Source: Lysinibacillus contaminans (lineage in GTDB: Bacteria; Bacillota; Bacilli; Bacillales_A; Planococcaceae). From it: a stretch of 64,000 nt of DNA. This document shows positions 1-64,000 of this stretch, one piece after another. Numbering within the stretch: the first letter of the stretch is position 1; each line of letters opens with the position of its first letter. The notes below the pieces were generated by a model. That model was not told the origin of the DNA. It was given only the letters and a program-made list of their open reading frames with translations, and did no database searches. The stretch spans positions 2,046,001 through 2,110,000 of the forward strand of contig NZ_LGRV01000003.1 in NCBI RefSeq assembly GCF_001278945.1. The letters are read 5' to 3'. The translations under genes and the position numbers were made by a program.

Positions 1-319
1 AAGAATTTCTTCGGTCACACTCAACATTTCCTATACACTCAGTTTTTTACTGTACTAGAAAAAGGCAGATCTCATCGCTTTTATTCATAACATAATTCCA
101 CTCCTATTACAATATGTAACAGTGGTCATGGAAATGTGCTTCCGATTACAACTAGAGAAAAATTCTATATTTTTCAATTCTATTAAAATTTACCGCTCCT
201 AAAATTATTTACTTCATAAAAATACGCATACAATTGCTAAAAAATGAATAGGAATCTAATAGAGAAGTATTCCGAAAATTCGCGTGAACTAAAATAATTT
301 AAAACGGAGTGTGAAGGAT
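1..319. other. Left-edge intergenic region, possible start of a leftward gene
   Basis: This AT-rich stretch precedes the MerR-like gene and holds no complete gene. At its left end a leftward reading frame could begin with an ATG whose first base is position 27 (peptide MLSVTEEIL and then the window edge). The nearest purine-rich sequence sits almost against that ATG, so the start is weak. A very short minus-strand frame following an AGGAG-like sequence near 100-112 ends within 14 codons and is probably decayed. No terminator or recognised RNA was seen. Confidence 0.3.
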
Positions 320-1228
320 ATGATTGAAACACATGATGCAAAAGAAATGATATTCGGAATAATCCAGCATGACCCATTATTTGCTGTTATACGAGACACC
401 CCTCTTGAGGAAGTACTTTACCGTGATCCTTATTTAAGCGACATTTCCGAAAAAAAGTATTACTCAACAGCAGAGGTTTCAAGTTGGTTTGATATTACTG
501 AGAGGAAATTACGTTATTACATTAAACCATTCGAACTTTATATTTTTGATGACACAAAAGTTAATTCAAAAACTACCACTGCTATTCGCTTAAATTTACC
601 AGCTATTTTAAAACTTCGTATGATTTTATTACTCAAAGATGAGCACCGTGTGAATGGGCTTAAACTGCTTCTTGGCATGGACGAATATGGCCGTTTTATC
701 GACCAACAACTAGCTGCTACAACAGATATTGCACCTTCAAATGAGTTAGCAAATAAAGTAGATATGTTAGGTAATGTGTTACAGCAAATGATGCAGACTG
801 GGCTATTTAACTTGGAACAGGAAGATGAGAGTGGCACTTTGCAAATTGCTTTGAACAAAGATTTCCTCACGCAAAATATGCTAGTACAAGCCTCTGAATC
901 AAACAACCAAATCATAGAAATTCAAAAAGAAACAAATAAATTAAAATATGAAAATGAAAGACTGCAAAAGCAAATCACCGAGTTAAAAGAGGTTAATGCG
1001 AAGGATGTTGTTATAAAAGTCCGTGAACGTTTTATTGAAAATGAAATTGCTTCTGCTTTAAGAACAGAAGCGTTACAGCAATTTTCTACTCAAAAAAAAT
1101 CGGGCTTTTTCGCCAAATACTTCCGTTCTTCACAAATTGAACTAGAGAAAGAACAATTTGTTGAAGACTATATATCGAAGCATCTAACAAATCGCTTAGA
1201 AGTAGCATTAATTGAGTATTACGAATAA
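320..1228 (+). CDS. MerR-like DNA-binding protein with coiled coil
   Basis: A predicted cytoplasmic DNA-binding protein of 302 residues. Residues about 42-70 resemble a MerR-type winged helix-turn-helix (YYSTAEVSSWFDITERKLRYY), a module that reads the DNA and usually bends the promoter. Residues about 190-235 form a strongly charged heptad-like coiled coil that should dimerise it, followed by a basic C-terminus. No ligand-binding domain is visible. A GTG nine bases upstream is in frame, but GGAG at 306-309 would nearly touch it, so the ATG at 320 is preferred. It stands alone, followed by a hairpin terminator. Proteins of this build are found near mobile or plasmid genes, but nothing here shows its target. 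Confidence 0.6.
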   Translation: MIETHDAKEMIFGIIQHDPLFAVIRDTPLEEVLYRDPYLSDISEKKYYSTAEVSSWFDITERKLRYYIKPFELYIFDDTKVNSKTTTAIRLNLPAILKLRMILLLKDEHRVNGLKLLLGMDEYGRFIDQQLAATTDIAPSNELANKVDMLGNVLQQMMQTGLFNLEQEDESGTLQIALNKDFLTQNMLVQASESNNQIIEIQKETNKLKYENERLQKQITELKEVNAKDVVIKVRERFIENEIASALRTEALQQFSTQKKSGFFAKYFRSSQIELEKEQFVEDYISKHLTNRLEVALIEYYE

Positions 1229-1234
1229 ATAAGT

Positions 1235-1285
1235 AACCAGCAACCTCTCAATCGAATGGTTTGGAGCATTGCTGGTTTTATTTTC
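1235..1285 (+). terminator. Rho-independent terminator after the MerR-like gene
   Basis: AACCAGCAA at 1235-1243 pairs with TTGCTGGTT at 1269-1277, with a T-rich run after it. It lies six bases after the stop codon of the MerR-like gene. Confidence 0.8.
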
Positions 1286-1490
1286 GGCTGTTTTCGTAAA
1301 GATTGTTGCTCTTCAACTAACGATACTAAATAAAAGAATCGTAAGGAAAATAATTTATGGATACTCATTTCCCTTTGATATTTTTCACTTACTAAGGGAA
1401 TGTAATATTTTGAAAAAAAAGCTAAGAATCATTTTAGGTGTTAGAATAATACTATAATTTATATAAATATTATGATGATACAAAACTTGT

Positions 1491-1606
1491 GATAAATCTA
1501 AATCCCCCAGATTTGTCCGATAAATGATAGGAGTTAAATTTTAATGAATAGTCCAATCTAATATTCCCCTATTAAGCCAAAATTCAAATGAAATATCGGG
1601 GGATAT
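1491..1606 (+). promoter_or_regulatory. Probable translational attenuator with leader peptide MNSPI
   Basis: The mRNA leader of the MFS exporter has three linked elements. The first hairpin pairs 1491-1499 with 1509-1517 and shows CCCCC in its loop. Next comes a five-codon leader ORF, MNSPI, from ATG 1544 to TAA 1559-1561, with its own AGGAG at 1529-1533. The third element is a 9-bp stem pairing ATATTCCCC (1561-1569) with GGGGGATAT (1598-1606), which buries the exporter's ribosome binding site. The leader stop codon touches the 5' arm of that stem, so a ribosome halted on the leader would open it. This is the layout of antibiotic-inducible ermC/cat-type attenuation. The structure is seen in the sequence, and the regulation is inferred. 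Confidence 0.6.
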
Positions 1607-1609
1607 ATA

Positions 1610-2818
1610 ATGAAATTGAATAGAAATTTTTCTTTATTACTAATAGGTCAGTCACTCGCTAATATAGGCGATGTATTATATATAGTCAGTGTTATAAGTA
1701 CAATTTTTGTATTAACAGGTTCTGCAATTGCAGCATCGTTTGTGCCATTTACGATCGCTTCTTCTATGTTTATATCCAGTCTGCTGACACCTCTTTTGGT
1801 TGAGAAAGTAAATCTTAAATGGTTAATTGTTGGGTCACAAATTGGAAAAACGATTTTACTCCTTATTCTAGGGTTTATGTTAATTGGTATAACAGCATCT
1901 AATTATTATTTTATCTTTTTAATAATAGGATTGATTGCTTTTTTTGACGGTTGTGCAAATCCATTAAGACAGACATTGATTCCATACTATGTAAAACCTG
2001 ACCATCTGATTCAAGCTAATGGAATTGCAGAAACTATTACGCAGGTTATACAAGCAGGTATGTGGTTCGTAGGAAGTTCATTACTAATTATTATGAGTTC
2101 TCAACAACTTGTTTGGTTAGTTGGATGTTTATTTGTAATTGCAAGCATCTTACTTTGTCTTTTAGAAAGTGTAAATCATAAAACAACCGAGCTAAAAGGA
2201 AAACTAGAAAAGATTAAAGAGGGATGGAGAACTCTTTCTAACACTCCGGTATTAAGAAGGATTGCTTGGATAGAATTTTTGGAAACAATTGCAGGAACGG
2301 TTTGGATAGCTGCTATTTTATATGTGTTTGTCAACGATGCTTTGAACGTTGATGAAAAATGGTGGGGATTTATCAATGGAGCTTTCTTTTTAGGTCTGAT
2401 TTTAGGAAGTGTTTATTGTATTAAATTTTCTACTTTTGTTGAAAAGAAATTAGGAACCTTTATTTTTGTCGGTTCATTCGCAAGTTTCTTATTCACATTA
2501 TTATTTAGTCTAAACAGCATTCCAATAATTTCCTTATTTTTATCGCTTTGTGTAGGACTTTTTGGACAAATAAAATACATTCCTCAACAAGCGGTTATAC
2601 AAACTAGTGTTTCAAAAGAACAGTTGTCAACTGTTTATACCTCATTAGGTGCTATCGGAACTGGGATTTTTGGCGTGGGCTCTCTTGTTATGGGAGTATT
2701 GGCAGATTTGTTAGGAATCAGAATTGTATTCGTTATTTCGGGGCTATTACTTGCGATAGTAAGTACAATTGCTCATAAAAATAAGCAATTGTTTGTTAGA
2801 AATGTTATGGAACAATAA
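1610..2818 (+). CDS. MFS efflux transporter
   Basis: A 402-residue inner-membrane secondary transporter with about 12 hydrophobic helices and no signal peptide. It belongs to the major facilitator superfamily, closest in style to the macrolide/enterobactin-type exporters (MefA/EntS-like), with the typical N-terminal NFSLLLIGQSLANIGD segment and a conserved GCANPLRQTLIPYY stretch in the first half. The likely role is proton-driven export of a drug or amphipathic compound; the substrate cannot be read from sequence. The ATG at 1610 follows GGGGGA at 1598-1603. That site can be sequestered by the upstream leader structure, which supports inducible expression. The gene is monocistronic, with a hairpin terminator downstream. 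Confidence 0.8.
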   Translation: MKLNRNFSLLLIGQSLANIGDVLYIVSVISTIFVLTGSAIAASFVPFTIASSMFISSLLTPLLVEKVNLKWLIVGSQIGKTILLLILGFMLIGITASNYYFIFLIIGLIAFFDGCANPLRQTLIPYYVKPDHLIQANGIAETITQVIQAGMWFVGSSLLIIMSSQQLVWLVGCLFVIASILLCLLESVNHKTTELKGKLEKIKEGWRTLSNTPVLRRIAWIEFLETIAGTVWIAAILYVFVNDALNVDEKWWGFINGAFFLGLILGSVYCIKFSTFVEKKLGTFIFVGSFASFLFTLLFSLNSIPIISLFLSLCVGLFGQIKYIPQQAVIQTSVSKEQLSTVYTSLGAIGTGIFGVGSLVMGVLADLLGIRIVFVISGLLLAIVSTIAHKNKQLFVRNVMEQ

Positions 2819-2892
2819 CATTAAAGATGAAGGATTTTGTTAGCTACAATGACCTTTGTTTTTTTTATGACTGTGTGATAGTTGTGAAGTAG

Positions 2893-2922
2893 GACCATCA
2901 TTTTTGATGGTCTTATTTTATT
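2893..2922 (+). terminator. Terminator after the MFS gene
   Basis: GACCATCA (2893-2900) and TGATGGTC (2905-2912) form a perfect 8-bp stem with a short loop, followed by TTATTTTATT. Confidence 0.75.
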
Positions 2923-3027
2923 AAACTTATTGTATAAATGGTGTTTTTTTTGTTAAAGAAGATAGCCAAACGAGAAGCAACAATCTTTGAGAAAACAGTC
3001 TTATTTTTTTCGGAATCTCCACCATTC

Positions 3028-3621
3028 TTACAAATCGCTCAAATTACTTATGAAACGCACTATTCGAAGATGGATAGTCGCCATCTCTTCTACGCTTAAA
3101 TCAGCATCTTCCCCCTCTAGCCATTCTTGAATAACGCCTAAAATCGCTGAAGTAATAAATGCTTGTAAATATTTTTCAAAAATAGGATCTAGCACTTCTG
3201 TCTGACTTAAAGTAAGATTTTTCAATATATGATTACTGAAAACATCTTTCATTTTTTTACTAAAGGTTGGACTACCCTGCTCGGATAAAATGATTCGAAA
3301 GGCTTTTGCATGCTCTTTAATAAACTGAATGACAACAATAAAGGGATGGTAAAGTTGCCCCGTTTGCAAAGTATGAAATGCTTCTACAGGTTGCACCTTT
3401 TCAATATAACTCTGTAACGCATTTAATAACTCCTGTTGTAAATCTTCCATCACCTCAAACTTATCAGCATAGTGCAGATAAAATGTTCCACGGTTAATCT
3501 TTGCTGTAAGGGCTAAATTTTTCACTGTTACCCGTTGAAAGCCTACTTCTTCAATTTGAGTAAGTAGTGCTTTTTTGATGGCTTGCTTCGTTTCATAATT
3601 CATCTTTTCATGAACCGACAT
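3028..3621 (-). CDS. TetR family transcriptional regulator
   Basis: A repressor-type DNA-binding protein of 197 residues. The N-terminal third is a TetR helix-turn-helix: KKALLTQIEEVGFQRVTVKNLA, then INRGTFYLHYADKFEVM, the usual recognition helix followed by FYxHYxxK. The rest is an all-helical ligand-binding and dimerisation domain. An in-frame codon six residues upstream is open, but AAGGAGGG at 3628-3635 is ideally spaced for the ATG at 3621. It is divergent from the ABC exporter genes that start at 3737, so it probably represses them and itself, with an unknown hydrophobic inducer. Confidence 0.85.
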   Translation of the reverse strand: MSVHEKMNYETKQAIKKALLTQIEEVGFQRVTVKNLALTAKINRGTFYLHYADKFEVMEDLQQELLNALQSYIEKVQPVEAFHTLQTGQLYHPFIVVIQFIKEHAKAFRIILSEQGSPTFSKKMKDVFSNHILKNLTLSQTEVLDPIFEKYLQAFITSAILGVIQEWLEGEDADLSVEEMATIHLRIVRFISNLSDL

Positions 3622-3651
3622 CAATACCCTCCTTTTCACTTAACACTCATT

Positions 3652-3714
3652 ATCAATTTGTTGATTGTATTTGCATTTATCCTAACGTAAAATTTCAGTA
3701 TACTCAACACGTTG
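3652..3714 (+). promoter_or_regulatory. Divergent promoter and candidate TetR operators
   Basis: A promoter for the ABC exporter is visible as TTGTAT (3665-3670), a 17-base spacer and TAAAAT (3688-3693). Two small palindromes flank it: ATCAA-TTTG-TTGAT at 3652-3665 and CAAC-AC-GTTG at 3705-3714, the second just after the expected transcription start. Either could be the operator of the divergent TetR protein. They differ in sequence, so the assignment is tentative. Confidence 0.4.
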
Positions 3715-3736
3715 TTCAGTAAAGGAGAGATAAATT

Positions 3737-4465
3737 GTGGAAGATATAGCAATTACTTTATCTGCAGTTGAAAAACGATTTAAACATAAACAAGTCATTG
3801 CCCCGCTTTCCTTAGAAGTACCAACAGGTCAGCTGATTGGCTTACTTGGTCCTTCAGGTTGTGGGAAAACAACATTAATTAAAATGATTATGGGCATGTT
3901 AAAGCCCGACCAAGGAAGCATTCACGTCTTCAACTACACTGTCCCTCATAAACAACTACTAATGGATATTGGCTATATGGCACAGTCTGACGCCCTTTAT
4001 ACAGATTTAACAGGGGCGGAAAATATCAATTTGTTTGCAAAACTATATGGGTTATCCAAAACGGAAAGAATAAATCGCGTTCAATACGCTGCCAACCTTG
4101 TTCATTTAACAGGGGATTTAAATGAAAAGGTGATGAATTACTCTGGAGGTATGAAACGAAGATTGTCACTAGCCATTGCATTAATTCAAAATCCTAAACT
4201 TCTTATTTTAGATGAACCTACAGTAGGTATTGATCCAGTACTAAAAAAAGAGATTTGGCAGGAACTCATTCGCTTGAAAGATCAAGAACATAAAACTATT
4301 TTGGTAACTACACATGCAATGGATGAAGCAGAACGTTGCGATCAATTAGCAATGCTTAGGGGCGGTCAAATCATTGCGCAAGGAACACCCCAAGAGCTAA
4401 AAACATGTTATGGCGCAAAAGACTTTGATGAGGTATTTTTAAAGGCTGGGGGGGATATCATTTGA
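3737..4465 (+). CDS. ABC exporter ATP-binding subunit (ABC-2 type)
   Basis: The 242-residue ATPase of an efflux pump on the cytoplasmic face of the membrane. Walker A GPSGCGKTT is near residue 38, the signature YSGGMKRRLS near 136 and Walker B LLILDEP near 156, followed by the H-loop of TTHAMDEAE. The start is GTG after AAAGGAGA. The permease gene overlaps its stop codon, so the two are translationally coupled. It resembles CcmA/DrrA-type drug exporter ATPases. The divergent TetR gene suggests substrate induction. The substrate is unknown. Confidence 0.88.
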   Translation: MEDIAITLSAVEKRFKHKQVIAPLSLEVPTGQLIGLLGPSGCGKTTLIKMIMGMLKPDQGSIHVFNYTVPHKQLLMDIGYMAQSDALYTDLTGAENINLFAKLYGLSKTERINRVQYAANLVHLTGDLNEKVMNYSGGMKRRLSLAIALIQNPKLLILDEPTVGIDPVLKKEIWQELIRLKDQEHKTILVTTHAMDEAERCDQLAMLRGGQIIAQGTPQELKTCYGAKDFDEVFLKAGGDII

Positions 4466-5478
4466 GAGTCGTCGCACTAATAACAAGAATCATGCAGCAA
4501 ATGAGACGTGATAAACGTACGCTTGCACTACTTTTTATAGCACCGTTAGTTATACTTTCTTTGATGTATTTTATTTTTAATAGTGATGAGTCTGAGTTGT
4601 CGCTTGTTGTATCAAATGGTAACAGTCAACTTATTGATAAACTTCAAGCTGTAGATTTTCATGTAATTGAAAAAGAAAATTTTTCAAAAGAAGATTTGAT
4701 GGCTAATGAATATGATGGTTGGTTAGATATTCAACAAAATCAATTCGAGCTTACGTTACTTAACGACAGTCCTTCCACAGCTAAAGCCGTAAAGATGAAA
4801 CTTTCACAAGCGATGCAACCGGATAACGCAACAACAATGAAATTCTCAACTTCTTATGTGTATGGTGATGAAAATACAGCACTTTTCGATACGTTTAGCC
4901 CAATGCTCATTTGCTTTTTTGTATTCTTTTTCGTCTTTTTAATTTCTGGCATTGCCCTATTAAAAGAACGAACTTCTGGCACATTAGAACGCTTACTAGC
5001 TACACCTATTAAACGTTACGAAATTGTCGCTGGCTATATGATTGGTTATGGGCTATTTGCGATTATTCAAACGATTATTATTGTAGTGTTTGGTATCTAT
5101 GTGCTAGATATTGTACATGTCGGTTCCATCTGGCTCGTATTACTCACGAATATGTTAGTGGCACTTGTTTCTTTATCATTAGGGGCCTTATTATCAAGTT
5201 TCGCCGCATCAGAGTTTCAAATGATGCAGTTCATCCCTCTGGTCATCGTGCCACAAGCATTCTTTTCAGGTATTTTCCCACTTGATAATATGGTCGATTG
5301 GTTACAAAATATTGGTCGGATTATGCCTATGTTTTACGCAGCAGATGCTCTCAATGGCGTAATGTACAAGGGATATACATTTAGTGACATTGCAACAAAT
5401 TTAGGTATACTAGCCTCCTTCGCGCTCGTATTTATTACCTTAAATATTATAAGCTTAAAAAAATATCGATCGTTGTAA
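4462..5478 (+). CDS. ABC-2 type transporter permease
   Basis: The 338-residue membrane partner of the preceding ATPase. It starts with TTG inside the upstream stop codon (TTGA overlap) after a G-rich ribosome binding site. One membrane helix lies near the N-terminus, followed by an extracytoplasmic loop of about 120 residues and a C-terminal block of five to six helices. The segment LLKERTSGTLERLLATPIKRYEI is typical of the YhaP/DrrB-like ABC-2 family. The pair probably forms a homodimeric permease with two ATPases exporting a lipophilic compound. Confidence 0.85.
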   Translation: MRVVALITRIMQQMRRDKRTLALLFIAPLVILSLMYFIFNSDESELSLVVSNGNSQLIDKLQAVDFHVIEKENFSKEDLMANEYDGWLDIQQNQFELTLLNDSPSTAKAVKMKLSQAMQPDNATTMKFSTSYVYGDENTALFDTFSPMLICFFVFFFVFLISGIALLKERTSGTLERLLATPIKRYEIVAGYMIGYGLFAIIQTIIIVVFGIYVLDIVHVGSIWLVLLTNMLVALVSLSLGALLSSFAASEFQMMQFIPLVIVPQAFFSGIFPLDNMVDWLQNIGRIMPMFYAADALNGVMYKGYTFSDIATNLGILASFALVFITLNIISLKKYRSL

Positions 5479-5502
5479 TCGTTTAAATCTATAGAATTGA
5501 AG

Positions 5503-5536
5503 GTCCTGCTAAAAATTACTTAGCGGGACTTTTTTG
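5503..5536 (+). terminator. Terminator after the ABC-2 exporter
   Basis: GTCCTGCTAA (5503-5512) pairs with TTAGCGGGAC (5520-5529), a 10-bp stem, followed by six T residues. Confidence 0.9.
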
Positions 5537-5715
5537 TTACAATTAAATAGAAAAATAAACCATATATTGAAAGCGATAGAATTAAAATTACTTTATAATA
5601 CTTTTAAGGATAACATATGATTAGCTATCATCAATTTTTGCATTGATAAATAAGTTTTCCTTTTTTACAATTCATTTCGCCGAGCTTACAAATACTTAAT
5701 AAAGGATAGGCATAC

Positions 5716-6594
5716 ATGAAAACAATAGTGGATATAAAGAACATTACTAAACAGTATAAAGGCAAGACCATTCTCGAAGATATTTCATTTTCGTTATTTG
5801 CTCATCAGGTTGTAGCATTAGTAGGGAAAAATGGTTCTGGGAAGAGTACTCTCCTCAAAATAATTGGGGGTTTAGTTAATCCTGACAGCGGTACAATCTA
5901 TAAACATATCCATCCTTTCACAATTGGCTACGTACCAGAAGTAACACCTTCTACTATAATGTTTACTCCTGAAGAGTATCTATTTCACATGGGATGTATT
6001 AGAGGTATGGTTAAAAATCAACTTCAACCAAGAATAGACTACTTACTTGATATTTTTAATTTGCAAGGTTCTCGCAAAACAAGGATTTCTGATTTTTCGA
6101 AGGGCATGAAACAGAAAGTCATGATTATGCAGGCCTTGCTTGAAGAAACAAATCTTCTAATACTGGACGAGCCTTTATCTGGACTGGACCCTAAGGCACA
6201 AAGTAATTTAGAAGATACCCTTTTGTTATTGAAAGATAAAGGATTAAGTATCATCTTATCTTGCCACGAAACTAAATTACTTGAAAATATTGCAGATAAA
6301 ATCTTTTTCATAAACAATCATCAAGTTAATCAAAATAACTTATTACTTAATACCACTCAACATAGAAATAGACTTACTTTTGAAATCTCTATCCAAGAAT
6401 CTTTTGAAGATCTACATCCCTATTTTGAAATAGTACAAACAAGTCAATTAAATCAGAGAGTTAATGTAGTAAAGGTAATTATTAAACTGGAGGATACAGA
6501 CAAAATCTTATTAGAACTCCTCCATAAAAATGCATCAATTAAACAGTTACAGCCCATTAATCATGCAAAAGAGGATTTCTACAACCAATTCTAA
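5716..6594 (+). CDS. ABC transporter ATP-binding protein
   Basis: A 292-residue ABC ATPase opening a seven-gene rightward block. Walker A is GKNGSGKST near residue 38. The signature loop is the variant FSKGMKQKV rather than LSGGQ, as in many ABC-2 type and lantibiotic-immunity ATPases. Walker B is LLILDEPLSGLDP. About 90 residues beyond the catalytic core form an accessory C-terminal domain. The next gene, 11 bases on, encodes its likely membrane partner. The two-component system downstream suggests that the pump answers to an envelope or antimicrobial signal. The substrate is unknown. Confidence 0.82.
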   Translation: MKTIVDIKNITKQYKGKTILEDISFSLFAHQVVALVGKNGSGKSTLLKIIGGLVNPDSGTIYKHIHPFTIGYVPEVTPSTIMFTPEEYLFHMGCIRGMVKNQLQPRIDYLLDIFNLQGSRKTRISDFSKGMKQKVMIMQALLEETNLLILDEPLSGLDPKAQSNLEDTLLLLKDKGLSIILSCHETKLLENIADKIFFINNHQVNQNNLLLNTTQHRNRLTFEISIQESFEDLHPYFEIVQTSQLNQRVNVVKVIIKLEDTDKILLELLHKNASIKQLQPINHAKEDFYNQF

Positions 6595-6611
6595 ATAAGT
6601 GAGGTATGAAA

Positions 6612-7313
6612 ATGAGCGGTTTACTACGCTATCAATTTATTAATTATCTACGAACCTATAGATATGTTCCACCATTTTCGATTTTTATCATATTCCTTGT
6701 GGTGAATTATACTTTTACGCCAAACCCCATATTAGATAGTTACTCCTTTTCATCAATAGTGCTTTTCTTTATTATGGGCTGGTTTACAATCACGATTTTC
6801 CACTCAGAAGACGAGGATCAAAAGATTATAACTTTACTCCACATAAAAAATAGAAAAGAGTACAATTTAGTACTTTTTATGTTTTGTGTACTTACCGGTT
6901 TGTGCCTAAGTTGTTTGTCAGTCACTTACCCTATACTTATTGATGCGTTTGGTTTAAAGCCAAAACCATTACATATTATGATGGGGTTCCTATCTCACTT
7001 TAGTCTTTCCTTTTTAGCTATCGCACTGTCTGCTATTTTCACAAGAGACATTGTTAAAAACAAGCAGAATACTTGGTGGGGTGTACTAAGCACCCTAATT
7101 ATCTCTCTAGCTATTACCACTTTAAAAAGTGTAATTCTACAAATAAAAGGTCTTATCTGGCTGTTACCACCTGTCTATCTTTCGTTAGAAATGATGGATT
7201 CAGGAGATGAAAATCTTTCTATGCCTGGATTATTTTATTGGCAATTTACTTGGATTTTTATGTATAGCATCCTCGTTATAGGTATTTTCTTTTTATTCAC
7301 TAAGCGCAAATGA
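6612..7313 (+). CDS. Hydrophobic ABC-associated membrane protein
   Basis: A polytopic membrane protein of 233 residues with about six hydrophobic helices, very probably the permease for the ATPase just upstream. An in-frame ATG at 6606 lies one base after the AGTGAGG ribosome binding site, so the second ATG at 6612 with normal spacing is chosen. No family is recognised with confidence; size and context fit small ABC-2 permeases of bacteriocin-immunity pumps. The response regulator gene begins 49 bases downstream. Confidence 0.6.
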   Translation: MSGLLRYQFINYLRTYRYVPPFSIFIIFLVVNYTFTPNPILDSYSFSSIVLFFIMGWFTITIFHSEDEDQKIITLLHIKNRKEYNLVLFMFCVLTGLCLSCLSVTYPILIDAFGLKPKPLHIMMGFLSHFSLSFLAIALSAIFTRDIVKNKQNTWWGVLSTLIISLAITTLKSVILQIKGLIWLLPPVYLSLEMMDSGDENLSMPGLFYWQFTWIFMYSILVIGIFFLFTKRK

Positions 7314-7362
7314 AACTTGTAATGGGGATTGATTAATTAAAATTTAGTAATGAAGGAGTTAG

Positions 7363-8079
7363 ATGCTCTTAATGAAGAATTCCAAGGTTTTAATTATTGA
7401 AGATGAAAAGGATATTGCATTTATTATTCGAGATTATTTAAGTGTGCATCATTTTGAAGTACTACTTGCCGAAACAGGTAAGGAAGCTATTTATACTATT
7501 GAGAATAATAATCCTGATTTTATTATCCTTGATTTGACGCTCCCAGATTGTGATGGCATCGAGTTGTGTCGCCAAATTCGCGGGAACAGCAATGTTGCGA
7601 TTCTTATATTAAGTGCACGTGGCAGTGATACCGATAAAGTACTCGGATTAGGATTCGGTGCGGATGATTATATGACAAAACCATTCTCTTTAAGCGAACT
7701 TGTAGCAAGAGTTAATGCACATTTACGTAAACAAAATAGATTATTACAAGGCCAAATTAACAGTAAAGAAATAATTCAGGTTGAAAATATGGAGATAAAT
7801 AAAATAGAACATACATTTATACGAGACCAAAAACCAATTCAACTATCCGCAAAGGAATTCGAATTATTATATTTTTTAATCAAAAATCAGAATCAAGTCT
7901 TCTCAAAAAGTCAGATACTGGATGCTGTTTGGGGATACGATTCATTTGGCGATGAAAATACGATAACAGTTTACATTAGAAGGCTGCGTGAAAAAATAGA
8001 AAAAAATCCATCTACCCCTGTTTATATACAAACTGTTTGGGGAATTGGCTATAAGTTTAATACAAAAACGACTAAATAG
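7363..8079 (+). CDS. OmpR family response regulator
   Basis: A 238-residue DNA-binding response regulator. The N-terminal receiver has the acidic pocket (IIEDEKD), the phospho-acceptor Asp in FIILDLTLPD and the Lys in MTKPFSL. The C-terminal OmpR/PhoB winged helix carries ELLYFLIKNQNQVFSKSQILDAVWGY and the DNA-contacting VYIRRLREKIE. The kinase gene follows after 9 bases. It probably controls the transporter genes on either side. The ATG at 7363 lies four bases after AAGGAG; a second ATG nine bases on is possible. Confidence 0.92.
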   Translation: MLLMKNSKVLIIEDEKDIAFIIRDYLSVHHFEVLLAETGKEAIYTIENNNPDFIILDLTLPDCDGIELCRQIRGNSNVAILILSARGSDTDKVLGLGFGADDYMTKPFSLSELVARVNAHLRKQNRLLQGQINSKEIIQVENMEINKIEHTFIRDQKPIQLSAKEFELLYFLIKNQNQVFSKSQILDAVWGYDSFGDENTITVYIRRLREKIEKNPSTPVYIQTVWGIGYKFNTKTTK

Positions 8080-8088
8080 GAGAACACT

Positions 8089-9531
8089 ATGTATGTGAAA
8101 GACTGGCTGAGAAAATGGTTATTGGCAGCAATCGTCTGTTTATTGCTGATGCTTGGATGTATCAGTTATTTATTCTTTAATAGTTTGGATAGCGACGCTG
8201 AATCCAAAACTCCCTACGCTATCAATCAAACTCGACTACAAGTAAACGACTTACAATTGTACATAGAGAAACACTATAAAAGTTTGGAACAGGACTTGCA
8301 TCTACAAAATTCTCTTCAGACAATGAGCAATGACCAAAAAATAGGTGTATTAGTTGTTCAATTAGACGGTAGAGTAATTTTTAATTCTACAAATGTAGAT
8401 AGTCCATCGTATATTCAGATTAAAAATGACCTTCATTATGATGTATCAGCTTCAAAAGTGGAACCGGAATTTTACAAAATCTCATTCCCTATTATAGACG
8501 AAAAAACACAGAATCAAATAGGTAACGCTATCTTTACTCTACATAAAGATATGATTTTACCAGAAAAGCCAGATACCTCGAATAACAATTTAATAATGTT
8601 GGTTATTAGTCTCCTGTCGATTATTCTAATAATCCTTTTCTGTATTATTGTAAATAAATCAAAAAAAGACGTGCTAATACCTATTAGCAATCTAAAAACG
8701 AGTACAGAAGAAATTTTAAAGGGCAACTATGGACAAAAAAATGACTTTGTGAAAAACGATGAAATTGGTGAATTATACGCAGTGTTTGAACAAATGCGCA
8801 TCGAAATTATGAATCTAGACAAGCAACGTCTTGAACAGGATCAAAATCAAAAGAAACTTGTTTCTAGCATTTCACATGATATTAAAACCCCTCTGACAAC
8901 AGTAAAGGCCTATTTAGATGCGATTGCTGAAGGGATTTGTCCTGATATGGAATCTCTAATGGCCTATATTAATGTGATGCAAACCAATACCGAAAAAATG
9001 TCGAGACTCCTCGATGATTTATTGATCCATTCGTTAAAAGAACTTGGCCATATTCCTGTCACCTTAAAAGAACAGTACAGTAAAAAAGTACTTACGAATA
9101 TCATCCATCCGATTAGTCATTACGTCCAAACGACCGGCATTCACTTCATAGCGCCGACAGAAATTCCGAATGTCCTAATCCAAGTTGATGAACATCGCTT
9201 AGAACAAGTTATTGCGAATCTCATTACAAATTCGCTTAAACATACATCTTATGGAGACTCCATAACAATCTCCATCACTGTTGAACAGCAAACACTAAAA
9301 ATTATTGTGTCGGATACAGGGAAAGGTATGCTTCCACAAGATATGCCTTTTATTTTTGAACGTTATTTTAGAGGTGCTCATCCTACAGATGAAACAATCA
9401 TTAAAAATGAAGGTGCTGGCCTCGGATTATCCATTTGCAAGCATATTATGGAGGCTCATAATGGTTCCATATCATTCAAAAGTAAACAAAATGAAGGAAC
9501 AACCTTTACGCTACTGCTCCCTATTTGTTAA
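8089..9531 (+). CDS. Sensor histidine kinase
   Basis: A membrane-bound sensor kinase of 480 residues. TM1 is at about 12-31, an extracytoplasmic sensor domain of about 130 residues follows, TM2 is at about 165-188, then a HAMP linker. The HisKA box SSISHDIKTPLTTVKAY carries the phospho-accepting His. The ATPase domain has the N box (NLITNSLKHT), G1 (DTGKGML), F box and G2 (GAGLGLSI). Unlike BceS-type kinases it has a real sensor domain, so it may detect its ligand directly. It is partnered with the response regulator upstream. Confidence 0.92.
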   Translation: MYVKDWLRKWLLAAIVCLLLMLGCISYLFFNSLDSDAESKTPYAINQTRLQVNDLQLYIEKHYKSLEQDLHLQNSLQTMSNDQKIGVLVVQLDGRVIFNSTNVDSPSYIQIKNDLHYDVSASKVEPEFYKISFPIIDEKTQNQIGNAIFTLHKDMILPEKPDTSNNNLIMLVISLLSIILIILFCIIVNKSKKDVLIPISNLKTSTEEILKGNYGQKNDFVKNDEIGELYAVFEQMRIEIMNLDKQRLEQDQNQKKLVSSISHDIKTPLTTVKAYLDAIAEGICPDMESLMAYINVMQTNTEKMSRLLDDLLIHSLKELGHIPVTLKEQYSKKVLTNIIHPISHYVQTTGIHFIAPTEIPNVLIQVDEHRLEQVIANLITNSLKHTSYGDSITISITVEQQTLKIIVSDTGKGMLPQDMPFIFERYFRGAHPTDETIIKNEGAGLGLSICKHIMEAHNGSISFKSKQNEGTTFTLLLPIC

Positions 9532-9559
9532 TACTTTATTAATATTTCGATAAGGACCT

Positions 9560-9579
9560 TGTAATATATATCCATTACA
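9560..9579 (+). promoter_or_regulatory. Candidate response-regulator operator
   Basis: TGTAAT, an 8-base gap and ATTACA form an inverted repeat in the 82-base space between the kinase gene and the MacB-like ATPase. That spacing leaves room for an internal promoter. Binding by the neighbouring OmpR-type regulator is an inference from position only. Confidence 0.3.
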
Positions 9580-9613
9580 CTTAAGTAAATACAGCATTTA
9601 GGGGTGATTTTGA

Positions 9614-10372
9614 TTGGAAAAAGAGGTTCTTATTCATGCTACAAATTTGTGTAAGACTTATACTACAGGTAGTGAACACTACCATGCCATAAAAAATATT
9701 GATGTAGAAATTTACAAAGGTGATTTCACTGTTATTATGGGGAATTCTGGATCTGGCAAATCCACACTTCTCTATCTACTTAGTGGACTGGATACAATAA
9801 CTGCTGGAGAGGTCTATTTTCATGGAGAAAGGTTGGATACATTTCCAGAAAAAGAGTTAGCTTTTTTTCGTTCAAAAAAGATAGGTTACATCTATCAAAG
9901 TAGTAATCTCGTGCCTGATTTGACCTTACTTGAAAATATCGCACTACCAGGATATATTGCAAAAACAGCTAAAAAACAAGTGCTAAAAAAAGTGGAGTCT
10001 CTTCTTCAAGCAATGTCGCTTGATGAACAGCGCAACCGACTCCCTTCCCAAACTTCTGGAGGTCAGCAACAAAGAGCTGCAATAGCAAGAGCATTAGTCA
10101 ATGACCCAGAAGTGATATTTGCCGATGAACCAACTGGTAGCTTAAATTATGACCAAGGCATTGCGGTATTAGATATTTTAACGAATTTAAACAGAAATGG
10201 TCAGTCCGTTGTCATGATTACACACGATATAAAAGCAGCTTGTCGTGCGAATCGTCTCATACTAATTCAAGATGGAAAAATAGATGGGATTATAAACTTT
10301 GAGCCATTCGAGAATCTGGACATGCAAGAGCGCGAGAATATAATATTTTCTTATGTTTCGAGGAAGGAGTAG
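9614..10372 (+). CDS. MacB/LolD-type ABC transporter ATP-binding protein
   Basis: A 252-residue ATPase of the MacB/LolD/BceA group. It has Walker A GNSGSGKST near residue 39, a typical Q-loop region (GYIYQSSNLVPDLTLLENIALP), signature TSGGQQQRAAIARAL, and Walker B VIFADEPTGSLN. The start is TTG after AGGGGTGATT. It is followed after three bases by an FtsX-type permease. Pairs of this kind power extraction or detoxification of peptide antibiotics, or signal flux to a kinase, by mechanotransmission rather than classical transport. Confidence 0.88.
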   Translation: MEKEVLIHATNLCKTYTTGSEHYHAIKNIDVEIYKGDFTVIMGNSGSGKSTLLYLLSGLDTITAGEVYFHGERLDTFPEKELAFFRSKKIGYIYQSSNLVPDLTLLENIALPGYIAKTAKKQVLKKVESLLQAMSLDEQRNRLPSQTSGGQQQRAAIARALVNDPEVIFADEPTGSLNYDQGIAVLDILTNLNRNGQSVVMITHDIKAACRANRLILIQDGKIDGIINFEPFENLDMQERENIIFSYVSRKE

Positions 10373-10375
10373 ACT

Positions 10376-12760
10376 ATGTACGCAATCACTACTCTATGTC
10401 TCGCACAGATAAGAAAAAGAAAAATTCAAAATGGACTTATTGCCATACTCATTTTGTTGTCCACTTTACTTTTAGCCACTTCAATTACTATTATCATCAA
10501 TACAGATAATATGTTTGAAAAAGCACATCGTGAATCAAATGGTGCCCATCAAATTTTGACAATGGGCGAAGAAATCCATAATCCGCACATCGTAAACAAC
10601 TGGTGGCAAAATCAAAAAGGTGTAACAGCTTCCGAACTAATACCATTTAGACAACTATCGGGGATAAAATTCAATGGCATTGAACCGCCAAATCTATACC
10701 CGCTTATGATGAATACACCGAAAACACCATCTCGAATTGATCAACTACTACTTGCAGAAGGAAAAGAACAGTCTTATCCAGACAAAGGAACCATTTGGAT
10801 TCCCACATCTATGGCTACTACTTCTGGTATTACCATTGGTGATTTCGTGGAATTCCAGACAGGTGAAAATAGTTTTAAACTAAGCGTTGCTGCAATTGTC
10901 GTAGATTTACCTTACGGCGGACCCTTTACAACAAATGCTCGAATTTGGATGAACGAACTGGATTACAATGCACACTTAGGCATGATGAAAGGGATAGATC
11001 AATATATGATGGCCCTTCGATATGAAGACTATCATCAACATACAGACTATTGGACGAACTTCGAACAATATTTAAAAAGCCCATATCTTGAATCCAAAAT
11101 GGAGTATGAGCAACTCTTCTCATTTTATTCAATCATCAATAAAATAATAAGCTTTATCATGGTGGTATTAGCCATAGCAATGCTATTTATTTCATTATTT
11201 ATCATTGGATTAAGCATTTCAGATGCGATTTTATCCAACTACAAAACCATTGGTGTTATCAAGTCCCTTGGTCTTTCATCTAAAGGGATAATTGCAACGT
11301 ATGTACTGCAATATAGCTTGTTATCGATTGTTGCCATTGTTCCAGGTCTTATAGTAAGTAATGTCCTCTCTCGCATCATCATTGAAAGCTCTTTGTCTTA
11401 TTTAAAAACAGGAGATCATTTAACGATTATTCAAGATGTTACGACTAATTTACTTATCGGATTGCTAATATTTTTTATTGTTAGCATTACCGCTTTTTTC
11501 TATTCGAACAAAGCTCGATATATCGAACCTGTTCAAGCCATCAAATACGGTATGTCTGAACTAGCCAACAGCAAAATGAATAGACGTCTCAATCAATCAA
11601 ATCGAATTCTACATTTTGTAGATTTACCAATTCATCTGCAACTCGGCATGAAAAATATAACAAAGAATATGAAAAGTTCAATTCTTATTATTATACTGAC
11701 TACAATCACTTCTGGCATTTTAGTATTTGGTGTTGTTTTTCTTAACAGCATTGCTTCTATTAAAGAAACTGCACCTTCATGGGGCTATGATTCATCTCAT
11801 ATCGCAGTAACTGTAGATAATGATGCTACGTTTTCAAAAGAGCGCTTTGAACAGCAATTGCTTTCTGATAGTAGAATTAAAAATTACGCTTGGCTAGATG
11901 TATTTACTGGAATCCTTCCAAACAAAGCACAGCAACCGTTGCATATAAATATAGATATTGTAGAAGGAAGCTTCGATGATGTAGGCTACGAAACTATTAT
12001 AGGTCGTAACCCTTCCCTTAAAAATGAAATTGCCATTGGTGTGAATGTTGCAAGCGCATTAAACAAAAACTTAGGCGATGTGATCGACGTCTATATAGAA
12101 GGAAAGCCACATAGTCTTCTCATTACTGGCATTTATCAAGCTATCGCGAATAAGTCTACCTCTGCGCGAATCACAGCTGAAGTTGTCAAGGTTCATCATT
12201 CCGACTACTCAGCATCTAAAATCAGTTTGATTAACTTACACGATGAGACGCAAGCAGACCAAGTAGTAACTGAGTTAAATGAAAAATTCAAGCACTCTAT
12301 CACCCCTGAAACGCAGCAAACATTATTAGACTCTGTGTTCAAAGTGGTTATTGCCGTATTTATCATCCCACTTTCTGTCATGGGCATTTTATTCTTAACC
12401 GTTACATGTATTATTATTTTTAGTGTTTCTCGTATTAATGTTCGAAAAGAAAGCAGTACCTATGGGATTTATAAATCTATTGGTATGACTTCAGCAAATA
12501 TTAGATGGTCCATTACTTCTGGAATATGTATACTTTCAACACTTGGCTCAATATTCGGCATTTTTGTTGGCATAAAATTAATTCCTTTTTCCCTAAAGAT
12601 CATCCTATTAGAATATGGATTAATTGAATTACCACTAGTCGTGAACTGGCCTATGAGTATAGCCATAGCTTGCTTAAGTATCGTCGTTTCTTGCATTGGC
12701 TGTTGGCTATCAACAAAAGTTATTGCAAAAACTTCCCCTCGTATTTTGATTGTTGAATAA
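10376..12760 (+). CDS. Large FtsX-type ABC permease
   Basis: A 794-residue membrane protein with two FtsX-like modules. The topology is one N-terminal helix (about 17-40), a large extracytoplasmic domain, a bundle of three helices around 255-375, one helix near 435, a second extracytoplasmic domain, and a final bundle of three helices from about 655. It is the partner of the ATPase just upstream (AAGGAG ribosome binding site, three-base gap). The length and two-module build match MacB-like permeases of Gram-positive bacteria, though not the 10-helix BceB layout. Its role is likely resistance to, or release of, an envelope-active compound. Confidence 0.82.
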   Translation: MYAITTLCLAQIRKRKIQNGLIAILILLSTLLLATSITIIINTDNMFEKAHRESNGAHQILTMGEEIHNPHIVNNWWQNQKGVTASELIPFRQLSGIKFNGIEPPNLYPLMMNTPKTPSRIDQLLLAEGKEQSYPDKGTIWIPTSMATTSGITIGDFVEFQTGENSFKLSVAAIVVDLPYGGPFTTNARIWMNELDYNAHLGMMKGIDQYMMALRYEDYHQHTDYWTNFEQYLKSPYLESKMEYEQLFSFYSIINKIISFIMVVLAIAMLFISLFIIGLSISDAILSNYKTIGVIKSLGLSSKGIIATYVLQYSLLSIVAIVPGLIVSNVLSRIIIESSLSYLKTGDHLTIIQDVTTNLLIGLLIFFIVSITAFFYSNKARYIEPVQAIKYGMSELANSKMNRRLNQSNRILHFVDLPIHLQLGMKNITKNMKSSILIIILTTITSGILVFGVVFLNSIASIKETAPSWGYDSSHIAVTVDNDATFSKERFEQQLLSDSRIKNYAWLDVFTGILPNKAQQPLHINIDIVEGSFDDVGYETIIGRNPSLKNEIAIGVNVASALNKNLGDVIDVYIEGKPHSLLITGIYQAIANKSTSARITAEVVKVHHSDYSASKISLINLHDETQADQVVTELNEKFKHSITPETQQTLLDSVFKVVIAVFIIPLSVMGILFLTVTCIIIFSVSRINVRKESSTYGIYKSIGMTSANIRWSITSGICILSTLGSIFGIFVGIKLIPFSLKIILLEYGLIELPLVVNWPMSIAIACLSIVVSCIGCWLSTKVIAKTSPRILIVE

Positions 12761-12810
12761 TACAAAATGAATGATGACCCCTATCCATCAGGTTAGCCCT
12801 AGAAACAAGT

Positions 12811-12858
12811 AAAACGCTATTCTTTCAGTGACACACATTGAAGGATAGCGTTTTATTA
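12811..12858 (+). terminator. Terminator closing the two-component/ABC block
   Basis: AAAACGCTATTCTTT (12811-12825) pairs with AAGGATAGCGTTTT ending at 12854, a stem of about 15 bp with GU pairs, then an AT-rich tail. Confidence 0.85.
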
Positions 12859-13081
12859 TACATTCTCTCGTTCAGAACAATTACAGTTGTTAATTGCCGC
12901 GCTACAGCAAGCCATATAGATTCAAATACCTTATTATATTTCAATCATGAATGATTGATTAACGTCTCATAGAGAAACCACGGAGAGAAAAAGATGGCAA
13001 GTACTCTATTCATTTATTACTATTTCTCGATTAAAAATGTGTATATATCATTTCGTATAGTATTGAAAAACAATCATCTAC
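12859..13081. other. Intergenic region with no recognised gene
   Basis: The space between the terminator and the leftward lpd gene holds an imperfect AATCAT/ATGATT palindrome near 12946-12960. A 36-codon rightward frame from 12994 runs antisense into lpd and is not supported. Nothing else is visible. Confidence 0.4.
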
Positions 13082-14476
13082 TCACACCCCTACAACATGG
13101 ATAGCTCTCCCTAACACGGCTTCTGCTGCATCCATAACAATTTCCCCCAATGTTGGGTGAGCGTGAATTGTTAACGCGATATCTTCTGCTGTCATCCCCG
13201 CTTCGATTGCAAGGGCCAATTCAGTAATCAGATTGGATGCGCCAACGCCAACAATCCCTGCTCCTAGTAATAAGCCGTCCTCTTTGCGTGTAATGAGCTT
13301 CACAAAGCCTTCTGATTCATTTAAAGCTAATGCTCGACCGTTCACTGCGAATGGAAACTTCGCTACTTTTACTTCAAGTCCTCCCGCTATTGCTTGCTCT
13401 TCAGAAAGACCAACTGTTGCTAATTCTGGATCCGTGAAGCATACTGCTGGAATCACTAGATAGTCTACTATGGATTCTTTGCCCGTAATGGCCTCTGCCG
13501 CTACTTTCCCTTCGTAAGATGCCTTATGTGCAAGTTGTGGACCAGCGACGATATCACCAATTGCATAAATATTTGGGATGTTCGTACGGCTTTGCTTATC
13601 TACATTAATTAATCCGCGTTCAGAGAATGCAATGCCGATTTCCTCAAGTCCCATTTCATCTGTATTTGGACGGCGACCAACAGTGACAAATACATAGTCA
13701 GCTTCAATCTTTTTCTCCTCTCCGTCTACTTCATAAGTAACACGAACGCCTGACTCGTTTTCTTCAACACCTTTAGCAAAAGCATTTATTGCAATGTCTA
13801 CACCCTTTTTCTTCAGACCTTTTTTCACGATTTGAGTCATTTGTTTCTCAAAACCAGCTAAAATGTCTTTTCCGCCCTCGATGATGGTTACTTCAGAACC
13901 CAAGTTAGCATAAGCACTCCCTAACTCAGTACCGATGTATCCTCCGCCAATAACAACCAATTTTTTTGGCAGCTCATTTAAGTTAAGTGCACCCGTTGAA
14001 TTTAGTACTCGCTTAGTGAATTTAAATCTTGGGATTTCAACTGGACGAGAACCTGTGGCAAGAATTACATTTTTGAATGTATAGTGTTGAGTTTGATCTC
14101 CATTTTGAACACGCACTGTGTTCGCATCAACGAAGTATGCTGCCCCCTTTATAATTTCTACATCGTTCGCCTTTAACAAACCTTCTACACCATTCGTTAG
14201 CTTCTTCACAATACCATCTTTAAACGACTGTACTTTCGAAAAATTTAGTGTCACATTGGCAGTGGTAACACCCATCGGTTCCGCATGCTTTACCTCCATA
14301 AAACGATGACCGACTGAGATTAATGCTTTTGATGGAATACAACCAACATTTGAACAAACCCCTCCTATATACTCTCGCTCCACGATCGTCACATTTTGAC
14401 CAAGTTGTGCCGCGCGAATTGCCGCAATATAACCTCCTGGACCTGCTCCAATTACAAGTGTTTCAAGTTGTTTCAT
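13082..14476 (-). CDS. lpdA: Dihydrolipoyl dehydrogenase
   Basis: A 464-residue flavoprotein that reoxidises dihydrolipoamide with NAD+ in 2-oxoacid dehydrogenase complexes. The FAD motif GAGPGG is at 11-16, and the redox disulfide is in [13 protein letters not shown] (Cys41 and Cys46). The NAD motif [10 protein letters not shown] is near 175, and the C-terminal HAHPTLGE provides the catalytic His-Glu. All catalytic residues are present. It overlaps the 3' end of the hydrolase gene upstream by 14 bases, and no E1 or E2 genes are nearby. It is therefore an orphan copy in a TetR-controlled operon and may serve another lipoyl system or a detoxification role. Confidence 0.93.
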
Positions 14477-15335
14477 AGCCCTTCTCCCCCTTCGTACTTT
14501 CTATAAATTGAAAAACATAACGCCAAAAATGCTCGTCTTGCACGCAGTTATGATGACCTTTTGTATTTACTTTGATGACTTCTTTAAAATTGCTAGTGTG
14601 CATCAACACATCAACACATGAAACCGGCACTTTTTGATCGAAGCAGGAGTGAATACTAAATGCTGGGGCTAGTTGCTGATTAAAAACCCTATCTAAACGC
14701 CATTCGCCTCTAGTTTTGAAAAATACGCCTCCCCTCACTAAAAACCAACTAACAATGAGCCATCCAAAAGGTCTATATGGAAGTGTTACTTTGCCAGCCA
14801 TCGAATTACTAATACTTTCTAATGAGGTCGGCATGGAATCTGTAATCAACCCATTTAGCCTTAGGTCCGTTGCATTCACAATACTAGCAGCTAGCCCTCC
14901 CATCGAATGACCTAAAACATAAATTGCATGACTATTAATATTTGATCGTGCCTCCACAAAATCAATTGCCGCTTGAATGCTTATCACAAAAGTTTCAATA
15001 CTCACCTGCTTTTGTACTGAATCACTCTCTCCATGACCCAAAACGTCTATTAACAGAACGTCATACCCTTTCACTACCAGAGAATCTGCATACCTTAACA
15101 TAGTAGATCGATTCGACCCCCACCCATGTACCAATATAAAGCAGCCATCAGCCTTCTCACTTTTCATTAACCAACCTCGAATCATTCCCTTTGTACACTG
15201 TATTTCAATATTTTCATATAGCAATGAAGGCAATTTTTTAGTTGCTCTCTTTTTCGGAGTGAAAATGGAGTACACCATATAGTGCCTAACAAATAAAACA
15301 CCCATAATCAAAACAATTATTAAGAAATATTTCAT
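14463..15335 (-). CDS. Membrane-anchored alpha/beta hydrolase
   Basis: A 290-residue serine hydrolase with an N-terminal membrane helix (about 3-20). The oxyanion-hole motif HGWGSNR, the nucleophile elbow GHSMGG and a C-terminal KGHHNC histidine make a full catalytic triad plausible. The fold and lipase_4-like layout resemble BAAT/YqkD-type carboxylesterases. The ATG at 15335 has AGGAGGGG upstream. Directly before that lies a 22-bp palindrome shared with the neighbouring TetR gene, so this gene and lpdA behind it are probably one repressed operon. The substrate is unknown. Confidence 0.8.
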
Positions 15336-15349
15336 TCTACCCCTCCTAA

Positions 15350-15371
15350 AAAGATACCCATTGGTCTCTTT
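15350..15371 (-). promoter_or_regulatory. TetR operator before the hydrolase-lpdA operon
   Basis: AAAGATACC, four bases and GGTCTCTTT form a 22-bp palindrome AAAGANACC-N4-GGTNTCTTT. It lies immediately upstream of the hydrolase ribosome binding site and downstream of the TetR gene's stop codon. The same pattern recurs at 16005-16026. Confidence 0.7.
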
Positions 15372-15392
15372 TTGTTGTAAAAAAAGACGGCT

Positions 15393-15992
15393 CTATTGCC
15401 GCTCATTCATCATTGAAATATAATGTATCAACTGATTTTTAATGATGTTATTTACTTGCCCATCTGGCTTCAGTTTACCTAACACAAGTCCGCCTTCAAG
15501 CGTCGAGACGATGTATACCGCCGTATCATATGGCTGAACCGATTGTTTTAACTCTTGCTGCCCAATACCTTCTTCAATTATTTCTTCTACCCAATGAATC
15601 AACAACCCCATTGCTTCGTCGATCATTGGAAGCAATGTACTTCCCTCTAAATCATCCATTTCAACTGCTGCATTAAAAATCGGACATCCTCCAACCATTG
15701 GCTTCCCTTCACTCAATTGTAAAAAGGTCTCTACAAAAGCGATTAATTTCTCTTCTGCTTTTTCGTGCTGTGATACACTCGCCATAAGATAATGACGCAT
15801 CGTTTCTGCAGAAAATTGAAAAGCCTCATGCATCAGCTGCTCTTTATCCTTGAAGTGCCTGTAAATCCCTCCCTTTTGAATCTTTGTTTCTTGAATAATG
15901 TCATTCATTGTTGTCGTGATATAACCTTTTTGATTAAAAATCGCGGCAGATTTCTGAATAATATTCCGCCTAGTTTCCTCGCCTTTTTTCAT
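15393..15992 (-). CDS. TetR family regulator (YxaF/LmrA-like)
   Basis: A 199-residue repressor. The helix-turn-helix spans about 5-50 (TRRNIIQKSAAIFNQKGY, then TTMNDIIQETKIQKGGIYRHFKDKEQLM), with the KGGIYxHFxxK hallmark of the LmrA/YxaF/QacR-like subgroup. The C-terminal ligand domain contains the MVGGCPIFNAAVEMDD segment typical of that subgroup. A TTG at 16004 is in frame, but GGGGG five bases before the ATG at 15992 fixes the start. Identical palindrome arms lie before this gene and before the hydrolase gene, so it very likely controls itself and the hydrolase-lpdA operon. Confidence 0.88.
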   Translation of the reverse strand: MKKGEETRRNIIQKSAAIFNQKGYITTTMNDIIQETKIQKGGIYRHFKDKEQLMHEAFQFSAETMRHYLMASVSQHEKAEEKLIAFVETFLQLSEGKPMVGGCPIFNAAVEMDDLEGSTLLPMIDEAMGLLIHWVEEIIEEGIGQQELKQSVQPYDTAVYIVSTLEGGLVLGKLKPDGQVNNIIKNQLIHYISMMNERQ

Positions 15993-16004
15993 GTCTACCC
16001 CCAA

Positions 16005-16026
16005 AAAGATACCGATTGGTTTCTTT
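16005..16026 (-). promoter_or_regulatory. TetR autoregulatory operator
   Basis: AAAGATACC, GATT and GGTTTCTTT form a 22-bp palindrome whose arms follow the same AAAGANACC/GGTNTCTTT pattern as the site at 15350-15371. It sits just before the TetR ribosome binding site. Confidence 0.7.
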
Positions 16027-16329
16027 TATTGTAACACATACTTTTTGAATTGAAAGAAAATTTATACAATTATTTAGCTGTGTCTTCGCTTTTCAGCAAA
16101 CTACTCGTCCGAAAAACGAAAACAATTCAGCTGTGAAGAAGAAACTACAAAATAAATAAAGAGAACGTCTTCTCATCGATTTTTTATACGTTCGGCTTAG
16201 TTTTTTCAATATTTATAGCTGTTTTTCAGCGTTCGCTTCGTTTTTTTCAGCACTCATAGCAAGGTTTCAGCGTTCGCTTCGTTTTTTTTTCAGCACTCGC
16301 ATTATTCGCTACCCCCCTCTTCATTGAAT
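16027..16329. repeat. Intergenic region with a duplicated 32-34 bp T-rich element
   Basis: Between the TetR gene and the anti-sigma gene, two near-identical copies lie at 16224-16255 and 16265-16298. Each begins TTTCAGCGTTCGCTTCG, continues with a T run, and ends CAGCACTC. The T runs differ by two bases, as expected of slippage. No gene or clear terminator hairpin is visible. Confidence 0.6.
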
Positions 16330-17442
16330 TCACTTCTCTAACTCAATTACAATCGGCTCAAGCGTCATTTCCTTATAATCAGCAACTTCTGTTGTAGCAT
16401 TACTTATTACAGATTCACCAAGTGCATTGACGCTTTCAGTTTTCTCACTCGGATTCGCTGAAGCCTTCAACATGCGGAGCTGAGGAACAATCGTTAACGT
16501 TGTTGCCCGTTCATCTAATTTCTCAAACGTTTTCCCCGTATTCATCACACCTGGGTCGTCTGGTTCTCCATATCCCCCTAGGCTCTCCCCTTCATAGACA
16601 TTCCCTACATCATCCTTCATTGAATACTGAAGACTTATAGAATCCCATTCTTCTGAAACTTGTTGTTCTATTTGCTCCTTTACGTAAACAATCACCGACA
16701 TTGGTGTTTTCGTGATTTGCTTAACTGTCACCTTGACACCATCTTGCTCTATGGATTGATTGACTACTTGAGTATGTTGTTCTGTCGCATCAATGGAAAA
16801 AGCAAAACGCCAGTTACCATTAATAACTTTATTTGTTTCTTCGATAAATATTTTATCTACTTTCCATATGAAATTAACCATATCCTTTGAAGCTTGACCA
16901 AAACTTCCTGCCGTCAATATTCCCACATAATTGAAATCATCCACTTTTTTTATTTGTAAACCAAACGTCCCCCCATCAACATCTTTAAAAGAAGCCGTAT
17001 GACGAAATATCGGTTGATCTCCTAAAGTTTTTTTGCTTTTAATGGCCATTGTGACAGTCATCGTTTCACCATCATAAATGGCATCATTCATAGTAATTTC
17101 AATCCCTTTACTCTCATCAGATAATCCAATCGCTGTCGAAAATTCTTTATAATTTTCATAAAAAGCAGCCCGGTCCCCGTCTATAAACTTGAAAATATCT
17201 CTAACAATTGGAATACTTCCAGCCTGTGCTGGGAAGGTAAAGCCTAATATAGTGCCTGATAATCCTATAAGAAGAGAGGCTACAGCAAATTGACCCCACC
17301 AGTTACCTCGTTTTTTCTTTTTCGTTATTCTTTGCTTTAATTGTTTTTTCATTTGTGCTTTTTCAATATCACTAACTTCAAGTTCCACAAATTCATTTTC
17401 ATCCAATTGCACATCATTTAATAATTTATAAATGTCTTTCAT
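16330..17442 (-). CDS. DUF4179 anti-sigma factor
   Basis: A 370-residue membrane protein. The cytoplasmic N-terminus of about 45 residues (acidic, then KKQLKQRITKKKKR) precedes one membrane helix at about 50-72. A DUF4179-type extracytoplasmic domain then begins around residue 75 with AGSIPIVRDIFKFI. Proteins of this build sit next to ECF sigma factors and hold them inactive at the membrane. Its start overlaps the sigma gene's stop by four bases, which supports that pairing. The inducing signal is unknown. Confidence 0.8.
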   Translation of the reverse strand: MKDIYKLLNDVQLDENEFVELEVSDIEKAQMKKQLKQRITKKKKRGNWWGQFAVASLLIGLSGTILGFTFPAQAGSIPIVRDIFKFIDGDRAAFYENYKEFSTAIGLSDESKGIEITMNDAIYDGETMTVTMAIKSKKTLGDQPIFRHTASFKDVDGGTFGLQIKKVDDFNYVGILTAGSFGQASKDMVNFIWKVDKIFIEETNKVINGNWRFAFSIDATEQHTQVVNQSIEQDGVKVTVKQITKTPMSVIVYVKEQIEQQVSEEWDSISLQYSMKDDVGNVYEGESLGGYGEPDDPGVMNTGKTFEKLDERATTLTIVPQLRMLKASANPSEKTESVNALGESVISNATTEVADYKEMTLEPIVIELEK

Positions 17443-18005
17443 ACAAGGCTACCTCCTAACTTCATATCCATGGCTTGCTGCTGAAGTTTCTTTTTCCCCC
17501 GATAAATACGATTATCGATGGCCGCGCGTGTTAAACCAAATCGAGCAGCAATATCCTCAGTTTTCACCCCTAGGAAAAACTTCATCATGAAAATTTCACG
17601 ATCCATTGCGTCAAGTCGATTGATTAGCTGTAGCAATTCTTCATGATTTTCGATTTGAATCAACGCTTCCTCAACAGAATCTTCAACAAGTAAACCTGTA
17701 TGTTCAGAGGAAACTTCCATGCTCTTTCCTGCCTTCCTGTAATAATCGATTGCCTTGTATTTAGCTATTACACAGACCCATTTTCTAAAATCAATGGCAT
17801 CCCCTTTAAATTGATCTATGTTTTCCCAAATACTTAAAAATACGTCATTCATACATTCTTCCAATAAACTTTCTTGTTGCAGTGGCGTCAATACTTTATA
17901 AACAACACCTTTCACAAGCGGTAAATAATGATCGACGACATATTCTAGTGCATCCTCTTCTTGTCTTTTCAAACGCTTTATAAAATTTCTATCATTTGAC
18001 TTCAT
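17439..18005 (-). CDS. ECF-type RNA polymerase sigma factor
   Basis: A 188-residue sigma-70 family factor. Region 2 is at about 20-90 (LLEECMNDVFLSIWENIDQFKGDAIDFRKWVCVIAKYKAIDYYRK) and region 4 at about 120-175 (LDAMDREIFMMKFFLGVKTEDIAARFGLTRAAIDNRIYRGKKKL). It is co-expressed with the membrane anti-sigma protein that overlaps it. No convincing autoregulatory promoter of known ECF type was found upstream. Its targets cannot be named. Confidence 0.88.
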   Translation of the reverse strand: MKSNDRNFIKRLKRQEEDALEYVVDHYLPLVKGVVYKVLTPLQQESLLEECMNDVFLSIWENIDQFKGDAIDFRKWVCVIAKYKAIDYYRKAGKSMEVSSEHTGLLVEDSVEEALIQIENHEELLQLINRLDAMDREIFMMKFFLGVKTEDIAARFGLTRAAIDNRIYRGKKKLQQQAMDMKLGGSLV

Positions 18006-18263
18006 GGCACCAGTTCCCTTTCTTACCTTTTGTCGTAAAAGCCTCTACACTCTATACAACGTAAAATCTTTTTATTTCTCTCATCGATAAAAATAAGCTT
18101 GTAATTCCCGCTCTTCCGCCCCTATATATTACAATTTAATTAAATTTTCATATTTGATTAAAAATTTTACATTTTTCATTTCAAATATTATACAATAATA
18201 GTATAGTCTTAAACTAAATTACAGGACATAATAAAAATTAAATAAATTGATTGGAGATATTTT

Positions 18264-18428
18264 GTGAAACGTTTATTGAATATAAAAATTTTGAAACTAG
18301 TCATTGAATTCAAAAGACAAGTTATGTATAAAAAGGCAAAGGATTTAGGATATACGCATCCAAAGGTTGTTATTTGTAGCCAAGAATTAGATACATTGCT
18401 GAATATGTATAGGAAACAGGCATCCTAA
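18264..18428 (+). CDS. Spo0E-like aspartyl-phosphate phosphatase
   Basis: A 54-residue peptide starting with GTG after GGAG. It carries the Spo0E family signature near its C-terminus, HPKVVICSQELDTLLNMY, with the SQELD core. Family members are small helical hairpins that dephosphorylate Spo0A-P and so delay sporulation. The N-terminus here is basic and slightly longer than the minimal family. AT-rich DNA with promoter-like hexamers lies upstream and a hairpin terminator follows, so it is a single-gene unit. Confidence 0.82.
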   Translation: MKRLLNIKILKLVIEFKRQVMYKKAKDLGYTHPKVVICSQELDTLLNMYRKQAS

Positions 18429-18444
18429 CAATATATAAAATAAT

Positions 18445-18492
18445 CCCCGAATAAGACACTCTAAATAAGAGCGTTCCTATTCAGGGTTTTTC
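18445..18492 (+). terminator. Terminator after the Spo0E-like gene
   Basis: CCCCGAATA (18445-18453) pairs with TATTCAGGG (18478-18486) with one mismatch, an inner CTCT/AGAG pairing lies in the loop, and TTTTT follows. Confidence 0.7.
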
Positions 18493-18680
18493 ATTGTTCA
18501 CTGTAAATGATTTAAATTTTACTTCTCTCAACGATATTCCATTTTCTTTTATTATTTTTGCTTGTCCATTCTCATCTATTGCAATACTCTTACCTCAAGT
18601 TGCTAACATTATAGGCATGATCATCTTTAATTCTTTGGCACCTGCTGTAATTGAAACAAAGTTTTCTTCCTGTTAAATAC
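18488..18680 (-). pseudogene. Possible decayed small gene
   Basis: The minus strand carries a coding-like frame of about 60 codons. It reads EENFVSITAGAKELKMIMP, then an in-frame TGA where a tryptophan codon would fit, then GKSIAIDENGQAKIIKENG and a short tail. A strong GGAGGAG lies upstream, but the expected ATG is absent; a one-base loss before GGAAGAA would explain it. The family is not recognised. The coding character is an impression from the translation, so confidence is low. Confidence 0.3.
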
Positions 18681-18794
18681 TCCTCCTTAATCCTACAATT
18701 AACCTTTCAATTCTCATGAATGAGAGGCACTGCACAAGCGAAACCCTTTATAGGAACTTCACTTTTCTTTTATTCAACTATTTTCCATGGTTTT

Positions 18795-18824
18795 TTGGTA
18801 AAGTATACCGATTTCTTTTATAAT
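18795..18824 (+). promoter_or_regulatory. Promoter of the SLH surface-protein gene
   Basis: TTGGTA (18795-18800), an 18-base spacer and a consensus TATAAT (18819-18824) lie 36 bases before the TTG start. Confidence 0.6.
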
Positions 18825-18859
18825 AGAAACTAGACTACCATTTAGAGGAGGAATTTAAC

Positions 18860-21649
18860 TTGAAGAATAGACATAGTAAATGGGTTGTAAGTGCAGCATC
18901 AGCGGCATTAGTAGCTTCGGCAGTAGTGCCCGTAGCAAGTGCAGCAAGCTTTTCAGATATTAGTGATAATGACCATCAAATTGCGATTCTAGCATTAGCA
19001 GAGGCAGGTATCGTAGGTGGCTATCCAGATGGTACATTTAAACCAAATGCTGTGGTGACACGTGGAGGTGTAACGAAGTTTTTAGGGAAGTGGCTAGAAG
19101 CTAACGGCTATGAGATTCCTAAAGATTTTGATAAGCAAGCACGTTTCACAGATTTGCCAACGACTTCAAAAGATAAGGAATTATTACAATATGCAGCACT
19201 TGTAAAGGACGAGGGTGTATTTAAAGGTGCTAATAATAAATTAATGCAAACGGATAATATGTCACGTGAACAAATGGCTGTTGTGTTAGTTCGTGCCATT
19301 AAAACAGTTTATGATTTGGATTTAGTAGCGCAATATAAAGAAAAAACATATGAAACTGTGATAACAGATTTAGATAAAGCGTCTACTGATGAAAACCGAG
19401 AAGCAATTATTGCATTAGAATATGCAAAAATCACGAACGTGAAAAAATTCAATCCAAAAAATACATTAACGCGCGGACAGTTCGCATCATTCTTACATCG
19501 TACAATAACAGATGCACAGGCACCAGAACCACCAATTCAACCAGAAGTACCTTTGCTCATTCAAACAGTGACTGTTACAAATGAAACAACGCTGCAAGTT
19601 ACATTAACAGATGGAACTCAACATACGGTGACGTTACCAACGCCATTACCAGAAAATGAAGAAACAAAAGTGGATTTTGTTATAAATGAAAAGCAATATG
19701 AAGCTGTCGTAACATATGAAGTAGCGGAGCTAAAAGTAAAATCTATTGATGCGATAAATGGTACACAGGTCAAAGTGGCTTTTAACCAAGCAATCGATCC
19801 ATCGTCGGTGCTAAAAGCAGATAGTACAATAGCTGACAATGTGTTTGCTTTCTCTAACCTAGATACTTTAAAGGCACTACCTGTTTTCAAAATTGAAATA
19901 AGCGAAGATAAGAAAGCAATCACGTTTATATTTAAAGAAACGTTAAAAGGTACACATCGTTATGTATTACAAAATGTGAAATCAGCAAAGGGTATGATTG
20001 TAAGTAAAATTGACAACACGATGATGATTGCAGAGGATACAACGGCGCCGTTCATTAAAGATACAAAACAAGGCAATGCATCAACGGTCACTGTCCAATT
20101 CTCGGAGCCAATGTTAGCCTTTGCTAATGAGCAAATCCAGGCGGCTTTACCTAATGGTGTGAGAGTTGTCGGAATTAAAGGTGCATTAGCTGCCCATGCA
20201 TCAGAAGCAACATTTGATTTATCTAGCGCAACAGCAAATGGACAACAATTGTCTCCTGGAGCTGAGGTACAATTGACTTTTATTGCAGCACGTGATGTAG
20301 CGGGTAATTTAATTTCGCCAAACCCATCAATGGTGACGGTGAAAAAAGGCGATAAGGACGGCATTGCACCTACATTAACAAGTGTACACCAAACTGGACC
20401 AAATACATTCCAACTACTTTTCTCTGAGGAATTACTAGCTATTGCACCAATAGATTTAGCCGTAACACTGGGTTCGAGACCAGTAGCAGTGACGAAAATA
20501 GAAAAGGATGCAACAAATGGTCGTTTATTTAATGTGACGGTGGATGCGAACGTGTCATTACTTGGCGTCGCAACTATAGCAACAGGTTATCAACGTGTTG
20601 TAACAGACCTTTCTGGAGAAGTAGCAACTTTCTCTACAGATTATAATTTCGTGAAGGATGATAAAGCACCGACTCTCGTTAATTCTGAAGTAGTTTATGA
20701 TCAAAACGTTGAGTATTTACAATTAACATTTGATAAAGCAATAAAATTAAGTGGCTATCCAATTGCAACGTTTACTGGTAGCTATATTCACCAAAATATT
20801 TTATATAATATGGCAAATGTACCAGGCAGTGAAGTGTTAGCTGTGAAGGATTCGCCAACAAAGGTTCGCTTAAAACTATCTTCTTTATTAAATCAATATG
20901 ATATAAAAGGTGCTAACTATGATGGTACATTAACATTTTCTGGTGTCGCTAGTACATATGGTGTGAACTTAAAACAAATACCAAATGTGAAGTTTACACG
21001 TGCAGGTGACTTGAATGTAAATATTAATAAGTTAGCACTAGTAGGCATTCGTACAACGGCTAATGATCTGTCATTGACAGATACTAATGTTATTTACCTA
21101 CATTTCAATTATCCCGTAGATCCAGCGCTCGCGAAAAATGTTGAAAACTATGTAATTGACGGTGCACAAGTAGAAAGTGCTGTCATTGAGGCAACAAATT
21201 TAAATGGTATAAAACTGACACTAAAACAAGATTCAAACACATTCACAGGTGAACGTAATATTACGATTAAAGGCTTAAAAGCTACAAATTCAACAGAAAT
21301 GTTAGCAGAGCTAAAAACAACTATTAGCTTAAAAGAAAACATTGCACCTAAAGTGGCGTCAGCCTATGTAACAAATAACTCAACAATTACGCTAGTCTTT
21401 ACTGAAGATGTTTCAACTATTTTCCCAACGGATTTTGAAGTAATGATAGATGGAGCCACTGTTGCAACAGCAACGTATGGCACAGATTCTAAGACAGCAC
21501 TGATTACCATTACACAGAGCGGTAAATGGCTAAGAGCAGGTAGTATTGTGAAGATTCAAAAATCAACAACAAATGCAATAAAAGATAGTAGTGGTAATAA
21601 GCTAGACCTCGTACCCCAAGATATCTACGTACCATCTAATATTCAATAA
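18860..21649 (+). CDS. SLH-domain surface protein with Ig-like repeats
   Basis: A secreted wall-bound protein of 929 residues. The signal peptide is about 1-28, with an alanine-rich core ending VASA. Three S-layer homology domains follow at about 30-75, 90-150 and 155-210; each has the TRGxxxxFL or SREQMAVVL helix end that binds pyruvylated wall polymer. A proline-rich linker (PEPPIQPEVP) leads into a long threonine/valine-rich beta region with several bacterial Ig-like units, some beginning APxxxx after a D-K-A/T turn. It starts with TTG after GAGGAGG. It resembles S-layer or S-layer-associated proteins of Lysinibacillus. No enzymatic domain is seen. Confidence 0.88.
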   Translation: MKNRHSKWVVSAASAALVASAVVPVASAASFSDISDNDHQIAILALAEAGIVGGYPDGTFKPNAVVTRGGVTKFLGKWLEANGYEIPKDFDKQARFTDLPTTSKDKELLQYAALVKDEGVFKGANNKLMQTDNMSREQMAVVLVRAIKTVYDLDLVAQYKEKTYETVITDLDKASTDENREAIIALEYAKITNVKKFNPKNTLTRGQFASFLHRTITDAQAPEPPIQPEVPLLIQTVTVTNETTLQVTLTDGTQHTVTLPTPLPENEETKVDFVINEKQYEAVVTYEVAELKVKSIDAINGTQVKVAFNQAIDPSSVLKADSTIADNVFAFSNLDTLKALPVFKIEISEDKKAITFIFKETLKGTHRYVLQNVKSAKGMIVSKIDNTMMIAEDTTAPFIKDTKQGNASTVTVQFSEPMLAFANEQIQAALPNGVRVVGIKGALAAHASEATFDLSSATANGQQLSPGAEVQLTFIAARDVAGNLISPNPSMVTVKKGDKDGIAPTLTSVHQTGPNTFQLLFSEELLAIAPIDLAVTLGSRPVAVTKIEKDATNGRLFNVTVDANVSLLGVATIATGYQRVVTDLSGEVATFSTDYNFVKDDKAPTLVNSEVVYDQNVEYLQLTFDKAIKLSGYPIATFTGSYIHQNILYNMANVPGSEVLAVKDSPTKVRLKLSSLLNQYDIKGANYDGTLTFSGVASTYGVNLKQIPNVKFTRAGDLNVNINKLALVGIRTTANDLSLTDTNVIYLHFNYPVDPALAKNVENYVIDGAQVESAVIEATNLNGIKLTLKQDSNTFTGERNITIKGLKATNSTEMLAELKTTISLKENIAPKVASAYVTNNSTITLVFTEDVSTIFPTDFEVMIDGATVATATYGTDSKTALITITQSGKWLRAGSIVKIQKSTTNAIKDSSGNKLDLVPQDIYVPSNIQ

Positions 21650-21726
21650 AAACAGTGTTACATCCAAATTCTAGAAGTCATTAAAGCTTACTTTTTTAAT
21701 TTTGCATATGTCCTTCAAATAAAAAC

Positions 21727-21772
21727 AGGCAACTTCTTGTTCAAATTCGAACAGGAAGTTGCCTATTTTATT
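21727..21772 (+). terminator. Strong terminator after the SLH gene
   Basis: A 16-bp stem pairs 21727-21742 (AGGCAACTTCTTGTTC) with 21749-21764, containing one GU pair, followed by ATTTTATT. Confidence 0.9.
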
Positions 21773-21973
21773 AACCTTTTTAGCTCTATATCAAAATATA
21801 CTCTCGCAAAAAAGCTAATCTTGTTGATTAGGTAAATGCAAGCAAGAAAAAGACCCCACATGGAACGGAGTGAAGCTGTGTTTTGTTGCGAGAGCGAAGT
21901 GCCAGCTACAAAGGAAGCGGCTCGATGCTTGCCCACAGAAAGCGAGTATCCGTATAATCATACTAAATTCATC
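21773..21973. repeat. Possible dispersed intergenic repeat
   Basis: A GC-richer block at about 21890-21955, containing GGAAGCGGCTCGATGCTT and ACAGAAAGCGAGTATCCG, stands out from its AT-rich surroundings. It looks like the short dispersed elements found between genes in this group of bacilli. Only one copy is present in the window, so this is a tentative call. Confidence 0.3.
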
Positions 21974-22498
21974 CTACTTTTTTTCTTTTGCACGAATGCG
22001 ATTTAGTAAAAATCCACCTTTAAAAGATTTTGGTTCATATGAAATAATGAATGCATTTGGCTCAAATTTTTCAATTAGATAAAACAACTCCGCTTCCCGA
22101 TTACGTTTTGTCAAAATTTCATATTTATAGCGATTACTATCTCGTCCTTCACCAACATAAGTTGTTACTGCGAACCCTTCTACACGAAGGAAATCGACCA
22201 TTTCGGAATTTTTTTCCTTTGTATTAACCATTGTATATACATATCCAATTGCTAATTTCTTTTCAATGGCTGTTCCCGCAAATATCCCTATACCAAAGCC
22301 ACCTGCATAAATACACATTGCTAAAACACTTTGATCTCCATTAAAAACTAAAGATAGTCCAAATACATAAATAAGCATTTCTAAAACGCCTATAATAGCA
22401 GCTAAAGTCGTTATATTTTTCACTAAAAAGATTGTACGCAATGTTAGTAAAGGAACATATAAAAGTTGTAACAATAAAATCAAAAGTAAATCTTGCAT
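21974..22498 (-). CDS. UPF0316 (DUF2179/DUF5698) membrane protein, YebE-like
   Basis: A 174-residue protein. Three hydrophobic helices occupy about the first 95 residues (LLLILLLQLLYVPLLTLRTIFLV onward), and a soluble C-terminal DUF2179 domain covers about 100-170 with VEGFAVTTYVGEGRDSNRYKYEILTKRNREAELF. This is the layout of Bacillus YebE / UPF0316, whose function is not established. The C-terminal fold resembles small regulatory domains. The frame is open 23 codons further upstream, but AGGAGGGG before the ATG at 22498 decides the start. Confidence 0.88.
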   Translation of the reverse strand: MQDLLLILLLQLLYVPLLTLRTIFLVKNITTLAAIIGVLEMLIYVFGLSLVFNGDQSVLAMCIYAGGFGIGIFAGTAIEKKLAIGYVYTMVNTKEKNSEMVDFLRVEGFAVTTYVGEGRDSNRYKYEILTKRNREAELFYLIEKFEPNAFIISYEPKSFKGGFLLNRIRAKEKK

Positions 22499-22642
22499 TT
22501 TGTCCCCTCCTATTGTTATTTTAAATGCATAATATACAGTTACCTTATTCTTCACTTTTACAAACATACGAATTTTTCCATTAATACATATATCAAAATA
22601 ACAAGTATATTATTTCCTCTTAGTCATGCTGCCGGAATGAGA

Positions 22643-23017
22643 TTATATACTCGCTTTATATTTATTAATGCGAGCTTCTTTTTGTTCATTACTATCTTCA
22701 TTTACGACATTATTTTGCTGATTCGTCGGTTGTTTAGAAGTGAGTTGCTCCATTAACATTTTATCAAGTGAGGCAGAAAGTTCTCCTGTACCCGTTGCAC
22801 TAAGCGTTTCTTGTTGCTGTTTCACTTCTTTAACAAGAATTTTTTCGCCATTCGCTTTAATAATATAATGGCGGATGTAGCCATTTTCACTTCTAATTTC
22901 AAATTTCGCTTTACCTTTTTTCTTTTTCGCTTCATCTAAAAATAAATCCGAAGGCAGACATTTTAATTCATTCTCCTTGATAGATCCAAGATAACTTGTA
23001 CTGGATTGAATTTTCAT
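22643..23017 (-). CDS. Hypothetical protein
   Basis: A 124-residue soluble protein of no recognised family. Residues 1-75 look folded, with a lysine-rich stretch (DEAKKKKGKAKFEIRSENG) and a beta-rich segment. The C-terminal 50 residues are rich in Q, S, T and N and are probably disordered. A clear AAAGGAG ribosome binding site supports translation from the ATG at 23017. It stands alone, and its role cannot be inferred. Confidence 0.55.
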   Translation of the reverse strand: MKIQSSTSYLGSIKENELKCLPSDLFLDEAKKKKGKAKFEIRSENGYIRHYIIKANGEKILVKEVKQQQETLSATGTGELSASLDKMLMEQLTSKQPTNQQNNVVNEDSNEQKEARINKYKASI

Positions 23018-23121
23018 CTAGTAAACACTCCTTTGCTCATTAATTATTGTTAAACCTTTTACAATGAGATTTATCTTTACATCGGAATGATTTTCCATTT
23101 ATAAACTTATTTCTATTACAT

Positions 23122-23150
23122 AAAAAGGACAGCTATTAAAGCCGCTGCCC
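23122..23150 (-). terminator. Leftward terminator, probably of the decayed transporter gene
   Basis: Read leftward, GGGCAGC (23150-23144) pairs with GCTGTCC (23133-23127) and is followed by TTTTT. No intact leftward gene ends here. It fits the decayed YbfB-like gene to its right. Confidence 0.55.
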
Positions 23151-23367
23151 TTGAACGTATTATTCTGTATCCACGCCCCATTAACTATGGTGGAGCTCGT
23201 GCTTCGCGTGCTATTCCATTTTTCTATTTCAGCCTGCCACTTGGCCGTTTTCCATCTACCGAATACCATGATCACGAGGCGAAAATAAGCCCTGCTTTAT
23301 AGCTATGATGATGGGATATATGATTTATCCAAATTAACAATATGTTGTTAATTAAAATAAAACGAAG

Positions 23368-23484
23368 TTAATAATACGCTTCAAACGATGGAATATTGTG
23401 AATGATAACTACTAAAAAAGTGCCTGTAATGATATATCCAAGCCCTTCAAAACCTTATACTGCAATAAGCCATGGCATAAAGCC
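23368..23484 (-). pseudogene. Remnant of a YbfB/YjiJ-type MFS transporter
   Basis: A minus-strand frame reads GFMPWLIAV, a TAA stop, then GFEGLGYIITGTFLVVII and HNIPSFEAYY before another stop. The FEGLGYIITGTFLV segment is characteristic of the YbfB/YjiJ family of MFS proteins. The internal TAA stands where a tyrosine codon is expected. Only a fragment can be followed; the flanking 23150-23520 DNA may hold more decayed sequence, ending at the leftward hairpin at 23122-23150. Confidence 0.5.
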
Positions 23485-23563
23485 TTGCGACAATTTCTTT
23501 CACGCCATCGTGAACTTGCAAACCTCTCCATAACATAGCGGAATTTGAAATTTGCTAGGGGGT

Positions 23564-23668
23564 ATGCATGATAGCAGTGGAATTATGCTCGATTAATTTG
23601 AGTTTGTGCACGATAGAATCAATATTATGCACGATTGAATACAAATCTCGCACGATAGACGCCCACCT
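23564..23668. repeat. Five-unit tandem repeat with 21-nt period
   Basis: Units start at 23564, 23585, 23606, 23627 and 23648, exactly 21 bases apart. Each begins with a form of ATGCACGAT (ATGCATGAT, ATGCTCGAT, GTGCACGAT, ATGCACGAT, TCGCACGAT), and the remaining 12 bases vary. The block lies between the decayed transporter and the CueP terminator. Confidence 0.8.
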
Positions 23669-23681
23669 AACTTAAACATTC

Positions 23682-23728
23682 AAAAAAATAGAGGTTGCCG
23701 CAGAAAGTCCGTTTTCTGTGACAACCTC
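23682..23728 (-). terminator. Terminator of the CueP-like gene
   Basis: Read leftward, a 16-bp stem with one mismatch (arms 23713-23728 and 23691-23706) is followed by TATTTTTTTG. It lies directly after the gene's stop codon. Confidence 0.9.
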
Positions 23729-23736
23729 ACTTTGTT

Positions 23737-24273
23737 TTATTTTAATTGCATCGTTGTAATGCAAGTACCATCCTTTTCAGAAGTAGAGAACTTTGACTCT
23801 ACCATTTTGCCTTCGTGCTTCATCTTTATGTTATACGTTTGATCACGAGGTAGCCATAAATCAATAAATCCATTCGCTGGAGTTGTCATTGTTTCATCCA
23901 CTATCACATTACCTTTCGAATCTTCAATGAAAACATCAATCTCTTTATTCACCATCTCACCTTGGCATCCAGTCAAACTATGGTTTGTGCAAGGATGAGT
24001 TTCATTTATGTATGGAGCAATCGAAACAAAAAATTCGTCTTCTGGCAAACCATATGTTGACTCTTTGTCTTCTTTATCAGTCACAATCAGTTGCTTAGAT
24101 GTGATTGAAGCAGATTCACCTTCAATTTTACTCCCGCTATAATTATTCACCAATTCCTTGATATCTTGCGTTTCAATTTCTTTTGTAGGGTTATCTACAT
24201 TAGCACTTTCTCCATTACAAGCACCTAACACAACAGTAGCAAACAAAGTTGCAGCAAAGATTTTTAATTTCAT
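23737..24273 (-). CDS. CueP family metal-binding lipoprotein
   Basis: A 178-residue exported lipoprotein. The signal peptide ends in the lipobox VLGAC, so Cys19 is the lipidated residue. The mature part matches the CueP family: FFVSIAPYINETHPCTNHSLTGCQGEMVN with two cysteines, GFIDLWLPRD, and a C-terminal DGTCITTMQL with the third. In enterobacteria these three cysteines bind periplasmic copper. Here the protein would sit on the outer face of the membrane and may buffer copper or supply it to enzymes. No copper pump or CueR-type regulator is adjacent. It is a single-gene unit with its own terminator. Confidence 0.87.
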   Translation of the reverse strand: MKLKIFAATLFATVVLGACNGESANVDNPTKEIETQDIKELVNNYSGSKIEGESASITSKQLIVTDKEDKESTYGLPEDEFFVSIAPYINETHPCTNHSLTGCQGEMVNKEIDVFIEDSKGNVIVDETMTTPANGFIDLWLPRDQTYNIKMKHEGKMVESKFSTSEKDGTCITTMQLK

Positions 24274-24396
24274 TTTGTATCCACCTCTTGTATATTTCTT
24301 TCTACGTCGTAAAACGCTGATAATTTATAGTATAATCTATAAATTTGAAGAAAGTGTGCAGAATAACGGTAGATTGGCTAAAACAGTTAGAATTGT

Positions 24397-24419
24397 TTGA
24401 GTACCCGGCACTCAAACTA
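24397..24419. other. Small inverted repeat upstream of the CueP-like gene
   Basis: GTTTGAGT and ACTCAAAC form an 8-bp stem around a short loop in the space between the CueP-like gene and the HAD operon. There is no T-tract. It could be an operator or be chance. Confidence 0.3.
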
Positions 24420-24423
24420 AAGA

Positions 24424-24466
24424 AAAAGGATTGGCACAACGAATATTTCGTTGCGCCAATCCTTTT
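24424..24466 (-). terminator. Terminator of the ribA-ribD-monooxygenase-HAD operon
   Basis: A 20-bp stem with one GU pair (24447-24466 with 24424-24443) ends in a short T-rich tail on the leftward strand. It touches the last codon of the HAD gene. Confidence 0.85.
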
Positions 24467-25029
24467 CATTCGTTAATCATATCTAAAAATCCATGCCAAT
24501 GATAAAGTCGTGCTAGTGGTACATGTTGATTGTACGATTGATTTTTTAAGATAACTTCTGTCTCTACATCTTGTAGCGTTTCAAGTACTGCTGGTTTATC
24601 ATCTACGTAAACATCCAGTGCTAATGATTTAATAGTCGCAACTTTTTCATGATCTTGCATCCCACAAAAGAAGTGCCCTTCTGTGACAGGGAAGCCTTGC
24701 GCAATCATCCATTCACGTGTTTTCTCACAATATTGTTTTGGACGTGACGTTATATAGTAAATGTCATGTCCCTCTTGCTGCAATGCTTGTAATGTTTCCA
24801 GCGCACCTTCAAAAATTGGACAATCCGTAAAATAAATATCCTCTAAAGAGCTATTCCACATAACAGAACCTTCTGCATCACTTAATCCAAATGGCTCGTG
24901 AATTTCAACTCTTTGCAGTGCATGAAAGGCTTCAATTCCTACATTTTTACCTAGTTTTTTATTATAAAGATCAAAAGCATGAGCGCGTAAATCGATTAGT
25001 GTGTCATCAATATCAAAACCAAATTTCAT
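24466..25029 (-). CDS. HAD hydrolase, 5'-nucleotidase (NT5C) type
   Basis: A 187-residue HAD phosphatase. Motif I is DIDDTLID at residues 5-12, motif II is YYITSRP near 93, and motif IV is DVYVDDKP near 140. All catalytic aspartates are present. The family contains deoxyribonucleotidases and the YqfW/YorS-type enzymes. It begins 15 bases after the monooxygenase and closes the operon. In riboflavin synthesis an HAD phosphatase removes the phosphate from the RibD product, so this enzyme may act on that intermediate here. That role is inferred from context. Confidence 0.82.
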   Translation of the reverse strand: MKFGFDIDDTLIDLRAHAFDLYNKKLGKNVGIEAFHALQRVEIHEPFGLSDAEGSVMWNSSLEDIYFTDCPIFEGALETLQALQQEGHDIYYITSRPKQYCEKTREWMIAQGFPVTEGHFFCGMQDHEKVATIKSLALDVYVDDKPAVLETLQDVETEVILKNQSYNQHVPLARLYHWHGFLDMINE

Positions 25030-25044
25030 CTTTTTTTGTTCCTT

Positions 25045-26130
25045 TCAAGAAGCAGTTTCTAAGAAGTTTGCGGCAAAGGTTTGTTCTTTTTCGATTTGCT
25101 TCGTCAGTACTTCATTAATGTCAGGCTCGCGCATTTGCTGGAAAACCTGTACGTCGAATTGTGCAATCGTTTCTTTCGATAATAATGATGCAAGACAATC
25201 CGCATCCTTAAGCGCACTATTCAAACCAAAGGCCCCAGTTGGCGTCATTGTATGGACCGCATCTCCTAAAAGTACGAGTCCCTCTGTTCCCCAACTGTCA
25301 CAATGGCTACTAAATACATCTAGTAATACGAAATCTCGCCAAGATTGAATATGTTGTACCACTATCTCAGTTAAATCTGGAAAAGCTTTTGTTAGCTGTT
25401 GAATGAATGGTGTAAATGCTTGCTTTCGAAGTTCTGAAAAACTACCTTGTTCAATATTCCAACCAATTTGAATAAACCCATTTGTCTGTGCAAATAATGA
25501 CAATTGCTTATCACCTATGAGTGCCATTTTTATAGCAGGCTCCCATCCTTTCGGGGCAGGAATTTTTGCCCACAGTAAATCAAAGCCATGCTTACGTTTA
25601 GCCATATCAATGTGCGACTGCTTACGAATCGTGGAATAACGACCATCCGCCCCAATAATAAGCTGACTGGCAATCTCAATCGATATACCATCTTTAGAAG
25701 CGACCACCCCAACATAGCGCCCTGACTCATCTGTCGCAAGTTGTGTAACTTTCGTGTTTAACATACAAGTAAAGTGTGGGAATTGATGCGTTTTGTCTAA
25801 AATGACTTTTAGCAAATGCGCTTGCGGCACATGTATACCTAGGTGACCCACTGTTGGATCCGCAACGATAGTTTTAAACAATTGCCCATTATTGAAATAT
25901 TCAAGTTTTTCCATCCGTAATAAACCATGGGCTTCGATTGCTTCAAATAAATTATGACTCTTTAAAACAGCCTCACCCTCTTCATTTAAATGCTCGCCGC
26001 GAAATGCTTTCCCAAGCTCTGCGTTTTGTTCAAGTAGTATCACTGATAGTCCTTTTTTCGCAAGTAAATAACCAAGAAGAGCACCACCAGGACCAGCTCC
26101 TACAATGCAAACATCCGCTTCATAACTCAC
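25045..26130 (-). CDS. FAD-dependent monooxygenase (PHBH fold)
   Basis: A 361-residue flavoprotein hydroxylase of the p-hydroxybenzoate hydroxylase/UbiH group. It has GAGPGG for FAD at 11-16, the RGEHLN motif near 44, the DG motif GADGRYSTIR near 160, and the second FAD motif GDAVHTMTPTGAFG near 290. No membrane anchor is seen. Its GTG start overlaps the ribD stop (GTGA), so it is translationally coupled to ribD and probably oxidises a compound made by that pathway. It is not part of normal riboflavin synthesis, and its substrate is unknown. Confidence 0.85.
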   Translation of the reverse strand: MSYEADVCIVGAGPGGALLGYLLAKKGLSVILLEQNAELGKAFRGEHLNEEGEAVLKSHNLFEAIEAHGLLRMEKLEYFNNGQLFKTIVADPTVGHLGIHVPQAHLLKVILDKTHQFPHFTCMLNTKVTQLATDESGRYVGVVASKDGISIEIASQLIIGADGRYSTIRKQSHIDMAKRKHGFDLLWAKIPAPKGWEPAIKMALIGDKQLSLFAQTNGFIQIGWNIEQGSFSELRKQAFTPFIQQLTKAFPDLTEIVVQHIQSWRDFVLLDVFSSHCDSWGTEGLVLLGDAVHTMTPTGAFGLNSALKDADCLASLLSKETIAQFDVQVFQQMREPDINEVLTKQIEKEQTFAANFLETAS

Positions 26131-27236
26131 TTTTCGTCACCATTCTTTGGGTAAGCGATAATGCGTAAATCATGACCAACTTTTTCAAACGAATCAAATT
26201 CAACGTCAAATGCTTCGTCCATCGATGTGGCGCTATGACCAGCAATTGGTGTTAACGACAAACGACCGCCTAACACTTTCGGTGCTACATATATAATGTA
26301 CTTATTAATGGCACCACTTTGTAAAAAGGACGCATTCACTGTGCTACCACCCTCAACTAAAATATCCGTAATACCTAGCTGATAGAGTTTTTCAAGCATT
26401 TCATCAATATCAAGTCTCTTATGTTCACTGCGAACCGGTAGCATTATTACACCATTTTTTTCAAAGGCAGCAATTTTCTCTTGGTCTACATCTTCACTAC
26501 AAACAATGATCGTTTTTGCTTCTTCGACATTAAGCACATTCGCGTTTTCCCGTGTTCGGAGCGAACTGTCCATAATAATACGTACAGGATTTTTACCTTT
26601 GACTCCATTCAATCGTGTAGTCAATGAAGGATTATCAGCAATCACCGTACCAACGCCTACTAAAATACCATCTACTTCATGGCGAATATGATGGACATCT
26701 TCGCGTGCTGCTTCGCCTGTCACCCATTTTGAATGTCCAGTATGTGCGGCAATCTTCCCATCTAATGTCATCGCATATTTTGAAATTACAAAGGGGCGAC
26801 TTGTACGCATATTGTGAATGAAGCGTTCGTTTAAACGACGAGACTGCGCTTCTAATACACCCACTTCTACTTCAATCCCTGCATCACGAAGTAGTTGAAT
26901 GCCACGACCTGCCACATCGGGATTAGGGTCTTGCATCGCTACAACAACACGACTTACTTCAGATTCCTTCACCAAGTTCGCGCAAGGAGGTGTTTTCCCG
27001 TAATGTGAACATGGTTCGAGTGTCACATATAATGTCGCACCTTTTGCATGCTCCCCTGCCATACGAAAAGCATGGACTTCAGCATGTGGCTCACCAGCTT
27101 TTCGATGTAACCCTGTACCCACAATGACGCCGTCTTTCACAATGACTGCACCTACTAATGGATTCGGGTTCGTATGTCCCTTTGCACTCGCTGCTAAATC
27201 AAGTGCTAATTGCATATATTTTTCATCCGTCGTCAT
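26127..27236 (-). CDS. ribD: Bifunctional RibD deaminase-reductase
   Basis: A 369-residue enzyme giving 5-amino-6-ribitylaminouracil 5'-phosphate from the GTP cyclohydrolase II product. The N-terminal cytidine-deaminase-like domain has the zinc site HAEVHA and PCSHYGKTPPC. The C-terminal reductase domain has KYAMTLDGKIA, VGVGTVIADNPSLTTR and the NADPH-binding LVEGGSTVNASFL. Both halves look intact. It follows the cyclohydrolase by 17 bases and overlaps the monooxygenase by four. The GTG just before ATG 27236 is also in frame. ribE and ribH are absent from the operon. Confidence 0.93.
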   Translation of the reverse strand: MTTDEKYMQLALDLAASAKGHTNPNPLVGAVIVKDGVIVGTGLHRKAGEPHAEVHAFRMAGEHAKGATLYVTLEPCSHYGKTPPCANLVKESEVSRVVVAMQDPNPDVAGRGIQLLRDAGIEVEVGVLEAQSRRLNERFIHNMRTSRPFVISKYAMTLDGKIAAHTGHSKWVTGEAAREDVHHIRHEVDGILVGVGTVIADNPSLTTRLNGVKGKNPVRIIMDSSLRTRENANVLNVEEAKTIIVCSEDVDQEKIAAFEKNGVIMLPVRSEHKRLDIDEMLEKLYQLGITDILVEGGSTVNASFLQSGAINKYIIYVAPKVLGGRLSLTPIAGHSATSMDEAFDVEFDSFEKVGHDLRIIAYPKNGDEK

Positions 27237-27253
27237 CACTAATGTCCCCCCAC

Positions 27254-27985
27254 TTACTTCATTTCACGCATATGTCCAGATTTTTCAACCTTTGTATTCA
27301 AGTAGAGTTGATTTGTTTCTGTCACGCCGCCCCATAATGGTACATGTCCTTCTGCTGCTAAACCGTGTGATTCTAATGCGGCTAGCTTTTTCGGATTATT
27401 GGTAATCAGTGTCACTGGTTTTGTGCGAAGTGCTTCTAGTACAGTCATGGCTTCCTCGTAAGAACGTGTATCATCAGGGAAACCAAGTGCATGGTTTGCT
27501 TCAACTGTGTCTAGGCCTTCTTCTTGTAATAAATAGGCTATTGATTTTGAAAATAAACCGATGCCACGGCCTTCATGATCCGCTAAATAGAAAATAGCAC
27601 CACACCCATGTTCAACAATCATTTTCATAGATTCATGCAGTTGATAGCCACAATCACATCGCTGGCTACCAAAAATATCGCCAGTATGACAAATGCTATG
27701 CATGCGTATCATTGCATTATCTGCATTAGCAAAATCACCGTAAACAAGGACAGATGATTGTTGTTGAAAGGCTAAATTTGCTGTCGCAAGTGAATCAATA
27801 ATTTCTTCTTTTGAAAGATTCACCTTCACCTTTAGCCAGTTATACCATTGGAATGTCGCTGAAAAATCTCCTTGTTTTACGGGTAATTCTATGGGACCAA
27901 CGATACATATATTTTCTGTTTCAGATTGCTTTATAATACTCATCTTATCTTTAACTAAATCCATTATTTTCGTAGTAATTGTCAT
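27254..27985 (-). CDS. ribA: GTP cyclohydrolase II homologue
   Basis: A 243-residue stand-alone cyclohydrolase II, which opens GTP to a diaminopyrimidine. The zinc and catalytic core is present: MHSICHTGDIFGSQRCDCGYQL, DHEGRGIGLF and TVEANHALGFPDDTRSY. It departs from housekeeping RibA where YGIGAQIL normally follows; here the sequence is YEEAMTVL. It also has an N-terminal extension of about 60 residues. The open frame begins 12 bases upstream with a TTG that is itself part of the GGAG ribosome binding site, so the ATG at 27985 (six-base spacing) is preferred. It heads the operon, with no FMN riboswitch upstream. Confidence 0.88.
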   Translation of the reverse strand: MTITTKIMDLVKDKMSIIKQSETENICIVGPIELPVKQGDFSATFQWYNWLKVKVNLSKEEIIDSLATANLAFQQQSSVLVYGDFANADNAMIRMHSICHTGDIFGSQRCDCGYQLHESMKMIVEHGCGAIFYLADHEGRGIGLFSKSIAYLLQEEGLDTVEANHALGFPDDTRSYEEAMTVLEALRTKPVTLITNNPKKLAALESHGLAAEGHVPLWGGVTETNQLYLNTKVEKSGHMREMK

Positions 27986-28226
27986 CATTTTCTCCAACTT
28001 TCTATCGTGAACAGCTAGGGCAGTTGCCTAACTGCGTGCTTATATTCACACATCACTTACATAACGTAACTAAGTTTATTATAATAACCAACTTGTGTCA
28101 AATACCAACTCTTATTTTAGTACAATATTATGCACCTTTTTTATTATATATAGATGTGCTATTTTTTCAGGACAGGCTGGTCTATAATAGGCAAAGATAG
28201 CTCTTTAAGATGAAAGGAAGTTATGA
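27986..28226. promoter_or_regulatory. Divergent promoter region between ribA and the BusR-like gene
   Basis: No RFN element is found here: GGGTGAAATTCCC and CCGGCGGTAA are absent. A small hairpin GCAGTT/AACTGC lies near 28019-28034 in the ribA leader. A TATAAT at 28183-28188 can serve the rightward regulator gene. Confidence 0.4.
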
Positions 28227-28862
28227 ATGAACTTAGAAAAAAATGTTCAGGTGAAGCAGCCAAAATATCAGCAAATTGCGGTAGACCTCGCCTCGAAAAT
28301 AGTAGAAAAAAAATATCAAGTAGGCGATAAAATATATGCACGATCCTCACTCGCAAGCCAATATAATGTATCTGCTGAAACTGCAAGAAGAGCCATTGCT
28401 GTTTTACAGGATTTAGAAATTGTTGAAGCTTCAAAAGGGAGTGGTGTATTCATTAAATCATATGAAAAAGCAGCTCAATTTGTCCGACAATTCCATGATG
28501 TTCAGTCAGTGCATGAGCTACAAAATGAGTTACTAGTAAGTATTCGTAACCAACAAAATGAATTGTTGAATTTGCAAGAAAAAACAAAGCAGCTCATTAG
28601 CCGAACTGAACATTTCCGCTCCGTAAATCCCTTCATACCCTATCAGATTGAAATGACGATGGAAAGCCCATGTATTCAGCAAACACTACAAGCCTTAAAT
28701 TTTTGGCAAAATACCTCTGGAACAATCGTTGGTATTCGCCGTAGCAACGAATTATTACTATCCCCCGGCCCGTATGCATCGCTTGAGGATGGCGATATTA
28801 TTTATTTCATTGGTAATGATGAAAGTTTAGCGCGTGTCCAAAATTTCTTATACCCAAATTAA
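28227..28862 (+). CDS. busR: GntR-RCK_C regulator of the BusR type
   Basis: A 211-residue transcription factor with a GntR winged helix at about 12-75 (YQVGDKIYARSSLASQYNVSAETARRAIAVLQDLEIVEASKGSGVFI). A coiled coil follows at about 85-130, then a TrkA-C/RCK_C domain at about 135-208 (GTIVGIRRSNELLLSPGPYASLEDGDIIYFIG). This exact order defines BusR, which in Lactococcus and Streptococcus binds c-di-AMP and represses the betaine importer BusAB. Here a betaine importer lies directly downstream behind a long palindrome, so the same logic is expected. The gene name is by family and context. Confidence 0.85.
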   Translation: MNLEKNVQVKQPKYQQIAVDLASKIVEKKYQVGDKIYARSSLASQYNVSAETARRAIAVLQDLEIVEASKGSGVFIKSYEKAAQFVRQFHDVQSVHELQNELLVSIRNQQNELLNLQEKTKQLISRTEHFRSVNPFIPYQIEMTMESPCIQQTLQALNFWQNTSGTIVGIRRSNELLLSPGPYASLEDGDIIYFIGNDESLARVQNFLYPN

Positions 28863-28866
28863 AATC

Positions 28867-28907
28867 CGGTTAAACGCTGTTATTTCAGCGTTTAACCGTT
28901 TTTTTTG
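28867..28907 (+). terminator. Terminator after the BusR-like gene
   Basis: A perfect 13-bp stem (CGGTTAAACGCTG at 28867-28879 with 28886-28898) is followed by eight T residues. Confidence 0.92.
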
Positions 28908-28918
28908 TAATTTGTTAA

Positions 28919-28962
28919 TTTGACAAAAGTAACAACTCTTTGTTATCGTTAAGTTGTTACTT
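28919..28962 (+). promoter_or_regulatory. opuA promoter with BusR-type operator
   Basis: A consensus TTGACA at 28919-28924 is followed 17 bases later by a GTTATC-like -10 at 28942-28947. A perfect inverted repeat surrounds the -10: AAGTAACAACT (28927-28937), 14 bases, AGTTGTTACTT (28952-28962). Its place over the promoter suits repression by the upstream regulator. Confidence 0.7.
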
Positions 28963-29021
28963 GTTCATTTTTGGATATAACAATCCTAAAAATAGCATCA
29001 ATCAACGAAAGGAGTGGTTCT

Positions 29022-30221
29022 ATGGAAAAAATAAAAGTGGAGCATGTTTCCAAGGTTTTCGGGAAGCAAATCCCTCAAGCACTAGAACTAGTCAAACAGC
29101 AAAAAAGCAAAACGGATATCTTAAAAAAGACAGGTGCAACAGTTGGTGTTTATAACGCTAGCTTTTCTGTTAATGAAGGAGAAATCTTCGTCATCATGGG
29201 CTTATCCGGCAGTGGTAAATCGACACTTATCAGACTTCTAAATCGCCTAATTGAGCCAACAAGCGGCAATATTCTAATCGATGGTGAGAACATTTCTAAA
29301 ATGAGCAAGGATGCTTTAAAAACTGTTCGACGTAACAAAATGAGTATGGTATTCCAAAACTTCGGTTTATTCCCTCATCGAACACTTCTTCAAAACACCG
29401 AATACGGTCTTGAAATTAGAGGTGTCTCAAAAGAAGAGCGTAAAGCAAAAGCAGAACAAGCACTTGAAAATGCTGGATTACTTGCATATAAAGATCAATA
29501 TCCAAACCAATTATCCGGTGGGATGCAACAACGTGTCGGTTTGGCGAGGGCACTTGCAAATGACCCTGAAATTCTACTAATGGATGAGGCATTTTCTGCA
29601 CTCGATCCTCTTATTCGTAAAGAAATGCAAGATGAATTACTAGATTTACAGCAAACATTGAAAAAAACAATTATTTTCATTACACATGATTTGAATGAGG
29701 CGCTTCGAATTGGCGATCGCATTGCTATTATGAAAGACGGCACTATCATACAAATCGGTACAGGTGAAGAAATTTTAACGAATCCCGCTAACGACTATGT
29801 CAGAACATTCGTAGAAGACGTAGATCGCTCCAAAGTTTTAACAGCTGAAAATGCAATGGTTCGACCGGTATACGTCAATGTTGATCTTGATGGCCCTACC
29901 GTAGCGCTAAAAAGAATGCGCGAAGAAACCGTTAGTTTACTTATGGCTGTCGATAAAAATCGTCGCCTAAAAGGTTTTATTACTGCGGATGATGCACTTC
30001 TTGCAGCAAAAAAACATGAACAGACAGTCCATTCGATTGTTCAACCAGAAATTTTAACAGTCCCCCCTGATATGCTCTTACAAGATATTTTAGGAATGAT
30101 TCATAACTCACCTACTCCAATTGCTGTCGTAAAAGATGAACGTCTACTAGGCGTACTCATCAGAGGCGTTGTCATCGAAGCGCTCTCAACATACAGCGAG
30201 GAGGCTGAATCACATGAATAA
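29022..30221 (+). CDS. opuAA: Glycine betaine ABC transporter ATP-binding protein OpuAA
   Basis: A 399-residue ATPase of the osmoprotectant importer. Walker [10 protein letters not shown] follows a long N-terminal stretch that is typical of OpuA/ProV, with [25 protein letters not shown] before it. The signature is [15 protein letters not shown] and Walker B is [13 protein letters not shown]. Two C-terminal CBS repeats cover about 270-390 and are the ionic-strength or nucleotide sensing part. An upstream in-frame ATG exists, but GAAAGGAG sets the start at 29022. It is the first gene of opuAA-AB-AC. Confidence 0.95.
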
Positions 30222-31068
30222 TTTTTTAGATAATCTACCAACTTTACCACTTGCCCCTTGGGTAGAATCAGCTATGGACTGGTTGACGAGTAATTTTTCA
30301 GCCTTTTTCGGCACAATTCAAAAATCCGGAAAACTACTCATGAGTCAGGTCACTGATTTATTAATTGGCATTCCCGCCATTATTTTAATCTTACTAATTG
30401 TCATTTTAGCTTTTTTCGCAACTGGCAAAAAATTTGGATTAGCTACGTTCTCACTCTTAGGCTTATTATTTATTTATAATCAAGGCTTATGGACTCAACT
30501 CATGGAAACAACAACCCTCGTATTATTTTCGAGTATAATTTCCATTGTTATAGGTATTCCACTTGGCATATTGATGTCAAAATCTAGTATCGCTGAAAGT
30601 ATCATAAAACCGCTTCTAGATTTCATGCAAACGATGCCTGGCTTCGTTTACTTAATTCCTGCCGTTGCCTTTTTTGGCATTGGGATTGTCCCAGGGGTAT
30701 TCGCATCTGTAATATTCGCACTGCCCCCTACGGTACGTATGACAAATTTAGGTATTCGTCAAGTACCAAAAGAGTTGGTCGAAGCTGCTGATTCATACGG
30801 CAGTACAGCCAGTCAAAAACTATTCAAAGTTGAAATTCCGTTGGCCAAATCAACCATTATGGCAGGCATAAACCAAACTGTTATGTTATCACTTTCAATG
30901 GTCGTAATTGCATCCATGATTGGAGCACCAGGACTTGGTCGTGAGGTTTTAACAGCACTTCAACGTACACAGGTCGGTAATGGCTTCGTCGCTGGCTTAG
31001 GACTCGTGATTTTCGCGATTATTATCGATCGCTTGACTCAAAGCTTTAACAAAAAGAAAGTGCAATAA
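30214..31068 (+). CDS. opuAB: Glycine betaine ABC transporter permease OpuAB
   Basis: A 284-residue permease with about seven membrane helices. The coupling segment [53 protein letters not shown] is the classic ProW/OpuAB EAA loop. The open frame extends upstream into opuAA, but ATG 30214 follows GAGGAGG and overlaps the opuAA stop by eight bases. Its length matches Bacillus OpuAB. It imports glycine betaine under osmotic stress. Confidence 0.95.
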
Positions 31069-31082
31069 GAAAGGAAGATTCG

Positions 31083-31958
31083 ATGAAATTTAAAACATTA
31101 TCAAAATTAGGTATGGCTTTAGGACTTGGATTCTTACTTGCTGCATGTAGTAGTGACGAGGATTCTAGTAAAGGTAGCGATGCAAAAGAAGTAAATCTTG
31201 CTTATGTTGAGTGGGATACTGAAATTGCTTCGACAAATGTCGTTGGACAGGTACTAGAAGACTTAGGTTATGATGTATCATTGACGCCGCTAGATAACGG
31301 CATCATGTGGGAGGCACTTTCCAAAGGTGAAGCGGACGGTATGGTTGCAGCATGGCTACCACATACACACGCTTCTCAATATGAAAAATATAAGGATGAT
31401 CTAGATGAGCTCGGCGAAAATCTTTCTGGAGCTAAAATTGGATTAGTCGTTCCAAGCTATATGAAAGTGAACTCTATCGAAGATTTAACAAATGAAGCCG
31501 ATCATACGATTACAGGAATTGAACCTGGTGCTGGTATTACTGCTGCGACTGAAAAAGCACAAGAAGAATATGATAATTTAGCAGATTGGAATCTAGTAAC
31601 CTCTTCTTCTGGTGCCATGACAACAGCGCTTTCTCAAGCAATTGACAATAAAGAAGACATTATTGTCACTGGATGGTCGCCACACTGGAAATTCGCTTCT
31701 TATGATTTAAAATACTTAGAGGATCCAAAGGGTGTTTACGGCGGTGAAGAAACGATTAACACATTTGTTCGTAAAGGATTAAAAGAAGAAAATCCAGATG
31801 TATATTCAGTTCTTGACAACTTCCACTGGACTTCAGATGATTTAGAAGAAGTCATGCTTGAAATTATGGACGGTACTGACCCGAAAGAAGCGGCGAAAAA
31901 TTGGATTAAAAACAATGAAGCAACAGTTGCTGAATGGACAAAAGATATTAAGAAATAA
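31083..31958 (+). CDS. opuAC: Glycine betaine-binding lipoprotein OpuAC
   Basis: A 291-residue substrate-binding lipoprotein. The signal peptide ends with the lipobox LLAAC, and a serine/aspartate-rich tether follows. The mature domain is of the OpuAC type, with tryptophans that could form the aromatic betaine cage (VEWDTEIAS, GIMWEALSKG, VAAWLPHTHA and TGWSPHWKF). It delivers betaine to OpuAA-AB from the outer face of the membrane and closes the operon before a hairpin terminator. Confidence 0.94.
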   Translation: MKFKTLSKLGMALGLGFLLAACSSDEDSSKGSDAKEVNLAYVEWDTEIASTNVVGQVLEDLGYDVSLTPLDNGIMWEALSKGEADGMVAAWLPHTHASQYEKYKDDLDELGENLSGAKIGLVVPSYMKVNSIEDLTNEADHTITGIEPGAGITAATEKAQEEYDNLADWNLVTSSSGAMTTALSQAIDNKEDIIVTGWSPHWKFASYDLKYLEDPKGVYGGEETINTFVRKGLKEENPDVYSVLDNFHWTSDDLEEVMLEIMDGTDPKEAAKNWIKNNEATVAEWTKDIKK

Positions 31959-31967
31959 ACATTAAAT

Positions 31968-32012
31968 ATGGTCCCCTCGTTAAGTGAAAACGAAGGGGCC
32001 ATTATTTTTATT
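31968..32012 (+). terminator. Terminator of the opuA operon
   Basis: ATGGTCCCCTCGTT (31968-31981) pairs with AACGAAGGGGCCAT (31989-32002), with minor mismatch, followed by TATTTTTATT. Confidence 0.88.
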
Positions 32013-32113
32013 GTACCTACTCCAATTGCTTAATAACGATCTTATCTTTCAATTACATATACATAGAACAAAAAAACACAAACCCAAAAGGCTGTGTTTT
32101 TTTATTTAAAGAT

Positions 32114-32800
32114 TTAATTTGTATTTTGCAAAATTAGACCATCGCTCATTTTAACTATATGATCAGCATAAGCAAGCATTTCTTCGTCATGTGTAACCAT
32201 TAATGTCGTAATGTTTAATGTTTTCGTTAAATCTCTAATTAACAACATAACTTCTTTAGATCTTTTTGAATCTAAACTTGCCGTTGGTTCATCTGCGAAG
32301 AGAACTTTAGGCTTATGAATGATTGCACGAGCAATGGCAACACGTTGTTTCTCCCCACCTGACAGCGAAGAAGGATACGCATTTTTTCGGTGGTCCATTC
32401 CAACTAATTTTAGTATCCGATTCACTTCTTCTGTTTGCTCATGTTTCTTTAATTTCGTTTCAGAAACATCTAACATTAGCATTAGTTGTTCTTCTACTGT
32501 AAGGAAAGGAACCAGGTGCGCAAATTGAAAAACAAAACCGAATTTACTTGCTCGCACTTGTCGAACTTGCTCTGCACTCATATTCGTCATATTTTTCCCT
32601 TCGAATAGTACTTGACCCTCAGTTGTGGGTTGAAGTCCCGCAGCTATTGTAAGAAGTGTACTTTTACCAGAGCCTGATGCGCCTACTAATGCTGTTATCT
32701 CGCCTTCTCTTAGGGAAAGATTGATTCCTTTTAGTATTTCTTCTTTTACTTCCCCATTCGTAAACGTTTTTCTAACATTATCAATTTCAAATAACGTCAT
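32114..32800 (-). CDS. HrtA-like ABC transporter ATP-binding protein
   Basis: A 228-residue MacB/LolD-type ATPase with Walker A GASGSGKST near residue 42, signature LSGGEKQRVAIARA and Walker B VLFADEPTASLD. The frame is open about 25 codons further upstream inside the permease gene, but AAGGAGAG before ATG 32800 decides the start. It begins one base after the permease stop. Size and partner match HrtA of heme exporters and the DevA group. Confidence 0.82.
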   Translation of the reverse strand: MTLFEIDNVRKTFTNGEVKEEILKGINLSLREGEITALVGASGSGKSTLLTIAAGLQPTTEGQVLFEGKNMTNMSAEQVRQVRASKFGFVFQFAHLVPFLTVEEQLMLMLDVSETKLKKHEQTEEVNRILKLVGMDHRKNAYPSSLSGGEKQRVAIARAIIHKPKVLFADEPTASLDSKRSKEVMLLIRDLTKTLNITTLMVTHDEEMLAYADHIVKMSDGLILQNTN

Positions 32801-32801
32801 A

Positions 32802-33836
32802 TTAAGCCTCTCCTTGCTGAATCGCTTGTAATGGTTCGATTTTTTTAATTTGTAGTCCAGAGAGTGTAGCCCCAATAAATCCGATAACTAAGAATACTAA
32901 AGACAATTGCATAGTAGTTTCAAAAGTTAAACTAAACGGCATTCCTTCTGGTGCAATCATATTGAAAACTTGACTAAGTGTAATAGACAAAATAAGTGAA
33001 ATGACTGTAATTACAAACATTTGTGTCCAAATCATTTTGAATAACTTACTTGTTTTTATACCAATTGCTTTTAAAATTCCGTATAACCCGATTTTTTGAA
33101 CATTCATCATGTAGAAGAAGATCGCAAACAACATGCCACTAATGACTACTAAAAACCAAATAATCATATTTAAAGACATCTGCTCTGCGCTATAACTAGA
33201 AATTGTACCTAGAAATTCTTTATTTGAAAATGATTGTAATCCAGCGATTTCATGTGAAGAATCCGCATCTGGTACGAAAACCATTTGCATTTCCATAACT
33301 CGATAAATTTCTTGATAATTCACCATGTTGATAAAAGCAACAGGCGCATGACTGTATTTCTTTTGATCCACAAAGCCCTTTACAACAAACTCACCACTAA
33401 ATTGATTGTTCGTTAAGGTATCACCTACTTTTATACCTGCTTTCTTCAATGAGCTATCTAATATAATTTCCCCGGGCTTCACATTTTCAAATAGCTTTGA
33501 ATCGGTAGATGTCACAAAGGCCACGCTTTGTTGCTTATCCGCCTCATCATTTAAAAAGCCCATTTGAATTGAAAACGCTACAGCATTCTTTTCTTTGTGC
33601 AATAGTTCATTTTGGAGCTCGCTATCTATTCTTGACAGATTATATTTTTCATCTGCATCTTCATTCATATAAAATTGTCCTTCTGGTAAATCTTTAATGA
33701 GGGCGGCATTGTCTTGTGATAATCCATTCGCCAAACCAGAAATGATAAAAGTTAGTAAACTAACAAGAAACACAATAGAACCTAATATTAAAAATCTTAC
33801 TTTATTTTTCTTAATTTCTTTCAAGGCAAGGTTCAT
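32802..33836 (-). CDS. HrtB-like FtsX-type ABC permease
   Basis: A 344-residue membrane protein. TM1 is at about 14-38, an extracytoplasmic domain of about 185 residues follows, then three C-terminal helices. It shares hallmarks with staphylococcal HrtB: SGLANGLSQDN after TM1, SSYSAEQMSLNMIIWFL before TM2, and YGILKAIGIKT after it. HrtAB pumps relieve heme toxicity, so a heme or lipophilic-toxin role is likely. The start is ATG 33836 after GGAGGAG; the upstream in-frame TTG lies inside the ribosome binding site. No HssRS-type two-component system is adjacent. Confidence 0.78.
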   Translation of the reverse strand: MNLALKEIKKNKVRFLILGSIVFLVSLLTFIISGLANGLSQDNAALIKDLPEGQFYMNEDADEKYNLSRIDSELQNELLHKEKNAVAFSIQMGFLNDEADKQQSVAFVTSTDSKLFENVKPGEIILDSSLKKAGIKVGDTLTNNQFSGEFVVKGFVDQKKYSHAPVAFINMVNYQEIYRVMEMQMVFVPDADSSHEIAGLQSFSNKEFLGTISSYSAEQMSLNMIIWFLVVISGMLFAIFFYMMNVQKIGLYGILKAIGIKTSKLFKMIWTQMFVITVISLILSITLSQVFNMIAPEGMPFSLTFETTMQLSLVFLVIGFIGATLSGLQIKKIEPLQAIQQGEA

Positions 33837-34186
33837 AACTAACTCCTCCAATCTTTTGATAAGCTAAGCATAAATCACCTATATGAACTGGAGATGAACT
33901 AAACATTACATTTGAAACACTACTGTACTGCTCGAAAAATTCAGATTAAAAAGTTTTCTCATAATTTGATATATGAGGTTAATGCGTTTCCGCTATCTCC
34001 AAGCCTCTAGCGATAGTTATCAATAACCGCAAATATGCCTTTAAAATTTACCTGTACTTCGTCAGTCGCTAGCTTAATATAAGGTGCTTGTTCGAGTAAC
34101 TGCGTAATCGATATTTCTATAGCTTTTGTAATTATCGTTAAATACAGACAAATTACACTTCGTTATCTACAAGAATTTACAAAAAA
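33837..34186. other. Intergenic region, possible coding remnant
   Basis: An open minus-strand stretch of about 45 codons (about 34011-34148) reads like the end of a protein, with ISITQLLEQAPYIKLATDE and then VNFKGIFAVIDNYR before a TAG stop. It has no start codon or ribosome binding site and no family is recognised. It may be the tail of a lost gene. The rest shows nothing. Confidence 0.3.
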
Positions 34187-34217
34187 AGCATTTACCTCTA
34201 GTTTAGAAGTAAATGCT
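34180..34217 (-). terminator. Terminator of the SMR exporter pair
   Basis: Read leftward, AGCATTTAC (34217-34209) pairs with GTAAATGCT (34195-34187) and is followed by seven T residues. Confidence 0.85.
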
Positions 34218-34222
34218 CTTTA

Positions 34223-34537
34223 TTACGATATTAATTTTAAACAAACTGCCGAGCCAAGAACAAGTGCGATACATACAATACGGCGCCAGTCCTTCGATTC
34301 ATTAAAAAATAACATGCCAAGTAATGCGCCACCTGCCGCACCGATACCTGTCCAAATAGCATACGCTGTGCCCATTGGTAAGGAAACCATCGCGTAGGCT
34401 AACCCCGCAAAGCTTAAAGTGAATGCTACAATCAATAGCATTAAATTTTGGACACTTTTCTTGTTATTATATTTACTAATCATAAAAACACCCATCATTT
34501 CACAAAGCCCAGCAACCACTAATGCTACCCATGCCAT
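34223..34537 (-). CDS. ykkD: SMR family exporter subunit, YkkD-like
   Basis: A 104-residue protein with four membrane helices of the small multidrug resistance family. The N-terminal helix carries the essential Glu (VVAGLCEMMGVF). It is the second subunit of a heteromeric pair; its start overlaps the stop of the first (TAATG). Bacillus YkkD is 105 residues. The guanidine-I riboswitch upstream marks the pair as a guanidinium exporter rather than a general drug pump. Confidence 0.92.
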   Translation of the reverse strand: MAWVALVVAGLCEMMGVFMISKYNNKKSVQNLMLLIVAFTLSFAGLAYAMVSLPMGTAYAIWTGIGAAGGALLGMLFFNESKDWRRIVCIALVLGSAVCLKLIS

Positions 34538-34878
34538 TATTCCTTCACCCCTTTATCTCTAGGTTCGCCTGTGACAAGTTTCAACCCGATAACTCCTGCT
34601 AATAACACAGCAATACTCGCAATTTTAGCTAGCTTCCACGGCTCGCCAAACAATAAACTGTCAGCCAAAACTGTTCCCGCAGTCCCTAAACCAACGAACA
34701 CTGCATACACCGTCCCAACAGGCAAACTTTCACCAGCTTTAATTAATAAATAGAAGCTAATAAAAATCGCAATTGCTGTTCCAATCCATTCCACAACACT
34801 ATTTGCATGCTTTAAACCAATTACCCAGCCGACCTCAAAAAAGGCAGCAATAAAAATACTCAACCATTGTTTATTCAT
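34537..34878 (-). CDS. ykkC: SMR family exporter subunit, YkkC-like
   Basis: A 113-residue four-helix SMR protein with the conserved Glu in [15 protein letters not shown]. Bacillus YkkC is 112 residues. It pairs with the following gene to form an antiparallel heterodimer that exchanges protons for guanidinium. It is the first gene behind the guanidine-I riboswitch, about 100 bases from the riboswitch terminator, with AGGAGG at its start. Confidence 0.92.
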
Positions 34879-34975
34879 TTATATTTCCTCCTAAATAACT
34901 TGATTTTGGATGTCCTTATTGCTGATGATAATCATTTCCTTGCCACACAGAGGCCCCCTCTCCATAAAACCAAAC

Positions 34976-35104
34976 AAAAAAGCCAGAAGAAACACTGTAA
35001 AAACAGTATCTCCCAGGCTTTTATCCTTCCGTGTCACAAAAAATGAAGATGAATTTGTGGTTTTCTCTCGGTCCAGACTAGCAGTAGCTACGGAACCCTA
35101 GAAA
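34976..35104 (-). ncRNA. Guanidine-I (ykkC) riboswitch
   Basis: The leftward leader of the SMR pair carries the conserved ykkC-class blocks in order: CTAGGGTTCCG near 35100-35090, GGACCGAGAG near 35072-35063, and ACACGGAAGGATAAAAGCC near 35034-35016. The 3' part GCCTGGGAGATACTGT folds with ACAGTGTTTCTTCTGGC into a hairpin ending in TTTTTT at 34976-34981. This class turns genes on when guanidine is bound by preventing that terminator. Blocks and terminator are seen directly; ligand and mode follow from the class. Confidence 0.95.
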
Positions 35105-35143
35105 ACTTTTATATCTAATTGTAATTTTAGTATAGCAAACAAC

Positions 35144-36289
35144 TCAGTTATTTTCCACCGGTACATAGCCGACTTTTTCAACTAAAGCCTGCCCTTCAGG
35201 CGAAACAATCCAGTCGATGAATGCTTGCGCGTTTGGATTTTCTGTTCCAGCCGTTACTGCATAAAATTCCGATGCTAATGGATATGTACCGTTGCGAATA
35301 TTTTCTTTTGTAGGTGCGACTCCGTCAATGGACAGTAATTTTATATCCTCATTGCCTACCATTTCAGTCGAATAGTATCGGAACGTATAGCCAATCGCAT
35401 TTTTATAATTACGATACTGCGATACTTCATGAATAATACCGCCCATGCCTGATGCTATATCCTCTGCAGGGGCCTCCATAATCGGCGTATTCCCCATAAT
35501 TTTCTCTAACATCGACTGACTTCCACTATCTGCTGGGCGTTGGAATGCACGAATCTTTTCATTATTGCCACCCAACTGATTCCAATTCGTCAGATCGCCC
35601 GCATAGATTTGCTTCACTTGCTCAAGTGTTAAATTGTCTACACTATTTTTATGATTTACGAAAAATACAAATGCTTCGCGTCCAATAGGCGTCATATTAA
35701 ATGTTAAGCCCTCCATCTCCGCGACTCTTTCCTGTGATACAGACGGAGCTGCCGCAAAAATCAGATCGACTTTTCCATAAATTAAATTATGATAGGCTTC
35801 TGGCGTTGTGTTTACCATAACCTCGCTATCATAGGAATTATATATTTTTTTCGGATACGTAGCTTGCACAAATGCCGAATACAACGGATACATAGCTGTA
35901 GCACCATCCAACCGTGGCAATGGTTCCTGCAATTGTAAGGATGCCACTGTTTCAGACTTTACGACCTTATTATTTTCAGTAAATGGCTCATATTCATAAA
36001 TTGCAACCTCCGCATCAACAGTTGGAATACTCATTTTATAATGATACTGAATTGGTGCAATCGAAGCGATTATGAGCGCTACCCCGGCTAATCCTGCAAA
36101 CCACCCTTTCCGCTTTTTCGTCTTAATCCAACCAAATTCCAGACAGATATAAAGTAAAAACAAGCAAATTGGTATAGCAACGAGCAGACTTATATAATGC
36201 ATCCCACCCATGAGTAATACAAAGAACCCTATAACCCCTGTCAAAAATAACAAGCCAACAAATACAGCAATTGACTGAATAACTTTCAT
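35144..36289 (-). CDS. Membrane-anchored PstS-like substrate-binding protein
   Basis: A 381-residue protein. Three hydrophobic helices fill about the first 80 residues. A PBP-like (PstS family) domain then runs from about residue 115 to the end, with LDGATAMYPLYSAFVQ, LTLEQVKQIYAGDLTNWNQLGG and FQRPADSGSQSMLE. The last two are usual phosphate-binding-protein motifs. No pstCAB genes are nearby, and the domain is fixed to the membrane by a bundle rather than a lipid. It may sense or pass on phosphate or another anion. The start at 36289 follows a G-rich sequence; the frame is open seven codons further. Confidence 0.78.
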   Translation of the reverse strand: MKVIQSIAVFVGLLFLTGVIGFFVLLMGGMHYISLLVAIPICLFLLYICLEFGWIKTKKRKGWFAGLAGVALIIASIAPIQYHYKMSIPTVDAEVAIYEYEPFTENNKVVKSETVASLQLQEPLPRLDGATAMYPLYSAFVQATYPKKIYNSYDSEVMVNTTPEAYHNLIYGKVDLIFAAAPSVSQERVAEMEGLTFNMTPIGREAFVFFVNHKNSVDNLTLEQVKQIYAGDLTNWNQLGGNNEKIRAFQRPADSGSQSMLEKIMGNTPIMEAPAEDIASGMGGIIHEVSQYRNYKNAIGYTFRYYSTEMVGNEDIKLLSIDGVAPTKENIRNGTYPLASEFYAVTAGTENPNAQAFIDWIVSPEGQALVEKVGYVPVENN

Positions 36290-36311
36290 CACCTTTTCCC
36301 CCTTACACAAA

Positions 36312-36327
36312 AGTGTAATTTTACACT
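36312..36327. promoter_or_regulatory. Palindrome in the PstS-like / YbaK divergent region
   Basis: AGTGTAA-TT-TTACACT is a perfect 7-2-7 palindrome just upstream of the PstS-like gene. The nearby TTACAC-like repeats also recall PhoP-type half sites. It is a candidate operator and no regulator is identified. Confidence 0.45.
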
Positions 36328-36422
36328 ATTTATTCTACTTTAATCGATTCCCCAGAAAAACGCAACTTCATTTTCTGAAAATTATGCTAAAATATTAGTA
36401 GAAAATTAAGGAGGCATTACAT

Positions 36423-36896
36423 ATGGCAATTGAAAAAGTACGCGAACATTTTGCGCAATGGGATTTACAACATAGAATACAAGAGCTTAGTGAAAGCTCT
36501 GCAACCGTTGAAATGGCTGCACAAGCACTCGGTTGCGAGCCTGAACGTATCGCTAAAACACTATCTTTTTTAGTAAACGATGGAGCGATTTTAATCGTTG
36601 CAGCAGGTGATGCTAAAATCGACAATGCTAAATACAAAGCTATTTTTGGCACAAAGGCTAAAATGATTGCAAAAGAAGACGTAAATGAGCTCATAGGCCA
36701 TGATGTTGGTGGCGTTTGCCCATTTGGTGTGAACAAAGGCGTGGCGATCTACTTAGATGTATCGCTCAAACGCTTTACAACTGTTTTCCCTGCGTGTGGT
36801 AGTAGCAACTCTGCAATCGAGCTAAGGATCGACGAGTTTGAAGCCTATACACCTTACAAGGAATGGATAGATGTATGTAAGGGTTGGAATGACTAG
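36423..36896 (+). CDS. YbaK/EbsC family aminoacyl-tRNA deacylase
   Basis: A 157-residue protein of the YbaK/ProX editing-domain family, which hydrolyses mischarged tRNAs such as Cys-tRNA(Pro). Visible family features are ALGCEPERIAKTLSF, the active-site lysine region TLSFLVNDGAILIVAAGDAKID, and GGVCPFGVNKGVAIYLD. It is a trans-acting editing enzyme of full length, in a single-gene unit with AAGGAGG and a hairpin terminator. Which tRNA it edits cannot be read from sequence. Confidence 0.88.
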   Translation: MAIEKVREHFAQWDLQHRIQELSESSATVEMAAQALGCEPERIAKTLSFLVNDGAILIVAAGDAKIDNAKYKAIFGTKAKMIAKEDVNELIGHDVGGVCPFGVNKGVAIYLDVSLKRFTTVFPACGSSNSAIELRIDEFEAYTPYKEWIDVCKGWND

Positions 36897-36909
36897 CATT
36901 TTTATAAAG

Positions 36910-36956
36910 AAAAACCCTGACAGAGTCAACATTCAACCTGTCAGGGATTTTTGTTT
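36910..36956 (+). terminator. Terminator after the YbaK-like gene
   Basis: AAAAACCCTGACA (36910-36922) pairs with TGTCAGGGATTTTT (36939-36952), then T-rich sequence. Confidence 0.9.
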
Positions 36957-36961
36957 ATTAT

Positions 36962-37095
36962 GCCTTTTCCACCGTATGGATCAAAATATCTTGTTTAAAG
37001 TGGTGGCGATTGCGCAAGGACGCTAAATCAAAGTGGATAGTTTTTAATTCATACGGGTAAAGTTTTTTGCTACATATGATTGTGGTTCTAGTAGT
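36962..37095 (-). pseudogene. Possible 3' remnant of a lost gene
   Basis: A minus-strand frame of about 44 codons reads ICSKKLYPYELKTIHFDLAS, then LRNRHHFKQDILIHTVEKA and a stop. The composition is protein-like, but a stop codon lies just upstream and there is no start signal. The family is not recognised. Confidence 0.25.
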
Positions 37096-37128
37096 CTAGA
37101 TGTAATAGAGTAATATGTTCACAAAAAA

Positions 37129-37572
37129 TCAATGGAATTTACCCGTTAATCTAAAACCAATTTCCGCTACTAGCGATGATAATACAAATGTTCCTGTATA
37201 TACAACGAGTGAGATAACAACAATGCGCCAACCCAATTTTTTAAACTCTTGCAAATCTTTCCCGAAAGAGAGACCTGCATACGCCAAAATAGGTGTTGCT
37301 AGAGCCATAAAGTTCACTTTTTCCGTTAATTTAATAACAGTTTCATTTCCAGGGAATATTGGCGTTGTAATCACTAATGCTAACATAGATATCCAAATAA
37401 CCACTGGAAGTTTAATAGGAACGATTTTAGCGAAAAGGAACCCTAATACCGTAACAGCAACAATGATCATCATACCTGGTAAGGCATCAATAGCTGAAAC
37501 ATCGTATCCAATCCAGTTTCCCATAAGGGCTATTATTCCAATAATTGCAAACGTTAATATTTTATCTTTCAT
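37129..37572 (-). CDS. Small integral membrane protein, partner of the DUF3100 protein
   Basis: A 147-residue very hydrophobic protein with four to five membrane helices, beginning 21 bases after the DUF3100 gene. It contains PILAYAGLSFGKDLQEFKKLGWRIVVISLVVYTGTF, a segment resembling half of a LysO/DUF340-like carrier. It most likely forms a two-subunit membrane carrier with the upstream protein. The operon also holds an amidohydrolase, which suggests uptake of an acylated or amide compound. The exact function is unknown. Confidence 0.65.
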   Translation of the reverse strand: MKDKILTFAIIGIIALMGNWIGYDVSAIDALPGMMIIVAVTVLGFLFAKIVPIKLPVVIWISMLALVITTPIFPGNETVIKLTEKVNFMALATPILAYAGLSFGKDLQEFKKLGWRIVVISLVVYTGTFVLSSLVAEIGFRLTGKFH

Positions 37573-37593
37573 TTAAAATCTCCTCTTTATATC

Positions 37594-38418
37594 CTATGCC
37601 CCAATATTTTTCGCTTGGTCTTTTTTTGATCTTCTCCCTAAAATAGGTTCAAATTTGTTGTATAAGTAATTTGTAACCGGTAAAGAAAAGAAGACACAAA
37701 TATACGTTCCTAAAATGGTTGTAATTAAGTTAGCGGCACCCGCAAAAACTGCAATATCCGTTGCAGAATCCGGGAATATAACTGATAATGCACCAACCAT
37801 AGCCGCCATCATACTACCCGAACCTACACCAGCACCCATGGCTAGTGAAATTGGGTGGAACCAACCAGTTTGGGCCATAAAACTCGCTAACACTGAGAGA
37901 TATAAAGCCCCAAACAACGTACCACAAACATATACGCCCAGTGCTCCTCGTCCTTCAGGTGAATCAGAGCCATATTTTTCAGCAATAATAGCTAAGTTAG
38001 GTTCTCTATCAATGGAAAAAGTCGCGCCAATTGCTTCTCTTTTCATCCCAAGTAACAATGCAACTGGTAAACCTAATACAATTGTTCCTGCGAAATGCCC
38101 TACTTCTTGTAAGCCTAAAGAAAGTCCTGCCTCAAAGATTTGCGGTAAAGAAGGACCCATTAACATAGCTAATTTGGCTACAAATAGCATGAATGAAATC
38201 CCCAAAATATTGGCTGCTACATTCATTTCTTTCATTTTCAAAATTTTTAATGACGGTAAACTAATAATGGCTCCGATAATTAATGCATACAACATTGGAA
38301 ATAATGCAATTGCTCCAATTCCTATGTTGAATGTTTTTATGCCGATAAATTCTGTGAAACAGACTAATATCAACACGAATAAATGAATTTTCCAACTACG
38401 AAAAGATTTTTCTTGCAC
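37594..38418 (-). CDS. DUF3100 family membrane protein
   Basis: A 274-residue polytopic protein with about eight helices. The conserved region includes GRGALGVYVCGTLFGALYLSVLA and the glycine-rich SLAMGAGVGSGSMMAAMVGAL, which match the DUF3100 family. The frame is open 35 codons upstream, but AGGAG eight bases before GTG 38418 marks the likely start. It lies between the amidohydrolase and the small membrane protein, as in other DUF3100 operons. It is probably a carrier; the substrate is unknown. Confidence 0.78.
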   Translation of the reverse strand: MQEKSFRSWKIHLFVLILVCFTEFIGIKTFNIGIGAIALFPMLYALIIGAIISLPSLKILKMKEMNVAANILGISFMLFVAKLAMLMGPSLPQIFEAGLSLGLQEVGHFAGTIVLGLPVALLLGMKREAIGATFSIDREPNLAIIAEKYGSDSPEGRGALGVYVCGTLFGALYLSVLASFMAQTGWFHPISLAMGAGVGSGSMMAAMVGALSVIFPDSATDIAVFAGAANLITTILGTYICVFFSLPVTNYLYNKFEPILGRRSKKDQAKNIGA

Positions 38419-38570
38419 TTTTTGTACTCCTATTCTATAAATCATGCTGAATCCAAAAAGGAAATCAGCATGATTATTCCTATAATTTTTTGGCGCTTTT
38501 TCTAAACATGAGCTTTGTATCAATAGATAATTATTCAGGAACAGATTTTAGTGTTAGACCATTTTGTAAC

Positions 38571-39797
38571 CTATTGAATTTTTTCTGTTGTATTTAAAGC
38601 TAGGCCAACGATCAGGGAAATCCCTTGAATCATTGCTTTTTCATCTGGTAAAAATACGTCACTATGTAGTTTCATAGGATCGTCTGGATTTTCTCCAACG
38701 CCTAAGAAGACAAATGTGCCAGGGACTTGTTCTAAATAGAAAGCAAAATCTTCACTTGCCATACTTGGTTTATTCAACCATTGCACTGCATTTTCTCCGA
38801 ATAAATCAATAGCAATAGCAGCAGCATGGTCATTAAATTTTGGATCATTCATTGTAACAGGATACCCTACTGTAGAGTTAAAGTTTATTTCAACTTCTAA
38901 TTTAAGAGCCGAAGCCACTCCTTCAATAATTCGTTGAATACTTGCAGCTACTTCCTTACGAGTGTTGGCATCTAGTGTTCGTACAGTTCCTTTAAAACTA
39001 GCTTTTTCAGGAATGATATTATAGCCATCCCCTGCTTCAATTGTGCCGATTGTAAGTACGACAGAGTCAATTGGATCAGTTTCTCTGCTTACAATTGTTT
39101 GGAGAGCTGTTACAACGTGAGCTGCACCCACAATTGCATCAACTCCTTGATGAGGTGCTGCCCCATGACCTTTTTTACCTTTTAACACAACATCAAAAGT
39201 ATCCATACTTGCCATAATCGCACCATTTCTAAAGCCGTACTTTCCAGTTGCTAACTCAGGCCAAACATGAAAAGCAAAAACATGGTCAACAGTAGGGTTA
39301 CTTAGAACACCTTCTTCAACCATCATAATGCCCCCGCCCTTCATCTCTTCAGCAGGCTGAAAAATAAATTTAATCGTACCCGAAATATGTTGTTTATTTT
39401 GAGATAAAACTTTAGCAGCAGAAAGTAGCATTGCGGTATGCATATCATGTCCGCAAGCATGCATAATCCCTGGATTTTTAGATTTGTAACTTACATCTGT
39501 CTTCTCCTGAATAGGTAAAGCATCAATATCTGCTCGTAAAGCTAGAACAGGTCCTTTTTTCTCTCCACGAAGAATACCAACAACACCCGTCTTTGCAACT
39601 CCTGTAGTTACTTCAATGCCAAGTTTTTGTAAATAATTCGCGATAATTTCAGCCGTTTTATGCTCTTCAAACCCAAGCTCAGGATTTTCATGGATCATTC
39701 TTCTTAATCTCACAGCTTCTTCATATATTCCGACTGTTTGCGCTACTATTTCAGCAGGCTTTAATGAATTCGAAAAATCTTTGGCATTCATTATCAT
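38571..39797 (-). CDS. M20D family amidohydrolase
   Basis: A 408-residue zinc-dependent hydrolase of the M20 peptidase family (N-acyl-amino-acid amidohydrolase / AmhX-like). Metal-binding motifs are MHACGHDMHTAML, PAEEMKGGG and AFHVWPE, with the final His in GENPDDPMKLHSDVF. A dimerisation domain is inserted at about 190-310. It is cytoplasmic. It is the first gene of the operon with the DUF3100 pair, so it probably cleaves the acylated compound these proteins import. The ATG at 39797 or at 39791 may be used. Confidence 0.88.
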   Translation of the reverse strand: MIMNAKDFSNSLKPAEIVAQTVGIYEEAVRLRRMIHENPELGFEEHKTAEIIANYLQKLGIEVTTGVAKTGVVGILRGEKKGPVLALRADIDALPIQEKTDVSYKSKNPGIMHACGHDMHTAMLLSAAKVLSQNKQHISGTIKFIFQPAEEMKGGGIMMVEEGVLSNPTVDHVFAFHVWPELATGKYGFRNGAIMASMDTFDVVLKGKKGHGAAPHQGVDAIVGAAHVVTALQTIVSRETDPIDSVVLTIGTIEAGDGYNIIPEKASFKGTVRTLDANTRKEVAASIQRIIEGVASALKLEVEINFNSTVGYPVTMNDPKFNDHAAAIAIDLFGENAVQWLNKPSMASEDFAFYLEQVPGTFVFLGVGENPDDPMKLHSDVFLPDEKAMIQGISLIVGLALNTTEKIQ

Positions 39798-40145
39798 TCA
39801 TCTCCTAAAGAAAAAATACATAAACCATTCTTATTACAATGGAATTATTTTAGATAAATTATCATTATTAAAAAGTAAAATATTCAGAAAAATCATTTAA
39901 ATTTAATAATTCTCATTAGATATTGATATACTAACATATCAAATATGTACTGTAAATCTAGAAAATACAGGTGTATTTTCGGATGGCACTTAGAATGTCC
40001 ATTTTGATTCACTTAGCGAGATATTCGCCGTTTTAATCATTGAAAACCTTGCTTTTCATTTTAAAAAAAGTAACTAAATGCAGGTTCCACTCCCGATGAT
40101 TTCAATTTAAGAAACCAATGAAAATGGCATTTGGACAAAAAAATA
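39798..40145. other. Intergenic region, promoter side of the amidohydrolase operon
   Basis: AT-rich DNA with a GATATTGATATACTAACATATCAAATAT block near 39925-39952 that contains overlapping inverted repeats and could hold a promoter and operator for the leftward operon. No gene or RNA is seen. Confidence 0.35.
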
Positions 40146-40183
40146 AAGAAGTGTTGGAGGCCTTCAACCCCTAACACTTCCTG
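40141..40183 (-). terminator. Terminator of glnA
   Basis: Read leftward after glnA, GAAGTGTT pairs with AACACTTC (outer 8-bp stem) with an inner GG/CC pairing, then TTTATTTTTTTG. Confidence 0.75.
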
Positions 40184-40184
40184 T

Positions 40185-41519
40185 CTAGTACATCTTCATA
40201 TATTCATCTCGTTCCCAGTCATGTACGCGTGTTCTGTATTTATCCCATTCAATTTCCTTCGCTTCAGTAAACTTCTCGAAAATATGCTCACCTAGTGCCT
40301 CTCGCACAATGCTATCCATTTCTAACTCGATTAATGCGTATTCTAGAGATGCTGGAAGGCTATCAATACCACTTACTTCACGTTCAGCGCGTGTCATTTT
40401 ATAAATATTGCGATCCACCGCATCTGGTGGTGTTAAATCTTTTCGAATGCCATCAAGTCCAGCTGCTAAAATAACAGCCATCGCTAAATATGGGTTTGCT
40501 GCTGGATCTACAGATCGTAACTCAATCCGTGTGGAGAGGCCACGAGCTGCTGGAATTCGAATCAGTGGCGATCGGTTTTGCGCAGACCATGCGACATAGC
40601 ATGGTGCCTCGTATCCTGGCACTAAACGTTTGAATGAGTTTACTAGCGGGTTTGTCACTGCTGTAAAACCATGTACGTGTTTTATGACACCTGCCATAAA
40701 GCTACGCGCTGTATGACTTAATTGTAAATCCGCGTTTTCATCGAAGAAGGCATTTTTGTCACCTTCGAATAATGATAAGTTAAAGTGCATCCCTGAGCCG
40801 TTAACGCCAAATAATGGTTTTGGCATGAAGGTTGCATGCAGGCCATGTTTGGCTGCCACTGTTTTCACAACAAGCTTGAACGTTTGGATGTTATCACAAG
40901 CTTCAATAGCATTTGCGTATTTAAAATCTATTTCGTGCTGACCAGGTGCAACCTCATGGTGTGACGCTTCGATTTCAAAGCCCATTTCCTCTAGCTCTAG
41001 TACGATATCGCGGCGGCAGTTTTCTCCTAAATCCGTTGGCGCTAAATCGAAATAGCCAGCACTATCATTTAGCTCCAGCGTCGGTTGACCTTTATCATCG
41101 AGCTTGAATAAGAAAAATTCCGGCTCTGGTCCTAGGTTAAACGAGGTAAAACCCATCTCCTCCATTTCCTTTAATGCACGCTTTAAATTCGAACGTGGAT
41201 CGCCTTCAAATGGTGTACCATCTGGTCTTGCGATATCACAAATAAAACGAGCAACCTTCCCCTTCTCTGCTGTCCAAGGGAAAATAACGAACGTATCTAT
41301 ATCTGGACGTAAATACATATCAGATTCTTCAATTCTTACAAACCCTTCAATAGACGAACCATCAAACATCACCTTATTATCTAAAGCCTTTTCCAATTGG
41401 CTAACCGGCACTTCCACGTTTTTAATCGTTCCCAATATATCTGTAAATTGAAGGCGAATAAATTTCACATTCTCTTTCCCTACCAGACGGATAATATCTT
41501 CTTTTGTATAATGTTTCAT
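40185..41519 (-). CDS. glnA: Glutamine synthetase type I
   Basis: A 444-residue enzyme making glutamine from glutamate, ammonia and ATP. Its length matches the GSI-alpha form of Gram-positive bacteria. Key motifs are [21 protein letters not shown], the metal site [25 protein letters not shown] and the ATP-site [11 protein letters not shown], with [12 protein letters not shown]. The adenylylation loop of GSI-beta is not expected, and control is by GlnR and feedback. No glnR gene precedes it, unlike Bacillus, but a GlnR/TnrA box lies upstream. Confidence 0.97.
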
Positions 41520-41608
41520 TCTTCACCACTCCGATGTGTCATTTTTACTTACATGATATGATGTATTAATCAAAAAATACACAAAATTAAATAAAAAAGC
41601 AATGTCTA

Positions 41609-41625
41609 TGTTATGTTTTCTAACA
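41609..41625 (-). promoter_or_regulatory. GlnR/TnrA binding site upstream of glnA
   Basis: TGTTA-N7-TAACA fits the GlnR/TnrA consensus TGTNA-N7-TNACA exactly. It is about 90 bases upstream of glnA, a position usual for nitrogen control by these MerR-type regulators. Confidence 0.8.
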
Positions 41626-41640
41626 TTCTTTTTTTCGAAT

Positions 41641-42232
41641 GGTTTTATCTTGTTTTAAGATGTATGTAACTTAGGCTGCATCCAATGCTCCAGTTTCAAA
41701 TGACTATACGAGCAAATACAGCGAAAAATCACAATTAACACAACCTATTTTACTCTAACAACACCGGGACTGTTGAAGATGACATCAAATCAGCCTTTCA
41801 TTATCTGTATTATTTAACCCCATTTGGTTAGGACTAATTTTTTTATTACATAAATCCAGTAAAAATATGTCGATAGTACGTAAATAATTTTCTAGTCCTC
41901 CCGTGTAGGCAAACACTACGGATGAAAAGCTAATTAAACGAGTCACATTTTTAGATTCATGCCTTTTGAGAGTGCATTTCCCCTAAATTTTCTGCAGCAT
42001 TACGATTTAAGATCACTCACATCATACAATAGTCTTGTTTAAGAAAAGATTTAGTGGTAAATTTATGTCGAATTACAATATAATAGTATTAGTTAGTGCG
42101 ACATAATAGTTGAATATATAATGTAGCTAAAAATGATAGTAAACAGATGATTAAAAACTACCAATCGGTCATCCTGTACTCAAAGTTTATAAGCTTCTGT
42201 TATGTTGCAAATAAGGCGGTGGTTTAACAAGA
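41641..42232. other. Gene-poor region between glnA and the partner-switching cluster
   Basis: About 590 bases without an intact gene. A rightward frame at about 41747-41831 reads FYSNNTGTVEDDIKSAFHYL and a short tail before TAG, possibly the end of a decayed gene. AT-rich promoter-like hexamers (ATATAAT) cluster at 42075-42125 before the phosphatase gene. No structured RNA was recognised. Confidence 0.35.
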
Positions 42233-43354
42233 ATGTCAGTATTAATCATTGGGAACGTAAGTAATGATGTGTTGCGAACAAAAAAGTATTTTAATCGTAT
42301 AGGCATTATTAATGTTCATAGCTTTTCGACAGTTGACGCTGTGATGAATTACATATCGGATGTTTATAAAGAAGACATTGATTTAATCATTTTTGATGTT
42401 AAATTGACACTCACAAATTGCGAGGAAATCTGTCAGCAAATCGAAATATTAAATAACTGGATTCAAGTTCCTATCCTTCTTTCCACCTCTTACGAAAAAA
42501 CAATTATAATCGACAGAGTCTTTGATGCTGGAATATTTGATTTTATCCTCAAGCCGTTTGACTTTACGCAATTTAAGGCACGGGTTCATGTAGCCTTAAA
42601 ATATCGAGAAGAAGCAAAGTTGCGGAAACAGCAAGAAAGTAGTCAGCTAAAGGATTTAGCTATCGCAAAAAAAGTACAAAAGAATGCATTTACCCCTTCG
42701 CTAAAGCTTGAGCATATCGAATTTGACGGGTTGTACGTTACTTCTAATACATTAGGTGGCGATATGTATTGCTGGTTTAAAATTAATGACGATTTGACAG
42801 CGGTTTTGTTATACGATGTGATGGGTCATGGGATAGCAGCTTCACTTGTCACTATGTCAATTCGTTCCTTACTACGCGGCTTAATTACGAGATTAATCGA
42901 TCCCGTTTGCGTAATCACTGAACTTAATCGCCGAATTTATGAATTGTTTTCGGATGAGGACATGGACAGTTTTTTAGTAACAGCCATCTATATATTGATT
43001 GATACAAAAAATGGTACTTTACATTATATCAATGCATCACATCCACCCGGTCTTTTGTTCGGAAAATATGGGGAAACGGTGTTACTCCAACCAAATACAC
43101 CTATTTTAGGATTATTCCCTACTATTCAAATAAACAAAAAATCAATACAACTATCAGGTTGGCATCGTATCATCCTTTATACCGACGGAATGCTCGCATT
43201 GACTGAAAACCAAACCGTTGATCTCAACTATTTTCATTCATATGCATCTCAAGACAATGCCTATGCATTGCAAAAATTTTCTCAAAAGTACGATTTATTT
43301 GAAAATAACTACACCGATGATATAACAGTAGTTTCCATTACAATTACATTATAA
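42233..43354 (+). CDS. Receiver-PP2C (RsbU/SpoIIE-type) serine phosphatase
   Basis: A 373-residue cytoplasmic phosphatase that should dephosphorylate a STAS anti-anti-sigma protein. A receiver-like domain spans 1-120, with Asp in LIIFDVKL and Lys in ILKPFDF, but the N-terminal acidic pair is missing (VLIIGNVSND), so phosphorylation may be altered. A short helix leads to the PP2C domain from about 150, which keeps the metal-binding aspartates: LGGDMYCW, YDVMGHGIAASL, YTDGML and TDDITVV. The RsbW-like and STAS partners follow in the same cluster. Confidence 0.87.
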   Translation: MSVLIIGNVSNDVLRTKKYFNRIGIINVHSFSTVDAVMNYISDVYKEDIDLIIFDVKLTLTNCEEICQQIEILNNWIQVPILLSTSYEKTIIIDRVFDAGIFDFILKPFDFTQFKARVHVALKYREEAKLRKQQESSQLKDLAIAKKVQKNAFTPSLKLEHIEFDGLYVTSNTLGGDMYCWFKINDDLTAVLLYDVMGHGIAASLVTMSIRSLLRGLITRLIDPVCVITELNRRIYELFSDEDMDSFLVTAIYILIDTKNGTLHYINASHPPGLLFGKYGETVLLQPNTPILGLFPTIQINKKSIQLSGWHRIILYTDGMLALTENQTVDLNYFHSYASQDNAYALQKFSQKYDLFENNYTDDITVVSITITL

Positions 43355-43368
43355 GGTAGGTGCACCCT

Positions 43369-43788
43369 ATGGATTTTACGCTCAATTTAGTCCCTAATCA
43401 GCAAGCTATCTATTTTGTTGACGAGACGATGACTAGCTATACCAACTTATATAATATCCCTAGTAAGAAGGAATTATGTTTTGTTGTTCATGAGTTAGTC
43501 ATTAATGCCGTAGAAGCGATGAATCATGCGAATTTAAATGAAGTAGAAAAAATTCAAGTACACGTTTCACAGGACGAAGAATTAGTCAAAGTTACTGTGA
43601 TCGATCAAGCAAAAGGGATACCTGAGAAAGATTGGGAAAAGTTTCTTCAATTCGATTTAGAAGACCCTACTTATTCAGACCGTGGCCGAGGTCTATTTTT
43701 TGTAAAAAATATGGTCGATGAAATTTGGTTTGAAAACGTATCAGATACAAAATTTTTAGTGGGTATTTCAAAAAAAATTGGTGCGTAA
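43369..43788 (+). CDS. RsbW-like serine kinase / ATP-binding protein
   Basis: A 139-residue GHKL ATPase of the anti-sigma kinase type (HATPase_c_2). The N box is [14 protein letters not shown]1 is DQAKGIP, and the lid and G2 segment is [18 protein letters not shown]. It would phosphorylate the STAS protein and hold a target while the STAS protein is phosphorylated. The frame opens with a GTG that lies in the ribosome binding site, so ATG 43369 is used. It starts 14 bases after the phosphatase stop. Confidence 0.83.
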
Positions 43789-43814
43789 TGTATATGACAA
43801 TTGGAGGAATTATG

Positions 43815-45509
43815 ATGAAATGGAATGTCCACAGAAAGATGAACTTTCTTGTATTTAATTGTATTTTACTTCTGACATCCCTTCTTGCTGGGATTAATTT
43901 TTATGTTTCCAAAAACAATCTTTTGGAAAGTGCAGATACTAAACTATTATCGGATATACAATTAAGTTATCAGTATCTCGATGCAAAAATCCCCGGTGAG
44001 TGGAAAATCATTGATGACAAATTGTATAAAGGCGATGTCAATATGGTCGAGAATTTCGACATCGTAGATAAGGTCGGCGAGCTAACAAACGGGAATGTGG
44101 TGTCAATCTTTCAAAACGACACAAGAATCAGTACAAATGTTGTAGATAATGGTAAACGAGCGATGCTTACAAAAGTATCTGACGAGGTAGCCACTGTTGT
44201 TTTGGAACAAAAAAAGCGATTCATTGGTTCAGCAAATGTTTTAGGTGAACTGTATCAAGGAGCATATGATCCAATTTTAGATAGTAAAGGCGAGGTAATC
44301 GGCGTTTGGGCTACAGCCGTTCCAACAGTACCTTATATAACGATTGCTACCAAATCCGCCATAAAAAATATCGCTATTTCTATAGGGATTGCCATTTTAA
44401 TTATCGCTTGCATAAGCATCTTCTTGAAACGACAAATAATCACACCTATTAATATCTTAAATTCAAATGCGAAAGAACTAGCTAATCTCAACTTGAATGT
44501 AAAGTTATTAAATGCGAAAGGCAATGACGAAATTGCTGATTTAGCCCATGCTTTTAGAGACATGAAAGACCGTTTGACAGAGACGATTACAACGGTAGCT
44601 AGCAGCTCCAATCAAATTGCGAATTCCTCACAATTATTAGCAGAGTCATCTCACCAAACAAGTGAATCGGCCAATCAAATTGCATTGACGATGAATGAAG
44701 TTGCAGTTGGCACAACGACTCAATCTGATCAATCTGAACGAATTGTATCGATGATGCAACAAACGATTGAAGAAGTAACGCACAGTTTAAAAAACGCAGA
44801 AGAAACTTTGAAAAACGCAGTAGACTCGACACATATAGCTCGCAAAGGCGAAGAAGCAATTAATGAAGCCATCAAGCATTTAAGCACCGTAACGCAAACG
44901 GTCTCCTATGCTACCGACTCTATTCAAAAGTTAGGAAAGCGTTCAGAAGAAATCGGCGGAATTATTACGGTCATTACCGGTATTGCCGACCAAACTAATT
45001 TACTTGCCTTAAATGCGGCAATTGAAGCCGCTAGAGCAGGCGAGCAAGGAAAAGGTTTTGCAGTCGTAGCATCAGAGGTTCGCCAGCTTGCAGAGCAATC
45101 TAGCCTAGCTTCTGGACAAATTACAAATTTAATCAATGACATCCAAGCAGAAACGTCTGTGACTGTTCGAACAATGGAAAGTAACTTACATGCAGTAGAA
45201 GAACAGGTTACGATCATCAATAAAGGCGGCACCGCATTAAAAGAAATTGTAGCAAAAGTAGTTGAAACAGAAGAAGGTGTTGAACAAATGAGATCCGCAT
45301 TCACTAATGTAAATGTGAATTCTTTGAATGTGCAACAGGCGATTCACGACATATCGCGAATTATTGAAGATTCAGCAGCCGCTACAGAAGAAATTGCCGC
45401 AACTTCTGAAGAACAATATGCAACAGTTGCTGAAATTACACAAAGTTCTGATGAATTAGCGGTGATTGCCGACAATTTACGCAACGAAGTGAATAAATTC
45501 CAGTTCTAA
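43815..45509 (+). CDS. Methyl-accepting chemotaxis protein with Cache sensor
   Basis: A 564-residue transmembrane receptor. TM1 is at about 10-30, a single-Cache-like sensor domain at about 35-185 ([35 protein letters not shown]), TM2 at about 195-215, then HAMP, then a long cytoplasmic coiled coil. The coil carries the signalling tip [38 protein letters not shown]. The frame begins nine codons earlier, but GGAGG sets the start at ATG 43812 or 43815. It sits inside a partner-switching cluster with no che genes, which is unusual and suggests shared signalling. Confidence 0.9.
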
Positions 45510-45564
45510 ATAGTAAGTGATCGAATCTATTATATTAAGAGAAAAAATGGGGGGACAATATAAG

Positions 45565-45951
45565 ATGGATCATAAAAAAATCACGGTTAAAATTGATACA
45601 AAAGCAGACTATATTTCAATAGCATTTACAGGTGATTTAGAATACGGAATAATTGAAGATGTAAAAAAAGAACTACAAGGTCTAAGTTTTGAAACAGAGC
45701 ACGGTTATATTATCGACATGCAAAAAGTAACGAATGTTGATAGTACCGGATTTGGCATGATTGTCAATTTCGCAAAGAAAGTGTCGGTTAAAGGGAAAAA
45801 GATTGTCATTATCGTTGTTGATGATTTCATTCGAAATTTATTCGCCATTTCGCAATGTGACAAAGTATTTCCCATTGTGACAAAAGAAGAAGATGCAAGA
45901 CTGCTCATAAAGGGTGAGTGGTCCGGAGAATTATCATTAAGTGAGTATTGA
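45565..45951 (+). CDS. STAS domain anti-sigma factor antagonist
   Basis: A 128-residue RsbV/SpoIIAA-like protein. The phosphorylation loop VTNVDSTGFGMIVNFAKK has the conserved Ser after Asp, followed by KKIVIIVVDDFIRNLF. It is the expected substrate of the RsbW-like kinase and the PP2C phosphatase in the cluster. It is about 20 residues longer than RsbV at the C-terminus. The start at 45565 follows a GGGGGG ribosome binding site; the frame is open 16 codons upstream. It ends the cluster before a strong hairpin. Confidence 0.85.
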   Translation: MDHKKITVKIDTKADYISIAFTGDLEYGIIEDVKKELQGLSFETEHGYIIDMQKVTNVDSTGFGMIVNFAKKVSVKGKKIVIIVVDDFIRNLFAISQCDKVFPIVTKEEDARLLIKGEWSGELSLSEY

Positions 45952-46017
45952 TTGTAGGCTATTGTATCGGTCTTAAATTCAACAGAGAAGACCTTTAAGC
46001 ATGGACACCTATAGAAA

Positions 46018-46060
46018 AGCAGAGAGTATTAGTAAGCTAATACTCTCTGCTTCTTTTTAA
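46018..46060. terminator. Bidirectional terminator between the STAS and NSS genes
   Basis: A perfect 15-bp stem (AGCAGAGAGTATTAG at 46018-46032 with 46037-46051) is followed rightward by TCTTTTTAAT. It separates two convergent genes. Confidence 0.9.
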
Positions 46061-47403
46061 TATTGTAATAGCATATTCAACAGCACTACAGTAATTACAA
46101 CCGGCACGATAAATGTCATGAGTACACGATAAGTTGAATAATAACCTTGTCCCATTTTACTACCCGCCAATAATTCTGTTTTCACAAACTCTTTATTCAC
46201 CACATGAATGATGAAAATCGAAATTAGCAAATTACCTACTGGTAGCATTAAATTCGATACTAAAAAGTCTGTTGCATCAAATATCGATTTTCCGAAAATA
46301 GATACATCAGCTAGCACACTAGATGATAATGCCGCCGGAATTGCAGCTAAGAATACTACAACACCTATTAGCATCGTTAACTTCACACGTGAAATGTTCC
46401 ACTTTTCGATAAATGCTGCCACGATAATTTCATAAAGGCTAAACGACGATGTTAGTGTAGCAAATAAAAACAGGAGTAAAAATAAAGCCAAGAACACTTC
46501 ACCAAACGGCATTTGCCCAAACGCAGCCGGTAACACCATAAATAGCAGGCCTGGTCCAGAGGCTGGTTCTAAATCAAAAGCAAACACAACCGGAAAAATT
46601 GCTAGCCCTGCTAAAAACGACACAAGTACTGTAAGTAGCACAACAGAACCCGCTGAATTCGGCAAACTCACATCTTTTTTCAAGTATGAACTATACGTCA
46701 CTAGACAGGAGAACCCGACCGCTAAACCGAAGAACGACTGCCCTAATGCTTCTAGTACCGCTCGACCGGTAATATGTATGAAGTCTGGCCATAAAAAGAA
46801 TTTCACGCCCGCCATCGCACCATCTAATGTTAGCGCACGTATAACTAACACGATAAAAATCGCAAATAATAATGGCATCATCCACTTACTCGCTTTTTCA
46901 ATACCATTTTGTACACCCAGCGAAATAACAAAAACATTCGCAAGCGTAAATATCGCTAAACCGACTAATGTAATCGACGGTGTGCCAGTAATTTTATCAA
47001 ATAACTCAGCTGGGTTAACAGCAGGATCAATAATGGCTCCAGCCACACCAAGACCACTATAGATAAAAATCCAACCACCTACAACACTATAAAAAGTCAG
47101 TAGCAAGAAGCAACCAATTACACCCATACGACCAATCCAAGCCCACGTTGGTTTATTAGGTACAATCTTTTTATATGCCGTCACTGCTTCTGACTGCGTC
47201 CCACGCCCTAAAATATATTCAGATAACAACATCGGCAAGCCAATTAATAACGTAAACAACACGAAAATCAGGAAAAATGCCCCGCCTCCACTTTGTCCTG
47301 TTACGTACGGCAACTTCCAAATCGCACCAAGCCCAATCGCCGCACCCGCCGATGCTAAAATAAATCCTAATTTACTGGACCACTGTCCGTTTTTCTCACT
47401 CAT
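46057..47403 (-). CDS. Neurotransmitter:sodium symporter (NSS/SNF) family transporter
   Basis: A 448-residue integral membrane protein with about 11 helices. The N-terminus (SKLGFILASAGAAIGLGAIWKLPYVTGQSGGGAFFLIF) is the first unwound helix of LeuT-type sodium symporters with its sodium-binding residues. Family members import amino acids or related amines with sodium. Bacillus relatives are YocR and YhdH. It is monocistronic, with no regulator adjacent. The substrate cannot be told from sequence. Confidence 0.92.
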   Translation of the reverse strand: MSEKNGQWSSKLGFILASAGAAIGLGAIWKLPYVTGQSGGGAFFLIFVLFTLLIGLPMLLSEYILGRGTQSEAVTAYKKIVPNKPTWAWIGRMGVIGCFLLLTFYSVVGGWIFIYSGLGVAGAIIDPAVNPAELFDKITGTPSITLVGLAIFTLANVFVISLGVQNGIEKASKWMMPLLFAIFIVLVIRALTLDGAMAGVKFFLWPDFIHITGRAVLEALGQSFFGLAVGFSCLVTYSSYLKKDVSLPNSAGSVVLLTVLVSFLAGLAIFPVVFAFDLEPASGPGLLFMVLPAAFGQMPFGEVFLALFLLLFLFATLTSSFSLYEIIVAAFIEKWNISRVKLTMLIGVVVFLAAIPAALSSSVLADVSIFGKSIFDATDFLVSNLMLPVGNLLISIFIIHVVNKEFVKTELLAGSKMGQGYYSTYRVLMTFIVPVVITVVLLNMLLQY

Positions 47404-47501
47404 CTCATCAAACTCCTCAACTCTCTATACTCATTCTCATTTTACATGAAAAAGCACAACTAAAAAACCCCCGAGCACGATTGCGCCCAAGGGTTATCAT
47501 G

Positions 47502-48089
47502 TTATTTTGTTAAATACATCGCACGTTGTTGGTCAACCCATTTACGCATCGTTGTATACAATAGCGCCATTATTAACGTTATTAAAACACCTTTCACAAG
47601 GTTAAATGGTAAAATACCCGCTACGATCATTGTATATAATGAATTTCCAACAACCGGCTCCATACCTAAGAAGTATGTGTACATTGGTAAAAACACAGCG
47701 TAGTTTAAGAAGCTCATACCAACGGCCATCGTTACTGTTCCCACAACTAAACCACTTACAAGACCAGACATTGTTTTAAAGCGATTAAAAATAAATGTTA
47801 CTGGTAAAATAAATAAAATTCCTGTTGCAAAGTTTGCAATATGGCCAACAGGTACCCCTGTTGGTGTGCCCGAGAAGACCCAATCTAGCACATTCTTAAA
47901 TAATTCTACTAAAATACCCGCTACCGGTCCCATTGTGATTGCTGCGATAAGTGCAGGCATGTCACTGAAATCCACTTCTAAAAACGCTGGAAATGGTGGA
48001 ATTGGGAAATTGAAAAGCATTAGTAAAAATGAAATACTGCTGAGCATACCAATCGTAATAAATGATTGTAGTTTAAGATTTTTCTTCAT
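47502..48089 (-). CDS. ribU: Riboflavin ECF transporter S component RibU
   Basis: A 195-residue membrane protein with six helices that binds riboflavin and works with a shared ECF energising module. The motif SFLLMLFNFPIPPFPAFLEVDFSDMPALIAAITMGP is the hallmark of RibU. The frame continues 33 codons upstream, but GAGGAGAG precedes ATG 48089. A complete FMN riboswitch and terminator lie upstream, so import is switched off when flavin is plentiful. Confidence 0.95.
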   Translation of the reverse strand: MKKNLKLQSFITIGMLSSISFLLMLFNFPIPPFPAFLEVDFSDMPALIAAITMGPVAGILVELFKNVLDWVFSGTPTGVPVGHIANFATGILFILPVTFIFNRFKTMSGLVSGLVVGTVTMAVGMSFLNYAVFLPMYTYFLGMEPVVGNSLYTMIVAGILPFNLVKGVLITLIMALLYTTMRKWVDQQRAMYLTK

Positions 48090-48163
48090 TGTAAAACTCT
48101 CTCCTCTTTGCTGATTCGATCTCACAAGAAGAGAGGCCACGATGCTATCGATTCCTGTCCACG

Positions 48164-48193
48164 AAAAAACCCCTATGCACGAAAGCATAAGGG
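48164..48193 (-). terminator. Riboswitch-controlled terminator before ribU
   Basis: Read leftward, CCCTTATGC (48193-48185) pairs with GCATAGGGG (48178-48170), followed by TTTTTT. It lies between the FMN aptamer and ribU and is the likely expression platform. Confidence 0.85.
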
Positions 48194-48317
48194 AGAATAG
48201 GCATGATTAAAAAACGCCATTTATAGCTATTTTTTTTGCGCAAACTGTGTAAAAAAGATACACAAAAAAACGTTCGCACATAGCTACAATTCGTAACAAC
48301 GAATGACGATCGTACCT

Positions 48318-48504
48318 CCATCTTCTCCCATCCAGACTGTAACTGTCGGCCTTGGAATCACACCAAGTCAGCCATGCAAAAAAATTGCACAGGTCGCGGG
48401 CTGAAGAGTAGTATTGTAAATTTTCGAGTTTGTGTAATTTTAAAATACACAAACAATTTACGACTCTATTACCGCCGGTAGGGAATTTCACCCTGCCCCG
48501 AAGA
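48318..48504 (-). ncRNA. FMN riboswitch (RFN element)
   Basis: Read leftward, the leader of ribU contains the RFN blocks in order: GGGGCAGGGTGAAATTCCC, ACCGGCGGTAAT, AGCCCGCGACC, GGTGTGATTCCAAGGCCGACAG and CAGTCTGGATGGGAGAAGATGG. These build the six-stem FMN aptamer. One helix is lengthened by a long AT-rich inverted repeat near 48416-48458. A terminator follows at 48164-48193. Binding of FMN is expected to end transcription early. Confidence 0.97.
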
Positions 48505-48629
48505 TGAATCAATATTATTTTATCTTACAACTCTACTATAATGAATTATGATGCAAAAGTAAATAGTTCCGCTTAAAAATTATTCCTATTTGTTTTGTAT
48601 GCATTAAACAATTTTATTCTAGCTATGTT

Positions 48630-48660
48630 AAAACAGCTACCCAAAATGGATAGCTGTTCC
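48630..48660 (-). terminator. Terminator of sigX-rsiX
   Basis: Read leftward, AACAGCTATCC pairs with GGGTAGCTGTT around a TTTT-containing loop, followed by a short TTT run just after the rsiX stop codon. Confidence 0.65.
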
Positions 48661-48664
48661 TATA

Positions 48665-49960
48665 CTACTGCATATATTGCTTATTGGCTCCTATGGGCAT
48701 TGGCAAATAATTTGTCAGATCAAAGCCTTCCCAGCTGTCTTGCACAACATTTTCAAGAAGTACTTTTTTATCAAAGCTTGCGGCTGTCAGCATCATCGCT
48801 TCCACAAGCTGCGTCGCAGGGACTGCGTCGAGTGTTGTTAAATCGAGCGGGACATTAAACGTCACGACAACACCGTCTTCTACCTCCGTTACAGCATACG
48901 TCACACCTTCTGGTATAACTGGTACATAAATATCATTGTTTTTATGCCGCATCGCCGTAAACGCTTCTGTCACGGTTTCAAACGTTTGATGGAAATTTGG
49001 CGATAAATATTCTGCACCGTTCGTTTCTTTGAACAAATAATAATTATGGTGATTCACTGTCCCTGTCATTTGCATCGGCTTACTTGGCTCGCCAACCTGT
49101 GAAAACTCATATGCTGTACCATCAGCATTTTTCAAAGCAATCTCTTGATAATCTGAGAATGTGTCTTTTAGTGAACCAGTGTACATACTGACAGTTGCTG
49201 ATGCACCGTCATATTCATTTTCCGCGGGTAACACATGGACAAGCGTCTCTCCTTGCTCTTTCAGCTCACCTTTATAAGGATGATACTCAGAAAAACCCAT
49301 TGCCTCTTCGTCAATTTGCGGTGCATATTTTTCATATAGTTGTAGTGTGGTCGGATTTTCAGCACCAAAATCAGCGACGACACGCTCATTAGGAATAACA
49401 TAGGTCATCGGTATGCTTTCTGCTGCACTACCCGCTAAACCAATGCGGAAGACCGTCGCATCCGCAATATCTTCCTCGTAAACAGATGTTCGTAGTGACA
49501 TCATACGTGTACGATCCGCCATAACACTAGTTTCCATCACAGCATTTGCATTGTCGATGTTTTCAGCTTCATCAGCTTGCATTGTTGAAGAATTTTCCGA
49601 ATCAAAAATCGCTTGATCTTCTGCTGTATTATGATTGAATATCATCGCGCCAGCTAATATTGTGAGCACGAAAACGGAAGCAATACTTACCAAAATAGAT
49701 ATCTTACTATTTTTACGCTTTCTTGTCGCCAGTGTAGTTCTTTCCTCTTCTATGGAAGCCGTCCCTTGACGTTGCTCATGAAAAGTTTCAACGCTAACTA
49801 TTGATTCGTTTGTAGCTGCTTGTAAATGCGGATTCCCCTGCAAGCGAGCGTCTGCCAGCAAGCGTTTCAGCACATCTTCTTTAGAACGGTGATCGGAAAG
49901 CTTAGGGGCGTTGTTCAATAAATTTTCTAGTTGGTCATCATCGAATTTTTTATGAGTCAT
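48665..49960 (-). CDS. rsiX: RsiX-like anti-sigma factor
   Basis: A 431-residue membrane protein. The cytoplasmic N-terminal region of about 100 residues should bind SigX. One membrane helix is at about 100-120 (ISILVSIASVFVLTILAGAMIF), and the rest is extracytoplasmic. It overlaps the sigX stop with ATGA, so translation is coupled. It is longer than Bacillus RsiX (about 368), mostly through the acidic linker after the helix. The place after resE-sigX identifies it more than the sequence does. Confidence 0.82.
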   Translation of the reverse strand: MTHKKFDDDQLENLLNNAPKLSDHRSKEDVLKRLLADARLQGNPHLQAATNESIVSVETFHEQRQGTASIEEERTTLATRKRKNSKISILVSIASVFVLTILAGAMIFNHNTAEDQAIFDSENSSTMQADEAENIDNANAVMETSVMADRTRMMSLRTSVYEEDIADATVFRIGLAGSAAESIPMTYVIPNERVVADFGAENPTTLQLYEKYAPQIDEEAMGFSEYHPYKGELKEQGETLVHVLPAENEYDGASATVSMYTGSLKDTFSDYQEIALKNADGTAYEFSQVGEPSKPMQMTGTVNHHNYYLFKETNGAEYLSPNFHQTFETVTEAFTAMRHKNNDIYVPVIPEGVTYAVTEVEDGVVVTFNVPLDLTTLDAVPATQLVEAMMLTAASFDKKVLLENVVQDSWEGFDLTNYLPMPIGANKQYMQ

Positions 49961-50490
49961 TGCCACTTCGCCTCCTCTCGTATTTCATTTTGTAGCCGTT
50001 CTCGTAAAACTTTGATTGCACGATATTGAGTCGTTTTCACTTTTGCCTCGGTCCAGTCAAGTATTTGCGCCGTTTCCATGATCGATAATTCTTGGAAGAA
50101 GCGCATCACAATGACCATTTTTTGATCTCCTGTACAGTTTTCAAGTGCTGCCTCTAATTGCAGGAATTCATCACTTAATAATAAGGATTCTTCAGGTGAT
50201 GGAGTGGATGAACGTAACTGTTCTGTTTCCCAGTCGAAATAATCGAGTGAATGTTTTTGCCGTACTGTTTGCTTTCTGAAATGGTCAATCGCTACGTTTT
50301 TCGCGATGGCAAAAAGCCATGTTTTTTCACTACTCTTCCCCGTAAACTGATCGTATGAGCGAAGTACACGAACGTAAACTTCATGCGATAAATCCTCGGC
50401 AAGCATGCGATTTTTCACTAAATAAATTAGGAACTGGAATACATCTTGGTGGTAAGCATCGTATAAACGATGGAACACGGAGTCATTCAA
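49957..50490 (-). CDS. sigX: ECF sigma factor SigX
   Basis: A 177-residue ECF sigma factor. Region 2 includes LAEDLSHEVYVRVLRSYDQFTGKSSEKTWLFAIAKNVAIDHFRK, and region 4 includes QKMVIVMRFFQELSIMETAQILDWTEAKVKTTQYRAIKVLRERL. It lies just after resABCDE as in Bacillus subtilis, where SigX governs cell-envelope charge and antimicrobial peptide tolerance. A SigX-like promoter lies directly upstream, so it probably amplifies its own expression when RsiX releases it. Confidence 0.9.
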   Translation of the reverse strand: MNDSVFHRLYDAYHQDVFQFLIYLVKNRMLAEDLSHEVYVRVLRSYDQFTGKSSEKTWLFAIAKNVAIDHFRKQTVRQKHSLDYFDWETEQLRSSTPSPEESLLLSDEFLQLEAALENCTGDQKMVIVMRFFQELSIMETAQILDWTEAKVKTTQYRAIKVLRERLQNEIREEAKWQ

Positions 50491-50519
50491 AGCACTCCAC
50501 CTCCGTTCTCATTGTATTT

Positions 50520-50545
50520 GTCGTTTGACATTCATTAAAGTTACA
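50520..50545 (-). promoter_or_regulatory. SigX-type autoregulatory promoter
   Basis: Read leftward, TGTAAC (50545-50540), a 16-base spacer and CGAC (50523-50520) match the Bacillus SigX promoter pattern. It lies 30 bases before the sigX start. Confidence 0.75.
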
Positions 50546-50715
50546 TCTAATTAAGTAGGCTTCGACTTCGCGCAAAAAAATATGTGATATCTACTGGACC
50601 CAGCGTTCTTTGCCAGAGTTCTACCATTCTTTTTCCGTTTATAAACCCACTGAACAATAGTTAAACTATGTATTTCTCTCACCCCTTTAGAGATGAGAGA
50701 CTTCTGCTGAAAATG

Positions 50716-52488
50716 TTATTCAAATGGTAAATAAAATGTAAAGGTTGTGCCTTCCTGAACCACACTATCTACCATAATATTACCTGAGTGTGCCTTAACG
50801 ATATTTCGAGCTATCGCAAGACCAAGACCTGTGCCGCCTTTTGAACGGGTGCGTGCTTTATCTGCCTTGTAAAAACGTTCAAAGACATACGGTAAATCTT
50901 CTTGTGGAATACCATGCCCAGTATCTTTTACTGAAATTTTCGCGAATGTCGGCTCTTGCTCGACTTTTACTATGACAGAGCCCTCATCTGTATGACGCAG
51001 TGCATTATCTACTAAATTTGTTAACACTTGTTCAATGCGATCCACATCAATACTTATAACTGCATCCTCGCTAAACTCACTGTTAAATATGAGTTGTACA
51101 CCTTTCTCTTTGGCTACTTGTGCGAATTTATGTGTAATGCGTTCAAATGTCGAGTTAATCGGCAATTCGTCTTTATACAGCGACATATGACCTGCCTCCA
51201 TGCGTGCAAGATCCAGTAAATCTGTCACTAGACGGCCCATCCGTTTGGATTCATCATAAATAATTTTCGTAATTTCATTTCGTTCCTCTTGATCTTGAAT
51301 AAAGTCATCCATAAGAGCCTCAGAATAGCCTTGAAGCATGGCAATCGGTGTACGAAGTTCATGTGATACGTTTGCTATAAAGTCTGAACGAAGCTTCTCT
51401 AAGCGATGTTGCTCCGTCATATCACGGATAACCGCAACAGCACCTCGAATCATCTCTCCACTATAAAGCGGGCTTATCGTAAATGTATAATAGCTACCGT
51501 CCATTTCAATTTCCTCTTCTAGCTTATCTTCAAACATCAACACGTGATCGAGCATATGATACAACTCTGGTGGAATTGGTTTCGCACTTTGCGAGCCTTT
51601 ATTGACAAACCATTTTTGCATTAAACGTTCTGCTGGCGGGTTGCTCAGTAAAATAGTACGATCACGGTTAAACGTAATAACCGCATCTGTCATGGACGTT
51701 AAAATATTCGACAGTTGCTCATTTTCCTGATTAATGACCTCTAGGTTGTGCTTTAGTTGACGACCCATTTGGTTAAATGCGACAGCAAGTTGCCCAATTT
51801 CGTCATTTTGTGTCGTTGGCATTTTTGCCTCGAAGTTCCCTTTGGCAATTTCAAAGGCTAGTTCTCTCATTTTACGCAGAGGGGAGGTAATACGTGAAGA
51901 CAAGAAGAATGCAAAGAAAGTTGTTAAGATAAAAGCAATGACTGCCGCTAAAAATACAATTTTCGTTGTTTCTTTTGATGTTTTATGAAGTGCATCTGGG
52001 CTCTGATAAATAAACACCGCACCATGTACTTCATTCTCCACATTTAATGGAAAACCAAGGACGACATACGATTCCATTTTTCCTTCAACTGTCGAGGACG
52101 GCATCATCATTTCTTGAATAATCGGTTCATCAGATTTAAAAACCTTATGAAATGCCTTATTTGCTAGTATCATATCTTGTATTTCTTGTTTATTAACGCC
52201 CTCTTGCATCCCAAACGATACTTCGTAATTATTTAACGCAATCAGTGCATTCGTGCTGTCAGGTAAAATATCTGTTAATAACTCCGAAGTGGCTTCTGCA
52301 GTTTCGTTGTCATCTATAATACTTGCAACCGTTGCAGCGGTTTGACGCAGTGAGCTTTCTGCCTGTTGCATATGATAATTTTGAAGGAATTCAAGCATTA
52401 ATACCGTGAAAACAAACAATACAAATGAAACGAGAAGCAATATGGTTACCCATAGCTTCCCGACAATACTATTCCATATTCTATTCAT
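50716..52488 (-). CDS. resE: Sensor histidine kinase ResE
   Basis: A 590-residue kinase controlling respiration genes with ResD. TM1 is at about 10-35, an extracytoplasmic domain at about 36-165, TM2 at about 170-190, then HAMP, a PAS domain at about 255-350, the HisKA box DFIANVSHELRTPIAMLQGY, and the ATPase with NLVDNALRHT, DTGHGIP and GGTGLGLAI. The frame extends upstream, but ATG 52488 overlaps the resD stop. In Bacillus it responds to oxygen limitation and nitric oxide. Confidence 0.94.
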   Translation of the reverse strand: MNRIWNSIVGKLWVTILLLVSFVLFVFTVLMLEFLQNYHMQQAESSLRQTAATVASIIDDNETAEATSELLTDILPDSTNALIALNNYEVSFGMQEGVNKQEIQDMILANKAFHKVFKSDEPIIQEMMMPSSTVEGKMESYVVLGFPLNVENEVHGAVFIYQSPDALHKTSKETTKIVFLAAVIAFILTTFFAFFLSSRITSPLRKMRELAFEIAKGNFEAKMPTTQNDEIGQLAVAFNQMGRQLKHNLEVINQENEQLSNILTSMTDAVITFNRDRTILLSNPPAERLMQKWFVNKGSQSAKPIPPELYHMLDHVLMFEDKLEEEIEMDGSYYTFTISPLYSGEMIRGAVAVIRDMTEQHRLEKLRSDFIANVSHELRTPIAMLQGYSEALMDDFIQDQEERNEITKIIYDESKRMGRLVTDLLDLARMEAGHMSLYKDELPINSTFERITHKFAQVAKEKGVQLIFNSEFSEDAVISIDVDRIEQVLTNLVDNALRHTDEGSVIVKVEQEPTFAKISVKDTGHGIPQEDLPYVFERFYKADKARTRSKGGTGLGLAIARNIVKAHSGNIMVDSVVQEGTTFTFYLPFE

Positions 52489-53197
52489 TAACGACCTCAA
52501 ACTTGTAACCAACGCCCCAAACAGTGACAATCATTTTCGCGGCATTTTCAGATACACGATTTAACTTTTCACGCAAACGTTTTACATGTGTATCCACTGT
52601 ACGAAGGTCCCCAAAGAAATCATAATGCCAAACTTCTTTTAGTAATTGTTCACGGTCAAATACTTTGTCTGGAGATTTCGCTAGGAAATAGAGTAATTCA
52701 TACTCTTTTGGTGTTAAGTTCACTTCGATGCCTTCTGCCGTTACACGGTGCGCATCGTGATCAATCATTAAGTGTTGGAACACAACTAAATCTTTTGAAG
52801 AAGATGCATTTGGCGTTGGTGAAAATGCCTGTGAGCGACGTAAAATCGCCTTCACACGTAGCACAACCTCACGTGGACTAAATGGCTTTACAATATAATC
52901 ATCTGCGCCTAGCTCAAACCCTTGTACACGGTTTGCTTCCTCGCCTTTTGCAGTTAGTAAAATAATTGGCGTTGCTGATCGTTCGCGGATTTCTCCACAT
53001 ACTTCAAGCCCATCTTTTTCAGGCATCATAATATCAAGCAAAATACAGTGATATTCTTTTTCCAATGACATCTCGATCGCTTCATTACCATTCTCTGCTT
53101 CGTCAACTTGATACCCTTCACGTTCAAGGTACATTTTTAATAAGCGGCGAATACGATCCTCGTCATCTACTACTAATACTGAAATATTTTCTGACAC
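52481..53197 (-). CDS. resD: Response regulator ResD
   Basis: A 238-residue OmpR-type regulator. The receiver has VVDDEDR, the phospho-acceptor Asp in CILLDIMMPEKDG and Lys in IVKPFSP; the winged helix contains ELLYFLAKSPDKVFDREQLLKEVW and VDTHVKRLREKL. The start is GTG. It is coupled to resE by an eight-base overlap. A terminator-like hairpin separates it from resC, so resDE may have its own promoter as well as readthrough. Confidence 0.95.
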   Translation of the reverse strand: MSENISVLVVDDEDRIRRLLKMYLEREGYQVDEAENGNEAIEMSLEKEYHCILLDIMMPEKDGLEVCGEIRERSATPIILLTAKGEEANRVQGFELGADDYIVKPFSPREVVLRVKAILRRSQAFSPTPNASSSKDLVVFQHLMIDHDAHRVTAEGIEVNLTPKEYELLYFLAKSPDKVFDREQLLKEVWHYDFFGDLRTVDTHVKRLREKLNRVSENAAKMIVTVWGVGYKFEVVNE

Positions 53198-53265
53198 TTT
53201 CGCGATCCCTCTTTTCCAATCTATCTCTACCTTCTATTGTACATTGTATAGGGCGTATTGAAAAG

Positions 53266-53310
53266 AAAGAAAAGCCCTCTTGCCACAGCAAGAAGGCTTT
53301 TCTTTGTCCG
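53266..53310 (-). terminator. Hairpin between resC and resD
   Basis: Read leftward, AAAGAAAAGCC pairs with GGCTTTTCTTT, with an inner CTTG/CAAG pairing, and the descending arm ends in TTTCTTTTC. It may be a partial terminator of resABC. Confidence 0.7.
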
Positions 53311-53384
53311 TTCACATCACAACATTCCGAGAGACATGCTTGATGTACAAATTGGATGAAATTTCTACTGTGAACAATATACGT

Positions 53385-54566
53385 TTATGCGTATGAGTGT
53401 AACCCAGCAAGAATTAAGTTAACAGCAATAAGGTTGAATAAGATAATACCGAAACCAATTAATGCTAACCAAGCTGAACGCTCACCTTCCCACCCTTTCG
53501 ATAGACGTAGGTGAAGGAATGCCGCATAAAACAACCACGTAATAAGTGCCCATACTTCTTTTGGATCCCAACCCCAGAAACGACTCCACGCAATTTGCGC
53601 CCAAATCATTGCAAAGATTAACGCTCCTAATGTGAATACTGGGAAACCGATAAGCACAGAACGATAGCCAATTTCATCAAGCAATTGTAAGTTAACCTTT
53701 TTTACGAGTGGTTGGAATATCGCACTAATACGGCGACGTGCAATTAAGCGAATCGCCCAGTATAGGATTGTCCCTACTAATAGTGACCAAGCCACTGTCG
53801 TTAATTTTTTCGCATTGATTATGCCTGGCATTTCTACTAATGGAGACATTCCATGTTCTTCTACTGCCTCAAATTCATTCATACCGAAGATCGGTGGCAT
53901 ATTGTAAACAATTTGACGTGTTGCGCCTTCTTTATCAACATACGTATATTTTGATTCATAATCCATTGCACTGAATGTTGATGAGATGACTACGAAACCG
54001 ATTACAACTACTAAGCAATACATAACCGCTTCTAACCAGAAACGTTGCTTCGATTTCTTCGTTACGTCGACAACTTTTAATAAGTAAATTAACCCGGCTA
54101 CCGCACTAATCGCTAAAATCGATTGACCAAGCGCCGCTGTAATAACGTGAATTGTTAACCAGTGACTTTGTAGTGATGGAACTAATGGGCTTACTTCATT
54201 CGGGAACATGGCTGCATACGCAATAATTAACAATGCAACAGGCAATGCCACCAAACCAAGAGCTGTCATTCGGTAAATAAAGTAAATTAATATGAACGAT
54301 GCCACGATAAACATCCCAAAAGCAGTCGTGAATTCGAACATATTACTAACAGGTGCGTGTCCTGTATGAATCCAACGTGTAATGAAGTAACCTAATTGTG
54401 AAAAGAAACCGATTAAGGTTACAGTAATGGCAAGCTTACCCCATTTTTCTGTGTTTTTGCCTGTTGCATTTGATTGTTTAATCGCACCACCGAAAAGCAA
54501 TGTCGCGACCAAATAGGCTACGAATGCCACATATAGCAAATTCCCACTTAAATCAATTAAACTCAT
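53385..54566 (-). CDS. resC: Cytochrome c biogenesis protein ResC (CcsA family)
   Basis: A 393-residue membrane protein with eight to nine helices that presents heme for attachment to apocytochrome c. The tryptophan-rich [23 protein letters not shown] motif is the heme-handling WWD domain, and conserved histidines flank it. Its length matches Bacillus ResC (391). It overlaps resB by four bases and works with ResB as the system II synthase. Confidence 0.96.
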
Positions 54567-56242
54567 AACGTGTTGTCACCTTTCTCTTCTTTATTGCCAT
54601 TACTTGCATTCTCTTCGTCTTCTGCAATAGTATCAAGTTGATCTGTATATTGCGGTAGACCAGCATATTCTGTGACTGCATCTAAGTCTTTTTTCATACT
54701 AAACATATTTTTATTAACGTGAGCAGCCATGACAACACGACCATCTGGTTCTACTTGCAACCATAGACGTCGGTGATTCCAATAAGAACCTATTGCTACA
54801 CCGATCATGAAGATAATACCACCGACAAATAAAATTGGAATCGTACGGTCTTTACGAATTGTAATGGTAGTCGAATCACGTGTCTCTATTCCAGCAAATT
54901 TCATTTCATACTGATTGTAACCAAGTGGCTCAATTGTATTTTGAATTTCTACAAAACTTGTTTCACCTTCAGGCGTTTGTGGTGTAATCATTTTAAATAA
55001 GAATGCAGGATTGTTTGGTGCTGAAGATGCCGTTTGTGGCGCACCATTATCGAAACCTGAGAAATCTGGTGTGTAAACAAGTAGCTTTATAGATATACCA
55101 TTTCCTAAATCATATTCTTTTTCAGGGTTCGTTAAATCGATTCCAACCTCACCTAGTGATTGTCCAGTTTCTTTATTTTTCAAAGCAAAATTCATTTGCT
55201 TCAATTCATCTAGACGATAACCCATTTGATAAAGGGCAAAACCTTTTTCTTTTAATGGATGGTTTACACGGATTGAATAATCTTTTACTTTTTCAAGATT
55301 TGATGTGTCCCCTGCAATTGCACCTTCAGGCTGTTTGTATAAAGTGATGTCTGTTTGGAAGTTTTTCGCAACGACGTTGACACCCTGCTTTAACTGTTCA
55401 CCCTGTGGCGTATTATTATGTGTTTCTAATATAAAATCACGGTTTTCAATGAAATATCCATCCATGCCGGTAATTGCACGCGTTTCACCTTCACGCACTA
55501 CAATTGATTCATCAACGTAAAAGCCTGGTACTAGACGTAACATGACCCCCGCTAAAAAGAGTATAAGACCAACGTGGTTTATGTATGGACCGAAACGAGA
55601 GAAACGACCACGTTCTGCTAGCAGCGCGCTACCATCACGACGTACGTTATATTTCATCTCTTTCATCTTCTTTTCGACTTTATCGAGTACTTCATCTGGA
55701 CTTGCAGTAACTTGTCCTTCTGCAACGATGCGTTGACGTTTCATGAAACTTTCATGACGTTTGACACGTTGGTTTTTTAATGACTTATAGAGAGGTATTC
55801 CACGGTCAAGACTAGCGATAATAATAGAAACACCAAGCATCCCAACTATAATTTGGAACCACCAAGAGCTATACAAATCAGATAGTCCTAAATTGTTATA
55901 AAATTTTCCAAACCAACCATACACTTTTTCATAATAGGCTGGTTTAACGGCATCGGGAGCATTTACATACATTTCTTGAGGCAGTAGTGTTCCTAAAGAT
56001 GCTGTGACTAGCGTAATAATAATAAGGGAAATCCCTACTTTAACGCTTGAGAAGAAGTTCCAAATTTTGTCGATAATTGATTTGTTGTACGTTTTTGAAC
56101 GAATTGCTGTACCGTCATAGCGCATGTCGACAACTTTATTTTGTTTTTCTTCTTCCGTTAAGGGACGACCACATTTTTCACATAGCTTCGTGCCGTATGG
56201 GTTACTATGACCACAAGCACAAGTGATATTCTCCATCGTCAT
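54563..56242 (-). CDS. resB: Cytochrome c biogenesis protein ResB (Ccs1 family)
   Basis: A 559-residue membrane protein, the partner of ResC in system II cytochrome c maturation. The N-terminus carries a small zinc-ribbon-like motif ([18 protein letters not shown]). Hydrophobic helices follow near 70-90, 130-150 and 220-240, then a large extracytoplasmic domain and a final helix near 480. The second ATG at 56236 has better spacing from AAGGAG than the first. It begins 8-14 bases after resA. Confidence 0.95.
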
Positions 56243-56249
56243 TATCTCC

Positions 56250-56783
56250 TTATTCAGGCTTTACTAACTCCATATACGAAGCGATATCTGCCTCTGTCAT
56301 TTCACCTGTAATAATTTTCGCCACTTTACCGTCAGGGTCAATCATCACCGTAGCAGGTAAGTTCCCAACATTATAAGTAGTCATAACGTCCTTTGTTTTG
56401 TCGATTACTACCGGGAATGACAATTCGTATTTATCGACAAAGTTCTGTACTTCAAAATCAGTTTGTGCAATGTTTACCGCTAGCGTTTGTACACCTTGGT
56501 CTTTAAAGACTTGGTATTGTCTGTCCATTGCTGGCATTTCTTTTTCACAAGGCTTACACCAAGTACCCCAGAAGTTTAAAAATACCCCTTGGCCTTTATA
56601 ATCAGAAAGCTTATGCTTCTCTCCATCTAAATCTACTAACGTGAAATCTGGTGCTTCAGAGCCTACTTTCACTAACTCTACTTTATCCTTTGTCGCTGTG
56701 CCATATACAGTATAGCCAATCGCTAGTGCTAAAATGGCTAAAATAATTGTACGTGATACGAGACGCTTCTTCTTTTTATCCAA
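56250..56783 (-). CDS. resA: Thiol-disulfide oxidoreductase ResA
   Basis: A 177-residue membrane-tethered thioredoxin-like protein. The signal-anchor helix is at about 10-27. The active site WGTWCKPCEKEMP has the CxxC pair (CKPC, against CEPC in Bacillus subtilis). It reduces the heme-binding cysteines of apocytochrome c outside the membrane. It is the first gene of resABC, with AAGGAGG at the start. Confidence 0.96.
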   Translation of the reverse strand: MDKKKKRLVSRTIILAILALAIGYTVYGTATKDKVELVKVGSEAPDFTLVDLDGEKHKLSDYKGQGVFLNFWGTWCKPCEKEMPAMDRQYQVFKDQGVQTLAVNIAQTDFEVQNFVDKYELSFPVVIDKTKDVMTTYNVGNLPATVMIDPDGKVAKIITGEMTEADIASYMELVKPE

Positions 56784-56891
56784 GTTAATAAACCCTCCTT
56801 TACTAAGGTGTGCTATTCTATCCTATTATAGCAAAATGATACAATTTAGCTTAGTTATTAATTATGAATGATTTATGAACGTTTTCATCAC

Positions 56892-56942
56892 AAAGAAAGT
56901 GAAAACAACACTATACGTATAGTGAGTTGTCCACTTTCTTTG
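56892..56942 (-). terminator. Long hairpin between rluB and resA
   Basis: GAAAGTG...CACTTTC arms enclose a perfect ACTATACGTATAGT core, a nearly continuous stem of over 20 bp in the gap after rluB. The tail is only moderately T-rich. Confidence 0.6.
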
Positions 56943-56952
56943 CATATCCTAC

Positions 56953-57687
56953 TTAATTACCGATTTGTCCTGTTTCTGCAAGTACGCGAAGCTGCTTAAC
57001 TTCATGCTTCGATAATGGACGGTATTCACCCGGTGTTAGTCCATATAAATCTAAGAAAGCAAAGCGTTCACGTTTCAGTTTAACAACAGGTGTACCAATT
57101 GCTTCGAACATACGACGTACTTGACGGTTACGGCCTTCGTGAATCGTAATTTCACAAATCGCCTTACCCGCTTCCTCGTCATAAGACGTCATGCTTACTT
57201 TTGCTGGTGCTGTTTTGCCATCTTCTAGCTTAATACCGCGCTGTAATTTTTTTAAGCCTTCTACTGTTGGCACACCTTTTACACGAGCAATATACGTTTT
57301 ATCGATTTTAAATTTCGGATGTGTCAGCATATAAGAAAACTCGCCATCATTTGTCATAAGTAATAAACCGGATGTATCATAATCAAGACGTCCTACTGGG
57401 AAAATACGTTCCGGAATATGCTTAAATAAATCTGTGACAGTTTTGCGTCCTTTATCGTCCGTTACCGCAGAAATTGTGGCACGCGGTTTATATAATAAGA
57501 AGTAAACTTTATTTTCTTTTTCGAGTTTTACACCTTCTACTTCAATTGCGTCTGAGTTTGAAACCTTCGTACCAAGCTCCTTCACGACAACACCGTTCAC
57601 TTTTACTTTACCTTCTACTATCAATTGCTCTGCTTTACGTCTTGATGCTACTCCAGCGTACGCAATGACCTTTTGTAATCTTTCCAT
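56953..57687 (-). CDS. rluB: 23S rRNA pseudouridine synthase RluB
   Basis: A 244-residue enzyme that isomerises a uridine near the peptidyl-transferase centre. An S4 RNA-binding domain occupies the first 60 residues (MERLQKVIAYAGVASRRKAEQLIVEGKVKVNG). The catalytic aspartate is in FPVGRLDYDTSGLLLMTNDG, and ICEITIHEGRNRQVRRMFEAIG marks the RsuA/RluB group. The GTG three codons upstream lies in the ribosome binding site. Its place next to resA matches Bacillus. Confidence 0.95.
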   Translation of the reverse strand: MERLQKVIAYAGVASRRKAEQLIVEGKVKVNGVVVKELGTKVSNSDAIEVEGVKLEKENKVYFLLYKPRATISAVTDDKGRKTVTDLFKHIPERIFPVGRLDYDTSGLLLMTNDGEFSYMLTHPKFKIDKTYIARVKGVPTVEGLKKLQRGIKLEDGKTAPAKVSMTSYDEEAGKAICEITIHEGRNRQVRRMFEAIGTPVVKLKRERFAFLDLYGLTPGEYRPLSKHEVKQLRVLAETGQIGN

Positions 57688-57889
57688 AACTATCACCTCT
57701 AGTTCAAATTTGCCTTGGCTTTTGCCAGAGGCTTTAACTCTATTTAACGGGCATTTGGTTGCCTTCTGAATAAAGTTATATATCCCGTTAGTCTGTGAAA
57801 ATTATGTCATACTTTCGCACATTATTAAAGGGAAACTAATTACATCCAAGTAGCGTGAGTATTCTAAATTTTTTATTCAATAAAAAAAC

Positions 57890-57925
57890 AAAAAAATCAG
57901 TGGATCGCTACTTACGATCCACTGA
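57890..57925 (-). terminator. Terminator of the D,D-carboxypeptidase gene
   Basis: Read leftward, TCAGTGGATCG (57925-57915) pairs with CGATCCACTGA (57907-57897), then TTTTTTG. It overlaps the gene's last codons. Confidence 0.88.
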
Positions 57926-58984
57926 TTCTACATTTACACTCGTTGCGTAAATACGCTTTTCTCCAATGAAAATGGATAATACTGCTTCCTGGCGTTTTCT
58001 AGAAATATGCAGCACTTGTCGAACCTTTGACTTCTCTTCCTTGTTTAGCTGTAACCGGATAGGCTTCTCTAAACGTATGGAAACCTTGTCATTCACTTTG
58101 TATTTCCCTTTTTTCACAACGGTCTCAAGACTATAGTTTTGCCAGATCGAGTTTGCCAGACTACGGTGCACTTGCCAATCATCTGACTCGTTTAATGTCA
58201 CGACAATACACGTCTGCCCGTCCTTTTGAAAAGCCGTCGCAAGCGTACGACCTGCTACTTTCGTATAGCCAGTTTTGCCAGCATATGCTGAGCCTGTCGA
58301 TCTTTTCAGCGATGTGACCGGTTGTTCTTCCTCATCTTTCGAATCACTTACAGGACCTGATTGTTCCCGCACTAAACGGTGTTTGTTTTCCCATAGCATC
58401 CCATTCGTCGTATCGGCACGGAACAATACGGTGGAAGCAATTTTTTCGAATTTTTTGTTTTGCAGGGCTATTCGCAGCATTTCCGCTGTTTCTTTCGCAG
58501 ATGATAAATGTTCTTCATGATGCAGGCCTGACGGATTCATAAAGACCGTATTTCTAAGTCCCGCAACAGCAGCTCGCTCATTCATTAAACGAACGAAACC
58601 GTCTACAGAGCCACCGACATGCTCGGCTAAAGCTGTTGCCGCATCATTACCTGAACGTAGCATTAAGCCATATAATAATGTTTCTACCGTCACTGTCTCA
58701 CCTGCTTGCAAATAAATCGACGAGCCTTCCGCTGTAGCAGCCTTCGCTGAAATCACAACTTTTTCGTCTAGCGCACTATTTTCAATTGCTATAAGTGCTG
58801 TCCAGATTTTCGTTAAGCTCGCAATTGGCAGTCTACTATCCTCATTAACACCCAATAGTATTCGACCAGTTTCTCCGTCAATCACAACATGTCCGCTCCC
58901 ACCTCTTGCAAAGCTACTACTCGGGAACGCCAAACACATGAACAGTACACTACACAACACCCACTTAAATTGCCGTTGCAACAA
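57908..58984 (-). CDS. D-alanyl-D-alanine carboxypeptidase (DacB/DacF-like)
   Basis: A 358-residue low-molecular-mass penicillin-binding protein. The signal peptide is about 1-26. The catalytic SxxK is SLTK near residue 52, SGN lies near 113 and KTG near 236, all intact. It trims terminal D-Ala from peptidoglycan stem peptides. In Bacillus, dacB stands here with spmA and spmB and shapes the spore cortex; spmAB are missing between it and rluB. The C-terminal domain is of the sporulation-PBP type. Confidence 0.9.
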   Translation of the reverse strand: MLQRQFKWVLCSVLFMCLAFPSSSFARGGSGHVVIDGETGRILLGVNEDSRLPIASLTKIWTALIAIENSALDEKVVISAKAATAEGSSIYLQAGETVTVETLLYGLMLRSGNDAATALAEHVGGSVDGFVRLMNERAAVAGLRNTVFMNPSGLHHEEHLSSAKETAEMLRIALQNKKFEKIASTVLFRADTTNGMLWENKHRLVREQSGPVSDSKDEEEQPVTSLKRSTGSAYAGKTGYTKVAGRTLATAFQKDGQTCIVVTLNESDDWQVHRSLANSIWQNYSLETVVKKGKYKVNDKVSIRLEKPIRLQLNKEEKSKVRQVLHISRKRQEAVLSIFIGEKRIYATSVNVESVDRK

Positions 58985-59170
58985 GCCACTCCTTATTTAC
59001 GTAAAATTTAAGTTACTTGAATCAATTTCAAAATTCGTATTTTCATCAAGAATTACGTACATTGCAAAGAAAAAAATATGTTCGTTCGCATCTTTACGCT
59101 ACAGGCGGACGCTTTCCGCTCCACTGAAATGTTCGTGATTTTCCCTAGAAAAACTATTTATGAAATTAAC
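58985..59170. repeat. Gap with a short dispersed-repeat motif
   Basis: At about 59098-59122 the minus strand carries AGCGGAAAGCGTCCGCCTGT, with a CGGACG / CGTCCG-type self-complementary core. Such elements are found in many intergenic spaces of bacilli. No gene is seen. Confidence 0.45.
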
Positions 59171-59767
59171 TCACTTTGCCTCGCTAAAAGTTTCTTGGAA
59201 TTTCGTTAAAAATAAATCTGTTTCTGGCTCTGCCTCACCTTGCTCACTCTCTGGTAAAAGTGGCATCTCTTCTATACTATTTAATCCAAAATAGTTTAAG
59301 AACTCTTTTGTTGTGCCATATAAAATCGCACGGCCTGTACCTTCAGAACGCCCAACTTCTTTAACAAGACCACGAGAGGCTAGCGTTTGTAATGGACGTT
59401 CACACTTCACACCACGTAAATCTTCAATGGCTAGACGTGTAATTGGCTGTTTGTATGCAACGATTGCCAGTACCTCGAGTGATGCTTGCGATAATGACTG
59501 CGCTGTTGGATTTTCTACTAATTTTTGAATCGTCTCTGCTAGCTTAGGCTTTGTTGTAAGCTGATAAACACCAGCAATTTCTTTGAGCATGATGCCTTTC
59601 GTTAAATCTTCCTCGTACGTCGTACTAAGCTCTTTGATAGCTTCTGCTACAAGTTCATCTTGTTCGTCCAGGAGATTTGCTAATTGCTGAATCGTTAAGC
59701 CATCATCACCAACGACAAATAATAATGCTTCAATTCTACTGTACAAATTCAATGGTTTCGTCATCAT
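59171..59767 (-). CDS. scpB: Segregation and condensation protein ScpB
   Basis: A 198-residue subunit of the SMC condensin complex with two winged-helix domains; the conserved AIVAYKQPITRLAIEDLRGVKCERPLQTLASRGLVKEVGR is diagnostic. It dimerises on ScpA to regulate the SMC ATPase during chromosome segregation. The frame is open 13 codons upstream, but AAGGAGG six bases before 59767 sets the start. It overlaps scpA by 32 bases. Confidence 0.96.
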   Translation of the reverse strand: MMTKPLNLYSRIEALLFVVGDDGLTIQQLANLLDEQDELVAEAIKELSTTYEEDLTKGIMLKEIAGVYQLTTKPKLAETIQKLVENPTAQSLSQASLEVLAIVAYKQPITRLAIEDLRGVKCERPLQTLASRGLVKEVGRSEGTGRAILYGTTKEFLNYFGLNSIEEMPLLPESEQGEAEPETDLFLTKFQETFSEAK

Positions 59768-60515
59768 TCCAATCCTCCTTCTGTAATGTGACGGTAAGTT
59801 CTTCAAAGTTCCCGCCCTGCTCCACTACGACTACTTGGCGCTTCATAAGCTCAAGTAGCGATAAAAACGTTAGAATAAGCGTTGCCTTATCCTCATAGGG
59901 AAACAGTTCGAAAAATGATGCACGTCCACCTGTTAGTCGTAAGGAGTCGACAACTGAGCGCATTTGATCTTTCACTGAACGCTCCTGCCTTGTAATGGTT
60001 GTTTTCAAAGGTTTCTTCAATTTTTTGCGGCGCATTAGCTTTTGGAATGCCCCTAACATGTCGTAAATATTGATATTTGTATCAAATAATGCCAACTGTT
60101 CTTCTGGTGCTAATGCTGATAAATCTGTGGGCGGTCGCGTAAATACCTGTGCACGTTCCGCTTCAAGTTCTTGTAAATTACTTGCTGCTTCTTTATACTT
60201 TTTATACTCTACTAAACGTTGTACAAGTTCTTCACGAGGGTCAGGACCATCGACTTCAAATTCAGTCTCATCTAATTCTCCCTCATGGATAGGCAATAGC
60301 ATGCGGCTTTTAATGGCAAGCAATGTAGCCGCCATCACTAAGTACTCACTTGCCTCGTTTAACTCAAGCACCTGCATGGCATGTATATGGTCGATATATT
60401 GTTGTGTAATTTCAGCCATCGGAATATCATATATATCGATTTCCAATCTGTGAATTAAATGCAATAATAAATCGAGAGGCCCGGAAAAGGCTTCTAATTT
60501 CACTTCGTAAGACAT
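59736..60515 (-). CDS. scpA: Segregation and condensation protein ScpA
   Basis: A 259-residue kleisin that bridges the SMC heads. The N-terminal motif VKLEAFSGPLDLLLHLIHRLEIDIYDIPMAEITQQY and the C-terminal winged helix (SFFELFPYEDKATLILTFLSLLELMKR) are those of the family. It overlaps scpB at its 3' end. It is essential for segregation in fast growth in Bacillus. Confidence 0.97.
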   Translation of the reverse strand: MSYEVKLEAFSGPLDLLLHLIHRLEIDIYDIPMAEITQQYIDHIHAMQVLELNEASEYLVMAATLLAIKSRMLLPIHEGELDETEFEVDGPDPREELVQRLVEYKKYKEAASNLQELEAERAQVFTRPPTDLSALAPEEQLALFDTNINIYDMLGAFQKLMRRKKLKKPLKTTITRQERSVKDQMRSVVDSLRLTGGRASFFELFPYEDKATLILTFLSLLELMKRQVVVVEQGGNFEELTVTLQKEDWNDDETIEFVQ

Positions 60516-60608
60516 GTTGTACCCACCCTGACATCTATCAATTACGCCTCTATATGATTACGACCAGATTTTGAATGGTGCAAAATCTATGACATACACC
60601 GGAGGCTC

Positions 60609-60651
60609 TAACTTTATGTAGCAAGCTTTCAATGCTTACTACATAAAGTTA
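60609..60651. promoter_or_regulatory. 18-bp inverted repeat between scpA and the DUF309 gene
   Basis: AACTTTATGTAGCAAGC (60610-60626) and GCTTACTACATAAAGTT (60634-60650) form arms with a single mismatch and a 7-base loop, extended by one T-A pair. There is no T run. It lies between two divergent genes, so it is an operator or leader structure rather than a plain terminator. Confidence 0.6.
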
Positions 60652-60686
60652 AGTTCATGTTTTAGTATAGAGGAAAGGAGCTCAAA

Positions 60687-61190
60687 ATGCATCCACAGCA
60701 CCACACTTTGTTTATCGATTACTGCGCATACTTTAATGGCAATGAAGATTTCTTTGAATGTCATGAAGTGCTCGAGGAATATTGGAAAGATATTGCACCC
60801 GGCGATAAAAACCATCCACTAGTCGGTTTAGTACAATTGGCAACTGGCCTTTATCATTGGCGACGCGGAAATCAAGCTGGTGCCACACGTATCTTGCAAA
60901 AGGCACTAAAAAATTTCGAGCTCAATAAGAATAGTGAGTTTTATGAGGCCATCGATTACGAGTCATTACTCACTCACACAAAAATAGCCATCAAGCGCAC
61001 TCAGGCTGGCGATACTTTTCATGCCTTTACATTGCCCATTGTCTGTGAGATCCAGCCACTAGTTACAGCACGTATAAACAGCCTACCTACTAACAGTAGC
61101 GAATATCTTCTTCATAAACATATGCTACGTGATCGCTCACATATTCTTGCTGAGCGACTAGAAAGCAAACAAAGAAAAAGCAGACGTTAA
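60687..61190 (+). CDS. DUF309 family protein (YpuF-like)
   Basis: A 167-residue helical protein of the DUF309 family. The hallmark FFECHEVLEEYWK with the HE pair, then LVGLVQLATGLYHWRRGNQAGA, is present. A ypuF gene neighbours scpA in Bacillus, so the synteny is kept, here in the orientation divergent from scpA. Its biochemical role is not established; the fold and HE motif resemble metal- or nucleotide-handling helical domains. An AAAGGAG site precedes the ATG. Confidence 0.85.
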   Translation: MHPQHHTLFIDYCAYFNGNEDFFECHEVLEEYWKDIAPGDKNHPLVGLVQLATGLYHWRRGNQAGATRILQKALKNFELNKNSEFYEAIDYESLLTHTKIAIKRTQAGDTFHAFTLPIVCEIQPLVTARINSLPTNSSEYLLHKHMLRDRSHILAERLESKQRKSRR

Positions 61191-61212
61191 ATATCGTCTG
61201 CTTTTTCTTCAT
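61172..61212. terminator. Bidirectional terminator between DUF309 and ribT genes
   Basis: AAGAAAAAGCAGACG (61172-61186) pairs with CGTCTGCTTTTTCTT (61195-61209), a perfect 15-bp stem that provides T-rich tails on both strands for two convergent genes. Confidence 0.9.
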
Positions 61213-61234
61213 TTATGCATTGTACATAGTTGGC

Positions 61235-61615
61235 TCAAAGATCCTTTGGTCCATCTTCGTTCTCTTCTGTACAATCAATACACTTTTCAACAATCCCTCT
61301 TGTTTCATCGGTAGCGCGCACGTTTTCATATAAACCAAGTGCTGCTACTTCCTGCAGCATTTCTTTGGCAAAACCCTCACCTCTATACGAAGGGATAACG
61401 GAAACATGCTGAATAGTTGCTGTTTTATCGTCTAGCACAAGGCCGACAATCCCAACATATTCATCGTTCTTTTTTAATAAATATAAAATCCAATTTTCAT
61501 CATTTTCATAGGATTGGATTGTCTCTGTGAGCTTTTTTATGTCTTTTTCGTTAGGCATAAACGAGAGTAGCCCCATGGCTATTTTCTCGAAAGCTTTTTT
61601 ATATCGAATTAACAT
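61235..61615 (-). CDS. ribT: RibT GNAT family acetyltransferase
   Basis: A 126-residue GNAT protein whose acetyl-CoA loop is IQHVSVIPSYRGEGFAKEMLQE. The N-terminal MLIRYKKAFEKIAMGLLSFMPNEKDIKKL is the RibT hallmark (Bacillus RibT is 124 residues). In Bacillus ribT is the last gene of ribDEAHT, and its function is still unclear. Here ribDEAH are not next to it, so it persists without the riboflavin operon. Confidence 0.88.
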   Translation of the reverse strand: MLIRYKKAFEKIAMGLLSFMPNEKDIKKLTETIQSYENDENWILYLLKKNDEYVGIVGLVLDDKTATIQHVSVIPSYRGEGFAKEMLQEVAALGLYENVRATDETRGIVEKCIDCTEENEDGPKDL

Positions 61616-61701
61616 AGGCTATATTCCCTCTTTTTCTAGCTGTACATAATCTTTGACTATCCTACACGATTTGTACTTTGACCGCAAGTAGAGTGACTAC
61701 C

Positions 61702-61812
61702 TTACGAACCAGGACCAAGAATTCCTTTAGAAGCTAATACCCAGTAGACAACGCCCCATAACAAAATAAACGTCGTCATGGATGCTAATAATACCCATTT
61801 GTTTTTTCTCAA
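61702..61812 (-). CDS. Small single-pass membrane peptide coupled to lysA
   Basis: A 36-residue peptide starting with TTG that overlaps the lysA stop (TTGA). AAGGGTGA, the end of lysA, supplies the ribosome binding site. It has a basic start (MRKNKW), one hydrophobic helix (VLLASMTTFILLWGVVYWVL) and a short polar end GILGPGS. Coupling to lysA and the clean membrane helix support it as a real gene. No family is recognised. Confidence 0.55.
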   Translation of the reverse strand: MRKNKWVLLASMTTFILLWGVVYWVLASKGILGPGS

Positions 61813-63134
61813 ATTGACTCACCCTTTTTTAGCGTTAGAGGGAGGTCGTTTTGTACAAGATCTTCATAACTTTCACGTTTTATGGCTAATTGATGTTCGC
61901 CATTTTCTACGAACACAACTGCCGGACGCGGTACACGGTTATAATTGCTCGCCATTGAGTAACCATAAGCACCTGTACAGAAGATAGCTAATACATCACC
62001 AGAAGCTGCTTCTTGAAGTTTTGCATCAATAATCAATTTATCACCTGACTCACAAAGTTTACCAGCAACTGTGTACGTTTCTTCTTTCGGTGCATTTGCT
62101 TTACTTGCAATGACCGCATCATATTTTGCGTCGTATAATGCAGGGCGAATATTGTCACTCATCCCACCATCAACAGCAATATATTTTCGTACATTGGGTA
62201 CTGTTTTTTGTGAACCTATTGTATAAAGTGAAGTTCCTGCATCACCCACAAGCGAACGGCCTGGTTCAATCCAAATTTCTGGCATTGTAAGGCCTAGCAC
62301 AGTTGCTTTATTTTTCACAACTGTAATCATATCTTCTACATATACTTGTGGCTCAAGTGGCGCATCTTCTTCTGTGTAACGAATACCGAAGCCCCCACCC
62401 AAGTTTAACACAGTGCATGTAAAATCGTGAGCCTTATTCCATGCCGAAATTTTGTCGATTAATTTTTCCCCCGCTAACCCGAAGCCAGCAGTATCGAAAA
62501 TTTGAGAGCCAATATGGCAATGTAATCCTAGTAGCTCTAAATATTCATGGTTGAAAGTTTGCTTAAACGCTTCATCGGCTTGACCATTATGTAAATCAAA
62601 GCCAAATTTAGAATCCGCCTGTCCAGTTGTAATGAAATCATGTGTATGTGCTTCCACACCTGGAGTGACACGTAATAAAATACGCATTGGTTGCTGGCGA
62701 CGCTCTGAAATTTCTTTTAAAAGTTCGATTTCATAGAAATTATCCACGACAATACAGCCAATTTTAGCGTCAAAAGCTTGCTCTAATTCTGCAATACTTT
62801 TGTTGTTCCCATGGAAATGAATACGTTCTGTCGGGAATCCAGCTTTTAATGCTGTAAAAAGTTCTCCACCCGACACAACATCCAATGATAAGTTTTCTTC
62901 CTCAGCTAATTGGTACACCGCTACACAGGCAAATGCTTTTGAAGCGTATGCTACTTCTGCTTTTACACCTAGTTTTTTAAATGTGTCGATAAACCCACGA
63001 GCGCGCTTACGAATCAGTGCTGTATCGTAAACAAAAAGTGGTGTACCATATTGTTTTGCAAGCTCTAGCGTGTCTACTTTTCCAATTGTTAGATGACCGT
63101 CTTCAGAAATTGCTTGTGTCCCATATAAATGCAT
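61809..63134 (-). CDS. lysA: Diaminopimelate decarboxylase
   Basis: A 441-residue PLP enzyme that makes lysine from meso-diaminopimelate. The PLP lysine is in AEVAYASKAFACVAV, the glycine loop is LNLGGGFGIRY, HCHIGSQI lies between, and the active-site CESGD comes near the C-terminus. The frame is open 17 codons upstream; AAGGGAG favours the ATG at 63134. No lysine riboswitch was found. It is followed by a coupled small membrane peptide. In Bacillus it also lies next to spoVAF. Confidence 0.96.
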   Translation of the reverse strand: MHLYGTQAISEDGHLTIGKVDTLELAKQYGTPLFVYDTALIRKRARGFIDTFKKLGVKAEVAYASKAFACVAVYQLAEEENLSLDVVSGGELFTALKAGFPTERIHFHGNNKSIAELEQAFDAKIGCIVVDNFYEIELLKEISERRQQPMRILLRVTPGVEAHTHDFITTGQADSKFGFDLHNGQADEAFKQTFNHEYLELLGLHCHIGSQIFDTAGFGLAGEKLIDKISAWNKAHDFTCTVLNLGGGFGIRYTEEDAPLEPQVYVEDMITVVKNKATVLGLTMPEIWIEPGRSLVGDAGTSLYTIGSQKTVPNVRKYIAVDGGMSDNIRPALYDAKYDAVIASKANAPKEETYTVAGKLCESGDKLIIDAKLQEAASGDVLAIFCTGAYGYSMASNYNRVPRPAVVFVENGEHQLAIKRESYEDLVQNDLPLTLKKGESI

Positions 63135-63243
63135 GTGCATCTCTCCCTTTTTCACATCAGTTCCATCTCGTGAAAATTTTTTCAAAAATCACAAAATACT
63201 ATATGTGAACTTTAGCACATGCAAAATATGAGCGCAATGCCAT

Positions 63244-64000
63244 CTATGACCTTTTTCGGTGCTTGGAAGCAACTATAAAAGGTCGAGGTGCGTCATCTGT
63301 CATCGGGAACCTTATTAACACACGAAGCATTGCCTTTGGAAAGAATGGTACAAGTGGCCATAAATACGGTACTTGCATAGGACGTAATGAACATAAATAC
63401 GTGAACAGTAAAAACAATCCTATGAACAGACCGTTTACGCCCCATAAACCCGTCATCAGTAAGAGCGCAAATCTAAACAGCTTAATAGAAATACTCAATT
63501 CATACGAAGGAACTACAAATAAGAAAATGGCGGCTACTGCTGTATACAATACAACCTCTGATGAGAATAGTCCGACATCAATCGCAATCTGTCCAATAAT
63601 AACCCCAGCAACTAAGCCCATCGCAGTGGATAATGGGGTCGGGGTATGAATGGCGGCCATCCGTAAAAATTCAATGCCGAGATCGGCAATAATGATTTGC
63701 AGTAATAATGGAACATTCGATTTTTCCTCAGAACCTAAAAATGACAGTCCCTCAGGTAATAAAGATTCCTGCGTCACAAATACATACCAAATCGGTAATA
63801 GTACTAAGCCCATCACCGTGCCAAAATAACGCATAAATTTAATAAATGTCCCAACTGCAGGTGCCTGCCTGTATTCTTCAGCATGTTGCAGCAAATGAAA
63901 GACTGTAATAGGCACTAAAATAACTGATGGTGACGTATCCACAATTATGGCAATATGTCCTTCGAGAATATGCGCTGCTGCAATATCAGGACGTTCTGTA
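63244..64000 (-). CDS. spoVAF: Stage V sporulation protein AF (5' part outside window)
   Basis: The C-terminal 252 codons of a GerA-family membrane protein; the frame runs off the right edge without a start. It contains EGHIAIIVDTSPSVILVPIT just before VFHLLQHAEEYRQ, typical of SpoVAF. At least four membrane helices and a basic tail (FIVASKHRKRS) follow. It is encoded with the spoVA locus, which moves dipicolinic acid during sporulation and germination. The orientation and lysA neighbour match Bacillus. Confidence 0.93.
   Translation of the reverse strand, partial: TERPDIAAAHILEGHIAIIVDTSPSVILVPITVFHLLQHAEEYRQAPAVGTFIKFMRYFGTVMGLVLLPIWYVFVTQESLLPEGLSFLGSEEKSNVPLLLQIIIADLGIEFLRMAAIHTPTPLSTAMGLVAGVIIGQIAIDVGLFSSEVVLYTAVAAIFLFVVPSYELSISIKLFRFALLLMTGLWGVNGLFIGLFLLFTYLCSLRPMQVPYLWPLVPFFPKAMLRVLIRFPMTDDAPRPFIVASKHRKRS

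Follow-up and report, generated by a model that had tools for sequence, protein, structure and literature searches.

Among the closest described systems is the riboflavin A branch of Bacillus subtilis, which consists of RibD and the GTP cyclohydrolase II (GCH II) part of RibBA. GCH II and RibD also stand beside a methyltransferase and further Tox genes in toxoflavin-type clusters, and directed overflow has been proposed as the role of the COG3236 N-glycosidase, an accessory enzyme whose gene is linked to those for riboflavin. In the available part of one account, the enzymes that make riboflavin are said to serve this product exclusively (PMC12051542). The same part lists the known ARAPDP/ArPP phosphatases as HAD enzymes in B. 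subtilis, E. coli, and Arabidopsis and as a histidine-family enzyme in Aquifex, and calls the described HAD ArPP phosphatases nonspecific (PMC12051542). According to the available text of another source, the E. coli RibA product served as the starting point for a chemoenzymatic preparation of the 8-azaguanosine nucleotide (PMC7109123).

The operon analyzed here lies in a window of 64,000 nucleotides (the whole analyzed stretch of a contig of the soil-type bacterium Lysinibacillus contaminans). It carries the first half of the riboflavin pathway intact, together with a flavin monooxygenase (FMO), in a genome that has apparently lost the second half, which suggests a second, non-flavin job for the first half.

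The four-gene operon and its enzymes

The operon is real and encodes RibA, RibD, FMO, and a HAD phosphatase with a promoter and a terminator. After the start codons had been rechecked, the four minus-strand genes, with gaps of 17 and 15 bases, a 4-base overlap, and a closing terminator, stood as in the initial annotation. The features are as follows:

27254..27985, minus strand: RibA, a single-domain enzyme (GTP cyclohydrolase II) in which ~70 N-terminal residues precede the profile match
26127..27236, minus strand: RibD, bifunctional deaminase/reductase
25045..26130, minus strand: class A FAD monooxygenase (FMO), GTG start, 4-base overlap with ribD
24466..25029, minus strand: NT5C-type HAD phosphatase (PF06941 profile match)
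24423..24467, minus strand: intrinsic terminator, a strong predicted hairpin of 20 pairs that follows the HAD gene
28073..28101, minus strand: predicted promoter TTGACA-17-TAAACT, a block kept in 26 aligned Lysinibacillus operons, of a type whose matches are no commoner in real than in shuffled sequence
28055..28071, minus strand: operator-like block AGTTACGTTATGTAAGT, with strong conservation across Lysinibacillus
28012..28034, minus strand: small hairpin in the leader, for which relatives show compensatory changes

With up to three mismatches allowed, the block AGTTACGTTATGTAAGT occurs only once in the window (0.33 expected), and for two of the 13 predicted pairs of the leader hairpin both sides have changed in some sequences. 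The four-gene arrangement recurs in 52 of 80 FMO loci of named genomes (the best 80 of 200 confirmed); in two loci the downstream side is covered only in part (L247 ends just past FMO and L235 soon after). The arrangement is therefore not due to chance, and it is kept as a unit across genomes, a point that the initial annotation had proposed to check.

RibA is a GTP cyclohydrolase II by both family profile and key residues. It matches PF00925 (154.6 bits) and NF001591 (193.9 against a cut-off of 148), falls below the TIGR00505 equivalog-domain cut-off (174.5 vs. 205.85), and keeps, in alignment with the E. coli enzyme (2bz0), three zinc-type cysteines, a tyrosine, and an arginine, which we take to be the zinc ligands and catalytic residues. 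A departure from the motif YGIGAQIL had been read as a sign of a new RibA function; the departure is real, yet E. coli GTP cyclohydrolase II lacks this motif too, and we discarded it as evidence. RibD is of full length with both domains (TIGR00326, 408 bits against a cut-off of 156.35; E 5e-109 to B. subtilis RibD 2b3z). FMO belongs to the class A flavin monooxygenases (PF01494, FAD_binding_3, 123.9 bits), and the residues of the GxGxxG, DG, and GD motifs typical of this class are invariant in the set A1 and largely so in A2. Its closest solved relative by sequence is the flavin monooxygenase PDB 8uiu (E 7e-43), for which the literature searched yielded no substrate. The HAD protein is NT5C-type (PF06941, 46.7 bits against a cut-off of 24.8), with the DxD nucleophile motif in FDIDDT, and its gene context makes it a candidate phosphatase for 5-amino-6-ribitylaminouracil 5'-phosphate (ArPP).

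Riboflavin genes in this genome and its relatives

The absence of ribE and ribH, first remarked for the operon, appears to extend to the genome: profile searches of the assembly, which is rated 86.26% complete, gave no match to ribE (PF00677), ribH (PF00885), or ribB (PF00926), so that no complete bacterial riboflavin pathway was found in it. A second ribA or ribD was sought as well, and the operon copies are the sole GTP cyclohydrolase II match and the sole full RibD. With the genes seen, the operon thus cannot lead to riboflavin as its final product.

In Lysinibacillus relatives, the rest of the pathway forms a separate ribE-ribB-ribH locus behind FMN riboswitches. Three such loci (L073-L075) encode RibB of 209-235 aa and have no ribA or ribD in their ORF lists, and the rib loci L152-L154 gave no match to RibA, RibD, FMO, or HAD. 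Of 13 relatives in the genus that carry this RibA type, 12 have no GTP cyclohydrolase II match outside the A-branch operon. An FMN riboswitch was found at all six scanned rib loci of relatives and at none of seven of their A-branch operons; the scan of the window bore out its absence from the operon here as well, and the A-branch operon is thus not of the FMN-regulated riboflavin type in the window or the relatives scanned. A dispersed pathway, named early on as the plain alternative, accordingly describes the relatives, with their split between A branch and ribE-ribB-ribH; in this genome, ribE, ribB, and ribH were not found.

The window does hold an FMN riboswitch elsewhere, on which the initial annotation was silent, ahead of a transporter gene:

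48316..48509, minus strand: FMN riboswitch RF00050 (112.8 bits), upstream of the ECF transporter S component gene
47502..48188, minus strand: ECF transporter S component, a predicted RibU-like riboflavin importer (PF12822, 104.7 bits), with the riboswitch upstream

Against PF07155 (ECF-ribofla_trS) the S component scores 21.1 bits, below the cut-off of 26.7.

We propose that RibA would open GTP, that RibD would then deaminate and reduce the product, and that the NT5C-type HAD enzyme would strip the phosphate to yield 5-amino-6-ribitylaminouracil (5-A-RU). FMO would be an accessory to this A branch, its most likely task being the oxidation of an intermediate (5-A-RU or the product of RibA). In relatives, 5-A-RU would also supply the riboswitch-controlled ribE-ribB-ribH locus; in the lineage of this strain that locus would have been lost, riboflavin would probably be imported via the riboswitch-led ECF transporter, and the operon would now be put to a non-flavin use. 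Taken as a whole, we regard this account as somewhat better than an even bet. More tentatively, a so far undescribed non-flavin branch of Bacilli may be built around RibA and FMO, in which FMO would convert 5-A-RU or the product of RibA to an oxidized pyrimidine metabolite that has a physiological role. Where riboflavin is no longer made, as predicted for this strain, that metabolite would be the sole output of the operon.

Predicted auxotrophs of the family and competing explanations

Among 151 genomes drawn from the family, 13 lack ribH and are predicted riboflavin auxotrophs; PF00926 is absent from all 13 and present in all nine ribH-bearing genomes checked. The main rival to the proposed account, a possibility we take seriously while doubting it, is that the operon is an ordinary A branch left over from a recent ribE-ribB-ribH loss, with no second function. 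The operon of relatives does look like an A branch, as its sole GTP cyclohydrolase II and the rib loci devoid of ribA and ribD indicate, and six of the 13 ribH-less genomes have no RibA match, as decay would predict. Against this, the other seven, the genome of the window included, keep this RibA type (a match above ~250 bits), RibD, and HAD, all stop-free, after about six separate losses (from the tree, plus G088, which lies outside it). Nor are the operon proteins of the window accelerated relative to four neighboring genes: distance ratios against the relative L178 are 1.03-1.24 for the operon and 1.23-1.37 for the neighbors, and the differences of the two distances are 0.005-0.038 and 0.020-0.041. 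The ratios compare mean distances to reference loci, and fast-evolving genes compress them. Some branches are nevertheless somewhat longer than those of their neighbors, in favor of a relic: 0.092 vs. 0.053 for G150 (pairing support 38), 0.134 vs. 0.107 for G083, and 0.103 for the window vs. ~0.08 for G145 and G550. In a set of 26, the RibA of the window lies at the greatest distance from one outgroup and ranks 21st from the other. The normal constraint on the operon may also, for the most part, predate the undated ribE-ribB-ribH loss, which counts against a second use.

FMO is missing from three of the seven auxotrophs that kept RibA, RibD, and HAD (G088, G096, and G111) and is therefore not the common reason for retention. 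F420 was considered as the second use and rejected, since the FO synthase CofH (TIGR03551) scored above cut-off in none of the 151 genomes and had no match in that of the window.

FMO itself is closely tied to RibA. Counting matches above ~350 bits, and including G009 and G060 with one flagged stop each, FMO occurs in 67 of the 151 genomes, all with this RibA type, and in none of the 39 genomes lacking it. It adjoins RibA in several gene orders, and among 20 loci with stand-alone FMOs no partner is conserved across genera except RibA in L061, L240, and L246. In G093, G139, and G558 it is deleted or broken while RibA, RibD, and HAD are kept; a supposed internal stop in the G139 RibA, at aligned position 242, is its natural end. 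The view of the operon as a separate metabolite cluster by origin is not supported, given that relatives appear to use the same operon as their A branch and that FMO can be lost alone. What stands of the initial interpretation is the conserved unit and the failure to find ribE, ribB, and ribH; the separate origin lacks support, and the RibA motif falls away.

The same pattern, ties to RibA in several orders yet dispensability, would suit an FMO that acts in damage control or overflow, clearing reactive, autoxidizing 5-aminopyrimidine intermediates without a useful product, in the way proposed for the COG3236 N-glycosidase. Overflow is plausible because the A branch has no FMN riboswitch; any substrate of FMO would be putative, and we consider such a role rather unlikely.

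That the strain still makes riboflavin, with ribE-ribB-ribH relocated to an unassembled part of the genome, is improbable. The incomplete assembly would allow it, but there are only nine contigs, that of the window being 2.6 Mb, and both flanks of the relatives' locus lie on one of them (C1) with no rib gene and no N between them, so that a gap at the syntenic place was ruled out. Moreover, ribB and ribH are equally absent, and the operon kept, in G083, G096, and G150, one-contig assemblies rated 99-100% complete.

A cluster devoted to a toxoflavin-like compound or another pyrimidine antimetabolite is very improbable. The recruitment of GCH II and RibD to toxoflavin speaks for it; against it, the operon has four genes only, those neighbors that were scanned or read have nothing to do with it, the ORF lists read showed no recognizable tailoring gene at its sides, and in relatives it appears to act as the A branch. 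The E. coli RibA product can, for its part, lead away from flavins, by the available text (PMC7109123).

Comparison with described systems

No description of the operon or of the four-gene arrangement was found in the literature searched, whose coverage mostly excludes subscription papers. Flavophos was set aside as having no bearing on the operon, being, in the available part of its description, a phosphonate that inhibits lumazine synthase (PMC12871164). Several predicted auxotrophs with an intact A branch make the exclusivity of these enzymes for riboflavin testable. Deleting ribH increased MAIT recognition in M. tuberculosis, according to the available text (PMC12240317), and a lineage making 5-A-RU without lumazine synthase, if real, would be of interest for MAIT-cell ligands.

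The phosphatase step of the pathway is poorly defined, and the operon HAD is a concrete candidate for it. This HAD shares the predicted reaction with the known ArPP phosphatases and the HAD superfamily with those of B. subtilis and E. coli; its NT5C match (PF06941) and its place in a ribA-ribD operon set it apart from them as they are described. The operon also supplies a RibA-linked FMO with no known substrate. Like COG3236, this FMO is an accessory to riboflavin genes, yet the enzyme classes are unrelated, oxidation standing against N-glycoside cleavage. In the 8-azaguanine pathway, the product of a GCH-type enzyme is likewise led away from flavins, by nitric oxide chemistry, and in the available part of its description no tailoring gene was recognized in common with the operon (PMC7109123). 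With the A branch of B. subtilis, the operon shares the RibA and RibD families, the aligned catalytic residues, and the predicted chemistry. It differs in belonging to a genome where ribE, ribB, and ribH were not found, in lacking an FMN riboswitch, and in being a separate unit, in which a single-domain RibA is joined to HAD and FMO.

Riboflavin genes of the window's genome and its relatives

The operon (24466–27985, minus strand) has the four genes, gaps and terminator described in the initial annotation, with profile identities of GTP cyclohydrolase II (RibA), RibD, a FAD_binding_3 monooxygenase (FMO), and an NT5C-type HAD enzyme. The argument from a RibA that deviates from the YGIGAQIL motif fails, as the same stretch in the aligned E. 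coli GTP cyclohydrolase II (2bz0) departs from that motif too. The three zinc-type cysteines and the aligned catalytic Tyr and Arg are conserved between the two proteins. In the window's genome (4.1 Mb, nine contigs, completeness rating 86.26%), the genome searches proposed initially detected neither ribE nor ribH in this 86.26% complete assembly, and no GTP cyclohydrolase II or full RibD beyond the operon's single copies; a further two RibD_C proteins are short, with open frames of 201 and 193 codons. No ribB was found in the same assembly. Riboflavin is impossible as the end product of the genes seen in this lineage.

The DNA flanking ribE-ribB-ribH (ribEBH) in a relative (locus L074) matches the window's contig on both sides in the same order, about 18.5 kb apart, and the stretch between is free of N and carries no rib gene (the best match, a chance one, has E 0.048). 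The ribEBH locus is deleted or replaced in the window's genome rather than missed by assembly, and relocation into an unassembled part of the genome retains a small residual probability. A scan of the window confirmed that the operon lacks an FMN riboswitch; one was detected elsewhere.

48316–48509, minus strand: FMN riboswitch, preceding an ECF transporter S component gene
47502–48188, minus strand: ECF transporter S component, behind the FMN riboswitch
28012–28101, minus strand: promoter-like block, strongly conserved 17-base block and small leader hairpin, common to the genus's operons

The S component is likely a riboflavin importer, and the predicted riboflavin auxotrophy fits with this riboswitch-led gene. 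The blocks upstream of the operon come from an alignment of 26 genus operons and the folding of 13, in which the hairpin shows compensatory changes. A GntR-TrkA_C regulator gene (28227–28862, plus strand), whose domain pair resembles that of the c-di-AMP regulator BusR, diverges from the operon and is followed by a betaine-type ABC transporter (ORFs judged by eye). A CueP-like copper-binding protein gene (23737–24273, minus strand) lies immediately downstream of the operon, and the window also holds a Guanidine-I riboswitch (35008–35112, minus strand).

Among 32 Lysinibacillus genomes, the window's included, ribH occurs in 30 and FMO in 27 (one broken). Three relatives' rib loci (L073–L075) read ribE-ribB-ribH, with RibB of 209–235 residues and neither ribA nor ribD in their ORF lists, and three others (L152–L154) have no match to RibA or RibD. 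Across 25 rib loci compared, including one whose upstream side ends at a contig end (L272), ribD was not seen in 24 (exception, L155). A full RibBA is encoded at seven of them (L258–L262, L268, L276), which gives those genomes a GTP cyclohydrolase II besides the operon's RibA; judging from the rib loci, the operon may still be their RibD source. Of 13 relatives in the genus that carry this RibA type, 12 have no second GTP cyclohydrolase II match. FMN riboswitches occur at all six scanned rib loci of relatives (two apiece at five) and at none of seven scanned A-branch operons. The dispersed riboflavin pathway, initially named as the plain alternative, is thus right for the relatives; in the window's genome ribEBH was not found.

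Retention of the operon in predicted auxotrophs

A ribH match is missing in 13 of 151 sampled Planococcaceae genomes. All 13 also lack ribB, which is present in the nine ribH-bearing genomes checked (9/9). Six of the 13 have no RibA match; the other seven (the window's, G083, G088, G096, G098, G111, and G150) retain this RibA type together with RibD and HAD, all three stop-free, and four of them (the window's, G083, G098, and G150) retain FMO. In a tree that does not include G088, the losses fall in separate places (the window's genome, G083, G150, G096 paired with G111, and G098). Because the G098 assembly is split into 450 contigs and has a contamination rating of 8%, its gene absences are weak.

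Distances of the window's operon proteins to 13 reference loci (12 in the case of one gene) are 1.11 (HAD), 1.18 (FMO), 1.03 (RibD), and 1.24 (RibA) times those measured for a relative's locus, L178; for four neighbouring genes the ratio is 1.23–1.37. RibD, FMO, and HAD show no excess distance to two outgroups (ranks 1 to 14 of 26); RibA ranks 21 and 26 of 26. These comparisons, which give no date for the ribEBH loss, speak against decay of the window's operon. The tree branches of G150 and G083 are longer than their neighbours' and the window's slightly longer, which leans toward a degree of relaxation or an overall effect on rates. We lean toward an operon with a second function; a fresh relic of the ribEBH loss, without second function, is the main alternative.

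Linkage and proposed role of the monooxygenase

FMO occurs in 67 of the 151 genomes, all 67 also carrying this RibA type, while 45 have RibA only and 39 neither; the genomes are related, so these cases are not independent. The best 80 of 200 confirmed FMO loci, from named genomes, bear out the four-gene arrangement as a conserved unit, with RibA-RibD-FMO-HAD in 52, FMO-RibA-RibD-HAD in eight, RibA-RibD-FMO with no HAD seen in three, RibA-FMO in two, and stand-alone copies in 15. Stand-alone copies have no neighbour conserved across genera. In another family, one genome has FMO-RibA (L061); of three further loci (L062–L064), two have FMO without RibA nearby and one has FMO broken into two frames. 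Three genomes (G093, G139, and G558) keep RibA, RibD, and HAD with FMO deleted or broken. Gene orders, co-occurrence, and losses show that FMO is linked to RibA and dispensable, and that it probably acts on an A-branch compound.

FMO decay in a kept operon is also seen as an internal TAG in a Kurthia genome (G009, locus L070) and as a mere remnant between RibD and HAD in G010 (locus L072). Three loci (L043, L048, and L050) carry this RibA type without RibD, HAD, or FMO matches nearby.

The operon is predicted to produce 5-amino-6-ribitylaminouracil, and FMO probably oxidises an A-branch intermediate, either toward a product or as overflow control. A literature search found no substrate for 8uiu, the nearest solved relative of FMO, and no description of the four-gene arrangement in open-licence papers. 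F420 as the second use is excluded insofar as CofH shows. The NT5C-type HAD is a candidate dedicated phosphatase of the A branch, a step which, according to PMC12051542, was either unknown or attributed to HAD enzymes of a nonspecific kind until an Aquifex enzyme was found.
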